A stretch of 64,000 bases of DNA from NCBI GenBank assembly GCA_020055645.1, contig CM034547.1, positions 1,922,001 to 1,986,000 on the forward strand. The letters are read 5' to 3'. The position numbers and the translations under genes are program-made. Below, in pieces: positions 1-64,000 of this stretch. The stretch's first letter is position 1. The number at the start of each line of letters is the position of its first letter. Under the pieces are notes generated by a model. That model worked only from the letters and a program-made list of their open reading frames with translations, did no database searches and was not told the origin of the DNA. The DNA comes from Tomocerus qinae (taxonomy: Eukaryota > Arthropoda > Collembola > Entomobryomorpha > Tomoceridae).

Positions 1-293
1 TATACATTTCTCATTCTCATTGCTCAATATCATATTCCAGAATGAAGGTATACTTGAAATGAAAACTATTAGGCAATAAAATAGATGACTCATGATATGA
101 CTGCATTGTAGCTTGCAACAATTCAAAATTTGCTAAAATGTCCCCATTTGGGTAATCTATAGAATTTTCGTCATAGAAATAGCCAATCAGAAGGCTGGAT
201 TTCAAAAAATTTCAGCCAATCAGAAGGCTTATCGCCGTACCACAGGGCAACCATAGGTCTGATGTTGGCTGATTCTAACAGTAACCCCATTTA
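1..293. repeat. Relic of a dispersed repeat flanking the P-like transposon
   Basis: No gene is visible. Bases about 110-235 resemble, with many mismatches, the arms of the palindromic element at 26334-27391: both contain a block reading 'aatctatagaatttt/aatattc', then 'ccaatcag', 'ctggatttcaaaaaattt' and 'ccaatcagaa' in the same order. I read it as an older diverged copy of that family, into whose flank the P-like element inserted. A 62-codon reading frame on the minus strand here has no recognisable feature and is ignored. Confidence 0.45.
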
Positions 294-301
294 GCCCCGC
301 C
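294..301. repeat. Target site duplication, left (8 bp)
   Basis: GCCCCGCC directly precedes the element terminus CAAGAAGC. It is identical to 3818-3825, the length expected for P-superfamily transposases. Confidence 0.9.
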
Positions 302-806
302 CAAGAAGCATAAACTGTAGTTATGGTAGCCTTTATCTTCTCCTGTATAAGGAGAGTCCACTAGCGAATTTCCCTATGTTGATTTATGAAGATTTATAAG
401 GGACTTTTTTCTGAAAAAATCCCCTCATTTCTAGCCAACACTAATGCATGGTTTGCAGGCAATATCTTTATAAAATGATCGAATGGTAATGTTTTGCTGT
501 GGTCTAATAATTTTGGCGAAGTGAAGAACAATACGATGGGTAAATCGTGTATTATCTGCAAAAGTCGGTCGGATGCCTTTACAGTGTTTCATCAGTTTCC
601 TAAAAAATGTTCAAACATGAGAATGAAATGGATTAAGATTGCATCAGGTGGAAGAACTAAGCCATTCCATCCAGAAAATTTTGGCATCTGCGGAAAACAT
701 TTTGAAGAAGGTTCATACAAATCTGGTTTAGGACCTAAGAGAATGTTACGGGAATGCGCTATCCCTACATTATTCCTAAACAAAAATTCAGTTCACAATA
801 AACGAT
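302..806 (+). repeat. Left terminal inverted repeat of the P-like element
   Basis: Reverse complement of 3270-3817 with scattered substitutions and one ~45-bp gap; the missing segment corresponds to roughly 3557-3602 of the right arm. The two arms stop matching just after the codons for the last residues of the THAP region (…CACAATAAACG). The arm is far longer than the ~31-bp terminal repeat of the Drosophila P element. Confidence 0.9.
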
Positions 807-808
807 AA
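536..808 (+). CDS. Orphan THAP zinc-finger domain in the left arm
   Basis: An open 90-residue frame starting at the ATG at 536; an earlier in-frame ATG at 494 is possible but adds no known domain. It has the C2CH THAP signature: Cys5 and Cys8 (CIIC), the invariant Trp32 in RMKWIK, Pro in PFHPENF, then CGKH as the last Cys/His pair, and a closing AIPTLF box, the AVPTIF-like motif. THAP domains bind DNA; in P elements the domain sits at the N terminus of transposase and recognises sites near the ends. Here it is not followed by transposase on its own strand: a stop falls at 806-808 and the next body runs the other way. It could make a stand-alone DNA-binding peptide, for instance a repressor, but no expression can be inferred. 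Confidence 0.7.
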   Translation: MGKSCIICKSRSDAFTVFHQFPKKCSNMRMKWIKIASGGRTKPFHPENFGICGKHFEEGSYKSGLGPKRMLRECAIPTLFLNKNSVHNKR

Positions 809-935
809 ATTCCGATGTTATTACTTAGCGGAATAATAAACATAATAAATAAACAATATTCATTCACAAAGTAATAACAAATTGGACACTAATACTATAA
901 TCCTAGTATTAATTAGAAATCATTATCAATATATA

Positions 936-3539
936 TCAGGCCAGCAAAGACTCAGTTGCCTCCACCCGTACAGATAAAACATTTTGCTGATGTATCTCTT
1001 TCCTTCTTTCCCACGACTTTCGCTGCCTTTCCAACTTTTCTTCTTTCAACTCACGGTTGATCCAAGAAATTCTTATTTTAGTTCTAGTTCGCACGTAAAG
1101 AGAAATAACTTCTTTTGGAATGTCGGGAAAAATATTGATTAATGTAGAACTCAAATTCTTTACAACCCCAAAAGACTTGTTAAAGGTATGTCGACCAATG
1201 CCCCGGTGGTATTCGATAAAATATTCTTCAAACTTTTTGAAGGTGGCTAACCACAAATTCGATGGTTCTGTCAGTCCTCCTCTTGAAAGGAAACGGACCC
1301 ATCCGCCATTACTTGCTGCCATTTGTTCTTCTTGTTTTGTTAGCTCTGGATACTTTTCAGTGACACATCTTGCGATGTATCCAGCGACATATTCTAGTCC
1401 TCCTTCTTCACACTTTTCCTTTGCAAAATGATGAATATTATCCCAATGTTCATCGATTTGAACGTAATTGTTAATTGTCGTAAGTTTCGTATTAAGAGAA
1501 TCATCAATATTGTCTTCACGGTCTCGCTTGTCCGCATATTTCATAGCAGTTAGAATTCGGACGCTTAGAAATTCCTGCACTGGTGATACAATATCTGCTG
1601 CAACGGGAGAGTTATTCTTATAATGGAAATTCCACCCAAATGCTAATGATTTAGCTCTTCGGATAACTTCGACTGGTGTAAGTTTTAAACTGAAACCACC
1701 AAGGCCCCGTAAAGTAGAAAAACTATTTTCTACAAAATCTTGATTAAGGTTTTTTGTCATTAAATACGTAGCATTCACTGGTAACTTCTGAAGATCCTTA
1801 AAGAGAAGTTTTCATGACTTAATGGAAATAATAAGATATTTCTGCCACGGTTGTAAGGCCTTTTCCCGTTTCTTTTTGGCACTTGGATCAGTAGGAGGTC
1901 CTACTTGTAGTTTTAAAATTGTCTCTTGAACATTTTCAAGCAGTTTGTTTTGAGTTTCCAAATGGAAGCCATATGGACTTTTATATGGATTGACATCACA
2001 ATGTGCAACACGCGTATTCATTAAGTCGGCCAAATTGTTAATCATCAAGAAAAATTCAGATTGTTTTTGGTATTTTTCATTTATATACACCATAGCCCTT
2101 GCTGCCGATTCGGAAAATACGTGCCAAGCCTTTGAAACATTTTGTCTTGCTTGACCTTTAACATTTAGATGTTCTTCAGTTAACTTGTGATATATAGGTA
2201 ACTCTCCTTTGTTGTATTTTAGTATTTCCTTTAATGGTTCTGTTGTAATAATAGTGCCATCTTCAAGTATAAAACCGTCATCAACAAGGTGATTTCGAAT
2301 CAGTTTTATCAGGTGTGGGAAGTCAGCAAAAACGAAAACCCGTGAACCTGTGACTGGGTTTGAAAAATATACATTATCAATATTGATGTTAAGAGCTTTC
2401 CACAACCCCTGATGTTTTGTGCCACAATCACAGCAGATTCCTCGTACATTAATTCCACAATTTTCAACTGCTGTAATAATGGAGTTAAGTTTTTCTGGAG
2501 TCAAAGTTTCGTCGAAGTTATAGTAGATCAACTGTTTCCAATCAAAACAGATCCCCCTGATGTACACTCCAAGGACGTGCTTGGAAGGTCCAAGAATTTT
2601 GTCGCTCTTTTCATCGTAACAAATCAAATCGCTAATTTCAGCCTCATCAAATGCCAAAATGCATTGTTTTTCCATCGGGGTAGCATTGAAAAACTCCGCT
2701 TTCAAGACGTTTAGAACTGGATCGAGCAAACCAGGATGTATATCTATTGATGAAACATTTCTTTTTAATGTAGTTAATGATGGTATTGGCCAATTACAAC
2801 TTTCTCTTAAGTATTGGTAAGCGCTACTTGACACAGTAATCAAGGCCACGGCTTTAGCAATATCTTCATTACTCCAGTGCACGAATTTCTTTTCAGTGCT
2901 GCTAAGTCGGTCAATTTGTTTTTCTGACAAAATTTTTGATACGGCAGACTGCAGAGTTTCCAGATTTTTAGTTGCTAGTTGAAGTTTATCCAATGATTCT
3001 TTAATTTTCATTTGACCTGCTGCCAATTGTACTCTCAGGCCGTCAATAATTTCAGTTTTCCTAGCCAGTTGTGTACATAGATTGTCATTGCTTTTCTTTA
3101 AACTTGCAATTTCGCCTTCAAGTTTTTGTAGATAAGACAAAGCTTCGGCTGTGTTTGTGTATTCGATACCTACGTATATAATATTATCCAAATTCTGTAG
3201 TGTCAAGTAATTTAATTAATATTTATACACACTATTTTTTAGTACACGGTTCCTTCGGGTATATTTCTTACGTTTATTGTGAACTGAATGTTTGTTTAGG
3301 AATAATGTAGGGATAGCGCATTCCCGTAACATCCTCTTAGGTCCTAAACCAGATTTGTATGAATCTTCTTCAAAATGTTTTCCGCAGATGCCAAAATTTT
3401 CCGGATGGAATGGCTTAGTTCTTCCACCTGATGCAATCTTAATTCATTTCATTCTCATGTTTGAACATTTTTTAGGAAACTGATGAAATACTGTAAAGGC
3501 ATCCGACCGACTTTTGCAGATAATACACGATTTACCCAT
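936..3539 (-). pseudogene. P-element-like transposase, two in-frame TGA codons
   Basis: Minus-strand gene. Exon 1 (3539 down to about 3270) is a THAP domain; a short intron ends at the acceptor TACGTAG and exon 2 starts at 3169 in matching phase. Exon 2 opens with a leucine-rich coiled coil (about 60 residues), then the RNase H-like transposase. Likely acidic catalytic positions are Asp in LAFDEAEI, Asp in GICCDCGTKHQ and Glu in NQDFVENSFSTLRG, the usual D-D-E order of P transposases. The frame is open from 3169 to 936 except for TGA at 1812-1814; sequence on both sides stays in the same frame. A second TGA lies in the THAP exon at 3444-3446, where the left arm has TGG for the invariant Trp. 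The C terminus ends at 936. Unless these TGA codons are bypassed, no full transposase is made. No expression evidence is available. Confidence 0.85.
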
Positions 3540-3817
3540 CGTATTGTTCTTCACTTCGCGGAAGATATTTTAATCGATTCTTCGTTAAAAAATTTCTTTT
3601 GGCCAAAATTATTAGACAATAGCAAAACATTACCATTCGATCATTTTATAATGATATTGCCTGCAAACCATGCATTATTTTTGGCTAGAAATGAGGGGAT
3701 TTTTTCAGAAAAAAGTCCCTTATAAATCTTCAGAAATCAACATAGGGAAATTCGCTAGTGGACTCTCCTTATACAGGAGAAGATAAATGCTACCATAACT
3801 ACAGTTTATGCTTCTTG
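3270..3817 (-). repeat. Right terminal inverted repeat of the P-like element
   Basis: Inverted partner of 302-806. On the minus strand it carries the first exon of the transposase (THAP domain), ending at a donor CGTAAG about base 3270. Codon 32, TGG in the left arm, is TGA here (3444-3446). Confidence 0.9.
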
Positions 3818-3825
3818 GCCCCGCC
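3818..3825. repeat. Target site duplication, right (8 bp)
   Basis: GCCCCGCC directly follows the terminus GCTTCTTG and matches 294-301 exactly. Confidence 0.9.
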
Positions 3826-4785
3826 TATAACAAATATTTTTTCATCAATATCTATTTTATTTCGGTTTAATAAATAATGTTTTTGTGGTTACAGTCAAAT
3901 GTGACATTAAAGACTGTATGGCTCCTGTAATTTGGTGTGAAGTATAGTACTCAAAAAATATTTGTCAACAATGGGGTTACTAAAGGTCATCATTCGGATT
4001 TTTATAAAGCCAGACAGTAGTAATGTATTACAGAAACATTTAAAAGTGAGACTCCTCGGAACTTAGTTGCTATTGATACGAAAATTTAACACGCGTTTTG
4101 ATAGTCAATTTTCAAAAATAAATAAACTTGGAGTCTCACTTTTAAGGGCCCAGTACCTTTAAAGGGGAGAACCGGTTAAGGGCACATATTGCGATTTGAA
4201 ATTTGACTCATGGCTCATTGAAGTAGAGCCTCAATAATCAGTACACTCATAGATTTATTAGTGGCAAAGGTCATACCGGAGTCTTGAAAATGGGGTTTTT
4301 TCCGTTTGGCAGATATTTGGTTGTGACCTCTGGCACTTTTAACACGTAATTGTATACGCGAATGGTTTTAGACGGGTTTTCTAATGAAAAAGGGCATGGC
4401 TCATAAACTTAAAGAGTCCATATTTTTATATGTTGGGGAACATGACCTGAATTTGTTGTATCATTTTCAAAAATGGGGTTTTCTTTGTTCAGGAGGAATT
4501 AATTTTTTACTACCAAAGAAATGGTTTGGACTCAAAAGAATAAGTTTTACATAGCATATTTGTGTTGCCATAAGTGTACACATATACAGGGTGTATGAAA
4601 ATAGCTAGGATTATAGGTTGGTGAAAAGAAAACGTCCTAAGTCATTTTGACCCCCCTGTGTAGAATCACTTAGTACCTAGTGTGTTATGTATATCTGTAC
4701 AAAAAATATATGCAAACTCAACCAAGGTAATTCAATGTCAAATATTTCCGAACTCCAAGTGAGGACAATTTACAGCATAGATATG
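3826..4785. other. Intergenic stretch with repeat fragments
   Basis: No coding region is visible. It contains a 98-bp TTAA-flanked element (listed separately), and a motif 'acagggtgtatgaaaatagctaggattata' near 4588 that resembles DNA transposon termini, though I found no partner end. The remainder is unassigned. Confidence 0.5.
4044..4141. mobile_element. 98-bp TTAA-flanked mini inverted-repeat element
   Basis: Ends are AAGTGAGACTCC and GGAGTCTCACTT, perfect inverted repeats, flanked by TTAA at 4040-4043 and 4142-4145. The flanking repeat 'cagaaacatt…gggcccagtacctttaaa' occurs without the insert, in the opposite orientation, at about 11525-11555 ('tttaaaggtactgggctcttaaatgtttctg'), which gives an internal empty-site comparison. 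A TTAA duplication is typical of the piggyBac superfamily; assignment to it is inference. Confidence 0.7.
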
Positions 4786-4943
4786 AAAACCTACAGCAAG
4801 CCGTAACACAAGCTCGCCTGAGTAAAGGTTACCATGTACACATTTTGGTGGACGAAAAGTTCTCACCCGTTGTAACACAAAACTGAGCGTACGGATTTTG
4901 ATGAAACTTTCAGCATTGAGTCTTTATGTAGCTACGACATATT
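4786..4943 (+). mobile_element. HINE-like element, 5' fragment (copy 0)
   Basis: Starts AAAACCTACAGCAAGCCGTAAC and contains AGCTCGCCTGAGTAAAGG, the conserved 5' block of the family. It runs about 160 bp to 'tgtagctacgacatatta', where the next copy begins with the same 5' end, so copy A appears to be inserted into it. Confidence 0.6.
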
Positions 4944-6210
4944 AAAACCTACAGCAAGCCGTAACAGAAGCTCGCCTGAGTAAAGGGGACCCTGTGTACA
5001 TTTTTGGTAGAAAATAGAAGAAATAGATCTATTTTGATTGTTAAAATGAAAAGTGTATAATAGGCAAATTTAAGTTATCCAAACAAACAAAAATTTAAAG
5101 TGTGGTAGTGTATTAACTATTAAATCAACAGAAAATCAAAATTGATTAATGTTGTCTATCAAAATCAACAAAAAATCAAAATTGATTAATATTGAATATC
5201 AAAATCAAAAGAAAATCAAAATTAATTAATATTGAGTATCAAAATCAGAAGAAAATCAAAATTAATTAATATTGAGTATCAAAATCAAAAGAAAATCAAA
5301 ATTAATTAATATTGAGTATCAAAATCAAAAGAAAATCAAAATTAATTAATATTGAGTATCAAAATCAAAAGAAAATCAAAATTAATTAATATTAAGTATC
5401 AAAATCAGAAGAAAATCAAAATAAGTTAATATTGAGTATCAAAATTAATTAATATTGAGTATCAAAATCAAAAGATAGTCCAAATTAATATTGAGTATCA
5501 AAATCAAAAGATAGTCCAAATTAATATTGAGTATCAAAATCAAAAGATAGTCCAAATTAATATTGAGTATCAAAATCAGAAGAAAATCAAAATTTATTAA
5601 TATTGAGTATCATAATCAAAAGAAAATCAAAATTTATTATTATTGACTATCAAATCAAAAGAAAATTAAAATTGATTGATTTTGAGTACAAAATCAAGTC
5701 AAATCACTATTGTATAGTAATATTGACTATCAAAATGAAAAGATGTTAAAAATTGTAAATTTGACTATAAAATTGAATATAAATCCAAAATAGATTTATT
5801 TCTGTCCTCTAATAGTAGTATTTCGGTTTCATTTCCTTTATTATTAAATCTCAAATTTGGTAGAAGCGGAGTGAAATATTTTATACTATCTCGCTAACAA
5901 TTTATAGGAAACGCCTTTGAACTTTTTAATGACCATTTAATGCCAAATTTTCACTTTGACTATCAAAATGAAGACAAAGTGAGCGCGCGTTATCTTAGCA
6001 ACCAATTTACCGATTTACCCCCAATTCAATAGGGATCGTCAGTGGTCCCATAGGCATTGTTTTTGCCAAGTTTGGTCAATATCTGTCATTTCTTTCGATA
6101 GTTATCGTGGGGACGGACGGACGGATGGACGGACGTACGGACGGACGGACGGACGGACGGACGTACGGACAGACTGTGCGGTTCTATAATCTGCCTTATT
6201 CGGGCGAGCT
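4944..6210 (+). mobile_element. HINE/Helentron-like non-autonomous element, copy A
   Basis: The element reads: 5' block (ACCTACAGCAAGCCGTAACAG, AGCTCGCCTGAGTAAAGG); an array of degenerate 40-bp units (about 5120-5700); a unique 3' region with 'gacaaagtgagcgcgcg' and 'ggcattgtttttgccaag'; a GGAC/GTAC tetranucleotide run (about 6110-6172); and the end …TTCGGGCGAGCT. The terminal GCGAGCT is the inverse of AGCTCGC near the 5' end, so it has subterminal inverted repeats. Central tandem repeats plus subterminal inverted repeats are the layout of HINEs. No coding region is present. The assignment is inferred from architecture, not from a known family sequence. Confidence 0.6.
5120..5700 (+). repeat. 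Degenerate 40-bp tandem array (copy A)
   Basis: Units follow the pattern 'attgagtatcaaaatcaaaa' + 'gaaaatcaaaattaattaat', 40 bp, with shortened variants such as 'gatagtccaaattaat' near 5465-5570. Confidence 0.8.
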
Positions 6211-8178
6211 AAAACCTACAGCAAGCCGTAACAGAAGCTCGCCTGATTAAAGGTTAACGTGTACACATTTTGGTAGACGAAAAGTACTCGCACGTAGCAC
6301 AAAACCGAGCGTACGGATTTTGATCAAACTTTCAGATTTGGGTGTTTATGTATGTAGCTATGATTAATGTTGACTATGAAAATCAACAGAAAATCAAAGT
6401 TGATTTATGTTGACTATGAAAATCAACAGATAATCAAAGTTGATTAATGTTGACTATGAAATCAACAGAAAATCAAAATTGATTAATGTTGACTATGAAA
6501 ATCAACAGAAAATCAAAGTTCATTAGTGTTGACTATGGAAATCAACAGAAAATCAAAATTGACTAATTTTGAATATGAAAATCAACAGAAAATCCAAATT
6601 GATTAATGTTGACAATGAAAATCAATAGAAAATCAAAATTGATTAATATTGACTATCAAAATTGATTAATATTGACTATCAAAATTAATACAAAATCAAA
6701 ATATTAATATCGACTATCAATTTCAATGCATAAGAAAATATATTAATATTGACTATCAAAGTCAATACATAATAAAAATATATTAATATTGACTATCAAA
6801 GTCAATACATAATGAAAATATATTAATATTGACTATCAAAGTCAATACATAATGAAAATGTATTAATATTGACTATCAAAGTCAATACATAATGAAAATA
6901 TATTAATATTGACTATCAAAGTCAATACATAATAAAAATATATTAATATTGACTATCAAAGTCAATACATAATGAAAATATATTAATATTGACTATCAAA
7001 GTCAATACATAATGAAAATATATTAATATTGACTATCAAAGTCAATACATAATGAAAATATATTAATATTGACTATCAAAGTCAATACATAATGAAAATA
7101 TATTAATATTGACTATCAAAGTCAATACATAATGAAAATATATTAATATTGACTATCAAAGTCAATACATAATAAAAATATATTAATATTGACTATCAAA
7201 GTCAATACATAATGAAAATATATTAATATTGACTATCAAAGTCAATACATAATGAAAATATATTAATATTGACTATCAAAGTCAATACATAATGAAAATA
7301 TATTAATATTGACTATCAAAGTCAATACATAATGAAAATATATTAATATTGACTATCAAAGTCAATACATAATGAAAATATATTAATATTGACTATCAAA
7401 GTCAATACATAATGAAAATATATTAATATTGACTATTAAAATCAATATAAAATCAAAATAGATTAATATTGACTATTAAAATCAATATAAAATCAAAATA
7501 GATTAATATTGACTATTAAAATCAATATAAAATCAAAATAGATTAATTTTCACTATTAAAATCAACAGAAAATCAACATAGATTAACATTGACTGTGAAA
7601 ATCAACAGAAAATCAAAATAGATTGATACTGACTATTAAAATAAACAAAAAATCAAAATTGACTAACATTGAGTATCAAAATAAACAAAAAATCAAAGTT
7701 AATTAATATTAGAGTATCAAAATCGGTTAATATTGACTATCATAATGAAAAGTAATTCGAAAAATATAAATTTGACTATCAATTTGCATATAAATGCGAA
7801 ATAGATTTATTTCCGTCATATAAAAGGTATTTTCCGGTTTTTTTTACTTTGTTATAAAATCTTAAAGTTGGTCGAAGCGGCATTTAATATTTTGTACTAT
7901 CCCGCTAACAATCCATAGGAAGCACATTTGAACTTTTAATGTCCATTTAATGCCAAATTTTCACGTTGACTATTAAAATGAAGACAAAGTGAGCGCGCGG
8001 CATCTCATCAACCTATGGACCAATTTGGCCCATTTTCAATAGGCTTTGTCACAGGTCCATAGGCAATGTTTTTGCCAAGTTTAGTTGAAATCCATCAATG
8101 TCTTCAAAATTTATCGTACGACGGACGGACGGACGGACAGACTATGCGATTCTATAAGCTCGCTTTCTCAGGCGAGCT
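6211..8178 (+). mobile_element. HINE-like element, copy B, with expanded minisatellite
   Basis: Begins AAAACCTACAGCAAGCCGTAACAGAAGCTCGCCTG directly after the 3' end of copy A (head to tail) and ends …TCAGGCGAGCT at 8178. The 3' unique region (about 7740-8178) is clearly homologous to that of copy A, including 'tgagcgcgcggcatctcatcaac' and a (GGAC)n run. Its 40-bp array is much longer, about 1.35 kb. Confidence 0.6.
6360..7740 (+). repeat. 40-bp minisatellite, about 30 units in three sub-arrays (copy B)
   Basis: Three successive variants share the 40-bp period. About 6360-6660 is 'tgttgactatgaaaatcaac' + 'agaaaatcaaagttgattaa'. About 6700-7430 is a near-identical block of about 18 units, 'tattaatattgactatcaaa' + 'gtcaatacataatgaaaata'. 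About 7430-7740 is 'attgactattaaaatcaata' type units. The middle block is the most homogeneous and so the most recently amplified. Each unit contains a short inverted repeat, ATTGACT…AGTCAAT. Confidence 0.9.
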
Positions 8179-9468
8179 AAAATGGAAATTTGACTATAAA
8201 ATTGAATAAAAAGCCAAAATAGATTTTTTCCATCGTCTAATAGTTATTTTCCGGTTTAATTTGCTTTATTATAAAATCTCAAATTTTGTAGAAGCGGATT
8301 GAAAAATTTTATACTATCACGCTAACAATTTATAGGAAACGCCATTGAACTTGTTTTAATTGGATTTATGAGAGATGAAAAAAAGTTGAATAAATCCAAA
8401 TGATTTCCTCCAACCAGAAACGCTGCATTCAATCAACTATAGTTTTTCATTGCTCAATCTAATTTATTACTGCAAGCGGCTTTCGTACAGACATCATCAG
8501 GCTTAAAATTAGAGAACAACAATGAGCAAAATTAGAATTAGTTACTTATTTGATACATTATGAGAAGTAGAACATATTCTATATTCTATACATTAATTGA
8601 TATGGGTGTATAATAAAAAATGTAGAATTAAGTATAGAGAACCATCAGTAATCACCTACCTATGTTGTGTGGAGTCGAGAGCAGAAAATTATATAGTAAT
8701 AATAATAATTTTAATTTAATTTTAGTAAGATTACATTATTCAATGTTTATAAAAACTAATGACAGTCTTAAGAACTGACAACAAAATTGTATAATGTGCG
8801 GGATAACATTTGGGCGCGTAGCACCATAGATGTAAGAAAGTATCATGATTCCCCATGAGTTGTCACATACTGAGATATACTGTTTACTTTTGAGTAGCTT
8901 AAGATTAGACTAATTGATTGAATAGCATTCTTGAATTTAACATCTGTACATTTACTCAATTCACTTATGATATATTTTAGAGTTAGATTGTTATAGTTGT
9001 AAATAGAGTTGTAAAAAGGCAATACAAAATACACGTTATTTGATACATATGAATCTGTTTGTGAATATAATTCTGTGTTTATATTAAGTTTACATAATAT
9101 CTCAGGGTTGTGAATAGACAGATTTTTTATGAGTAACGAAAAAAAAAACTGGTTGGAGGAAATCATTTGGATTTATTCAACTTTTTTTCATCTCTCATAA
9201 ATCCAATTAAAACAAATGTCCATTTAATGCCAAATTTTCACTTTGACTATCAAAATGAAGACAAAGTGAGCGCGCGGTATCTCAGCAACCAATGGACCGA
9301 TTTACCCCCAATTCAATAGGGATCGTCAGTGGTCCATAGGCATTGTTTTTGCCAAGTTTGGTCAATATCCATCATTGCTTTCGAAAGTTATCGTGGCGAC
9401 GGGCGTACGGACGTACAGACGTACGGACAGACTGTGTGGTTCTATAAGCTCGCTTACCCAGGCGAGCT
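8179..9468 (+). mobile_element. HINE-like element, copy C, 5' truncated and split by an insertion
   Basis: Starts inside the 3' unique region ('ggaaatttgactataaaattgaa') and lacks the 5' block and the array. It is interrupted at 8360-9206 by another element and resumes with 'gtccatttaatgccaaattttcac', ending …TTACCCAGGCGAGCT at 9468. The two halves join in the same order as copies A and B. Confidence 0.6.
8360..9206 (-). mobile_element. 847-bp TTAA-flanked element with 58-bp perfect inverted ends
   Basis: The ends 'ttggatttatgagagatg' … 'catctctcataaatccaa' form a perfect 58-bp inverted repeat (8360-8417 and 9149-9206), flanked by TTAA at 8356-8359 and 9207-9210. It interrupts HINE copy C. 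On the minus strand, 9166-8843 is an open frame of 107 codons (YFVLPFYNSIYNYN, LTLKYIISELSKC) of unknown function. Downstream on the same strand lies a CTGATGA…GAAA motif (8500-8481) resembling part of a hammerhead core. Two readings are possible: a TTAA DNA transposon derivative, or a rearranged Penelope-like fragment with inverted ends. I cannot decide between them. Confidence 0.6.
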
Positions 9469-10087
9469 AAAACTCAATCTTTTTCAATTGCTTTTGTATT
9501 TCATAGTTATTATTATTGTACTTTGATTTTATATTGATTTTCATAGTTTATATTAATCAACTTTGATTTTCTTTTGATGTTGTTACACAATAGTAATAAA
9601 CTTTGATTTTCTGTTAATTTAAATACTTAGTATTAATTAATTTTAATTTTCTGTTGATTTTGATGGTCAGCATCAATCTATTTTGATTTTTCTGATTTTA
9701 ATAATCAATATTTATCAATTTAGATTTTCTGTTAGCTTCAATAATCAATGAAATTAATTTTGATTTTCTGTGGGTTTTGATAATCAATATTAATTAATTT
9801 TGATTTCCTGTGGATTTTGATAATCAATAACAATAAATTTTGTTTTTCTGTTGATTTTAATTCTCACTGTAAATCAATTTTGAATTTCTGTTTATGTTGA
9901 TACTCAATATTGATTTGTTTTTACCTTTTGTTGATTTTTATTTTGAGCTATGATCAGTATTGATCTAATTTGACTTACTTTTCATTTTAATAATCAAAAT
10001 AAATTTATTTCTACTATTATTCTACCTAAAATGTGCACACGGTTCCCTTTTACTCAGGCGAGCTTCTGTTACGGCTTGCTGTAGGTT
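9469..10087 (-). mobile_element. HINE-like element, copy E (minus strand, 3' truncated)
   Basis: Degenerate 40-bp units read on the minus strand (about 9490-9960), followed by the inverted 5' block 'ttttactcaggcgagcttctgttacggcttgctgtaggttttt' ending near 10087. No 3' unique region is present. Confidence 0.55.
9490..9960 (-). repeat. Degenerate 40-bp tandem array (copy E)
   Basis: Minus-strand version of the family unit ('ttttgattttctgttgattttgataatcaatattaa' on the plus strand), well decayed. Confidence 0.7.
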
Positions 10088-10189
10088 TTTGACATCCGGT
10101 TACTGCATACACTTGCGTTCAAGAGACAGTGACGATACCAAGTGACGATTGGACAACCGTACCTACTGACAACATCCCGGTCCATATAC

Positions 10190-10812
10190 TAATACGACAA
10201 TTTTCATAGTCAACATTAATCAATTTTGAATTTCGGTTGATTTTCATAGCCAACATTAATCAATTTTGAATTTCGGTTGATTTTCATAGTCAACATTAAT
10301 CAATTTTGAATTTCGGTTTATTTTCATAGTCAACATTAATCAATTTTGAATTTCGGTTGATTTTCATAGTCAACATTAATCAATTTTGAATTTCGGTTGA
10401 TTTTCATAGTCAACATTAATCAATTTTGAATTTCGGTTGATTTTCATAGTCAACATTAATCAATTTTGATTTTCTGTTGATTTTCATAGTAAACATTAAT
10501 CAATTTTGATTTTCTGTTGATTTTCATAGTCAACATTAATCCATTTTGATTTTCTGTTGATTTTCAGTCAACAATTATCAATTTTGATTGTATGTTGATT
10601 TTTCAAGTGATATAGCTTCGTTTCCCTATAATATCAATGTCTGAATTTTTAATATGTCGTAGCTATATATATATAATGACTCAGTTCTAAAAATTTGATC
10701 AAAATCCGTACTCTCGGTTTTCTGTTACGTGCGAGTACTTTTCGTCTACCAAAATGTGTACACGGCAACCTTTACTCAGGCGAGCTTCTGTTACGGCTTG
10801 CTGTAGGTTTTA
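10190..10812 (-). mobile_element. HINE-like element, copy F (minus strand, 3' truncated)
   Basis: Nine or so tidy 40-bp units (10195-10570) lead into the inverted 5' block: 'cgtacttttcgtctaccaaaatgtgtacacgg', 'ctttactcaggcgagcttctgttacggcttgctgtaggtttt'. It shares the 160-bp 5' region with copies 0 and B. Confidence 0.55.
10195..10575 (-). repeat. 40-bp minisatellite, about 9 units (copy F)
   Basis: Repeated plus-strand unit 'ttttcatagtcaacattaat' + 'caattttgaatttcggttga'. The first seven units are almost identical; the last two carry 'gattttctg' in place of 'gaatttcgg'. Confidence 0.9.
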
Positions 10813-11152
10813 ACTTATGATAGATTTTAGCCAGTAGGTTTTCGCGCCCGAAAGAGCAATGTAAATTGCAATCGTTATAAATATGTATTGATAGGTGTAA
10901 TCACCTTGGCACCTCCTCCCTCACTTGTCACTTATGTTGACCATGTTACCTTGGGGCATTAGCGGAGGGATACCATAAAGTAGGATCTTTTTGGGACTAT
11001 AAAGTATCTAACTCATGTCAGTTACTAAGACAATTTTTAGTAATTTTATTCAGAAACTCAGGCCCACCCATGTCCCATTTGATTTTCATGGGACAATTTC
11101 AAAATTGAATGGGGCTAGGCCAATTCCCCCAGCCTTAGACGGTTCTCTCCTT
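10813..11152. other. Short intergenic stretch without recognised features
   Basis: No coding region or clear repeat. The ORF-like stretch from 11015 runs into the palindromic element and is not supported. Confidence 0.5.
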
Positions 11153-11525
11153 TGGAAATCTCTGATGACTATCAAAATACATGTAAAAATTGCTTTACAC
11201 CTCTTGGAATTCTGTCTAAAGGTCTTACCCGATTTTCTTGTGTGGCACATTTTTGGAATCTTGAATATATTGTCAACCACCCCATTGTACAAAATATACG
11301 ATATGTTTACTCATTAATATATCTTATTGCGATTATAATTTTGTAAACGACAAAATCTGCTATAAAATTTAAATATCGTATATTTTGTACAATGGGGTGG
11401 TTGACAATATATTCAGGATTCCAAAAATGTGCCACACAAGAAAATCGAGTAAGAACTTTAGACAGAATTCCAAGAGTTGTAAAACAATTTTTACATGTAT
11501 TTTGGTAGTCATCAGAGATTTCCAA
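11153..11525. repeat. Foldback element, 373 bp
   Basis: Almost completely palindromic. It starts 'ggaaatctctgatgactatc' and ends 'gatgactaccaaaatacatg…' inverted ('gtagtcatcagagatttcc'); the arms of about 170 bp include 'ttcttgtgtggcacattttt' and 'caccccattgtacaaaatat'. The spacer is about 30 bp (11325-11355). The open frames read across it on both strands are artefacts of the symmetry. Confidence 0.8.
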
Positions 11526-11926
11526 ATTTAAAGGTACTGGGCTCTTAAATGTTTCTGTTACTCTGCCTCCCAACAAACTTTGGTATTGCCCAAGGTATTG
11601 CCCATTGCGGAATGGCACCATGTAAAAGTGCCTGAACTATGACGTCACTATCGTCATGACGTCATTAAGGCTCCGGTTCCTCTGACAATCATGAAAAAAG
11701 TTTCGAATTTCTAAAAACAAAGTAGGTTCCTAATGTTAGCCGAAACCCGCATCTTTAAACTAACGACACATTAAAGATGCATAGTAAATGAAATGAGGGG
11801 AAATAATCAAATGTGAGGGCCAATCTAATGAAATGGCATAAAGTACAATGAGTTCACAGTCGTAAGCAAATGAATGAATGATATTTTATGTCATTCTAAT
11901 CAAGGTTTCTACAGAAACTGTACCTC
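11526..11926. other. Intergenic stretch holding the empty site of the 98-bp element
   Basis: 11526-11560 is the inverted, uninterrupted version of the sequence surrounding the 98-bp element at 4044. The rest shows nothing recognisable. Confidence 0.5.
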
Positions 11927-12145
11927 TGTGGTAGGAGGTTAGTCAGTGTGCGAGTTTGCAATTTACAAATTCATTTTTCCCCTCTGGAGGACAAATCCTA
12001 TAATTTGTCCTCCACTGCTTGGATAGGATAAAGGACTGCCATTACTAACTACCATGGTGATTACAGGCAGGTGAATATAGAGGTGAAAAAAGTGAATTTG
12101 TAAATTGCAAACTCCCGCACTCACTAACCTCCTACCATATAGAGG
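11927..12145. repeat. Foldback element, about 220 bp
   Basis: Inverted arms 'gtggtaggaggttagt' with 'gagtttgcaatttacaaattca' (from 11927) and 'gaatttgtaaattgcaaact' with 'cactaacctcctacca' (to about 12140). The arms are about 60 bp and the centre contains a smaller hairpin, 'ggaggacaaat…atttgtcctcc'. Confidence 0.7.
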
Positions 12146-12446
12146 AATCTTGTCAAGGAATGTCAACAGGTTCAACTAGGCACTTTGCGTGAGATAAGGG
12201 ACAAATCGTACCAGTTGTCATTGCCAACAATCGGTTGATGGGCAAAAAACGTCCCCTATAGATATTCATTCAAGTGTCTAGCTCAACCCTCCTGATAAAG
12301 CAGAAAAGAAACCAAGGGATACCACGCCCATTAAAAATTCTTGATTCTATTGGTCTTATCACTTCCATCTGTCGGATGTTCTATGATCCGGTCAATTACG
12401 TGTCATTTTCAACTTTCCATTTTTGCGTAAATATGCTTTGCATTTC

Positions 12447-12733
12447 GATCAATATCTACCAAAGTTCTACTCCTATTTTATATTGAAATCAGAAACGTAT
12501 TCCCTTCAAGTTGAATTTAAAAAAATTAGATTATACGAGCTATTTATGTATTTTGTTAATTTTAAGTTGTGAAATCATGGCAAAAATCGACAAAAAAGTT
12601 TAACCATTTTTAACGGATAGGAGGCTAAAAATATTCATTTCTTTTTTTATTCAACTTGAAGGGAATACGTTTCTGATTTTAACCATGTACTGCATTATAA
12701 AATTGGAGTAGAACTTTGGTAGATATTGATGGA
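12447..12733. repeat. Foldback element, about 285 bp
   Basis: Arms 'atcaatatctaccaaagttctactcc' / 'ggagtagaactttggtagatattgat' and 'tcagaaacgtattcccttcaagttgaat' / its inverse (12638-12732). The spacer is about 120 bp. Confidence 0.75.
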
Positions 12734-13425
12734 AATGTAAAAAATGATTTACATGTATTTTGATAGTCCTTTGAGTTTTTCAAATCGTATATACCGGCCG
12801 CTTAACAGTTGTCTAGTATTGGGGATTCAGGATCACTTTGATCGTATGTTATAACACATAGCATAGAAAGGATACAGCAAAAAATTTGTTCAGGAGGTAT
12901 CTGTAACCAATACATTTCTATGGTAATTGCCAGTTTAACATGTGAAGGGTCTGTCCGCCCGTACTGGCTCTTGTAAAAGGGATTTTGATATCATCACTAG
13001 GCTGTTTCCTGCTGTGTGAAAAACAAGGAAATTTCTGATCCTCTTTCTTGACACGTTTTCGACAATTTTGCAGATTTTAATTATGCGATAAGTAATGATA
13101 ATTGAATCCCTTAGACGAATGACCTGTAAACTCAAATCGTAGATAAATTAGAAAAATTTTAATAATTTAATCCTTGACAACAAACAAATAAAACACCCGA
13201 AATCACTTGCGCAATTTGTCCAGCCAAACAAAACAACAAAAAATTATCAGTCCCTCTCTGGATATTAAAATTTGTTATTGCGGGCTGAATTTAGATAGCG
13301 TTTATAAGGGATTTTTTACTAATTTATTCCCAAATAACCAACATAAATGCAGAACGATTACCAGGATATTGGAATGGGACGGACGATCAATGGTGCAGTA
13401 TTGTAGCAAAGGTAGAGGTACAATA

Positions 13426-13502
13426 GGGACTTTTCTCAGAAAAAATCCCTTATAAATCTTCAGAAATCTACATAGCAAAATTCGCTAGTGGACTCTCCTT
13501 AT
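13426..13502 (-). repeat. Relic of a P-like terminal inverted repeat
   Basis: The sequence 'ttctcagaaaaaatccct' through 'ttcgctagtggactctcctt' matches the right arm of the P-like element near 3700-3775 with a few differences. It shows that another P-family copy once sat inside the element at 12797-15862. Confidence 0.7.
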
Positions 13503-14444
13503 ATACAATTATACAGCAATTATTATATTTTATCATCAATATTAAGCTCAATAAAATACCCTTAGGTTATGTCGAAAAAGAAGTAAAAAATAGTATGATG
13601 AGGAGGTAATGTGTTAGGTAGGATAATAGGCTATTTTGCAACTTTAGATTTTGGTCAAAATGGCGGAGATAGATTTACCTATTTCGTAAACCTTCTCAAC
13701 AGCAAAAGTAAAATGCCCAATCCATGGTGGAGCGCCCCACCCGGGTGGGGTAAAAAATAAAAGAATGGGGCGGGTGCACCCGCCCCATTCTTTTATTTGG
13801 TTCCCATCCCTTTTTTGTTTCTTTTTGGACCGTAATAATATAACAGCATAATAAAAGTATACCGTGGTAAGTATTATGCTGGAAAGTTAGATATTTATAT
13901 TATAGTTGAATGTCTTTGACTAAAATTCCCTCCTTCGCATCAATTTTGCCTACTAGTAATAAAAATGTAGCCAATCATAATATTATCACAATAATTTTTA
14001 TATTTGCATGGTCTGGGAATTCATGAGAAACTGGAGAAATCTTCCACTTTCAGCAATGGTGTTGGGTGTGCATTGTGTAGTGCAGTAGACTACAATAAGA
14101 ATGAGAAATTACTCCTGCGGTGGGAAGTCATATTTTGTGCTATTCATAGTCTTAATTACCATATTACATATCGCATAATTATTAAATCTGCAAAATTGTC
14201 GAAAACGTGTCAAGAAAGAGGATCAGAAATTTCCTTGTTTTTCACACAGCAGGAAACAGCCTAGTGATGATATCAAAATCCCTTTTACAAGAGCCAGTAC
14301 GGGCGGACAGACCCTTCACATGTTAAACTGGCAATTACCATAGAAATGTATTGGTTACAGATACCTTCTGAACAAATTTTTTGCTGTATCCTTTCTATGC
14401 TATGTGTTATAACATACGATCAAAGAGATCCTGAATCCCCAATA

Positions 14445-15839
14445 CTAAACCTATTATTTGCCTTTGGCAAATAGGTCTAGTCAGTTTGGCTTTAAAAAAT
14501 AGGGTCGGTTTTGCTCCTTCTCAAGGAGCAAATTATCCATGGTTATTATAACAAATAATAAATCACAACAGATTATTTCATTTCAAAATTTTATATGATT
14601 TTCATATACATTCACAAGGGGAATATTTATTGCAACATTTGACTTCTGCATTACAGTCGTTTGGTATCAGTATATATTATATACCTTTTAGCATATCATA
14701 TTACTACCACCATCCTAAGCTACACTTATCATATCATATGATACTACTCCACTCTATGAATAATAAACGTTATAATCATGTTATTGGATTAAATTTCAAA
14801 CTATGAAAACAACACAATAGAATAGATCATTTTAATTACTTGTTGTAAGGAGCAACTGTTGATACAACTACTATTATGTTGACACACAAAATAGACAGTA
14901 GGCATATTGAAAGGTTTAGTTATTGTAGATTTTTCGGTTATACATCATCAATATTGCAAGTCACTGCATAAAGAATTTATAAATTATAGAATTTCCGAAT
15001 AAATTATGGAATTTATTTTATTTATTTACCTACAATATTTTCCATTGTGTAAGAAAAGTGTGTAATGTCGATGTTCTGTGTGTAAATGGGACGCAAAAAG
15101 TGCTGCCGCTGAGAGTAGAAGAGCAAAATGGAAACACAGAGATAAATCCCTGTGTATGCAGCCATAGAGCCAATACATAAAACATAAAACAATACATATT
15201 GTCGTTCTGAAATTTTATAATTTATTCAGAAATTCTATAATTTATTCGGAAATTTTATAATTTATTCAGAAATTCTATAATTTATTCGGAAATTCTATAA
15301 TTTATAAATTCTTTATGCAGTGACTTGCAATATTGATGATGTATAACCGAAAAATCTACAATAACTAAACCTTTCAATATGCCTACTGTCTATTTTGTGT
15401 GTCAACATAATAGTAGTTGTATCAACAGTTGCTCCTTACAACAAGTAATTAAAATGATCTATTCTATTGTGTTGTTTTCATAGTTTGAAATTTAATCCAA
15501 TAACATGATTATAACGTTTATTATTCATAGAGTGGAGTAGTATCATATGATATGATAAGTGTAGCTTAGGATGGTGGTAGTAATATGATATGCTAAAAGG
15601 TATATAATATATACTGATACCAAACGACTGTAATGCAGAAGTCAAATGTTGCAATAAATATTCCCCTTGTGAATGTATATGAAAATCATATAAAATTTTG
15701 AAATGAAATAATCTGTTGTGATTTATTATTTGTTATAATAACCATGGATAATTTGCTCCTTGAGAAGGAGCAAAACCGACCCTATTTTTTAAAGCCAAAC
15801 TGACTAGACCTATTTGCCAAAGGCAAATAATAGGTTTAG
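14445..15839. mobile_element. 1.4-kb near-perfect palindromic element with TA duplication
   Basis: The ends are CTAAACCTATTATTTGCC and its exact inverse, flanked by TA (14443-14444 and 15840-15841). Each arm is about 560 bp; every stretch I compared was identical. The spacer (about 15006-15278) contains five 20-bp units 'ttcagaaattctataattta' at about 15210-15300. No transposase is present. The TA target duplication suggests mobilisation by a Tc1/mariner-type transposase. Transcription through it would give a very long double-stranded RNA hairpin. Confidence 0.85.
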
Positions 15840-16469
15840 TACTAGACAAGCTTAAGGACGCTGTTTACGTTGGTTGCTAACGAAAAAAATATAATTTCCA
15901 AAATTTAACCCGTCAATTGTCACATCCGAAACCCCATAGTTAACCTACCCGGCCATTCCACTACCTCAAGGGGAAGTTTTGGCAGTGCAATATTGATAAA
16001 CAAGATGCTATCAAGTCAATAACAAAATGAATTCCATGCGGCATAAACGGCCGTCTTATGGTATAATATTTGTAAATCTATTGGTTAGTACTTTGGTTAG
16101 TACTATATCACTATGACTACGGTGTCAATGCTTGTACTTGATGGCCGTTTATGTCACATGGACAATAGACATCTTTGATAGTAGTTATAACAACCATGGT
16201 TATAACTTAAACTTACAAGTATGAATGCATTGAAGCAAGATGCAAACAAAAAAGATTTTGTACTAAAGTATTTGTAATAACATTGCCAATGACGACAGGT
16301 GGAAATGCTACTATACAAGTCAGTATAGAAATCTTTATAATATAATACACTTCCCCGTTTCCTAGAAACTAATTTTTTGGAATTGCATTGACTTATGCCC
16401 TCGGTATTCCATCATCAGCAATTCGGGTCAACCTCCATGCATTTAAAATTCATCATAATATCTTTACAT

Positions 16470-16790
16470 CGACTGTTATAACTTCCGGAGGATCAGTCTG
16501 ATTTTTATGGGACCTACATTTTTGGAACCGTGGACTATCAAGGAACAAAAGTTACCATTCGGAATTTTGATATAGTTGTTTTAAATGCATTTAAAAAAAT
16601 CAAATTCCCAAAAAAATGAGTCATTTTTAGTTTTTTATAAAACGTTGATGTTTTTGGTCCATTTAAAGCAACTATATCAAAATTCCGAATGGTAACTTTT
16701 GTTCCTTGATAGTCCACGGTTCCAAAAATGTAGGTTCCATAAAAATCAGACTGATCCTCCGGAAGTTATAATAGTCGATGTAAAAGATTT
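16470..16790. repeat. Foldback element, about 320 bp
   Basis: Arms include 'cgactgttataacttccgg' / 'ccggaagttataatagtcg', 'cctacatttttggaaccgtggactatcaagg' and 'gttaccattcggaattttgatatagttg', each with its inverse. The spacer of about 60 bp is around 16590-16665. Confidence 0.8.
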
Positions 16791-16976
16791 TTTAACATGC
16801 ATTTTGATAGTCCCCTGTGGTTGCTATGCAGGGCCAAAGTGTAACCTTAACAGTAGTCTTTAGATCAATATTATCTTATTATCTTATATTAATATATTTA
16901 GTATCACACATTCAGTAGTTAATACTTGTAGAAAGATTTTTCATATTTGAACCAATTACCGTTTCAGTGAATAGGG

Positions 16977-18558
16977 ATGTCTTATAACTATCACGCTGGT
17001 CAAGTAAGTAAATAATAAATTGTATTAAAAGTACATGATTCCTAACAGTTGGCTATTGTTAACTAGCACGCACCCTTAAGTAAGCAGAGTCTTTAAAGCT
17101 GCTAGTGAAATCAAATCCCTTAATTTGTTATTAAGTAGAGGAGCTGCTTTATGGGAATGGCAATCTGTCTGTCTGGATAACTCAAGAACTGTTAAAGATA
17201 TTCAGTTCAAACTTCCTGTAAGTAATCAATGGATGAAAAGTGGTGTTTGAAAATGGGCAAAATCGAACACACCCATTGTTAGTGGGAGTGGTTCAAAACC
17301 TATAACATCAATATTAGTTCTACACTTCGTAGAACTTCATGAGATAGTTATCCGTTAAGTCATAGTCAGGTCGGGCTGGGTGATAAAGTTAAATGTCATG
17401 GGAAAATAGACCACCAAATGCTATGTGAAGTTGCAAAACATCATTAACTCTACCTTCGCTACTTTCTTACATGCATTTGAAATGGTTTGGTTTATTATGA
17501 TATCTACATACATCTAATCTAATTAATATTTAGTTTGAAGACCGATATAAACCGTCAAAGCTTGGAAATTGGTGTGCAGACAAATGCATCTGGCCTGGGC
17601 GATGTTGCATGATATCTGAAGACAATAAGATGAAAATGTGTTGCCACATACCGACGGGATTAACGAGATTTATCGCAGATGAACATGGACATCTTCTTCC
17701 AGGGACTAAACGAAACATACGAAAATCCCCCTGGGGAAAGTTTGCCACTCATGCATTTGACGATGCTCCGTTTGGATGCTTCGGTTACAAATGTCCAGGC
17801 ACAACATTGCAAACAATGCACATCGAACGACGTAATCAAAATACACTGATATAATAATAAGTATGAGTCAAGAATCTTCAGTGTAGATCCCTCAGCTAAT
17901 TTTAATATTTATTAATTCGGACTCTGGATCTTGAAGTTTCATTTGGTCGTTACTACATATATTTAGGCTGTTTAGAGTAATAAAATAAAATTTTCTGTTC
18001 CTAGTTGCCCCTAAAATAAAAACGAAACTTGAAAAGCACAAGAAATCGCCGAAAAGAAAACATCGTTCAAAAAGTCGTAATCAAAAGTCAACTCGTAATC
18101 AAGAGCACGATAAAAAGAGTCGCAGACGTCGTAACGTAGAAAGGTTTTCCACACCACAAGCAACAAGAGCCATTGAAGAACCCATGGAATCGACGAGTGC
18201 TGAAGGCCTGGACCTTCCACCACTCCAAGAGGCCGAAAGGCCAGAGGAAGAAAAGAAAAATTCAGATGTTGATAGAAATGATGCTAAAAAGCTGAGCCCC
18301 GATGCCAAGAAATTGAGCCCCGATGCCAAGAAATTGAGCACCGATGCCAAGAAATTGAGTACCAATGTTAAGAAGTTGAGTACGGAAAATGGGAAATCCC
18401 ATAAAGTTGACAAAGAGTTGAAACGACCACCGACATATGTTATTTCGGAAGAGGACTTCAGCACTGTGGAAGACAATGGCCTTATTGATTATGGCGCTAA
18501 TAGCGCTATTCTAACTGAAATATCTAAATCTAGTGGCAGCAGTCAGTCTAGTCAGTAA
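16977..18558 (+). CDS. Cfap126: Flattop / CFAP126-like ciliary protein
   Basis: Three exons: 16977-17003, 17534-17831, 18005-18558, with GT-AG introns and matching phases (0, then 1), giving about 292 residues. Exon 1 encodes MSYNYHAGQ, like the start of vertebrate Flattop (MATNYSANQ). Exon 2 opens FEDRYKPSKLGNW, then carries the family core FIADEHGHLLPG and KSPWGKF. Flattop is a cilium and basal-body protein, needed for basal body positioning in multiciliated cells and reported as an axonemal microtubule-associated protein. In an arthropod it would act in sperm flagella or sensory cilia (inference). The C-terminal half is lysine/serine-rich and disordered, with six tandem copies of a K-K-L-S heptad-like unit (about 18280-18400). 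A candidate AATAAA lies at 18829. The core match is strong; the tail shows no homology I recognise. Confidence 0.85.
18280..18386 (+). repeat. In-gene tandem repeat encoding DAKKLS(P/T) units
   Basis: Six near-identical 21-bp units ('gatgccaagaaattgagc' type) in exon 3 of the Flattop-like gene. Units 2-4 are almost identical in DNA, so recent slippage is likely. Confidence 0.85.
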
Positions 18559-21500
18559 ATCAGGCGAAAAAGATAAATTGGTCCAGGCTTAACATCCTTG
18601 CACAGTACAAATCGCAGTTACAGGCGAAAAGGAGAAATCAACGATGCAGCCCCAAAATTTGGAACAAAAATTGATTTTCCAGACATTTGTCATTTAGGTA
18701 ACAGTACGGAAGTTATGAGTCAGGGTACAACAAATATTTCATTTATCCTCAAGGCTTATGTCATATCATTAAATTAAGGTTAACCAAAAATGAAACCGAT
18801 TTTGTATTAGAAATCAGTTATCTATTTTAATAAAGCTAAAAGACTGAAATTCTATGCCTCCATCTACTTAGCTTCAGTAAGACTGGTGACTAGTAAGCAG
18901 TTGATCTTTAAATTAAATGCAACCAAAATCAATATTTGTATTGTATGGACAGACATGTTTAGCAATGAAGTAGTTGTTGTGTAGTAGACAGTATAGTATA
19001 AGAAGATAAGTTTAGTTGTATCTTGAATGCTACTTCAACGTGAGTGTGTTCATGAATTCAGACGATATGAACTTAAAGGTCAACAAATTTAGTGTTTTTA
19101 TTCCACAATTAACATAATAAGTTATGCCTGTCATGAATTTATTTTATTCGAGTTCGTGTAGCTTAATGGGTTTCGAATTTGACTTTGATTTTGTCTGCAC
19201 ATCAATGTTCTCCGGTTTCCAATTCTCTTTGATTCTGCCAATCACAATTTGAGTTTCGAAGACGTAGAATCGAACTATGCAAACCAAAGGTTAAACAAAC
19301 TTTATCCTGTTTTTCAACTACATGTTGCCCAATTAGAGTTGGGAACGGTTAATTTACACCTTCAGAAACGAAATATTATATGGATCTACGTATGTTTTAA
19401 TTCTATTCCCGTGAATTGTATCACAATCATCTCGATGGCACATAGATTTGTGCAAAATTGTTTATTCAGTACTAACCATTAAAGAAAAAAATCTCCCGTG
19501 TGTCCATTAGATTGTTTCTTACTCTTACAATAAAAATTTAGCCAGAATTTCATAATTTCCAAACGTTTGTACGACATCTGTTAAAGTCAGTTAGCGATGA
19601 TTTCATCTTTGTCAAATGGGGGAACTAGTAACCGATATTTGGTTTAATTTTTTGGCAGAGGAAAAGAATTTCACAAATGGGATACACAAAAGTTTGATTC
19701 AAAATCGACTACACTCAATTTCGACGAAATTTTTTTTTCCATTATTTTTGGCCGGAAATCCACACCAAAAAATATAATACCCTATATAAATATGTTGAAA
19801 TCCTTAAACGGCGATTTTCAACATTTTATGACATTATAAATGGGTGAAATCTTTACTATAATATAGACGCAAAGAAGCGCATGGGCATAAATAATTCGGT
19901 AGGTATCCGTGTCGGTTTGTATGTATCAGATCTTTGTGTTCATTTTACTCATAAGCCAATAAAACAGACCTAGATAGTGGGCGCGACTCGAAAGTGGCCA
20001 ATAAATATTCATGGTAAACTCACTGTATAGCTTTGTTTATTACAGGGATTGCGCCCTGCGTCTGGCTAGTAATATAATAAAGGGAATGGGTAATAAACTA
20101 CAGCAGGGTGTGTCTAGTTGGAAGAATCCGAAGGTAAGTTGGCAGGAGGCGAAGAGAAAAATTTCTTTTTTAAATTTCGTGCTCGCCGGCTTTTATATTT
20201 CCGTCTGTAAACGGATGAAATCGATCACACTTCCTGACCGAAGAGAGCAAAAAATAGCTAAAAATTGATGTCGCTTTGGTCCTTCGTATCGTACATTTTG
20301 AAAACTGACATGTTCTGTGAAACTATTAAATGGGTTTCAATCTTACCCTGCTATTGAAGTTCAAGGACACTTCAAAATAAGCCAATATCACCCCCAACGG
20401 GGGAAATGGGTGAAAACCTAAAGATCGATATAACTCCAGTTCTGTTATCAGAGGTCAAGGGGTCAAAATAAACTTTCAGAATTTTCGTTTCCGATGTCTA
20501 ATTACATTGATTATTTTGCACACCGTGGCGGATCTAATACATTAGGTAAGCCTGGCTTTGAGCTGTTGGAATTAGACCGCATATTGTGAGTTTGACCATA
20601 TTCCCTTCGGCCTTATGCTATCTTCCCTTCTGACTTATGCCCATTTCCTTTTGCTTCATGCTAATTTCCTTTAGCCTGAAACTTTCCTTCGGCTAATAAT
20701 TGACTTCAATGTCGCATCATCGGCTACTTTTCTTCTGCTTCTGCCAACTTACTTTCGGATTCTTCTAACTTATCATACCCATTACCGCGTGAAATTGTAT
20801 ATCAGAAGCATAAAACATGGGATGTGGTCACACAACACTCGAACTTGTATGTACCTCTCTCTCAGAGCCAGACAGCTCTAGAAGATCGTGTATTGCCATA
20901 CTAATGCCATATCAATATGGTGTTAATATTCAAAAATTTGTAAGCAAAAACATCACTGCCTACCAATCAGCGGTATTTTTTTTATATATCCCAGCAATAC
21001 CTAAGCGTAATAAAATATTATAAACATATACCTAAATATCAGTAAGCGAATCAACATTAACATTGGGGAACAATGATATAAAGTGTTTAATGGATGTACA
21101 GAATATATATCACTACGCTCAGCGAGCTTTTAGGTTTTTAAATGCTTGGAAATGTATGGTATTTAGTTTATCGACTCTTTCTTTTCAGAAGAAGAGACGA
21201 ATTTTTAGAGGCAAAATAATTTCACGTTTACTACCGACTCGAACCTTCATCTCTGCGTGGCGCAACTGATATTGTATAGAGATTTGAGCAATCATTGGTG
21301 TACTCGGTAGAAATAATTAAACTAGGAAAAATAGTTAAAACTGTCTTACAAGGTCTATATAATATTATTAACGGTATCTCGTTGAAAATTATTACCTGTC
21401 TTTCAGAATTATTTTTATGTAGGAGATTAGAATAGATAGGCTAATGACTGATTTTATAATCTTTTCGGACTTAAGTACGCCAATTAAAATGCTAGCGTCA

Positions 21501-23137
21501 ATATTATAAGCTAATTATTATTATAAGTTTGATAATACTTAATTATAAGCGCTATTAAGTCAGGACGGTGCGCTTGTGTTGTGCTTTCGTAAAGGTTTGT
21601 TGCTCTACTTAAAAGGTTTGGAACCTAACGTTTAGGAAGTCTCCGACCTTCGATGTACTTGTGACCTTGTTTTGTAGCTCTAGCCTTTTACGAAGGACTT
21701 TCCTAAAAACACAAACTGTATTAATATTTCCAGCAGTATATACTATAAACTAAGAGACACAATAACCTAGCGCTAGAGATGGTCCAAGAAGGTCAGTTTC
21801 AGATCATTCGTGCAGTGTAATAATAGCAATTCGGTTAGGTTAACCAAATCAGTCAAGGCTTAAAGAAAATTGTATTTCTTATTTACCTGTAAATTAATTT
21901 AAGCTTTTAAATGTTTGAACAATGTCTTGGAATTGCACCCTTTAGCATAGTATCTGTAATACGCAAAATACTGTTATGCAAGACAACAAATTATAGACAA
22001 TTACATCCTCCGGATAAAGAGGACATTTTGCGATATGAAATATTTATGTCGATGAAGTCGAGTAGATTTCATGACTATAGATCATGAGTACTAGGAGTAG
22101 TAAGGATGTTGTAGTTATTGAAGAAGAGTTATATATGCACGTCATTCGTGAGTACAACAATTAAATAAGGGTACCTACTAAGTCGGTCAATTTCCTACTT
22201 AATAGATGTGTCTGAGTTGTGGAAGTTGAAATGCAGAGCATAATATTATAGGGAATTCTATCCACGACATTCAATGTTGTCTATTTACTGTATCTAGGAA
22301 ATCCATTTCTACCTTCCCTATCGTCTGAGCTTTACCTGTTCTGCGAGTTGTATTGGCAGCCGTAAGTAACTTGAAAACGACTCCAGGCTATTCACCTGTT
22401 CACTCCAAAAACCTACAGGTACTTTTACATAAGACTGGAGGTCATTCGTTTTCCCTGCTAAGTCAATACACTTATTGTTTTGTGGGATCAGCCGTCTGAT
22501 GTAAATATTAGATAACCACACTCCACACCAATTTTAGACTTGAAACATTTCTCCAGATCTCATGAATTTTGCAACGATATTCTCCATCTGGTTTACAATA
22601 TTGATTACGTTTACAAGGTCCCAAAAATCTGTTATTTTCACTATTGTTTATCGAAACAAGAGAAAGTGGCAATTAAAGTAAGTTCATGTGAAGTTCATCC
22701 GGATAAACGGAGTACGGAGCCCGACTAGGTTGTGGCTCTATTTTAATTTTCACTCCCAAATGTCTTTTGGAATTGCTGGGGAATGCATTACTGACGTGAG
22801 CATACAAAATCTCCGTAAGGTGCGCGTGGATTAAGGAGAAACGAAATTGTTAATAAAGGATGATACTTCTCGTGTCTTCATCTCGGAGCTTTGTGATGTG
22901 AGTTTTTTTAAATAAAGATTTGTTAATGGTTGTCAATCATTTTGATCACTCGACTTTTCGGCAGTTTAATGATTTCAGTGAGTGATTCCGGACAGCATGA
23001 AGATTTACTCATTTTAAGTTATCCTTATCTACTCTCGACGACTGTTCTACCCTCCTCAACTTTTAAATTCAATTTTCAAACATAAAAAACGAAACGAGTG
23101 CTCTTTTATAAACAGTCTGCTAAGGGATTTATCAAAA
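18559..23137. other. 4.6-kb intergenic region, little recognisable
   Basis: Several short open frames (for example 19249-19482, 20011-20268, 22540-22728) lack motifs, splice context or matching neighbours and are not called. A small degenerate repeat at 20603-20700 is listed separately. I see no transposon ends. Confidence 0.5.
20603..20700 (+). repeat. Degenerate ~21-bp tandem repeat
   Basis: Five imperfect units beginning 'ttccctt/ttccttt' and containing 'cggcttatgcta' variants. Confidence 0.6.
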
Positions 23138-25629
23138 ATGACACAAACGGAGATGTCGAAAGCCAAACTCTCTGCCGTGAGTCGAATATTTTGTGCTCTC
23201 AAGAAGGTTACCGTTGAGCCAGCAGCGTTTTTCATTATGACATGCGCTCTCACGAATTATCTCTTGAGCCAGGATCTTCTTTTGGACAAAGCCTGTCGCG
23301 TGAATCTTAAATTACCTTCTGAGGTGTGTGATGCCATTCAGACTCGGTAATCATGTCTACTATTTCAGTTCATCTCATTAGTTTCATTCCTAATAAATAC
23401 CATGAATTGAATTATTTGTCATTTACAACAAACGTCACATCGTGTCAATTTGTGGCATTCGAGCTTATAGCTATTTGTAGCAAACAGCAATTCGTTCCCT
23501 ACATTCAAAATGATTTACAACGAAAATGGTTCAGTGTTTACTCCATTCTTTTCTTTGACAAACAAATGAAATATGTAAACCATGTAAAATAAGATCACAT
23601 GGGTGAATAGGAACACTGATTCATGCAAAGACAAAATTCGAAAAACTTTTATAGATCTTATATAGATTGTTTGTATTGATGAATAAGTTTACCTGGAGGG
23701 AACTATAGTTTGATTTGATGGGTTTTGTTAGATGGGAAAATCGCTTTAATTGTTCTTTAGGGTACGTGATTTCTAAAACTGTAAAACTGTATAAGTAATG
23801 TTAACCAATATGATATGATTTTTCAGGAATTCTTCGTTCAATGTCTCCAAGGAAGAGGTAGAAGTGCAAGTAGTGGTTGCCAAAGTCCGAACCTACAAAT
23901 CCATTATTGACCATGGTATTCCGGTTGTGATAGTTCTGTTTCTGGGTCCATGGAGCGATCGTTACGGCCGAAAACTCCCTTTACTGCTGGTAATTAACAA
24001 TTAATTCTGTAGTCTGAAATAAGTTCTAACGCCAAAAAATATTGTGACAGCCCTGCATTGGATATATAATTCAATCAGCTGTGTTCCTGCTGTTCTCGTG
24101 GTTGGACAAAGTGGACGCTTTCACGGTGGGGATAGTCACAGCAGCAACATGTAATTTCTGCGGAGGTCTTACAACATTTTCCATGTCCGCGTCTAGCCAT
24201 CTGGTGGATAGGACCTCAAATGAAGAGAGAACAGTGCGCATCGGGATTTTGAATGCTTTCACACATATCGGGGTGCCCGTTGGGTTTGCCATCGGGGGAG
24301 CCCTGTCCACCTCCCATTTAGGAAACATAGCTTCTTTCGCCATTTCCACAGGGATCGCAACTGCTGCATTCTTCATCATCCTGTTTGCCGTACACGATCA
24401 AGCAGCCCAAAAGGAACGAGTGGGAGGCTCCCTTAAACTAGCCAAAAATAACATAATACAAGTGTTTCGATTGCCATTTGCTAAAAGGAAAGACAATGAG
24501 CGAATTCGGATACTTGTCCTTCTTGCCGCTTACATTTGCATTTCTACTCCCTTCCATGGTACAAAAAATAAAATAAAACAACATCATTTGAGATAGATGC
24601 ACTAACCGCATGTTTCATTTTAGGGGAATTCGGAGTAATGTATCTTTTTCTAAGAAAACAATTCGGTTGGAATGCTGGAAACTACGGCGTTTTCTCGACT
24701 TATAATTTTGTGATTGGAGTTGTAGGTTTGTGAGCAATAAATATGCACAAACTTGCTTTCTAGGATAACTAACAAATATTTTATGCGTTCTTATTTCTAA
24801 CTTTCACAGGAACGATGCTTTCAATGGGCATCCTAAGTCACTGGTTGAAATTAAGTGATCCATTAATTGGATTTCTATCAGGAATCAGCCAGCTTTCCTC
24901 CTGTTTTATCTATGCATTTGCTTACACCACCTTTATGATATATTTGGGTAAGTATAAATATAGTAAAGATACAATACTATTTGCGATGCCCCAGAGTGAG
25001 TATTAATGTCATATTTTGATCAAGATGTGACAAAAATTGGTCTTTCTTGAAATGTTTACAGCTCCAACTGTAGATATGATGAATGGTACAATGACCATCG
25101 TTGTGAAATCAATGCTGTCAAAATTAGTCCACAGTGATGAAAACGGAAAGTTATTTTCCTTTGTCGCTGTTCTGGGTAACTTGAAAAACTGTTGAAATAA
25201 ATCTCGATGAAAATGGAAAAATTAAAATTTTGAATATTATATTTATTTAAAGAATCGTTAATACCATTGGCCATGGATCCCACTTACAGTACATTGTACA
25301 GACTCACCATTAATTCCTTCGCAGGGAGCTTCTTTTTCTTGTCTGCCTTTGTCACAATCCCACCACAGATCATTTTTCTGTAAATTTAAACTTTTGAAAT
25401 TCAAAATTCGAGTTATATCTGTAATGAATGTAATTTAATTCACTTTTACGTCTTTTGGATTTGCAGGTGGTTCATTTACCGAAAGTGGACAGGCCCTGCA
25501 GGGAACAAAGACTCTAAAAATGTTTCTGAAAATAAAACGTCAGAATGTCAAAACCCGAAGTTACATAACAGTAAAGTCAGTCTTTCCGTTTCAACAACAA
25601 CGGTTGATACTGAGTACACTGACTGCTGA
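23138..25629 (+). CDS. SLC46-family MFS transporter
   Basis: Eight exons: 23138-23346, 23827-23989, 24051-24558, 24624-24725, 24810-24947, 25062-25175, 25253-25379, 25467-25629. All junctions are GT-AG with matching phases, giving 507 residues. Family marks: KKVTVEPAAFFIM at the first membrane segment, LLLDKACRVNL with a paired Cys, and the MFS A-loop GPWSDRYGRKLPLLL in exon 2. Hydrophobic segments follow through exon 8, then a Ser/Thr-rich tail ends TEYTDC. SLC46 members are proton-coupled or lysosomal small-solute carriers: SLC46A1 carries folate, SLC46A3 acts in lysosomes. The substrate here cannot be told from sequence. Asn-Ser-Ser and Asn-Val-Ser near the start of exon 2 fit a glycosylated first lumenal loop. 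Three palindromic elements begin about 20 bp after the stop codon. Confidence 0.9.
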
Positions 25630-25651
25630 TGTGGTCTACATAATATTATGC

Positions 25652-26093
25652 ATATGTTAGCGGCAAAAAGTGAATTCAGGCATTAAGCTTAATGCCTAAG
25701 CAATAAGCAAAATTTTTGAAGAATTCCAGTTTTTATTATTTGAAATTTAGAAGACCATTTATTTAGTCCAATTATATTATTTTTCCTAAATAAGGACATT
25801 GTAAGGAGTTTAAAATGCCGCATATGAATAGCGTGCGACTAAGACTTAAGACATTGTGGAGGTTTTTATGCAAAAGTTTGAAGGTCTATAACTCGGTCCT
25901 TATTCATGACACCGTAAACATCTTTACCTTTTTGGACTTCTAAAATTGTCCTTATTCACATACAAATACGAAATAATGGTATATGAATGTTCTTTCAAAT
26001 TTTAAGTACGAAAAACTAAAATGTTTCAAAATTACACTTAATGCCTAGGCATTAAGCTTAATGCCTGAATTCACTTATTGCAGCTAACACATA
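25652..26093. repeat. Inverted-repeat element, about 440 bp
   Basis: Ends 'catatgttagcggcaaaaagtgaattcaggcattaagcttaatgcct' and the inverse 'aggcattaagcttaatgcctgaattcacttattgcagctaacacatat'. The terminal arms are about 50 bp and the interior shows no coding region. Confidence 0.75.
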
Positions 26094-26106
26094 TACTAAA
26101 ACTGAC

Positions 26107-26317
26107 TACAGTCCAGTCGGATTCTATGTGAACTCGATGCGACATAAACGGCCGTTATGCGGTTAGTTTACTGAGTACTATACTTTATTATTCACCATTC
26201 ACCAACATAAGCATTTGAGCTGTAGTCATGGTGGTAATGAATATAGTACTCAGAAAACTAACCTTAAGACGGCCGTTTATGTCGCATCGAGTTCACATAG
26301 AATCCGACTGGACTGTA
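26107..26317. mobile_element. Palindromic MITE, 207 bp, TA target duplication
   Basis: The ends CAGTCCAGTCGGATTC and the exact inverse GAATCCGACTGGACTG are flanked by TA at 26107-26108 and 26316-26317. Each arm is about 80 bp and contains 'cgatgcgacataaacggccgt'. A related 'cataaacggccgt … ggccgtttatg' pair at about 16037-16155 may be a diverged relative. Confidence 0.75.
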
Positions 26318-26333
26318 ACCTCTTGTAAAAGTA

Positions 26334-27391
26334 TACTGATAGTTTCAGTAGTCCGTGAAACCGCTATTTGGGAGTTGCACCTGGATACGCATTCTGATTG
26401 GTCGAAATTTTTTGAATCCAGCGATCTGATTGGTTATTGCAGTAATGAATATTCTATAGATTCCCCAGATGGCGGAATTTTAACAACATTTTGCAATTAC
26501 TACAAAATACAATACAATCCATGAATATTATACACAATGTATACAAAGTTTAAACGTTGCAATATACAACAACGAAGTCGAATCATTATGAATCATTTAC
26601 CCATAGTAATATAAACATTCGTTTTGCAAAACACCAGCTATAAACAGAAGTACAAATCGATGTTATATGAACATTAATTTAAAACCTTGTTGTTGAAATG
26701 CGAATTCAATATAATTTTATACTACATTTGGTTACGAATGATCACATACGTTTACTAAATTGATAACATAACAATCCCAATAACATCAGACAGAACTCTG
26801 TAGAACTCTTCGGCTGAATTTAGGCAGCGGTACTTCGTCCCCGCTGTTGCCGCTAACCCCCGATACCTCCCAACGGCAACGGCGGCAACGACGTACTGCT
26901 GCCTAATTTCAGCCGAACTCTTCCTCTGTTCTGATGTTGTTGTAAGTTGTTATTGCTATTTTGCTATTATCAGTTTAGTAAATGTATATGATCAGTTGTA
27001 ACCAAATGAAGTAAAGTATTATTGAATTCGCAGTTCAACATCAACGTTTTTTAGCCCATCACATCGATTTGTGCTTCTGTTTATAGCTGGTGTTTTGCAA
27101 AACGAATGTTTATATTACTATGGGTAAATGATTCATAATGATTCGACTTCGTTGTTGTATATTCCAACGTTTAAACTTTGTGTACATTGTGTATAATACT
27201 TATGGATTGTATTGTATTTTGTAGTAATTGCAAAATGTTGTTAAAATTCCCCCATCTGGGGAATCTATAGAATATTCATTACTGCAATAACCAATCAGAT
27301 CGCTGGATTCAAAAAATTTCGACCAATCAGAATGCGTATCCAGGTGCAACTCCCAAATAGCGGTTTCACGGACTACTGAAACTATCAGTAC
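26334..27391. mobile_element. Palindromic MITE, about 1.06 kb, TA target duplication
   Basis: Starts CTGATAGTTTCAGTAGTCC and ends with its inverse, each next to TA. The arms of about 500 bp extend almost to the centre at about 26860, where 'ggctgaatttaggcagcggtac' meets 'gtactgctgcctaatttcagcc'. The arms differ by scattered substitutions, so this copy is older than the palindrome at 14445. Part of the arm resembles bases 110-235. Confidence 0.8.
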
Positions 27392-27726
27392 ATATCACAT
27401 AAGTATATAATATATTGGTACTTATTTTGTTATATAATCCTGCATGTTGGAGACTGGAGAAGATGAATATCTGTTCCAGCAGAATTTATCTCCGTACCTA
27501 GAATATGATTGCTTATAGCAATAGTCAATTGGCCGAATTTCATGATTTACCCAAAAACAAGGCCCGAATAACTAGTGTAACTAAAGTTTTATTTTGAAGA
27601 GAATTTTAGAAACATGTTAATGAATTTTATTAAACAGTCCGTATAGTATAGATAATAGATATAGTAGTATTAAATAACTTTTGTAACAAGTAGTTGCATT
27701 ATAACGACAATCCTCTTTAGTGTTAA

Positions 27727-28507
27727 GGTTGGTTTTACGGGTTTCCATTACGTTTCGCAAAATCCTCCTACCTCCGTTACCACAAGGTGTACGAACCCAA
27801 ATTTGAAATTGAAGATTCTTAGACGTATTATCTATAGTGAACCTAGTCCTTAGAATTTTTTTAAACGGAAGTAAAGTAGTAGTTTTTGATTTTTGAAAAT
27901 AAAAAGTTGAGTCATTTTCTGCAAAATTTAATACATGCAAAAGAGCCTGTGAGACAGATACATTACATCGGTAGTCGTTACTAATGGTGTTTTTGAGAAA
28001 AGTAAGCTCTAGGTTCACTAGATATTTTTCTTCTCTTTCTTTTTAGTATCTTTACAAAATCCCCAAAAGTGACCCCAAAAGGTCAAATCACGATTTTCAG
28101 ATATTAGATGAGAGGATTGATATCATTGAGTAGGAAGTCACTCTATTACCAACAGCAAATAGGAAAACCTGAAATGAAAAGTTTTGCGGCTGATATTGAC
28201 ATGTGATTGCGCCTGCCAGTTATAATACCTAGAATTTTACAATATGCTTATTGCTTAGCATTATGTGTACGTAATAAAGTAATGAGCATAATGTTTTTGT
28301 AGCAAGGTGGTTTTAAATGTTCAATATTCTGTGGTATAAAAATTGATTCGTTTTGTGACACGGAACAAAACAGGATAGGTATTATACAATACTAACTACA
28401 CAACTACCTACTATAACTTGAAATTATGGGGAGTTCATGTTTTATGTTGCTCCACGGCGCAAGAGTGAGCAGTATTTAGTAAAAGATGAAAACCCGTAGA
28501 GCCAGCC
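27727..28507 (+). mobile_element. TTAA-flanked MITE, copy 1 (781 bp)
   Basis: Inverted ends GGTTGGTTTTACGGGTTT / AACCCGTAGAGCCAGCC, flanked by TTAA on both sides (27723-27726 and 28508-28511). It matches copy 2 at 37173-37935 in inverse orientation along its whole length with scattered changes. An inner inverted repeat, 'agtgaacctag … ctaggttcact', lies at about 27836-28018. The open frame at 27617-28018 (minus) falls across it and is not a gene. Confidence 0.8.
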
Positions 28508-28511
28508 TTAA

Positions 28512-29014
28512 GGAACGTTGGAAGACAAGAACCGCCTTGACTCAGTGAACAGCATTTTTGAATAGGATTTGATCTGCTTGAGCTGATTTTGATGTGATTC
28601 TGATTCGAATGATCGGTCATATGTGTGCCATGAATAAATTCTGTATTAATTCTCACGACATAAATAATCCACGCTACTGTATAGTAAATTAATTACTTGT
28701 TATTATGCTGTCTGCTATTGACTTTTACACGGAATTAGTTCTCAGAGCATGTAAATTAAAAGTGGGTACCTCAAAGCAAACCTCCCACCTATCATATCCA
28801 TTTTAGCATAGTCATACAATAAGAAATAGTCATGAATCTTCCTATCCCGCCAATGTTATAAAGTGTAAGACCGCACTTGTCCCTTTCAAACTTTCCTCGT
28901 CAGGGTTCGCGTGTCGCTAAGTTCCTGCATGAGTACATCAGAGTGGGAAAACAGTACACTGAGTACACACCACAAACACATTTTCAGGTCAGAGGTTGAC
29001 ATTTTGACAACAAA
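28512..29014. other. Upstream flank of the THAP9-like pseudogene
   Basis: No coding sequence. It presumably holds any promoter of the gene starting at 29015; no motif could be assigned. Confidence 0.4.
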
Positions 29015-32000
29015 ATGTCACCTTGTTTTGCACCCGGTTGTAAAAGTGGGTATAATAGCAAAACATCGCATTATTTTCGACCTCATAACAGTGTTGGAAA
29101 TCAGTGGAAGAAGATTTTGGCTAAAGTCAGATCAGACACTATTTTTGATTCTTCAAATCCGTCACATCGCTTGTGCTATTTACATTTCGAACCAAAATTA
29201 ATAGTGAAAGCAGATACAATGGTGATAAAAGGAGAAGTTGTAACCGTTCCAAGATTTCGATGGAAATTGGATCAAAGTGCTATTCCAACAATATTTCCAA
29301 ACTTACCAGCTTACAGACAGGAGAAGCTTCCACAAAAGAGAAAGCTACGAGACTGTGACAACAATTCTCAAAAGATTATCGAAAAGAAAAAGAAGGTCAA
29401 AACCCTAATGGAACTTTTTATGAATTGTGATATTGCTAATGAATATGATAGAATATGAATATGATAGATGAAGTTTGGGAGAATAATGAACCAAAAACAC
29501 AGTTCAGTAACCAAAATAGCACAGTCAAAAAGACGTTATACTACGTAAGTAACTCTGTTTCTTTTATATCAAAAACTAACGATTATTATTAGGAACTAAA
29601 TTTTTCATGACAACTATAACTACAAAAGAGGAACACTCATTAGCAAAAGATAATGTATAATAGTAAATAATAAAAGAAGTATTATGAATATAATTTTTTC
29701 CAGAATGCCAAAGAAAATCAGTTTAGAGCTTATTATGAAAAGGAAGACGTGACGGATTTGTTAATAGAACAGGAACAACTGCCTACAAAAGGGAGGTCTG
29801 CTTTGTCATACATAATTGCCGTTCTTAATCATTTCAAACAATTGCGTTGCTGCGAAGGTGTAAGTGGATTTGATAAAATTAAATCCATGAAGAATTCGAG
29901 TAGAAGAAATGGAGTTTGGTTTTCTAATAATTGTCAAAATATTGGATACTTTTCTGTGTGCGTACCTTGTAAATTGACGTTACCTGCCCTCCAAAAGAAG
30001 ACCTACCGTATCAAAAAGCAACCTCAAAAAACACCAGCAAAACATTTGCTCACCAAAAAGAAAAACATAGCATTTTATAAAAAGAGGCAATTACAGAAGA
30101 TCTTGCAGGCAAGCACAATTTTGAAAATGGAAACAAAACGGCTCAGCATTTCTTTAAATCACATTAAAATTGATAGCGTAGCCAAAGCGCTTTCTACCAA
30201 TTCCTCGATTCCAATCCCATTCCATCAAGCTGTAATACATGCATTAAAAATGACAAATTTAAAATCGTCGAAAGGAATGAGGTAAGAATTCTGGTATTTT
30301 TAAGATACAATTACTTTAATAAACACATTTTATTTAATGGTAATCTACAGTTCAATAATATAAATTTTACATTTATTATTTATTTTAGGTACGAAGTGAA
30401 TTGGTTGTTGGAATGTCTTTTATTAAAGATAAAGTCTCCAGCTGCTTATCGTCATATTAGAGAATCCAAACTCCTGCCTCTCCCTCATCCGAGAACACTC
30501 ACAAAATTAATATCTGGCCAACCCTGTGCATTCGGCTTCAATGAAATTGCTTTGAATTCTATTGAAAGGGAAATGACAGGCAAAGAAAGAAATTACCGCC
30601 AAGGGTCTTTAATTTTTGATGAAATACAATTACGAGAGTCTTTGGATTTCGACAAAGGGAAATTAAAGTTCGATGGCTTCATAGATTATGCTGAATATAG
30701 TGACGAACTATTAACTTCTCAAGAGAAGTCGCAATATGCAAATCATGCCTTGGTGTTAATGTATCGTCCACTAATTGGTGATTGGGTATGTTAAACTTAC
30801 CTATTTATACAGAACATGTCATTCTATAAATTCAAATCCAGCAGTAGATTTTAAAGTTTTGATTTGCTAATGATATTTATATTAGGTGCAGCCTATTGCA
30901 GCATTTAGTACCAAAGGGGCAGCCAAAGGAAATGCTCTTGAAAAAATAGTTTTGTCCGCAGTGGTCAAACTTGAAAGTATTGGAACGGAGGTAATCAGCA
31001 TTGTGTCGGATGGTGCAAAAACAAATAAAAGTTTTTGGAAACGCTTAGGAATACAAGGAAATATTGACCGCATTGTCAATAAGGTAAGCGGAAAAGATTT
31101 GTATTTTATATTATCGATATATTTATAATATTTATTTGATTTTGCATGTTTTTGATAGATTACTCATCCCTGTGATAGTGGAAGATACCTTTACTTTATT
31201 TGTGATGTACCCCATCTTTTTAAGTGCACTAGGAATCATTTTTCTAAATATGTGAAAGTCAAGGTGAAACATTCCAGAAATATATAAAATGTCAATCTTA
31301 GTAATGCAGATTTTAAATACTAAATTTTAATTGCAGTTCAATGGCAATGACATTAGTTACCATTTTTATGAGGAACTGTTGAAGGAGGATAATAATCGCT
31401 CCCCGGGACTACGAAAATGTCCAAAACTGACAAAGTCGCATATATCACCTAACAGTTTTGAAAAAATGTCCGTATCGCTGGCTACTCAGGTAATTCAATT
31501 TATTAGTTTACTATAATAAAATATGATATTATGCAGATATGTATGTGTACATATATATAACTTTTCAGCTATTTAGTCGGAGCAGTGCCACTGGCTTGGC
31601 GTTCTATAGAAAAATAAATATCTAGCCATTCCAAGGTTCCGAACCAACAGAAAAATTTACCCTTTGTCTTAATGACGTATTTGACGCATTGAACGGGAGA
31701 CTTCCTAACGAAGCTTTGCGATTGGGGTATAAAAAATTGGAAGTAAGTTAATATCATATTCCGCATTACACATTTAGGCCAGCTCTCATTTTTTAACAGT
31801 CAATAATGTTTTTAATGTAGACGTTAAAAGAATTTCTCGCAATTTTAAAGACGCCTCCCATGACAGACCCTGCGACAAAGAAATCTACTCCCCAAAATTC
31901 ATTTGCGAGTACCGAAACTTTAAACGCTTTGAGAATAACCATTTCCTCTGTGATTGAAATAAGTGAATACCTCATCCAAGACTTAAAGTTTGATTATGTT

Positions 32001-32698
32001 CTTCCTAATAAGCTTACTCAAGACTGCCTGGAAGTAAGAAACAAAACTAAGAAAATATGTGTCTGTGTTGTAAAGTACTAAATATATTTTTTATTTTTCA
32101 GAGATTCTTTGGCATCCTTAGAGCTGCAGGTGGCGAGGAAGACCACCCTACAACTTGCAATTTTCTCCAACTGTTCAGAATTTTGTGCTATTACACTCCG
32201 ACAAAAAGAGTTTTGCGAGGAAATGTATCAAATTATGAGTCTAATACGGTTTTGGTGTCTTTTAAAGATTCTTTGAAAGGGAAGGCAAAGCAACGGAAAA
32301 ACGTAAGTTTGGAGGAAAGGGGTAATGTTGAAAATATGCTGATGGAAAAAGTCTCACATTCTGTCTGTCAGGAGCCTAGTATCTCATCCTTTGCCGATTC
32401 AAATATAGTTTACCATTTATGTGGATATGTCATTCATAAAGCGTACAAATTTGTTGAATGCAAAAATTGCTTAAATTCTATTACGTTGTTGAACCTAGAC
32501 GTTGTGCCTGAGGAGGGTAATCTTTCACGTATTATGGATTTTGGTGAAGCTCTTAAATATCCTTCAAAAATTTTTTTTAATTTTACATCATATCATACAC
32601 TAACACATGGAAAAACACAGTATTTTAAGAAATTTGGATCGCTATATTACTCGCAGAAAACAGTGTCAATAAAATATGCCATACAGTATACTTTGTAG
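29015..32698 (+). pseudogene. THAP9/P-element-like transposase gene, two lesions
   Basis: Nine exons are readable: 29015-29544, 29704-30281, 30389-30785, 30886-31083, 31159-31263, 31337-31489, 31569-31742, 31821-32033, 32102-32698. From exon 2 on, junctions are GT-AG and in phase. Exon 1 encodes a THAP domain (CFAPGCKSG, Trp in QWKKILA, CYLHF, closing SAIPTIF). Later exons carry transposase motifs: LIFDEIQL with Asp-Glu, IVSDGAKTNKSFWK, the CDVPHLFKCTRNHF block, and RFFGILRAAGGEEDHPT with the DHPT motif of THAP9-type proteins. Exon 1 goes out of frame (TGA at 29456-29458), needing a one-base shift to reach its donor. Exon 7 has TAG at 31623-31625. No terminal repeats or target duplication were found, so it is either a decayed transposon or a once-domesticated gene now lost. 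A short alternative exon 1 ending near 29394 would avoid the first lesion but not the second. Confidence 0.8.
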
Positions 32699-33300
32699 GA
32701 AATTTTGTCGTCTTTCCAATGGTGGTTATCTCATTTCAGTAGCAGCCTCTGTTCAGGAGTTAGAGAGCCTAGTCCGTGTTCCCCTATTAACTGGTCACCT
32801 TGTACACTAACTCCACTACTTTTTTTACATGCATTTTACAGTTTATTATTACAGCCACTGCTTGTGTCTGATTATAACTTAGACTAATAAATGGAGTAGT
32901 AATATAATGTATTCTTTCAATGTATTTAGGTTGCAGTTGTAAGCCTGGGGGATTTGCTAAACTAGTATGACTACCATGTGGCAGTTGTACTAGACAGCGG
33001 CGCTGTTGTATACTGAGAGGGTAGTTATATTACGACATATATACCTCCACGTTTATCGCACTCAATTCATTTTCAGATTTTAGATAAAGGTTAAATAAAA
33101 TATATGTATTGTGGCTGTAGTTTGGTATCCAGGATTAAATTAAAATGCCAAAGGGATTGGTATTCTCCAGCCAACATTGAAAACGAAGACATCACAATGC
33201 AATATGCATGAATTATGCATATTTGTCAAATTGCGAGTGAGGAGGATGCAATAAAGTATAATGAAGATGCTTCAATGTTTCTCAATGTTGATGGATGCTC
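32699..33300. other. Intergenic stretch, nothing recognised
   Basis: No coding region, repeat or RNA gene that I can support. Confidence 0.45.
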
Positions 33301-34290
33301 TGCAAAAATAGGGTAGGGATTTACGGGGCTGTAAAAGAAATAACTTTGACAGTAAAATAAAGTCTTTTGGGCAAGGGTACAATAGGCATTAAAACTGAGT
33401 ACTGACAGCAGTAATATAAAGTACGAAAGGCAGTAGTACGGGTAGTAGTGGCTGTAGCCAAAAATTAGCATTAATTAGAAGACTAGGCTTTGAATACTCC
33501 TTGAGCATACAAATGAATGCAATTCAACTTGACGTAGGGCGATGTAGTGATAGCTTGCTATATACTTTACATCAGATAAGAAATTTAAGGTAGCTAATTC
33601 ATTATTTCGTTGGAGTTGTTGGTGGCTTGTAATAAAATTTAATTTTTAAGTCTTATAATTATTATAAGACTCAGACTTGGCTTAGATGTAGACTTGAAGT
33701 GTAGACTGAGTTTTAGTAGAAAATGGCTTCCCAACGTGCTTATTCTTCTAATTCTGACACAGATTCAGAAATTGAAAATAGTACCAATAATACCACGAAA
33801 AATACTAAAATCAACTGGAAACTTTTAAAATTTAATACTCCTACTATTTAATACTACTACTTAATCCCCCTGAAACGATCTATTTCCTGCTGCCGATGAA
33901 TCTACCTAACAACACAAAATAGATCTATACCTTTTTCTGAGGTTCGTGTCTATCTCTATCTAAAAGCTCTTGACCAATAAGTGCCGGTTCGAGATCTATC
34001 GTCAATTTCGTAAAACTGTCCTTTTATTCGGTCTAAGGTAGTTTAATAATAATATATTAAAAATTAATTTCAATTTAAAACGAGAATGAATCAGTAGTCA
34101 AAAACTGCACGTCTGTTCATTGGGTTTTAAGGCGCCCCCGGCCCCCCCCCCTCGCTGCGGCCCTGCTGCCTTTCGTACTTTATTTTACAGCCCTGAAAAA
34201 TTAGACGTGCTGCCTATAGCACCCTTGCCCAAAAGACTTTTTTTTACTGCCAAAGTTACTTCTTTTACAGCCACAAAAACCCCAAAAAAT
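33300..34290. repeat. Inverted-repeat element, about 1 kb
   Basis: Arms at about 33310-33455 and 34140-34285 share 'acggggctgtaaaagaaataactttg' / 'aaagttacttcttttacagcc', 'aaagtcttttgggcaagggt' / 'acccttgcccaaaagac' and 'gtacgaaaggcag' / 'ctgcctttcgtac'. The right arm contains a C-run, 'cccccccctcgctgcggccctgc'. A related phrase, 'accctcgctgcggccttgc', appears at about 39168. Confidence 0.7.
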
Positions 34291-35374
34291 AAACAAAAGT
34301 TTTAGTTAAATGGACTTAAAGTAAAAATTTATATGAGTACAAATGAATATGTTACGTGGTATCGGTGCTTTCTAATACGTGTGTAAGTGTGTATGCGTGT
34401 TTGTGCTTAGTAGCTAAATGCTAATTTGTATTAGCATAATAATAATGTGGTTTGGAAATAAATGAACCAGATTTTTGGTGCATAGAGAGTAGACGACTTG
34501 TGTTATCTTATCTCCCAAAGCACCGACTCCGCTGTCTCTTGATAATAAAAGGATTTTTATATCTTCTGCACAAGTGGAAAATTACACCTGGGCATTACGT
34601 ACTGAATGCTATGCAAGTTTGACATATTATGCAACCGCGTATACGTATCCTCCTTTTGAAGTAACCTATAAATATACTTTGATGCATGGCATAACTATCT
34701 ACACTGGCTGACAGATATCATGCAACTAGCAACTAGACTAGACACGTAAACCAGAGTCAGTCATACAATCTTCTTCTGACTATGCCTAACTTGCCAATAC
34801 ACAAGTGTTACTCATTCAATCCAGGGTTGACGTCCCAAGGATGACTTCAGGAAGTGGGCAAATTCTTAACAGGTCAATGATAACAAATAATTTCAATTCG
34901 AAGTAATTAAAGTAGAAATATAAACAAATGCAAACATTACTACCAAATTGTATGAAAAATCTTACAAATCCCGACTACTACGAGTTCTTTTTAGTCACCA
35001 ATGTTTAGAGCTTTTTCCAATTCTCAACCATGCCAGCATATCATATTTTATGTATTGATATGATATTTAGGCTGTGCCAAAGTGCCAACAAGCATCAAAT
35101 TAATATACGTATATCCACCCGTTTATGTGTTAGTGAGATAGAAGTCAGTACAACAATCTATTATATGATGGATGATATTTACGGTATTTTCACCATTTTG
35201 CAATGTTGTGAGAGGGAGTGATATGACGCTTAACAATTAAACTGTAGCAAATAGTTTTTGCCGGTTTCATTAGTTACAAATTACAATAGCAATTTAAATG
35301 TATGGTGAGTGAAGTGGTTTGATTTTACTTTCGTCTGCACTAAAGATAGTTTTCAATCTAAATACTAATCCGAA
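34291..35374. other. Upstream region of the SLC35G-like gene
   Basis: No coding region or repeat was recognised. The open frame at 35030-35221 has no supporting context. Confidence 0.4.
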
Positions 35375-36853
35375 ATGCCGGAAGAAATCTCATCGTCAGA
35401 GGATTCAGAAGGAGAAGGAACTTCCGTGAAAGGAAAAACAGCTCCGGTTATTCGAAGACAAAAAAATAAATCAAATTTAGGTGCCCGGATAATTTCAAAT
35501 CCTAAGTTGATCAAGAGTTTGGCAGAGGAAGAAGAATTAGAACATCTGAATAAACGTCTTTCCTTTACCCCAAGCACTGTGAATTCCAAAAGGACGAGTA
35601 CGTACATTTATTGTGAGCCAGATGACTCTGACAAGGCAAAACTTGAGATTAGCCAAAGTTGGAGGAAATATCTAGGAATAATTTTGGCCTTAGTAGCTAG
35701 TCTGGCGTTATCTTCGTCGGCTCTGCTAGTGAAAACCCTCCCCGACTACCATCCTTACAGCGTTTCTGTGTGGACTTTTCAAGGAATATTCCTTCCTTCC
35801 ATCCCTGTTTTGATTTATCACCGATTTGTCAAAAGGGAAAATCTCATCACCAGCGTAGGAGTGACTTCACTGGGAAAGTGCAAACTGTCTTTTCTTCTTT
35901 TGGTACGAAAACTGACAAAAATTGAATATCATTTTATGAAATTATGATAATTTTGTTACATTATTGTGGAAATAGTTACGAGGTCTGTTGGGACTAGGAG
36001 GAGTTGTATTTCGAATCTTCTCTTTGAAATACATGAATGTGGGGGACTCCACCGTGATTAGTTTCAGCTCCCCAATCTTTGTTGTGATAATTGCCTGGCT
36101 CCTGCTAGACGAAAAGTGTGGTGTTGTACCGATCTTGGCTGCTATGGCCACTCTTGTCGGCGTCGGACTGATTGCCAGACCTCCCCTCATAACTGGAGAG
36201 AAGGAATTTGACTCCAATCAACTGGTACTAACGATTTCTATTGTCCCCAAATGGGTCTATTTATATTTATTATCTCCAAATACTGTCAATTTTCATTTTT
36301 AGATTGGAGCGAGCTTGTCATTTGGTTGCATGTTACTGGGGACGTTTTCTGTTGTGCTGCTCCGTTATATGCGTCATGTTCATTTTTCTCTAGTGACACT
36401 CGTTTACGGACTCATTGGGACTGTAGGAGGACTATGCCTAGCCTTCACCACTGAAGAGAAGTTCGAATTCCCCGAAGGAGCTAAAGACTGGATTTACGCT
36501 GTAGGAATTGCATTCCTCACGTTCATTGGGCAAAGCTTGCTAACAATCTCATTCAAATTTGAGCAGGCTGGTCCCATTTCAGTCACAAGGACATCCGAAA
36601 TTATCTTTGCCTTCTTACTGGAGTTTATCGTCATGGGCGTGGTGCCTCATTGGATAAGGTTAAAAACTTAACTTCAACTAATGGTCTACCTAGATTGTAA
36701 TGTATGTAATGATGTTTTGTATTTGGGATTTTTAGTTTGATTGGAGCCTTCATAGTTATGACAGGAGTCATAATAATCACAGTACGGAAATGGGTTGACA
36801 GTCTTCCAGAAAGCCACAGCTCACGAAACACATGCTGGCTTATTTTAAAATAA
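35375..36853 (+). CDS. SLC35G1-like drug/metabolite transporter
   Basis: Four exons: 35375-35854, 35976-36224, 36303-36658, 36736-36853, in phase, giving 400 residues. The first ~100 residues are acidic and Ser-rich cytosolic sequence (PEEISSSEDSEGEG). Ten hydrophobic segments in two EamA-type halves follow: ALVASLALSSSALLVK starts the first, SLRGLLGLGGVVFR and DSTVISFSSPIFVVIIAWL follow, then GVGLIARPPLITG closes it. The second half includes FEQAGPISVTRTSEIIFAF and ends GVIIITVRKWVD, as in SLC35G1. These proteins are multi-pass membrane carriers of the DMT superfamily; human SLC35G1 was described as a STIM1 partner at ER and plasma membrane. The substrate of this protein is unknown. The exon 1 donor (AGC|GTAGGA) was chosen because it keeps the frame; the nearby GTGCAA would not. 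Confidence 0.85.
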
Positions 36854-37172
36854 ATATTTCAATTTTACCGTTTTCATCATATTCTAAAACTAATATATTT
36901 CACGTAATTCGTACAGATCGTGGCAAATGAATGAACAAAAATTGGTTAATTTAAGTGACTAATTTTACAAATAATAGAACAGGTTATCTCCATTACATAG
37001 GTAGCCATTGTAAGCTATGAGATAGTCACTCTAACTAAAGCTATGAGTGTAGACATTTCCTGTTTGGTACCTTACTTTAATCTAAGTAATTGTATATGCC
37101 AAAAGAACTTAGATTCTAAAGAACCCTAGTAGCATGTAGACTATGTTTTCTAAAACTGTCCAATTTTATTAA

Positions 37173-37935
37173 GGCTGGCTCTATGGGTTTTCACCTTTTA
37201 CTAAATACTGCCCACTCTTGCGCCGTAGAGCAACATAAAACATGAACTCCCCATAATTTCATGTTATAGTAGGTAGTGTATTGTATAATACCTACTCTGT
37301 TTTGTTCCGTGTCACAAAATGAATCAATTTTTATACCACATAATATTGAACATTTAAAACCACCTTGTTACAAAAACATTATGCTCATTATTTTATTTTA
37401 TTACGTACACATTATGCTATAAGCACATTGTAACATTTTGGGTATTATAACTGGCAAGCGCAATCACAATTGAACAGCAAAACTTTTCATTTCAGGTTTT
37501 CCTATTTGCTGTTGGTAATAGAGTGACATCCTACTCAATGATATCAATCCTCTCATCTAATATCTGAAAATCGTGATTTGACCTTTTGGGGTCACTTTTG
37601 GGGATTTTGTAAAGATACTAAAAAGAAAGAGAAGAAAAATATCTAGTGAACCTAGAGCTTACTTTTCTCAATTACACCATTAGTAACGACTACCGATGTA
37701 ATGTATCTGTCTCACAGGCTCTTTTGCATGTATTAACTTTTGCAGAAAATGACTCAACTTTTTATTTTCAAAAATCAAAAAATACTATTTTACTTCCGTT
37801 TAAAAAAATTCTAAGGACTAGGTTCACTAGATAATAAGTCGAAGAATCTTCAATTTCAAATTTGGGTTCGTACACCTTGTGGTAATGGAGGTAGGAGGAT
37901 TTTGCGAAACGTAATGGAAACCCGTAAAACCAACC
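37173..37935 (-). mobile_element. TTAA-flanked MITE, copy 2 (763 bp)
   Basis: Inverse copy of 27727-28507, with ends GGCTGGCTCTATGGGTTT / AAACCCGTAAAACCAACC inside TTAA at 37169-37172 and 37936-37939. Some indels separate the copies, for example the spacing around 'ttattttattttattacg'. Confidence 0.8.
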
Positions 37936-37939
37936 TTAA

Positions 37940-40624
37940 TAAGAGCATTTCGATATTATAGGCAAATTACAAAAAAAATAAAATGGAAGGGTTCACATTT
38001 CTACTTTAAGGAACTATAAAATTATTATGTACAAAATACTGATATAGACTATTGTTTGATTGTCAACAAGATATAAATTGTACAATGATGAATGCGTAGG
38101 CAGCTACTGTCCCAGATACCTAACATATACGTTAGTACTTACATAGCTATGTTACTTATAAGAAAATGTTTTGCTAATGAATAAACAATTGTTTATTAAA
38201 TGTTACCGATAAAATGTTTTTTGCTACACAGCTCCTTCTGAAACAGCTGTTTTTATATAAAACTAGGCCACCAGTACTGCTCCCGTGCAACATTTTTCGG
38301 TTTAATTTCGAAAAAAGTAAATATTTGCCCAGAGTGTGACCATTGTTTTATGTAATATCCATTGCATCAGCGATTTTGCATTTGGGATCACCCTACCACG
38401 AGTACAGACATTACATTACATAGATTGGTAAATTTAATGGTTTATCAATTCTACGATTATACAGGGTGGTCAAAGATGAATGACATACATTTTGACCCTA
38501 AATAACTTTTGAATGGTATGACATATCCAGATGAGATAGATACCGATGGAAAGACCAAGCGATTACTTAAAAACGAACCAAATATCAATACTAACAAAAA
38601 ACTAGAACTAGGTTAAAAGTTGCTTGGACAAAAATAGGTGAATTCATACTTCCGTAAATGACTAAATGCCACTTTGATATTTAATAACGTTTTAATTATT
38701 GGGTTCAGGTCAATGAGATTAACGGCAACAAAAAGAGCGTGCGATTTTGAGTAAAACCCAAATATTTTTTTATGTAAAAATAAAGGCACCTTCGTCTGGA
38801 AAGTGACCATTAATAAAGAGTAACATTCAATGCGGAATTTTTGGAAAACCCTTACTGTGTAGTGTGTCTGCTTCTGCTTGATTTGTTTTTGACTTTGGGT
38901 TGGGATATTGCCTCGGGATTGTTTTCCCATCCTTTTTTAAGGGACCTTGAAACTGCGAACTTGAAACGACCTGGGATGCAACCAAATCAGAAAAGCAGTC
39001 GAAGCACGAATCCAACTTTCCTTACAAAATCGAGATTTTAATCTGCTTTCCAAAAATTTGCACCGAGAAAAAAGACCATAATTTTCGACGAAGCGCGAAA
39101 ATTTTAGCAGTTTTTTGGGCTTTTAGACAAATATTTCTTTAATTTTCTCGATTTCGGGGTGCCCCCCACCCTCGCTGCGGCCTTGCCTAACAGGAGAAGT
39201 GGATAAATACCTAAAAGCAGCCACAAATTGGTGTAACTTCCATTTTCTGCGTCGTACAGTTTTACAACGTTCATCAAAAAGATTCAGAGGACATTCCTAT
39301 AAGTTGGTTACACTTACCCTCCTCTGACAGGGGAAGTGAGTGAAAAACTAAAATAAAACACTTCTTCTCGTAAACGTATAATATCCGTGCTCGATCAAAG
39401 TATATACGTCAGGTCTTGTTGAGGTCAAGTCGCGCAATACCTCTGTGTCACCATATTTTGTCAAGCACCGTGACGCTTTTAGTAATTGTATTCTCTATTG
39501 CCGCTGTACTTTGTTGCATCCATTTGTAGATGGTTTATTTCTATATTATATAGCGAAGCAGAGTAAACGCCCGGGGACAAAGTAAAACGATATCTATACA
39601 AGAAGCATTTTTCTAAATCCTCAATTGGATTATACTCCCAGCTGTATTTCCTATTTCCTCATTAAAATATCCACACTGTGTTCATGTTTATGGAGCTGTC
39701 AACTTCAAGGAGACAAGTCTTTATTGCTGCTCACTGCTCACGCACTACACAAAACCTTTCTGTTTTAGCACAAGTGAATCCGAATATTGCTTTGCATAAT
39801 TAAGACTAACGTAATACTTTGGTACATATTATTTTTAATGATGTATAATTTTGTTTAGTAGCAGCAAACCCAGCACAATGTACTGGAAAAATGGTGAAAT
39901 TTGTTTTCTAGCGACTGCACATTGTCCTAAAATTCATCGACAGACCGGAAGTTTTCTACAGAAAAAAATTACATAAATTCCCTGTGCCTGCCTACTAACA
40001 CGATTACAAAATATTTATATATAGAGGATAAACTTTAAATTAGGCAGGCACCACCATTAAAATCCATTTAGTACCATAAGTAAACAATTCATAGGGATCA
40101 AAAATAAAACAGAAGGGAAAAAAGTGACGGTGCTCGACTGTCTTTCCTATTGTTAGCAACTGCTGCTGATTAATGACAACAACATAAAATATTATGTACA
40201 TGTTCAATCTAAACCGTTATGTTACCACCCAAAGATTCACAGGAAAATTTCAACTTATTACCTTGTTTGCATATTGTATATTGTATATACAATACGACGA
40301 ACTCGTAAAATCGAATGCTCTATTCTAATAATTACACTAATCAGCAGAGTTCGCTTTTTCTATTCGTGTAGTATTACAGTATTTACAGTCAAGCAAAAAC
40401 AGGAATATTCTTTTCTTTTCATTAGGCTTTGGGGGGGGGGTGATGCATTCAAATCTTGAATGTATAGATTTGAAAAGCCGTTGCAAAACCTTGTCCTACA
40501 TAATCTTAAAGACTCAAGTCATATTTTAGTCGGTGAGGTATAACATTATGCAAGCACGTATGCGTATGCAGAACTGAGTTTCGGAGGGGGCTCGATTTCC
40601 AATAGATATTTTATGGGTATCAAC
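37940..40624. other. Intergenic region, no gene recognised
   Basis: Contains 'tacagggtggtcaaagatgaatga' at about 38462, the look of a transposon terminus, but no partner end was found. About 39060-39190 ('cgacgaagcgcgaaaattttagcag … gtgccccccaccctcgctgcggcc') resembles repeats near 34140 and 41255. There is a run of G at 40431-40440. No coding frame is supported. Confidence 0.45.
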
Positions 40625-41226
40625 CTAATACCCCCCGAGTTCGAATACCCCTCCGTCCTACTACTTCACGGCATACTACCCCCCGGTTCGATTAGCCCCC
40701 CGTTAGACTACTTCCCCGTTACATCACCCTCCCCGAAACGATAATAAATAATTGATTTTAATCGTCCACGATGCTATATAGTAAAGGAAAAACCAGGTTA
40801 ATGAAAAATGGTAAAAACGAGATTGGTCACTACTATTAATTACTTGATAATAATCATTATATATCTGTAGTTATCAGTAATGTTCACAGTGATCAAGTGG
40901 GCAGGCTTCGTTAACAAATGTACAAAATCTTTACGGAAAAGAAACGGTATCTACCGACAATGGAAACTAAACTACTGCAAATTAAGACTATATAGTTATA
41001 GACTACTACTATATTTTATATACAGACTACTACTATTTATATATAGACTACTACTATATAGTTCTTGGACGATTAAAATCAATTATTTAATATCGTTTCG
41101 GGCGGGGGGTAATGTAACGGGGAAGTAGTCTAACGGGGGGCTAATCGAACCGGGGGGTAGTATGCCGGGAAGTAGTAGGACGGAGGGGTATTCTAATAGG
41201 GGGTATTCGAACTCGGGGGGTATTAG
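40625..41226. mobile_element. Palindromic element built of regularly spaced G-runs
   Basis: Begins CTAATACCCCCC and ends with the inverse GGGGGGTATTAG. The left arm (40625-40745) is C-rich and the right arm (41090-41226) is its G-rich inverse. Each arm holds about eight units of ~16 bp: a run of 3-6 G followed by 'tagtatgcc', 'aagtagtctaac', 'taatgtaac' or similar. The arms continue into 'cgtttcggg' and 'attgattttaatcgtcca'. The spacer has three ~28-bp AT-rich copies with 'agactactacta' (about 40985-41060). No coding region is present. The G-runs could form quadruplexes (inference). Confidence 0.8.
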
Positions 41227-42658
41227 GACGTATTCATTTTATGTATATATATTCGCGCGTAGCGCGAAAATTTTTGGCAGGCCTTAAAATGGCAAATAAT
41301 CGCGCGAAGCGCGAAATTTTTTGCTATTTTGAGAAAAAAATTTCCTTTTTTTTGGATTTCGGGGGGGGGGGGGGTGGGCTTCAGCCCGTAAAGCCCATCC
41401 CTAAATACGTCCTTGACATTATGTTTTGATGTTTGTACAATCCCGGCGTAGATGCTGTCCCCAAAATTCTTAGAATACTGGCAATTTGTAGAAGGAAATC
41501 ATTATCTGATCAATGGCTACATCGTTTCTTCATAAAAGGCTATCATCATTATTCATTATCATCACTATTTAATTGCTATTACGCTGTTACTCTTTATTAC
41601 GGAGCCAGACAGCCAGACTGAATCAGAGAACAGGAAATCCGTGGAATAACTTGACAATGTTTAATGGATATAATTTATTAGGTAAATTGGAGTATAGAAC
41701 CCCACAACAAAGTAAAACAATGATGTCGATTTAACAAGGTTTAAATGCTAACACACTTCCGCTTTTTAATTAATCAACAAATGTCATCTAATTTGTTTCG
41801 TTTCGGAATTTTCTCAATGGATCCAGTTTTGTATATTTATTGGTGTGCTTGTGCTGATGTGTATAGATGGATTTATGGCTGGGGATATTAGTTCGCCGCA
41901 ACTAATTCAGTCTTTTCTGCAAAGCAACGGACAATTTGTACATTTTGTCATTGAAATAAAGATTATAATGTTTTTGCATACAAATGAGTGCTGGTTTTCA
42001 TAAATATAAAGTGCAATCCTGTAGTCAATTAGCATAACGTTGGCTTAAACTGTCTATGAGGCTACAAATTAGTCAGTCCTGCATTATTAAGAGCATTACT
42101 TCCTATAGTAGTGGCGAGGAAGTGTCATCACCTTCACCTCCACGGATGTCCGATTCGGTACATTAATTTTAATAGACGTTTAATTTGCTTCAAACCAAAT
42201 CAAACTGAATTAAATGGAATACACGTCCCAAAATGATTTGCTTGACATTTTTAGTCACTCAAGGATTTCATTCTTTCAAATTGACCTCACTTTGTCTTTT
42301 TGACTCTAACAAACTGGGTCCACTCTACGTATTCCCAGCAAAATTTTCATTTGTCAGTAACATATCGATATTCAATATGTGCTCTTGTTCTAACATCAGA
42401 AATATCCAGTTCAATTCCAATCTGCATATACCACAAAGAAAAATAAAAAATCGATTAATAAAATCTTTAGCTACAATTTTTACTTTTAGTTTAGTCCACG
42501 AAAGTTTATTAGAATGTTCTTACGCTAAGTTGATACCTGCGGATAACTATGCAGGTACTATCAATAAGATTTTAAATAATTCCAATTAAATGTCTTGAAT
42601 TCAGTAAATGACATCTCGGAGTTAGATGTTATAAAACTATTTTCTATTTACATTTTAG
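41227..42658. other. Intergenic region upstream of the NCKX gene
   Basis: 41255-41400 repeats 'cgcgcgtagcgcgaaaattt' and 'cgcgcgaagcgcgaaattt', followed by a 14-base G run. The first exon of the NCKX gene should lie here or further upstream but I could not identify it. The open frame at 42233-42589 is not convincing. Confidence 0.4.
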
Positions 42659-45133
42659 ACGAGTCACCTGTAGTGTACACTAAAACCTACATCACTGGTT
42701 TCAACTGCTCTCCACCTACAATCAAAGAATTCCCACCGCCATTTTTCCCACAGGAATATCGGGAACGAGGACTCGTCCTGTTCCATTTGCTAATCACTTT
42801 TTATGTTTTCTACGCGTTTGCAATTGTCTGCGGAGATTACTTTATCCCTTCTGTCAATCAGTTGAGTCAAGGTGAATTTCGAATTCCAATTATTACATAA
42901 TGATACTTTTCAATTCAACTGGGTCTAGTAATTTTATGAAAATGGAAATTCAGATCTTCAAATGGAGTCGGATATTGCAGGAGCCACACTGATGGGGATT
43001 GCTACAAGTTCTCCAGGTTTTGATCAGCAAAATAATTTCAGAATTCCTTCATCGTAAAATAAATAAATAGCTTATAACATTCATGTGATCTAGAATTGTT
43101 CACCAATGTTGTCGGGACTTTCATCATGAAAGGCGACATGGGAGTTGGTAAATCATTATGGTTATCATTCCTTCCATTTGAAGCATGCTTAGTTCATTCC
43201 TTACCGTCGATAAAAATCGAAAGTAATGTTTTAAATTGGCAGGGAATGTCGTGGGAAGTGCCGGTTTTAATCTGTTGATTGTCTCTGCTTGCATTGGATT
43301 TGACATGAAAGATGTAAAATAAAGTTCTTGGCTTATCCAAGCGATTTATCGGGTCAATCTTAATTGATTAGTTTATTTTGCATAGGCAGTGAAGTTAGAA
43401 TGGTGGCCATTGACGAGAGACATGTTCTACTACGCTGTGTCTGTTATTGCCCTGTTCGTGGTCATGCTCGACGAAACCATTTATTGGTGGGAGGCATTGA
43501 TTCTTTTGATCATTTACGCCCTTTACATTTACGGGATGTTCCACGACGCCTTGCTTCAGAGCCTGACTGAAAAGTGCTTGCGGATTGAAAGCAATGACAC
43601 CCGGAGGAAGCGACGGCAGCGGAAGAGAGAGCATTGGTCTCTGGAGAATACGCAGGCTGCAATCAACGAATTCCACTCTTCAAGATCCACTATCATTACT
43701 ATATCCGAGTCTATCAACGATATTCACCGCAATGAGTCAGAAGAACCGAAACATAATACAAATGGTACGGATTCAGGGATTGTATTTTTACTGGAAATGA
43801 GTTTTGAATGGAGCTAGGTTATAAAACTGCCAAAATATGAGCTTCAAACTAAAATCGCAAAAATCAAAACCATTTTTAAGTATCGTTTTCCATTTTAGGA
43901 AAATACAAAATTTTCTGAATTTTGTGATGTGTAGTTGAACAAAATTCTCCCCAAACATTTTTTTGTAAAAGTAGACAAAAATAAGCCAAATTTAATGGAC
44001 TACAGTTGTTGAAATATATATTTATGACGTTTTCTGATGGAAATCTTATTTTTTTGAATTTTGGGTGGGGCGGACAGACCTTCATTCAATTCGCGAGTGG
44101 AATTTGTAAGTGGTGTTTTATTTGCAGATAGGGAAGCGATGATGAGACCGTGTTCAATGCCTCGTGGGGAAGGTGGATTGGTGTGGCTGCAATGGATAGT
44201 CGAATGGCCCATTCGAGTGATGTTCACCGTCACCATCCCCGATTGCCGTAACTATAAGCGAGTGTATCCTCTTTCGTTTATCATGTCAACTATCTGGATT
44301 GCAATATTGTCATACCTGGCGTCATGGATGATGACCATAGTAGGTAAAAATATATTTCGCTGCCTCTCTCCACAAAAACTCGATCTATCAACAGAACGTA
44401 TCGTACCATGTTAACATCAAGATGTACTGTATCATAATTATGTAACACCCACAAATTATAACATCCCTGCAGGACACACCTTTCGAATACCGGACACTGT
44501 TTTTGGAGTTTCTATATTTGCGGCTGGAACTTCTGTCCCTGAAGTAGTTTCATCCGTTATAGTTGCACGGAAAGGTACGTGATTAAACCTAAAACTAAGT
44601 TTCTTACCTCCAACTGTTAAAATTACTAGCTTTGATAACTTCAATTCTTAAAAACGGTTAACGTAACTTGGTAAACTTGGCAATGATTTCATAAAAGGAT
44701 TGGGGACAATGGCGGTGAGCAATTCAATAGGATCGAATACATTTGATATTTTGATCTGTCTTGGAATTCCTTGGCTTATTCGAGCTTTGATTGACTCCGA
44801 AGCAAAAATTTACTCCACTTCGTTACTGTACTCCACAGGTAAGCATAATCAGTTTTCAAGAAAGACTCTTTAGCATGGTCATTACTCAATCACTATCTGA
44901 AATAAAGAAAGTAATATTGGGATTTCGTTGTTTTTGTTTGTGCAATTTTAGGGATGCTGATGGTCACCTTGTTGTTCACATATATAATTATTGCTTTTAA
45001 CAGATTTTTTATCGATAAAAAAGTGGCTGCTGTGTCTCTTGCTCTTTATATAGTCTTCCTGCTTGTAGATGCTCTACTAGAACTAAATGTATTCTTTTTT
45101 GTCAATATGCCTGTGTGTGACCGCGACCTTTAA
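42659..45133 (+). CDS. K+-dependent Na+/Ca2+ exchanger (NCKX/SLC24), first exon not found
   Basis: Nine exons: 42659-42871, 42954-43016, 43094-43147, 43243-43313, 43386-43764, 44128-44343, 44473-44574, 44698-44838, 44952-45133, all in phase, giving about 473 residues. The first listed exon starts in phase 1 with [13 protein letters not shown], typical of the NCKX extracellular start, so an exon with the initiator and signal sequence is missing. The alpha-1 repeat is [19 protein letters not shown] with the conserved Glu; alpha-2 is [19 protein letters not shown] followed by [20 protein letters not shown] ~100-residue cytosolic loop with a basic run (RRKRRQRKR) separates the halves. The family exports Ca2+ and K+ in exchange for Na+ across the plasma membrane. 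The alpha-2 Asp that helps bind cations (Asp548 of human NCKX2, in PDL/PDT) is Glu here; the Asp575 equivalent in NTFD is kept. Confidence 0.9.
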
Positions 45134-46357
45134 AATTACACAGACCTCTATATCTATAAATGTCAAATAAGAAAAATTACAATGAAATTGCAAATATGTT
45201 ACAGCCAAGTTGACAACATTCTTTTAGCATTACCCAAATTCATCCTTTTTAATTCTATGGTCATCACTTTTTTTGATTTGCGTAGCATTGTATCACATTC
45301 ATTTACTTTACACCTATTAATGGATGCTAATAATCACCGAGTTTTAAATCTAGTTTACTTTAAAATGCAAGCGAACTGAAGTTTGAACTCATTTCTCCCA
45401 GTCCTCAAACTATGCAGGATATTATGAAACGAAAAACCAACGCATGCCTATTTAATATATAATATAGTCCTGCTAGAAAGATGACTTCATTGAGTTTTTA
45501 TTTGTAGAGCGTACAATAAAACGATAAAAAGCTCAAAAATAATTGCAACTTGCAACAAGTCTTACATTATGAGATGACGAGACAAATGCAAATAAAATTA
45601 TTGTCTGCAGTTATAAAAGAACTGAATAAATGATGAGAAATATGAATTGAATTTGAGTTTCGTGACATGATTATTTATTACACTTTTTGAATAGAGACCT
45701 CCGTGGATTAAATGTATTATAATAATATGCTTAATATAACATATGGCATTATGTAGGGCAAGAATAAAATCGAAATGGTTTAAATGTAAAAAATTTAATT
45801 TGCATAGGTAAATGTAGAAGGAAGCACTGGACCATCGTCGATTTTTCTATACCCATTCAAATCCAAAAACTAAACCCAATAAGGATAAAAAATTTGACCA
45901 GAAAATAATACTTATAAGGATAAAAATGTTAAAATAAATGCTTTGTCAATAAGGATCTAAATAAAGTATTTAGGTCCAGAATGTCTACATCCTTGTATAT
46001 TGCCATTGCAAACAAATAGCTAAGGAGGTAGATAAGGAAAGCAATTATCAAAGTGTCATATACCTTGGAAAATCCAAATGCTATCCTCAAAGTTAAAAAA
46101 GATGCGTGTGGCCAATATCGACAATTGAGGACAATAAGGACAAATAAATATTTAGTGGTAGCAGAATTATTTCATCCAACCAAATAATATTATCAGTGGT
46201 TTCAACAGTCTGGCTTTGAAACTGCTTTTCAAAACAATTGCGAAAGCTGTTTTTCATAAATTCATAATTCATGACATTTGATTGATAGAACAAAACAATA
46301 GAAGAAATCTGTGCAACCCACGGAAAAACTATGTTACACGAAATGATTTAGTCCGAC
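45134..46357. other. Intergenic region, nothing recognised
   Basis: AT-rich sequence with short meaningless open frames; no repeats or RNA genes seen. Confidence 0.45.
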
Positions 46358-47863
46358 GGAAGTATTGCGAGAGGCCTCTGGAGTGTCTCGACTAGTCTGG
46401 AGTTGGCATTGACTTTGGTCAGTACATTTCCATCATCGTTACCTACCTACACTTAAATACGCAAAAAAGGATTCTGCTCAATACTGTTTTAACTTCACAC
46501 AGCTCATGGTTAGAGGCATAAATTAACATTATATATATTTGGCTCCAATTAAGGATATGATTCAGCTGCTTTACAGGAACATTGCACGAATTTTTGCATG
46601 TCATATTTTAATCTACATATCAGATAATGACTTAAGCAGGGCTTTGAAGCTTAGGACAAAATGCGTTGTTGATTAAATTTTTACATTGTTCTCTTTTAGT
46701 AGGCTAAATTATTCATATTCATTTGTAGAAAAATGTGGTCATAAAAAGACGAAATTATTTTACAAAATGACAAAATTTGAAATAACAATAGACAATAATC
46801 TTTTATGTAGTGTACCGAATCGCATACATTTATACAGCTTAGAATTTTAAAGTTATTGTAACGATGCCAAGGTCGGAGTGTTTATGGATTTGAATAAATA
46901 CAAAGGAGATAAGCTATTCTCATTAAATGTTGTAGCATATGCAATGATGTTGAAGATGGTCTCTACACATAGTCAGCTTCCTGTAACAACGAAGCGGCTG
47001 CAACAATTATTTTTTTTCATGGACGTCTAAATAGTTGCACCTCTAATTACTGACATGCGATAAAATGAAATATTATTTTACATGAATGATACTTGGTTTG
47101 CTGGTGCGAATGAATTATCGTCTTATCTCTGTAAGAAGCCAGCACAACTCTTTTCCGCTCCGCTTTTCCGATTCAATGTCAGAGCATTGTGTGTCATTTC
47201 GTATTTCATTACACCAAGAAGAATTATAACAAGTACGTCATCCAATTATACTAAGTTCGGGAGAAAAATTGAACTGTTCGTCGATGTTTCTTATGCTTGA
47301 CCACCTACCTGATAAAATGACTTAATATCAACAATATAATAATGACAAGCCTGTCTTTGCCTATAGCAGGATAAAATATAAAAACAAAAAGGTAGATTGT
47401 GACAGCTCTGCTATTAACTCTTACTGCTTAGAAAGCTTTTTGGCGATGGCCTTATTTATAAATTAAGTATTTATTCAGTACTTATGCTGTCAATTGGATA
47501 AAACATCGATTTGTTATACAGAAGTACATGAAGACTAAAGGGAAATCTACTTCCTGAATTTCAATTTACTACTCCCAAGAAGTACAATGGAAAATGGATC
47601 GCAATAAAGAATGGCTAAACTCCTGTGGCTGACAGTCTGACAAGTGGTAAACTGTAGACATACGGCCTCAGGTCTGTAGTGCATGTACAAGATTGGCATG
47701 CTAATTAATATTGCAAATACCTTAATGATGTAGTGGAAAACCCGAAAAATGAAATGCCCAGCTGTGACATAATGTACTATATTTAGACATTTTTTGGTAA
47801 ATATGATGGAAATATTATTGACCAAAGTCAATGCCAACTCCAGAGGTCTCTCTCAATATTTCC
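46358..47863. repeat. Possible 1.5-kb element with ~50-bp inverted ends
   Basis: The left end 'ggaagtattgcgagaggcctctggag' … 'ttggcattgactttggtca' and the right end 'tgaccaaagtcaatgccaa' 'ctccagaggtctctctcaatatttcc' are inverted. The left copy carries an extra ~19 bp ('tgtctcgactagtctggag'), a partial local duplication. No transposase is visible between them and no target duplication was identified. Confidence 0.5.
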
Positions 47864-49197
47864 ATCCTAAATATTTTTGTGTTAAACAATTTCTGCGTTA
47901 ATGAAGACTGCTGGTCATCAGAGTCAGACAGAATACAGGGCAATCTCATATATTTCGCTTTGGACTACCTAGATAAAAATATGTTACCGTATAGATTGTT
48001 TATGCGCTTTTCAACGCCAATCTGGTAAATGCCCTTCAGTTCTGTTGTAATGCATTACGTTGCTTTTATCTAGGCCCATTTGGTTCATGAAGGCTTGTAC
48101 CTTGTAAAGACTATTTCATATAGACACAATGAGAATGAAATCCTTTAACCGAAATTCCCCAGAGATTTCGTTTTCATGAGGCACTCGGTTATTCGTTTGG
48201 TTTACATTCTCTATCATTGGATGTGTTTTCTTTCATCAGATAAAAGCAAAGTTCAAAACGTAAATGTTAGTACTTGATGACATAACATTTATTGTGCACA
48301 CCTTTTCACCTCCACCAATGAAAATAGACATTCATGGAAATAAGAGATACCGAGAGATTAGAGATGATAATCCCTAACTTAAAATGTACAACTTTACCTT
48401 TGTTTACCTATATAGCTCCAATTTTGACAAAAACACGCTTAAAACTTTAAATTAAATTACGAGTCATGTCATACGATGCGAATTCATCACTAATGGAGCA
48501 GCTATTCAATAACTTAAAAATGAAGCATAGACGAAAAATATCTAAACTCTAAACCTATCTATGTTAACGTATAATATATGTAGTTAAAAAATTGCACATA
48601 AATAATATGATAAATAATAAAACATTTAGGAACTTTATGAATTAACCATAAAAGCAAAAGACTTGTAGCTGAAAAACAACTGGAGTATGATGACAATGAG
48701 AAGTCGATACTCTCACTTTGAGTGATTGGACATTCCATTTGATACACTTCTGATATTCACAATGTTAACTTTCAAAGGTGTTGGAGTGCAACTGAATAAA
48801 TAACAGAATAAGAGTGACTTGTGTGTGTGCGGACGTAATGTTGCAACATTGACTATCTATTAATGTTAGTTCAGTTAGATAGTGGATGATGATTTAACTT
48901 TCGAGTAAGAAACTGAGTGGATCAAAGACATCAACTTGTATCTGTAGTGCGTGTTATTTCTGACATTGGACAGACAGGTTAGATCACTAGAAGTTGAATG
49001 TCTACATGTGCTTACAAAGTATGCAGCTTGCAACAGTTTTGTTTCCTTTGGCAATCTTTTCAAGCAAACTTGAATAAGTGAAGTAAATATATCCATTGTT
49101 ACTTAGATATAACAAGTAAACAGATACCTACTTTACCTGGTAGCGTTTGATTGCTGTAACTACGTGTAAGGATGGCACAAACACTTTCTTAGAATAT
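47864..49197. other. Intergenic region, nothing recognised
   Basis: No coding region, RNA gene or clear repeat. Confidence 0.4.
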
Positions 49198-49255
49198 TAT
49201 CTTAATACCTACAGTTATCATGCATACATGTACCTGTAGATAAGTACCACATGTA
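49198..49255. repeat. 58-bp target site duplication, left
   Basis: Identical over all 58 bases to 50781-50838 (starts 'tatcttaatacctacagt', ends 'gtaccacatgta'). It flanks the LINE insertion. Confidence 0.9.
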
Positions 49256-50780
49256 TAATGGAGAAATGCATATTTAATAAGCTTGTAACATTCTGTAACG
49301 ATAATAATATACTTAGCAAAAACCAATTCGGCTTTAGAAAGCATCACTCAACAGTCCATGCTCAAATAGCCCTAACCGACTTTCTCTTTAAACAAGTAGA
49401 TAACAGGAAAATTTGCATAATACTGTCACTAGACATGTCTAAAGCATTTGACAAAATTCAATATTTAATCCTAAAAGAAAAGATGAATTGGTACGGTATT
49501 AACTTCCACTGGTTCCATTCATATCTATCTGAAAGATCCCAGTACGTTTCGCTACCAAATGGTAAATCGGACGTTAAATATGCCCAAATGGGCTTGCCGC
49601 AGGGTTCTGTATTATCGACATTATTATTCTCAATAATGGTAAATGACCTTCCACTTTATATTGTAAATAGTCTCACAATTCAGTTTGCAGACGACAATCA
49701 GTTGATAATATCAGGGGACCCAAATGCTATAGGTATTATACTAGATAAGCTAACGGAAGACCTTAACAGTGTAAATAGATGGATGGTAGAAAATAAGCTA
49801 CAGTTAAATATTAATAAGACGAAAATGTTACTTGTAGGAAATAGTTATGTACTCAAATCCGTTGGTAATGTATGTCTTAATTATCAAGGGTCAAAAATCA
49901 CTCCGGTTGAAAGCTTAAAAGTACTAGGACTAATAATAGATTCGAAGCTTGAGTGGTCTCACCACATAAAATATGTCACTAGAGGTTGTAATAGTATCAT
50001 GTGGTCACTTTATCCCTTTCAATATGTAATTAATGAACATAATCGTAAAATTATTATGAATTCGTATATTATGTCTAAATTAAGGTACATGGCAACATTA
50101 TGGGGTACTGCCAATAAAAATATAATAAAATTGACTGAAAGAGTGGTGAGAACAGCAGGGCGATTTATCCTAAGTAAAAAAAAGTATGACCAGGTAAAAT
50201 ATTCAATAACAAAAAATGTGAAGTGGCTTTTCCCTGAGTATCTGTACAAATATGAACTATTAAAAATTGCTTTTCGCATAATAAATAATGAAAATTGTCC
50301 TCCGTATTTTCTAGACTATATCCAATTAAATAATGTTACAATTAGAAACACGAGAAGCAAAAAATATATTAATGCTAATGATAACTGTAAATCGAGATAT
50401 GGTAAAAGGGCATTTTCTTACCAAGTAAAAAAAGAATGGTTGTTATTACCTGAGGATTTAACTAGTCTTAAAAGTGAGAAAGTCTTTAAAAAAAATCTTT
50501 ATACTTATTTCCAACAACTGCAATTAAATGAATCAGACAACGATGAATATGAACTAATGGATTTTTCGTCATATGATGCCATTATTAATGAAGTAGTATC
50601 TAAGTATTCGTAATTTGTAATTTCCTAATGTATCCACTTACTTAATATATCTCATTGTAATTAATTCAATCCCTCACTAATATTTATAACGATAATCTGT
50701 AATTGTGACCTGTAATGCATAACAATGTAATTACCTACTCACACAGGAAATTGTTATTAATAAACTATACTATACTATAC
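49256..50780 (+). mobile_element. 5'-truncated LINE (jockey/CR1-type), 1.5 kb
   Basis: Non-LTR retrotransposon fragment between perfect 58-bp target duplications. It keeps the reverse transcriptase from its first motifs to the C terminus plus about 170 bp of 3' UTR, and ends in a short microsatellite tail, (actat)3-4, instead of poly(A). Tails of this kind occur in CR1- and jockey-related LINEs. The endonuclease and ORF1 are absent. The perfect duplication and open frame mark a recent insertion. Confidence 0.9.
49258..50613 (+). CDS. LINE reverse transcriptase, truncated at the N terminus
   Basis: 451 codons, uninterrupted. RT motifs in order: NQFGFRKHHST (about residue 22), LDMSKAFDKI (Asp of motif A, about 60), GLPQGSVLSTLLFSIMVNDL (about 112), IQFADDNQLIISG (F-A-D-D catalytic pair, about 141), NKTKMLLVG and VLGLIIDSKLEWSHH. 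No RNase H domain follows. The C-terminal third is Lys/Tyr/Asn-rich, as in jockey-group proteins. The ATG at 49258 lies two bases inside the truncation point, so it was an internal Met in the full element. It lacks the endonuclease that such LINEs use for target cleavage, so this copy cannot move by itself. Confidence 0.9.
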   Translation: MEKCIFNKLVTFCNDNNILSKNQFGFRKHHSTVHAQIALTDFLFKQVDNRKICIILSLDMSKAFDKIQYLILKEKMNWYGINFHWFHSYLSERSQYVSLPNGKSDVKYAQMGLPQGSVLSTLLFSIMVNDLPLYIVNSLTIQFADDNQLIISGDPNAIGIILDKLTEDLNSVNRWMVENKLQLNINKTKMLLVGNSYVLKSVGNVCLNYQGSKITPVESLKVLGLIIDSKLEWSHHIKYVTRGCNSIMWSLYPFQYVINEHNRKIIMNSYIMSKLRYMATLWGTANKNIIKLTERVVRTAGRFILSKKKYDQVKYSITKNVKWLFPEYLYKYELLKIAFRIINNENCPPYFLDYIQLNNVTIRNTRSKKYINANDNCKSRYGKRAFSYQVKKEWLLLPEDLTSLKSEKVFKKNLYTYFQQLQLNESDNDEYELMDFSSYDAIINEVVSKYS

Positions 50781-50838
50781 TATCTTAATACCTACAGTTA
50801 TCATGCATACATGTACCTGTAGATAAGTACCACATGTA
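50781..50838. repeat. 58-bp target site duplication, right
   Basis: Perfect copy of 49198-49255, directly after the LINE 3' tail. Confidence 0.9.
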
Positions 50839-52690
50839 AGTATTGAACTCTGACTCTATGAGGTTGTAGTAATTAGGAAAATATAATATATGCAAGGATT
50901 TTGGTATGGACGGACTGCATCTATTTGCATTGCAATTTGGAATGACACCAAATTCTAAACGTATTATTTGTTTGTTTGGAAGAGCTACTGCTTAAAGTAC
51001 TTTCAAAGTTATCTATCATGAATAGCTTATGAATCAGATTCCTGAATTATTCGCTCGCTGGTCTCATCTCTGTAAATTAAGCCTCAGTTTATCTTTTCTA
51101 TGCAGCACACATGTGTGGTAGGCTAGAGAGTAGCCACGACGTCTGGACTACTGGGTTTTGGGATACTACCTGACAGTAGTCGAAATGTAGGAATATTAGC
51201 TTACATTTTTTAAACTAGAGATATTAGCTTCAGCTTTTTAACGATAGCTAACTGTATCGAATTTTTAAAACAATGGCTCAGAAAATAGAGCAGTGACATA
51301 TTCCTGCCAACATTTTAACACATTTCAACCGTTTTTATTGCATTTTTATTGGTCTAGTCCAAAAGAACTACTGGGGGAACTGCTCTTGGCCTACCGCATA
51401 AATACTTTCTGGACAATGCATACAGTTAGGTAATAAGCTCTTGACTTCGTTGTACCGAAGAACCCAACTCAAAGGCCGGTCTGAAGTGAAGAGACTATGC
51501 CGTTCAATCCGATGCTATTATTTTAATTGGTGTGTGTGCTCACTCGATGCGGTGATTATACCACACGACTACACATCTTACACATGCGATGTATCTGTAC
51601 TCATAACGTACAGCAAGATTGATATTCAGTTATACAGTCAGAATATCCATGCAGACTAGGTAGGTAATAATAAGCTACTCAACAGCAATTCATTATCCGT
51701 CAACAATTAAAGCTACGTTGTATAGTAATTGCAATAACTATTATGAATACCTGGTTAGGCACCTTGTATTGGTAGATGATGCACCTTCTGCTACCTCAAC
51801 AATGATGATTGCAGAATAGCCCTAGAGCAGAATGCAAAAATGACAGCACGGTGACGTTGCTTTGCAAATACCTCTTCATATGTATATATATATGCGAACA
51901 ATAAGATTCAAGCGGAGCTATATGTAAATATATGTAGGTACAAGTAAATAGTTCTATGAAAAAGTCAACGTCATGTCATAATGTAACGCAAGCAACTTTC
52001 CATATCATGCTGCTCAATTGCTGATTGCTCTCACGTTTTTAAACATTTTCCCAGTCACAAATGAGCAGCAGGGCAGGAATATTGTGGTAGTGATAATCTA
52101 GTGGTGCAATTTTCCTCGAACAATACTAACTACGATCTGTCTGTATGCAAATTCAGTCGCATCTTAATTCCAGACATGTTAAGGACTTTCAATGCCACAA
52201 TTGTATTGTTTTATTGCCCGATTTATTAATACTTTAAAAATAGTTTTAAATACATCTGTTGTTATAGACCATTGACAAATTACAGACGGAAATTACATAC
52301 CGTCTGCTATGCATGTCTAACAAAGTTCTATGGACAAGTGTGTGCAAATAATATACTATCTCAACTGTTTTTTGCATAGGGGGTTTTAAGTTTTTGAAAA
52401 TGTACTAATGTATAAACAATTTTGCAAAAATGACAAATTAGAGATTATAAATCAAAAATAATTAAATAAGTGCGATGTGTGACAAATCTGACAATACAAA
52501 TGTTTTCTCTACGTACTTCCTTGTGTGTTTATCTCCATGTGTGTCAACTTGAAATATAGGACAGTGCTGTGTAAACATATTCTGATTTTGTGAAGCATAT
52601 TTACCTCTGACTTTTATTGGAGTTTGTGATACATTCGTCCAATCAGAACCCAAGGCTGTGGTTTCCAGTTTCAGTATATTTCATATCATA
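50839..52690. other. Intergenic region upstream of the SLC26 gene
   Basis: No coding region or repeat recognised. 'ccagtttcagtatatttcat' just before 52691 contains TCAGT, an arthropod initiator-like sequence; this is suggestive only. Confidence 0.4.
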
Positions 52691-55595
52691 ATGCTCGGTA
52701 AGCTTACATTTTCATGATACTCCTGCTTATTTATTGTCTTTCGTTTTCCTTTACTTAACAAATTACACGTGAATTTGAAATTGTAACAACAATTTGAGGC
52801 AATTATCTTAAGACTCGCTATTTGAGTATTAGAGCACGTACTAACTGGCGCTAGATAGTACATATTATTTATTATTTAAAACTTACCATTTGAATTTGTA
52901 TATAAGTTGTTATATGCTTTACTATAATATGGTTGAAAACTTTTAATTGAACTGAAAACAGGGAAGAAAAATTACAAAACTCTAGCAATAAAATGGACAA
53001 AAAGGAGATTACCCATCCTAACGTGGATGCCCACTTACAGTCCCGGCTTCATTCCTTCAGATGTGAGATAAATGTTTTTTATTTTAACAATTGCATGCAT
53101 TAAGTATTGTCTAAACAGACATTCACGTGTATATAGATAATCGCTGGCATCACTGTAGGACTCACAGCGGTTCCACAGAGTATGGCCTACGGTAATTGGA
53201 AAATTAAATATTACATGTCTAAAATATATATATTATTCTAAATAAAGTTTTTAATTATCCTTTGAAACTTCATGCAGCGACGGTAGCCGGCCTTAGCCCT
53301 GAGGTTCGTTTTCAAATATTTGTCTTTCCAGCTAATTGTTATTATTATTTATCTAAGTTAAGTAACTTAAAATAAAGAACCCATTTTTAATTTAGTACGG
53401 ACTATACAGTTCCTTTATGGGAGTTTTTCTCTACGTGATTTTCGGTTCCTGCAAGCAGATGACGGTATTTCCTACAGCACTTACCACACTCATGACTTTC
53501 AATATTTGTGGAGATAATTACCCGTCTTGTGTGGCATTGACTGCATTTTACGTAGGAGTCATACAGATTTTTATGGCTTTCCTTCAATTCGGTAAGTAAA
53601 CTTATTAAAATGTAAATAGATGTGATTCCTTTTTAATTATCTACACAGGCTACACTTCACTCGGTATAATAATAATAATAAAGTCGACCTATGCGTCTAA
53701 ATGATAATTTTACTTCCTTCTGCTTGACATCAACGTTGGTTGTTGTACACGGCTATGCCTCCTTAGCTTCAACCACCCTCTATGAAGCATATAAATTTGC
53801 TATTTGGATAAAATTTTGTTGTGATTGTGAATATCTAGGTACTGCAGTTAGTCTGATATCTGAACCAGTGACAATTGGTGAATTTATATAATATTTATCT
53901 GGTATAATATATGGTTTTTAGAATTGAAATGGGAATAATGTATTGTTTTAAATATTATTTGAATAGGCTTCACAAGTGGAGCAGCGTTTACAGTGGCTAC
54001 GTCTCAAATTAAGAATTTATTGGGTCTGAAGGGGTCAAAGGGAAGTGGATTTGTACAAAATATAGGTTCTATAATTCATAACTTGTCAAGCATTTCTCCT
54101 GGAGATGCCACAGTGGGAGTTATGTGTATCATATCTCTCGCACTTCTTCAGGTAACGTTTTAAAAGCCAAGTATTCAATATATTATTAAGATAAGATAAA
54201 CATAAGAAAATAGCACTAAATTCTTTGTTTGGGGGGACAGAGAGTGAAAGACCTGAAATGTGAAGGAGGGTTGAAAAGAGTTCTGTGGTATGTGTCTGTG
54301 GGTCGAAATGCTATTGTGGTGGTGACGACAGCTGTTGTCGCCTTCGTGTGGACAAATCCACCCTTCGTCTTAACTGGAACTGTGATGGGTGGTCTGCCTT
54401 ACGTGGAAGTGCCCCAGTTTGAGTTGCCAGAGCAGGAGTGTGCTGCTGGAAACTTTACATCCTGTCCAACGATGGATTTCGTCAAGACTTGGGGACTCTT
54501 AAAACAAGGACCATTTGTTCTAGCAGCTGTTTCTGTTCTGTGTAATGTCGCTATTGCCAAATCCTTTGGGAGTGGAAAGACTGTCGATGGGACTCAGGAA
54601 ATGTTTGCTTTGGGGATCATGCAGATTTGTGGATCATTTTTTGGTTCCATTCCAATCTCAGGATCTTTCTCACGATCTGCAATTAATGAAGCCAGTGGAG
54701 TCCGCAGTACTCTCGGTGGAGTTTTCTCAGGTGGAAATCGATAACTATATTGTGGAGAGAGTCGTTTATCAAGAAATCAATTAACGATGTATATTATTTC
54801 AGGAATTCTGGTGCTTCTTTCTTTGGGATTTCTCACTCCCACATTTTACTATATCCCTAAGGCCAGTCTAGCTGCTGTCATTATCAGCGCCGTCGTATCC
54901 TTAATTGAATACGAGGCTCTCATACCAATGTGGAAGATCTCTAGTAAGTTTATGCATTATTTGAATATTCACTAAGGAAGTCTAATATTGTAAACGAAAT
55001 ATTTCAAATGCCAAAGCAAATTCAAAAGGTAAATTATTTTTCCCTAGGAGTTGACGTAGGGGCGTGTCTGATAACATTCGTAAGCTCAGTATTACTCGGG
55101 ATGGAGTATGGGATTTTGGTTGGAATGGGAGCGAGTATCATTACCCTGTTGGCTCAATCGGTGCGACCCACACTGCCCATAGAATTGAAATCATATGACG
55201 ACGTCAACTTTTATTTACTCAGACCGGAGGAACGACTTAATTTCCCTAGTGTAGATTTCATCCAAACTAAAGTTAACAAATTAATGGCAGCTCCCGGCTC
55301 TTGCAAAACAATTGTCCTAGATTTGGGGAGATTAATTTCCTTGGACTATTCTGCCGCAACTGCACTGTCCACTCTGGTCAAAGCACTCAAAAGACACAAT
55401 TGCATGCTGATGTTTCTAAATGTCAAGACGGAATTTGTAGAGATTTTGGAAATTGCTGGACTAACTTATCCGGCTTGTTATGCCAATGAAGACGAAATTG
55501 TGAAGTACCTGAAAGATTTTAATAATAAAAAGAATGGGAATTTCGAGACCAGTTACATCAACATGGCAAGCAGTAGTGAAGATGATTGCATGTAA
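52691..55595 (+). CDS. SLC26A11-like sulfate/anion transporter with STAS domain
   Basis: Ten exons: 52691-52697, 52962-53062, 53137-53191, 53278-53303, 53396-53591, 53839-53877, 53967-54151, 54241-54730, 54803-54943, 55048-55595. All are GT-AG and in phase, giving about 595 residues. The start is a 7-base exon (ATG CTC G, donor GGTAAGC); it fits by phase but is the least certain part. SulP marks: RRLPILTWMP, the signature GLTAVPQSMAYATVAGLSPE + YGLYSSFMG spread over exons 3-5, LISEPVTIGFTSGAAF, and GSFSRSAINEASG. The last exon holds the STAS domain (VLDLGRLISLDYSAATAL) and ends SSSEDDCM. SLC26A11-type proteins exchange sulfate or other anions at plasma or lysosomal membranes; the substrate is not decided by sequence. 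Exons of 26 and 39 bases are unusually short. Confidence 0.9.
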
Positions 55596-55977
55596 ATACC
55601 AAATATTAAATGATTACAACAATTTTATATCTGTTACTATATTTTAAAATATTTTATTTTGTAAATTAAATATCTCTAAAATGGTCATCGTGAAGAAATT
55701 AAAGCAAGAGATTAAAACTAAAAATAAGATTGTACTGCAGCTTCTGAACTAGCAGTATAATAGTTAAACATGAAAATGGAAAACTTTATTGACTGTTTTA
55801 TTCACATGACATCCCCGACCAGCTATAAGTTCTTTATAAGTAGCTGTTCTTTCTCGTATTATAGAGGTATTTACTATTACAAGGTGCATGTAGTTAAAGA
55901 ATGAAGCCGATTCTTTAATTACGTGGATGATGGAGCAAGAAATAATTGGTCCTTTTTAATTCAAGGACAAAGAATAT

Positions 55978-58765
55978 CTATCTTATTGATAGTCTGAATG
56001 CCAGATGGGCCACAACGATTTCCAATGCCACACCAAGAAGACAGAATGCATAGCCAAAGGCTAGACCAAAGAAGGGTGTGATTACATCCAACAGTCGCAG
56101 GCTTCTACTGCTTTCTGGCTGCGAACTCTTGTGACACAGTATGTATGTCTTTTGCTTCATATTGTCATAAAACCGCTTGCTAATTCCTTTTTCTATGATT
56201 GTCACAACTCTGTATAATTATTAACACATGGTTAGCAAAGTAATCCTCTCACAGCTGATTTCATTAATTATATAGTTTCCGATGCAGGAAGTGCATCTGA
56301 AAATGTGTTCCGTGCACCTGAAATTAAAAACTTCTTTGAATGGCGACTTTTTGCGAATAAACATGCCGCTTTTGACTGTTACATCGTTAAGCATCAGATG
56401 TCCCAAAGAACTGCAGATGAAATGATCTGAATAGTTTAACGCTTTAGCGTTTTCAAAAAACGTATCCAATGCTTTGAAATAAGCACTGCCACCGCTTAAG
56501 ACTCTTTTCACAGCGTAACGTTCCTGCTTGTAGTATTTTAAGAGTCTTGTCGCTTCTTTGCTCTTACCCTGAAAAACCTACAGCTCAAAAACGTTACTCG
56601 CTGCTGTTTTCATTTATATTTGATATAAGTAATGAAAAATCGAAATTATTGACCAAACTTTTTGGTTTGGGTGGAATAAAACTTGTTATGTTGACAATAT
56701 GTCGAGAATAGATTCTCACCTGTTCAATAAAGTCATCCTTGTGAACATTCTCATCAACTAAAATGGTGTATCTAAATTTTACAAAATCTCCTACAGATTT
56801 TATTCTTGAAACGTCAAAGGAAAGCCCTGAGATGAGCATAGCACAGTAGAAACTGTTAATTATTGTTGCGCACAGTAATCCAGAAATAAAAATGATCCTT
56901 AAAGATATCGTCGTTGGTGTCAGATACCATCCTGCAAAAATAGATCGATCATGTAAGAGCGAAAAACTCTTTTTGACGAAGAAAAGAGGTATGAAAACCT
57001 TGTTGTGACATGGTCCCAATTATTGCAAAAACTACGGAGTCTCCTGTTAACCAAAAGTCTGGAGTGTTTGCAAAGTCCTGAGATATCAGGCGCATTTTAG
57101 ATGATATATAAACAACCATCAAAATACAACACAGTAGCAATAGTTGTGTTGATTCTATGGCCAGCCAAACTTTACTATCGAATGGTTCGTCATAAATATC
57201 CCGAAAGTCTAAAGAATCGGATTTTCGGAAAAGTGCCAATAGTCTGCAAAAAATAACACTTTGAAATCCAAAGTATTAATCCATATTTAATAGCATTTAG
57301 CTATGACTGCATTATAGCGGTTTAACTATGATTACTTGTCTGACGCGAGGGGTTGAAGAAAATTTAACTTTTCCACTCTGTAAGGAAGTAAATATGATAA
57401 TGGTATGGATATATCCGCCTCGCCTTTGATGATTTGGGCACCCATTCCTCCCAGACTGTCATTTGGCAATAATGAAACCCAGTCGTTTCCCTCTATAACT
57501 TCTTCCCTGGAAAGTATTTTCAATTTATTGCATACACATAAGTTTAATGCGTTTAGTATAATGAAAAATAGACTTGACGATGAAATTACGTAAAATTCAT
57601 TGCATCTCTCATCACACGATATATTTCCGTACTGTAACCCCCCAGCAAGATGACCGAATTATTAACTTTTGAAACTTCAATTATATTTTCTAATCCTGTT
57701 TCAATCTAAAAAAACAAATGCATTAGAATTAGATAAATGGTATTAAAAGTAATATTTACGAGGGTTTTTCTAGTAAACATAAGTTACTGCTATACTGTGG
57801 TCATAGGTAGAATAGAACTAACGGCTAAAAGATTCACCAACTGATAGCTATAAAATATAAAAACGTGATTGCCGGGTGTAATTGCCGAAATAGGAACACC
57901 GCGGAAATTTTGTCGGCGAGATGCTGTTTCTGAAAACAGATTATGTAAACTCCAAACTCTCCTTGAGATCTTTCGGACAATGTTGACATTTTTGACTGAA
58001 TAAACTTCGTAGACAGAGGAAGAAGAGTATCTATAACCTCCATTCTGGGATTGAGACATCAAAGTAACATTTGACGATATCATTCCGAACACCATGAAAA
58101 ATTGAATGTCTACGTCAATTACACACGAGATGTCATTTAGTAGCTTTAAGTCAATATGCTGCTCACTTTTTAGAATTACGGGCCATCTCACAATAATTCT
58201 TGAAGAGAAATTACTGGCAGAGGATTTCATTTTATCACTATTTCTCTTTACCTACAAAAGAATGATATTTTCCATAGTATCCCGATAGAATCGTAAGAAA
58301 TAAGAACCACGTATTGACTATTTTTCATTATAGTAATTTTATTAATTATACCGTAGAAATCGTAACATCCAAACTTTCCAATGAAGAGACTATAACAATA
58401 GTTGTGGTAGGTCTTTGGAAGTTGATCAGACATTTATCGTAGTCATTGAAAGGAGAAACTATTCCACCAAAGCTATTGTCCAACGCCACTGTCGAGAATT
58501 TTATAAATGCAAATTGATTGCCGTGACCTAGTATAGAGATTATATTATCTTCTCCGTGAGGGGGGAAACTATCAACGATAACGTTGAAATCTTCATGGCT
58601 GGTTTCATCAATTAAATTCCATGTAAAATCTGAGTCTGACCTTCCTGAAATTACTGCTGTCCAAAATACTATTGCAGAAATAAGATTACGAGGGGAAACC
58701 AAATAGTCAAGCTTACAAAGCATCTTTATGTTATAACTTACTGTTTTGGTAGCTTTTTTATTCAT
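55978..58765 (-). CDS. Divergent ionotropic receptor (IR, iGluR-related channel)
   Basis: Eight minus-strand exons: 58765-58352, 58251-57796, 57705-57590, 57506-57336, 57243-56999, 56931-56720, 56568-56318, 56209-55978, all GT-AG and in phase, 698 residues. The N-terminal ~290 residues are a poorly conserved ectodomain; a signal segment may be ISAIVFWTAVISG. Then come RRQNFRGVPISAITPG (start of ligand-binding half S1), LLGGYSTEIYRVMRD, GGMGAQIIKGEADISIPLS with Arg in LLPYRVEKLNF, first membrane helix LLLLCCILMVVYI, pore region VVFAIIGTMSQQGWYLTP, third helix FISGLLCATIINSFYCAML, S2 half, and last helix FFGLAFGYAFCLLGVAL. IRs are protostome chemosensory, thermo- or hygrosensory channels, usually in sensory dendrites. 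This looks like a divergent tuning type, not a co-receptor. The start could instead be the Met before LCKLDYLVS (14 residues later). Confidence 0.85.
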
Positions 58766-61426
58766 AATTCAAATACTAAATATATACTTGAATTAATTCA
58801 GACAACAGGTTACATTCAATTTGAACTGATTTGCTAGACTGACTGGTGTCAATGCAACTCAACACAATTCGTGTAAAGTGTTGGCTATACTTAGTACATG
58901 TCTGCGCGTTCTAAAGTGGCTCAATAAAGTAAATAAAATTCTCTTTCTTCTCCGTGCAGCTCATAAAGGAAAGGTAGAAGGAAAGGTGTTTATTGTTTTA
59001 GTTTATGAATGGATCTAATAAAGCTAAATAAATAAGTGTACATAGTAATAAAAAGCTATTTGGTATATCTCTATATTATAATCGTAGACTTGATTAAATT
59101 TACGTGTCAATATTTCTATCTATTATGTATGTACGGTTGGTAGGGTGTTCCCAAAAGCAAAATGCGCATGTTCATATTTTACATAAAAATAAACTACACT
59201 CTGTGTTAGTGTTAATAATTAGCAATATGAATTTTGAATTAGCATAGTTTGAAAATCAACCAAAATGTTGAGCGCGTATTAAATCTTTGGAAATTCAATA
59301 TCCAATACGCATGACTGTTGCATACCTTTCGAAATTGAGTCATGTATGCTGGGGGCTACTATTCCGATATAAACATAAATGTATCAATAGGGTTTTATAA
59401 TTTATAGCATATAATATATAGTCTAAAGTCCACACCATGGATGACCCAATTTCGAAAGGTAGACTTCCAGTATAAGCATGTGTATTGGTGCATATTACGA
59501 AACTATATTCCATTTTGGTTCTCTCTACCAGACACAGGTAGGTAAATTTATTGCTTTATCAAGACTGTGGTTATAATATAGATTATTCGTCGGTTTGGAT
59601 ATTGTTTGGATTTGGACAATATGTTTCAACTAAACAAAAATTCAAAAAGGATTCTTGTAAAAGTAAAACTCACAGTAAACACAAGAAAATCTTTATACTG
59701 CAGACAGCACTATGAATGGAGACTCTGTTGAACACTTAAATCACAATAAATTGTTAGTATTGTACATATCATGACTATTTATTATTAAAAATCCCCGCAG
59801 TTCACAGATACACACAATCACTTTCGATATATTTGGGTTGACAATGTTTCAGGTTTTGACACCATAAAAGTCCTGATAGGACACATTTAAGAGAAATTAT
59901 AGTTCAGTTTTACGAATTTGTTTCCCATTTTGGATAAAAGAACTAATAAAATAACGAAAAAAACTTAATTAATGTGGAGAAGAAAGTTGCCACTAAAATA
60001 CGCAATTATCTTTCATTGTGACTGTTCAATAAATATTAGAGAGACGTAACAATCAGTCAAATCTGTCACCTATTGTCCTATGCATTCGCACTTTCTTATC
60101 TCAAACAATTAAGTGCATATGGAACTTTTAAGACTGTCTCGACTGGTGCAGGTTAATACCATGGACTTTATTGTTAATTATTCTCATGTAACTAAATAAA
60201 TGACACAATGTAAGGATTTGAAAATCCACGCCTAATTGTAGGCGAGAAGTAGTTAGTTAAATAAAACAAAAAAGGAAACATTCTCTTTAAAATTTTGAAA
60301 TAAACTTTTTCAAAACTGCGGTGTTTTATGTATGGGACGTTACCACTCCCTCCACAACCCAAAACTTTGGTCAGTTTTACTGCTTTTACCAAAATGTGGA
60401 AAAACAAAAGCAATGAAAGCACTAAACCAAGAATTGAAGCTTGAAAAGCAAAAAAGCAAAAAAGTTTTGACTTGAGTTCAAAAATTAGAATTCCACTTCA
60501 ACTGAGACAGCCCTAAATAAGCAACTACTCTGGTTCCAGGTCTTCATTGTTTACATGGACATATTCTTGCCTATTATATATAGGCCATAATAATATTATC
60601 AATGGCATATTGATCTTGGAAGTGTAAATACAATGACAGTTAACACTATGCAAACATAAATATTATTCTAAAGAACAAGTTCGAGATGCAAAGGGCTGTA
60701 ATTGCTGTGACTGAACCTATATTGTGCAGTTGTGTACACATCAGCTAAAGAGATAATGATATCTAACAAGATCGTAGCCAGAAAAACTTCTGAAAAGGGT
60801 CTTTAGAGATAAAATTGGCTCAGCTACCTCCCACCCAATTAATTCATAAGGCAAAGTTAATATAGATCAAGATAAACTTTACATTTCGGTGAGAGGATTC
60901 CGACGGTACCTTGAATTTTGATTACGGCGCTGATATCCAATGGTCAATGTATCAAACTGAAAGGGAAGTGGTGGTAAAGTAAACATAATTTAATTGAGGA
61001 TGGTAGCATAGTGAGTGAGGGTAAATGAATTCAAAACAAGCTAATATGATACAATAAGGGGGACATTCACAGTCCAAAATAAATAAAATAAACTCAAAGT
61101 TGATTTTATTACACATGCTACATAATATTTCCCTTTCAAAATTGTATGTATTGACTAATAACTATATGGTGTAATATACAAAACCTTTTGGGCGAGAAAG
61201 TACTTAATTGTACACGTAAATTGTTGATGTTGCAAATAATGTAATAAGATACCTAAAAAACTTAAATTCATCAAAGGTGAGTGAACTAATAATTATTATC
61301 AATGGAAAATGTGACGATTAGGAAAAGGAGAACTAAGACAAAATTGAAAATAAGGAAAAATGAAAACAAGGGCGATTGTGCTTACAAAAGAGAATGATTT
61401 CAGCAGGGAAGCATACCAGCGATTAT
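58766..61426. other. Intergenic region between divergent minus-strand genes
   Basis: No gene supported. One small inverted repeat at 59289-59512 is listed. The remainder is AT-rich single-copy-looking DNA. Confidence 0.45.
59289..59512. repeat. Small inverted-repeat element, about 225 bp
   Basis: Left 'ggaaattcaatatccaatac … catacctttcgaaattgagtcat', right 'atgacccaatttcgaaaggtag … gtattggtgcatatta'. The arms are about 55 bp with mismatches and the spacer is AT-rich. Confidence 0.55.
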
Positions 61427-63205
61427 CTATTTTCGCACGATGATTATAGCAGAAAATGGTTGTGGAGCGAAAGCAAATCCTTCTCTGGGTACTAGAGATG
61501 GCTTCGGCTCTCCTGGAACTAATTCAAATGTGAAATGACGAAGAAGGTGAGTCAAGTACATGAAAAGGGACGACTCAGCAACAGGCTCTCCTGGGCACAC
61601 TCGCTTGCCTTTAACACATTAGATATCTAATTGATATTTATTTTGCTGCACACTATGTCTAAGCTGAAACTCGATGTTTTTAAAACGCTGAATTCTGCTA
61701 ATTTTAATAGTCAACGCAATCTACTTTGAATTTGTGTTAACTTTAATGGTCAATATTTGCAAAACCTCCAAAAAACCCTCACCAATAGCAAATGGAATAA
61801 CGAGTTCTGCTTTCTCGCAGTCTATTTTCCCCTCCTTTGTCACGAATCTTTCAGGACGGAACTGCTCAGGATCTCCCCACACCTCTTCGTTCATAAATAC
61901 TGCATACATGTTGGAAAAGACCGGAGTTCCCTGGTGTAAATAAGGTTTAAGACTAATTGTATCTAAATAGGCACCTGTCCAGACTCCGCAGATAATAATG
62001 AGACAATGAGAGGTACCTTTTTGAAAAGAAATCCTTTGTAATTAAATTCCCGAGTCACTTGATGTGCAATGGGGATCGGAATAACCAAACTGCATCTGTG
62101 TATCTCTAAAATGGTGGCCTGAGTATACACCATTCTGTAAAAAAAAACAATAGTATTGATTGATATACTTAAGTTTAAAACAGAGAAAGACAATTGATTT
62201 TTAATTTGATGCATTCCAAAGGTTTTCTTAGTTTTAAAATTTACTGTGCTCTGTGACTCATAAATATTGAGCTTTCATTGCCCTCAGAGATAACGTTGTC
62301 TATCTCGGTTTGCAATTTCTTCTGTATTTCGGGATTCAAAATCAAAAACAAAATTGCAAAGCCTAATGTGCTTGCTGTGGTTTCTGCACCAGCTTGGAAA
62401 ATATCGAGCATTGTTATCAAAAGTTGGTCCTCTGAACATCCCGAGAATCCGTTAATATGTTCAACAAAATACGTAAGATTAATTTTCATTGTTTTTAACA
62501 ATAATTTCAACGAGTGTGGTAGGAGAAAGAATAACTGGTCGCTTATTTATTTGTGAAGAAAAACTTGCCTGTGAATACAGTGTCTGGAGTTTTAAACTCT
62601 GAATCGATCTTTGCGAGGAAGACGTCTACGAAGCTATGAGGGTCATCTTTATATTTTCCTCTTTCGCGAGATTGGTGTATAAGTGTCTGAAATAAACATT
62701 CGTTTGTTTTTATTTAAAATTATGGCAAATGTTTTACTAGGCATAGTATTGTATTAGAATATATTTTGTTATCGATGTCTTGCCCTTATGAAGTCTTGCA
62801 GCACTTTCACACTTTTGAGAATAGCTGTCCTTCCAGTCTTTTCAGGAAACCATTTTCGGAGGAATGGAAATGCTAAAGACCATCCCGAAATAAAACTCTG
62901 ACTTCTGAAAAACTCCTCATTGATTTTCATGTAATCCAGGATTTTAGGATCCTCGTATTCAAATCTCTCGCCAATGATCAATTTCCAAATGATATTTAAA
63001 GTTGTCAGACTAAAGATGCCATCCAAATTGACCTTACCCTGCGGACTGGTTTCAGCAACTGTTTTCATATGATTCACAAAATAATTTAGCTCTTCTTGGA
63101 GAGCCATTTCCATTGAGAATGATTTCCCGAAGCCAAAATCTCGTAGGGTTCTAATAGTGAACCGACGAAGGTCTTTCCAAACTTTACCACTGGCAAATAT
63201 GAGTC
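61427..63205 (-). CDS. Cytochrome P450, CYP2 clan, N-terminal exons not found
   Basis: Six minus-strand exons: 63205-62784, 62686-62569, 62431-62245, 62134-62017, 61930-61783, 61608-61427, in phase, about 390 residues. Marks in order: C-helix WKDLRRF with RTLRDFGFGKS (typical of clan 2), I-helix FQAGAETTAS, ExxR as EIHR, FRPERF, and the heme loop FAIGKRVCPGE with Cys as heme ligand, formed only when the donor at 61783 is G|GTGAGG. P450s of this clan are ER-bound haem monooxygenases acting on hormones, lipids or foreign compounds. The membrane anchor, proline hinge and B-helix (about 100 residues) are missing and probably lie beyond base 64000 or in an exon I did not find. Two introns appear to use GC donors (after 62784 and after 62569). 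Confidence 0.88.
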
Positions 63206-64000
63206 CTGCAACATCCATTAAAAAGCATGTCGTTTCCAATCTATTTAGGCTGCCAATTAACCCGTATTTATTTTAATGTTCAGTAAAAAGTAGATGTCAT
63301 TATTTTTAAAATGTTGTCATTATCTTAAAAGATTAAAGCAAAATGGCAGTAAATAAATGAAAGTTGGTAGTAAAATAAGATAAAATTTTTAAGGCTACTG
63401 ACAGAAAATAATGACAGTTTCCATGACTGAGAGTAAATACATGAGACCACACAGGCTGGGAACAAAATGTCACAGCCAAAGTAATCTAATCTAATCTAAT
63501 CTAATCTATGTACTTAGTGATATGAAAAAACCAATTTCAGGATTTTTTTTGAAAACCCGCCGTTTTTAAGTTTTTCCGCCTTATGTTGTTCATCTATGAT
63601 TCATTTCTGAACTAGTTGACCAATTTTCATGAAACCGGTGCCATACATCTTCTCTCAAACGATTTCCTCACATGGCTTTCTTTTTAGTTTTTCAAAATTA
63701 TTTCAAAATTTTAAAAAACAATTTCGAAAAAGTTCGAAAAAATTTTTTTGAACGTTTTTATTAGAATTATGATTAAATGCGATGAAAACGCTAATTCTGA
63801 CCAAAAACTCAATAGTGGTTTTCATTCGTTCATTTCAATGGTTTTATTTTTGATATATACACCCTCATTCTTGCTTTTGTATTATTGGAAAAGATTAAAA
63901 TGTTTTCTTTATATTATTTACTTTGTGGTTTAAAAATTAAAATTTTGTGCACATTGTGGTCTGAAAATTAAAATGTTCGAATTTTTGTGCATATTACCGT
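63206..64000. other. 5' flank or long intron of the P450 gene
   Basis: No P450 N-terminal exon is seen. A short (TAATC)5 microsatellite lies at 63482-63506, and a T-rich stretch, 'tttttttgaaaacccgccg', at about 63542. The rest is AT-rich with no features. Confidence 0.4.
63482..63506 (+). repeat. (TAATC)5 microsatellite
   Basis: Five perfect pentamers. Confidence 0.9.

Follow-up and report, generated by a model that had tools for sequence, protein, structure and literature searches.

A THAP exon in both terminal inverted repeats of a P-superfamily transposon of Tomocerus qinae, probably the product of terminal-repeat extension

How does a P-like transposon come to carry the exon for its DNA-binding THAP domain in both of its inverted arms, and does the additional copy serve the element? 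The question is raised by a locus of the collembolan Tomocerus qinae, which lies in the 64,000-nucleotide stretch of contig CM034547.1 that was analysed here (the window). An earlier sequence-only reading had described a P-like transposon with two inverted arms of ~500 bp and a THAP exon in each. For the window copy this arrangement is confirmed with refined arm coordinates, and the element is supported as a member of the P superfamily with an unusual layout. It occupies positions 302-3817 between the two halves of a perfect 8-bp target-site duplication, begins with CAAGAAGC at 302 and closes with GCTTCTTG at 3817. Its features are listed below, with slashes marking borders; sister subfamily B and the copies L012-L015 are described further on.

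294-301, no strand: left target-site duplication GCCCCGCC, 8 bp
302-804, plus strand: left inverted arm, 503 nt; the outer ~140 nt are the terminal repeat common with sister subfamily B, the inner ~360 nt come from the right end
536-808, plus strand: orphan THAP open frame (90 codons at 536-805, TAA at 806-808); Pfam PF05485 42.1 bits, cut-off 23.9
804-805, no strand: junction between recruited sequence and old left end, AATAAACG followed by ATAAATTCC, from the alignment with the sister subfamily; the same in L012-L015
835-853, plus strand: three overlapping AATAAA motifs, 27-45 nt past the orphan THAP stop; motif match only
936-3169, minus strand: transposase body, predicted exon 2, with RNase H-like, GTP-binding insertion and C-terminal domains; TGA at 1812-1814
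3170-3271, minus strand: predicted intron, 102 nt, C/GTAAGA ... TACGTAG/GT, in phase
3272-3539, minus strand: predicted exon 1, the THAP exon that is joined to the transposase; TGA at 3444-3446
3271-3817, minus strand: right inverted arm, 547 nt
3818-3825, no strand: right target-site duplication GCCCCGCC, 8 bp

The arms contain ungapped complementary blocks of 299 nt (97%) and 234 nt (94%), which is far above chance. When only substitutions are considered, 490 of 504 compared bases are identical between left and right arm, and the left arm is the shorter one because it lacks 44 nt before the ATG. A 5'-leader intron was ruled out as the cause of this gap because GT-AG borders are missing. The outer left arm was also considered as a structured RNA, and its fold energy was no better than that of shuffled sequences (z 0.32).

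The body scores over the Pfam cut-off for RNaseH_N (PF21787, 57.7 bits), the GTP-binding insertion (PF21788, 52.1 bits) and the P-element C-terminal domain (PF12596, 26.9 bits), while PF21789 (14.1 bits) and the HTH model PF12017 (16.4 bits) stay under theirs. Donor and acceptor of the predicted 102-nt intron are found in all ten aligned copies. The element thus displays the hallmarks of the P superfamily, namely, by Pfam, an N-terminal THAP domain and an RNase H-like domain with GTP-binding insertion, and in addition an 8-bp target duplication, which is perfect in 5/5 copies of its subfamily (subfamily A). The claim that only the right arm leads into the transposase body holds insofar as the right THAP exon is joined to the body, but the TGA codons at 3444-3446 and 1812-1814 break the protein. 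The former is codon 32 of the right THAP exon, where the left arm has Trp, and the right-arm THAP fragment downstream of this stop reaches 23.3 bits with PF05485, slightly below the cut-off of 23.9. Four of the five subfamily A copies have TGA at codon 32. L010, the fifth, has TGG there; its right THAP exon is frameshifted further on, and the copy has an internal deletion. L003 contains an open body of 757 codons, yet its codon-32 stop is present. Because of the codon-32 TGA in four copies and the frameshift in L010, none of the five is predicted by the standard code to encode an unbroken THAP-transposase via its right arm. The right THAP frame is intact in four of five aligned subfamily B copies, and L006 has a 2-nt insertion.

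The genome was examined in a single assembly of 334 Mb in 115 contigs. Subfamily A, defined by a THAP exon in both arms, comprises five copies (L001, which is the window copy, L002, L003, L004 and L010), and these are flanked by five different perfect 8-bp duplications (GCCCCGCC, GGTATAAT, ACTCAGAC, ACTACAAG and GGCGTGAC, in this order). A junction-spanning query produced nine matches (25/25 candidates scored), which correspond to the five subfamily A copies and to four copies termed C8/C42 (L012-L015). The double-THAP arms are therefore shared by separate insertions and are not a private rearrangement of the window copy. Mis-assembly is possible in long inverted repeats, and this proneness favours an assembly artefact or a single rearranged copy as the explanation. 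Against it stands the recurrence of one layout and one junction at five sites, each with a target duplication of its own, and its probability is close to nil.

Subfamily B (L005-L009 and L011) has the same outer repeat, right THAP exon and predicted intron as subfamily A, but its left end lacks a THAP exon: a left repeat of ~140-155 bp is followed by a left spacer of ~450 nt without THAP and then by the same body. This spacer is nearly whole in the six copies, and the other 14 matches cover 35-55 nt (20/20 candidates scored). The sequence-only reading had named other copies with short repeats and only one THAP exon as a result that would speak against it; the sister subfamily is of this kind, but this does not make the window copy private. 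The bodies of A and B are 96-97% identical to each other, and those within A 97.5-100%. Among the B copies, L005, L006 and L009 have clear 8-bp duplications (3/6), while one end of L007 is broken, the flanks of L008 differ and only one end of L011 was found; L011 is broken up by insertions and was dropped from the alignments. L012-L015 share an identical left flank and were for this reason treated as one insertion. They have the A junction, a deletion of 41 nt disrupts their left THAP, and with arms ~93% identical to A (substitutions only) they are further diverged than the A copies. In viral contigs, two stretches matched a pattern and no relative was found by a search suited to close relatives only.

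The comparison of the two subfamilies points to the origin of the extended arm. At the junction, A reads AATAAACG/ATAAATTCC and B reads GAGAA/ATAAATTCC, while the right arm continues with AATAAACGTAAGA; thus, ~360 nt of the right end replaced the left spacer. The extension stops 1 nt beyond the predicted end of the THAP exon, and inspection of the junction for microhomology gave none that was clear. Since distant P-like loci of the same genome (L018, L020-L025 and L040) also have one detected THAP each, located immediately inside arms of 207-285 bp, the B layout is taken as ancestral and the A layout as derived.

We consider it probable that the window element belongs to a recent P-superfamily cut-and-paste subfamily, the left repeat of which was lengthened by gap repair, followed by conversion between the arms. 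The left terminal repeat would have been extended once, when ~360 nt comprising the 5' leader and the THAP exon were copied from the right end and displaced the old spacer. This would most likely have occurred during the repair of an excision gap. The ~140-bp terminal repeats would have allowed the broken left end to use the right end as a template, with copying proceeding inwards, and the newly made strand would have been rejoined at a site without homology. Gap repair with template switching is suggested by the precedent of Galileo, an element of Drosophila (PMC4168063). The new structure then moved as a unit, as seen from five sites with five target duplications; its movement was probably in trans, as the broken transposase frames suggest, and the arms would have traded sequence by conversion, to which shared derived bases point. 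An RNA-mediated origin from a spliced template, prompted by the arm end 1 nt past the predicted exon, was rejected because this extra nucleotide belongs to the predicted intron, because sequence before the ATG and the terminal repeat were copied as well, and because the arm of a second lineage (see below) terminates within the exon. Several observations count against the gap-repair reading. What was recruited resembles a tidy small gene, with a leader, an ATG and the complete THAP domain, followed by a stop codon and, within 45 nt, by AATAAA motifs; in 5/5 copies the left frame is open and the right one broken, which is the opposite of the simple expectation that the left copy is junk; and an arm end within 1 nt of an exon border is not predicted by repair alone.

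The exchange between arms is visible at individual bases. At THAP codon positions 14.3, 18.1, 29.3 and 38.1, L001-L004 carry a derived base in either arm, whereas the two arms of L010 agree with B and C8/C42 in the ancestral one. Arm position 21 carries a base that is private to L010 and present in both its arms, and L010 shows the right-arm state in its left arm at two upstream positions. In a small tree of the THAP exon, L001-L004 form one cluster with their left and right arms (support 0.87), separate from L010. Two placements speak against exchange: in this tree the right arm of L010 groups with the C8/C42 copies (0.78), away from its own left arm, and in a tree of the upstream arm the two sides of L001-L004 fail to cluster, although both L010 arms do. 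The conversion signal for L001-L004 thus appears limited to the THAP exon, and conversion looks patchy; the left-arm gap and the right-only bases remain in their own arm across the aligned copies. Because the junction is common to all, the duplication would have come first and homogenisation of the arms later, and the arms, as judged from their shared bases, evolve partly in concert. No sign of interior flipping by recombination between the arms was seen in the aligned copies of one assembly, a sample which cannot show it.

Does the left THAP frame bear marks of a function? In the window copy it has all eight conserved THAP residues given in PMC4168063 (C2CH, P, W, F, P) in a by-eye match, and its TAA sits just outside the duplicated sequence. 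The frame is open in 5/5 subfamily A copies, in which the right frame is broken in 5/5. The eight key residues are complete in four of the five, while L010 lacks the first zinc cysteine (C5). Pfam scores for THAP are 41.4 bits in the sister subfamily, 42.1 in the left arm of the window copy and 40.4 in the left arm of L010. Left-specific changes amount to four replacements (codons 59 and 84 in all five copies, codons 5 and 16 in L010) and one silent change (codon 46, two copies), a ratio of 4:1 compared with ~3:1 expected at random, where ~72% of substitutions in the THAP exon would be replacements, 23% silent and 5% stops. After 5 to 9 random substitutions, the frame would remain open with a probability of 0.58 to 0.81. 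Since staying open is already the neutral expectation at ~0.6-0.8, the open left frame is uninformative: as sequence evidence it does not argue for function, nor could so small a sample rule one out. Conversion and youth would suffice to explain it, without a function of its own. The proposal that one arm yields full transposase and the other a THAP-only repressor is not supported, given the broken right THAP in 5/5 copies and the 4:1 ratio of left changes compared with ~3:1 at random. A THAP-only peptide may possibly be made.

The sequence-only reading also held that terminal repeats of P elements are short and non-coding. This is too narrow, because the long repeats of Galileo can hold transposase-coding sequence, according to the passages of PMC4168063 considered here. 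Galileo belongs to the P superfamily of Drosophila and likewise combines long terminal repeats with a THAP-bearing P-type transposase; the Tomocerus element shares its very long repeats (503 and 547 nt). Internal sequence of Galileo, including transposase-coding sequence, was recruited into both repeats (69 bp in a nearly complete copy, >500 bp in copy 147 of D. willistoni; PMC4168063, in part), and the authors see sources of its structural variation both in gap repair with template switching and in ectopic recombination (PMC4168063 and PMC3573991, passages). The two elements differ in what is recruited, which in Galileo is the 3' gene end (3700-3162; ORF 984-3698; same passages of PMC4168063) and in T. 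qinae the 5' exon with the whole THAP and a complete small frame. They also differ in their flanks, which measure 7 bp in Galileo (according to a passage of PMC3573991) and 8 bp here. In the 8-bp duplication, the N-terminal THAP and the P-type transposase domains, the element resembles canonical P elements of Drosophila and Anopheles and zebrafish Pdre2. The terminal repeats of these measure 31 bp in Drosophila (PMC7776569), 27-31 bp in Anopheles (PMC1562414) and 13 bp in Pdre2 (PMC10983969), and the passages of these sources that treat canonical P elements and Pdre2 do not mention a second THAP copy at the other end. Recruitment of coding sequence into P-type repeats is therefore already known from Galileo, and here it concerns the whole THAP exon. 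No title or abstract opening in the literature surveyed describes a THAP exon within both terminal repeats; subscription journals and Repbase were outside its scope.

A second, independent lineage emerges from a survey of 39 P-like loci, which were picked for similarity to the window element or for long open frames and not at random, with L012-L015 left out. Locus counts are lower bounds (at least 157 matches, with 150 of 257 candidates scored). Inverted arms of at least 55 nt flank the gene in 27 of the 39 loci, although those of L031 look like arrays rather than ends, and L019 is a 28th armed locus with arms of merely 31 nt. The arms overlap the THAP exon in seven loci, which are the five A copies, L033 and L047. 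The latter two are 99.6% identical across 3,866 bp and lie at different sites with different 9-nt direct repeats. The transposase of their family is 35% identical to that of A and 75% to that of L039, the arms of which end before the THAP. The arms of L033 and L047 extend 162 nt into the THAP exon, and their left THAP has a frameshift at its start and stops after it. In two older members, represented by the arms L048/L049 and L050/L051 (~72% identical), the left THAP is broken too; only the arms of these loci were fetched, and a transposase match lies between them at C1:65.73 Mb and none among the matches listed at C1:83.45 Mb. The left THAP of this second lineage is thus broken in 4/4 arms read, and in each of the four the right frame stays open across the part that was read. 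These are not four independent events, as L033 is nearly the same sequence as L047, and one insertion in the left copy is common to L048 and L050. The left THAP of the second lineage is old and dead, and was evidently unneeded for spread. Decay of left THAP frames, which the sequence-only reading had named as the outcome that would speak against it, is accordingly found in the C8/C42 insertion and in these four arms, but not in the five A copies, which are young.

Could the extra THAP nevertheless act on the element? As a built-in repressor, a THAP-only peptide from the left arm would occupy the transposase sites at both ends and dampen transposition, as KP and the 66-kDa protein do in Drosophila. 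These truncated, THAP-bearing P products are able to repress the P element (passages of PMC7776569 and PMC4938643), and the 90-codon open frame, its eight key residues in four of five copies, its own stop and its AATAAA motifs would fit such a role. KP, however, is a protein of 207 aa that arises by internal deletion and dimerises (according to a title cited in PMC7776569), and the 66-kDa protein results from intron retention, whereas the left frame here stops after the THAP domain, at codon 90; the coiled-coil-like start of the body, identified by eye, lies in predicted exon 2 and is absent from the left arm. No A copy (0/5) has an unbroken transposase to repress, although other copies could supply one, the left changes show no more silent substitutions than random expectation (4:1 and ~3:1), and one copy lacks the zinc ligand C5. 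The broken left THAP of the C8/C42 insertion and of the 4/4 second-lineage left arms also speaks against a repressor; the second lineage provides the best sequence evidence against it as a general explanation, and says less on the young subfamily A. A repressor is thus possible but unsupported, and we consider it unlikely.

Very unlikely in our view is a self-silencing hairpin, in which loss of the spacer would have removed the poly(A) signal of the transposase, so that antisense read-through of the left THAP would fold on the first exon and feed small-RNA silencing. Its appeal lies in the 299-nt arm block with 97% complementarity and in the transposase strand of A, which contains no AATAAA or ATTAAA between stop codon and element end in 5/5 copies, while AATAAA occurs 205-209 nt past the stop in three of four scorable B copies, within the replaced spacer. 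Poly(A) signals are, however, variable, the scan covered two motifs only, and one of the four scorable B copies lacks the motif as well. On the other strand, the three AATAAA motif matches lie within 45 nt of the left THAP stop in 5/5 A copies; this stretch was not made for a THAP gene, because it is rich in AT and B has two of the three motifs as well. By analogy with what has been proposed for Galileo, the THAP domain of which binds multiple sites in its long repeats (PMC3688188, in part), the longer arm could have been retained for added transposase-binding sites at the left end. This seems more improbable still, as the recruited part is largely coding and the sister subfamily moved with a repeat of ~140-155 bp. 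A broader speculation, which we regard as quite unlikely, is that the rearrangement, by bringing leader, THAP exon and a fortuitous stop codon to the other end, created an additional, convergent gene encoding a free DNA-binding domain and deprived the transposase of a poly(A) signal. Conversion would then keep the THAP copies matched in specificity, so that any element of this design would carry a self-updating competitor or a hairpin against its own transposase.

Taken together, the findings make it more plausible that the extra THAP copy is a by-product of DNA repair than that it works as a repressor. Judging from its sequences, subfamily A is young and its known copies are not autonomous. 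Left THAP copies of varied age provide a natural test of whether a free THAP is retained, to which the older ones so far say no. The extension into the THAP exon arose at least twice independently in one genome, and the ancestral state (subfamily B) and the derived state occur side by side, which makes the breakpoint readable to a single base. Thus, the extension of terminal repeats in P-type elements can capture an entire DNA-binding domain, and long inverted arms can undergo concerted evolution.

A second P-like lineage, whose near-identical copies L033 and L047 encode a transposase 35% identical to that of the P-like element at 302-3817 of the window, is represented at four loci of the genome (contigs C1, C2 and C5), and at all four the inverted arms enter the THAP exon and the left THAP copy has decayed:
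C2:62.26 Mb, L033
C5:1.54 Mb, L047
C1:65.73 Mb, older member
C1:83.45 Mb, older member

The window contains further inverted structures. Inverted repeats of 789 nt, 92.7% identical and separated by 8.7 kb, enclose another P-like gene and a transporter-like frame, and two foldback-like elements adjoin with an 8-nt overlap of their ends (12811-14450 and 14443-15841):
27723-28511 and 37169-37939, inverted repeats
29000-29458, THAP part of the enclosed P-like gene, with RNase H-like parts to 32698
35369, transporter-like frame
12811-13077 and 14184-14450, foldback arms, 267 nt, 99% identical
14443-15014 and 15270-15841, foldback arms, 572 nt, 100% identical

Between the arms of the foldback at 12811-14450 lies a 78-nt stretch (13426-13503), perhaps a nested miniature element, that matches the P-like element at 302-3817 in the outer part of its right arm with 87% identity. 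Elsewhere in the genome, 321-bp miniature elements at L027, L028 and similar places terminate in almost the same outer sequence, each with an 8-bp duplication of its own, and a genome search found end matches of this kind, of about 75-82% identity, at no fewer than 14 places. An AT-rich 40-nt tandem unit forms two mutually inverted arrays in the window (5017-7600 and 9441-10633), the longest pairs being about 83% complementary.

The genome is rich in P-like elements: a search of the whole genome for the RNase H domain of P-type transposases gave at least 157 matches (150 of 257 candidates scored). Six P-type transposase matches are spaced by about 1.36-1.4 kb at C7:810510-817706 and four by about 6.1 kb at C2:729507-748276, a regularity that points to tandem amplification at both places.
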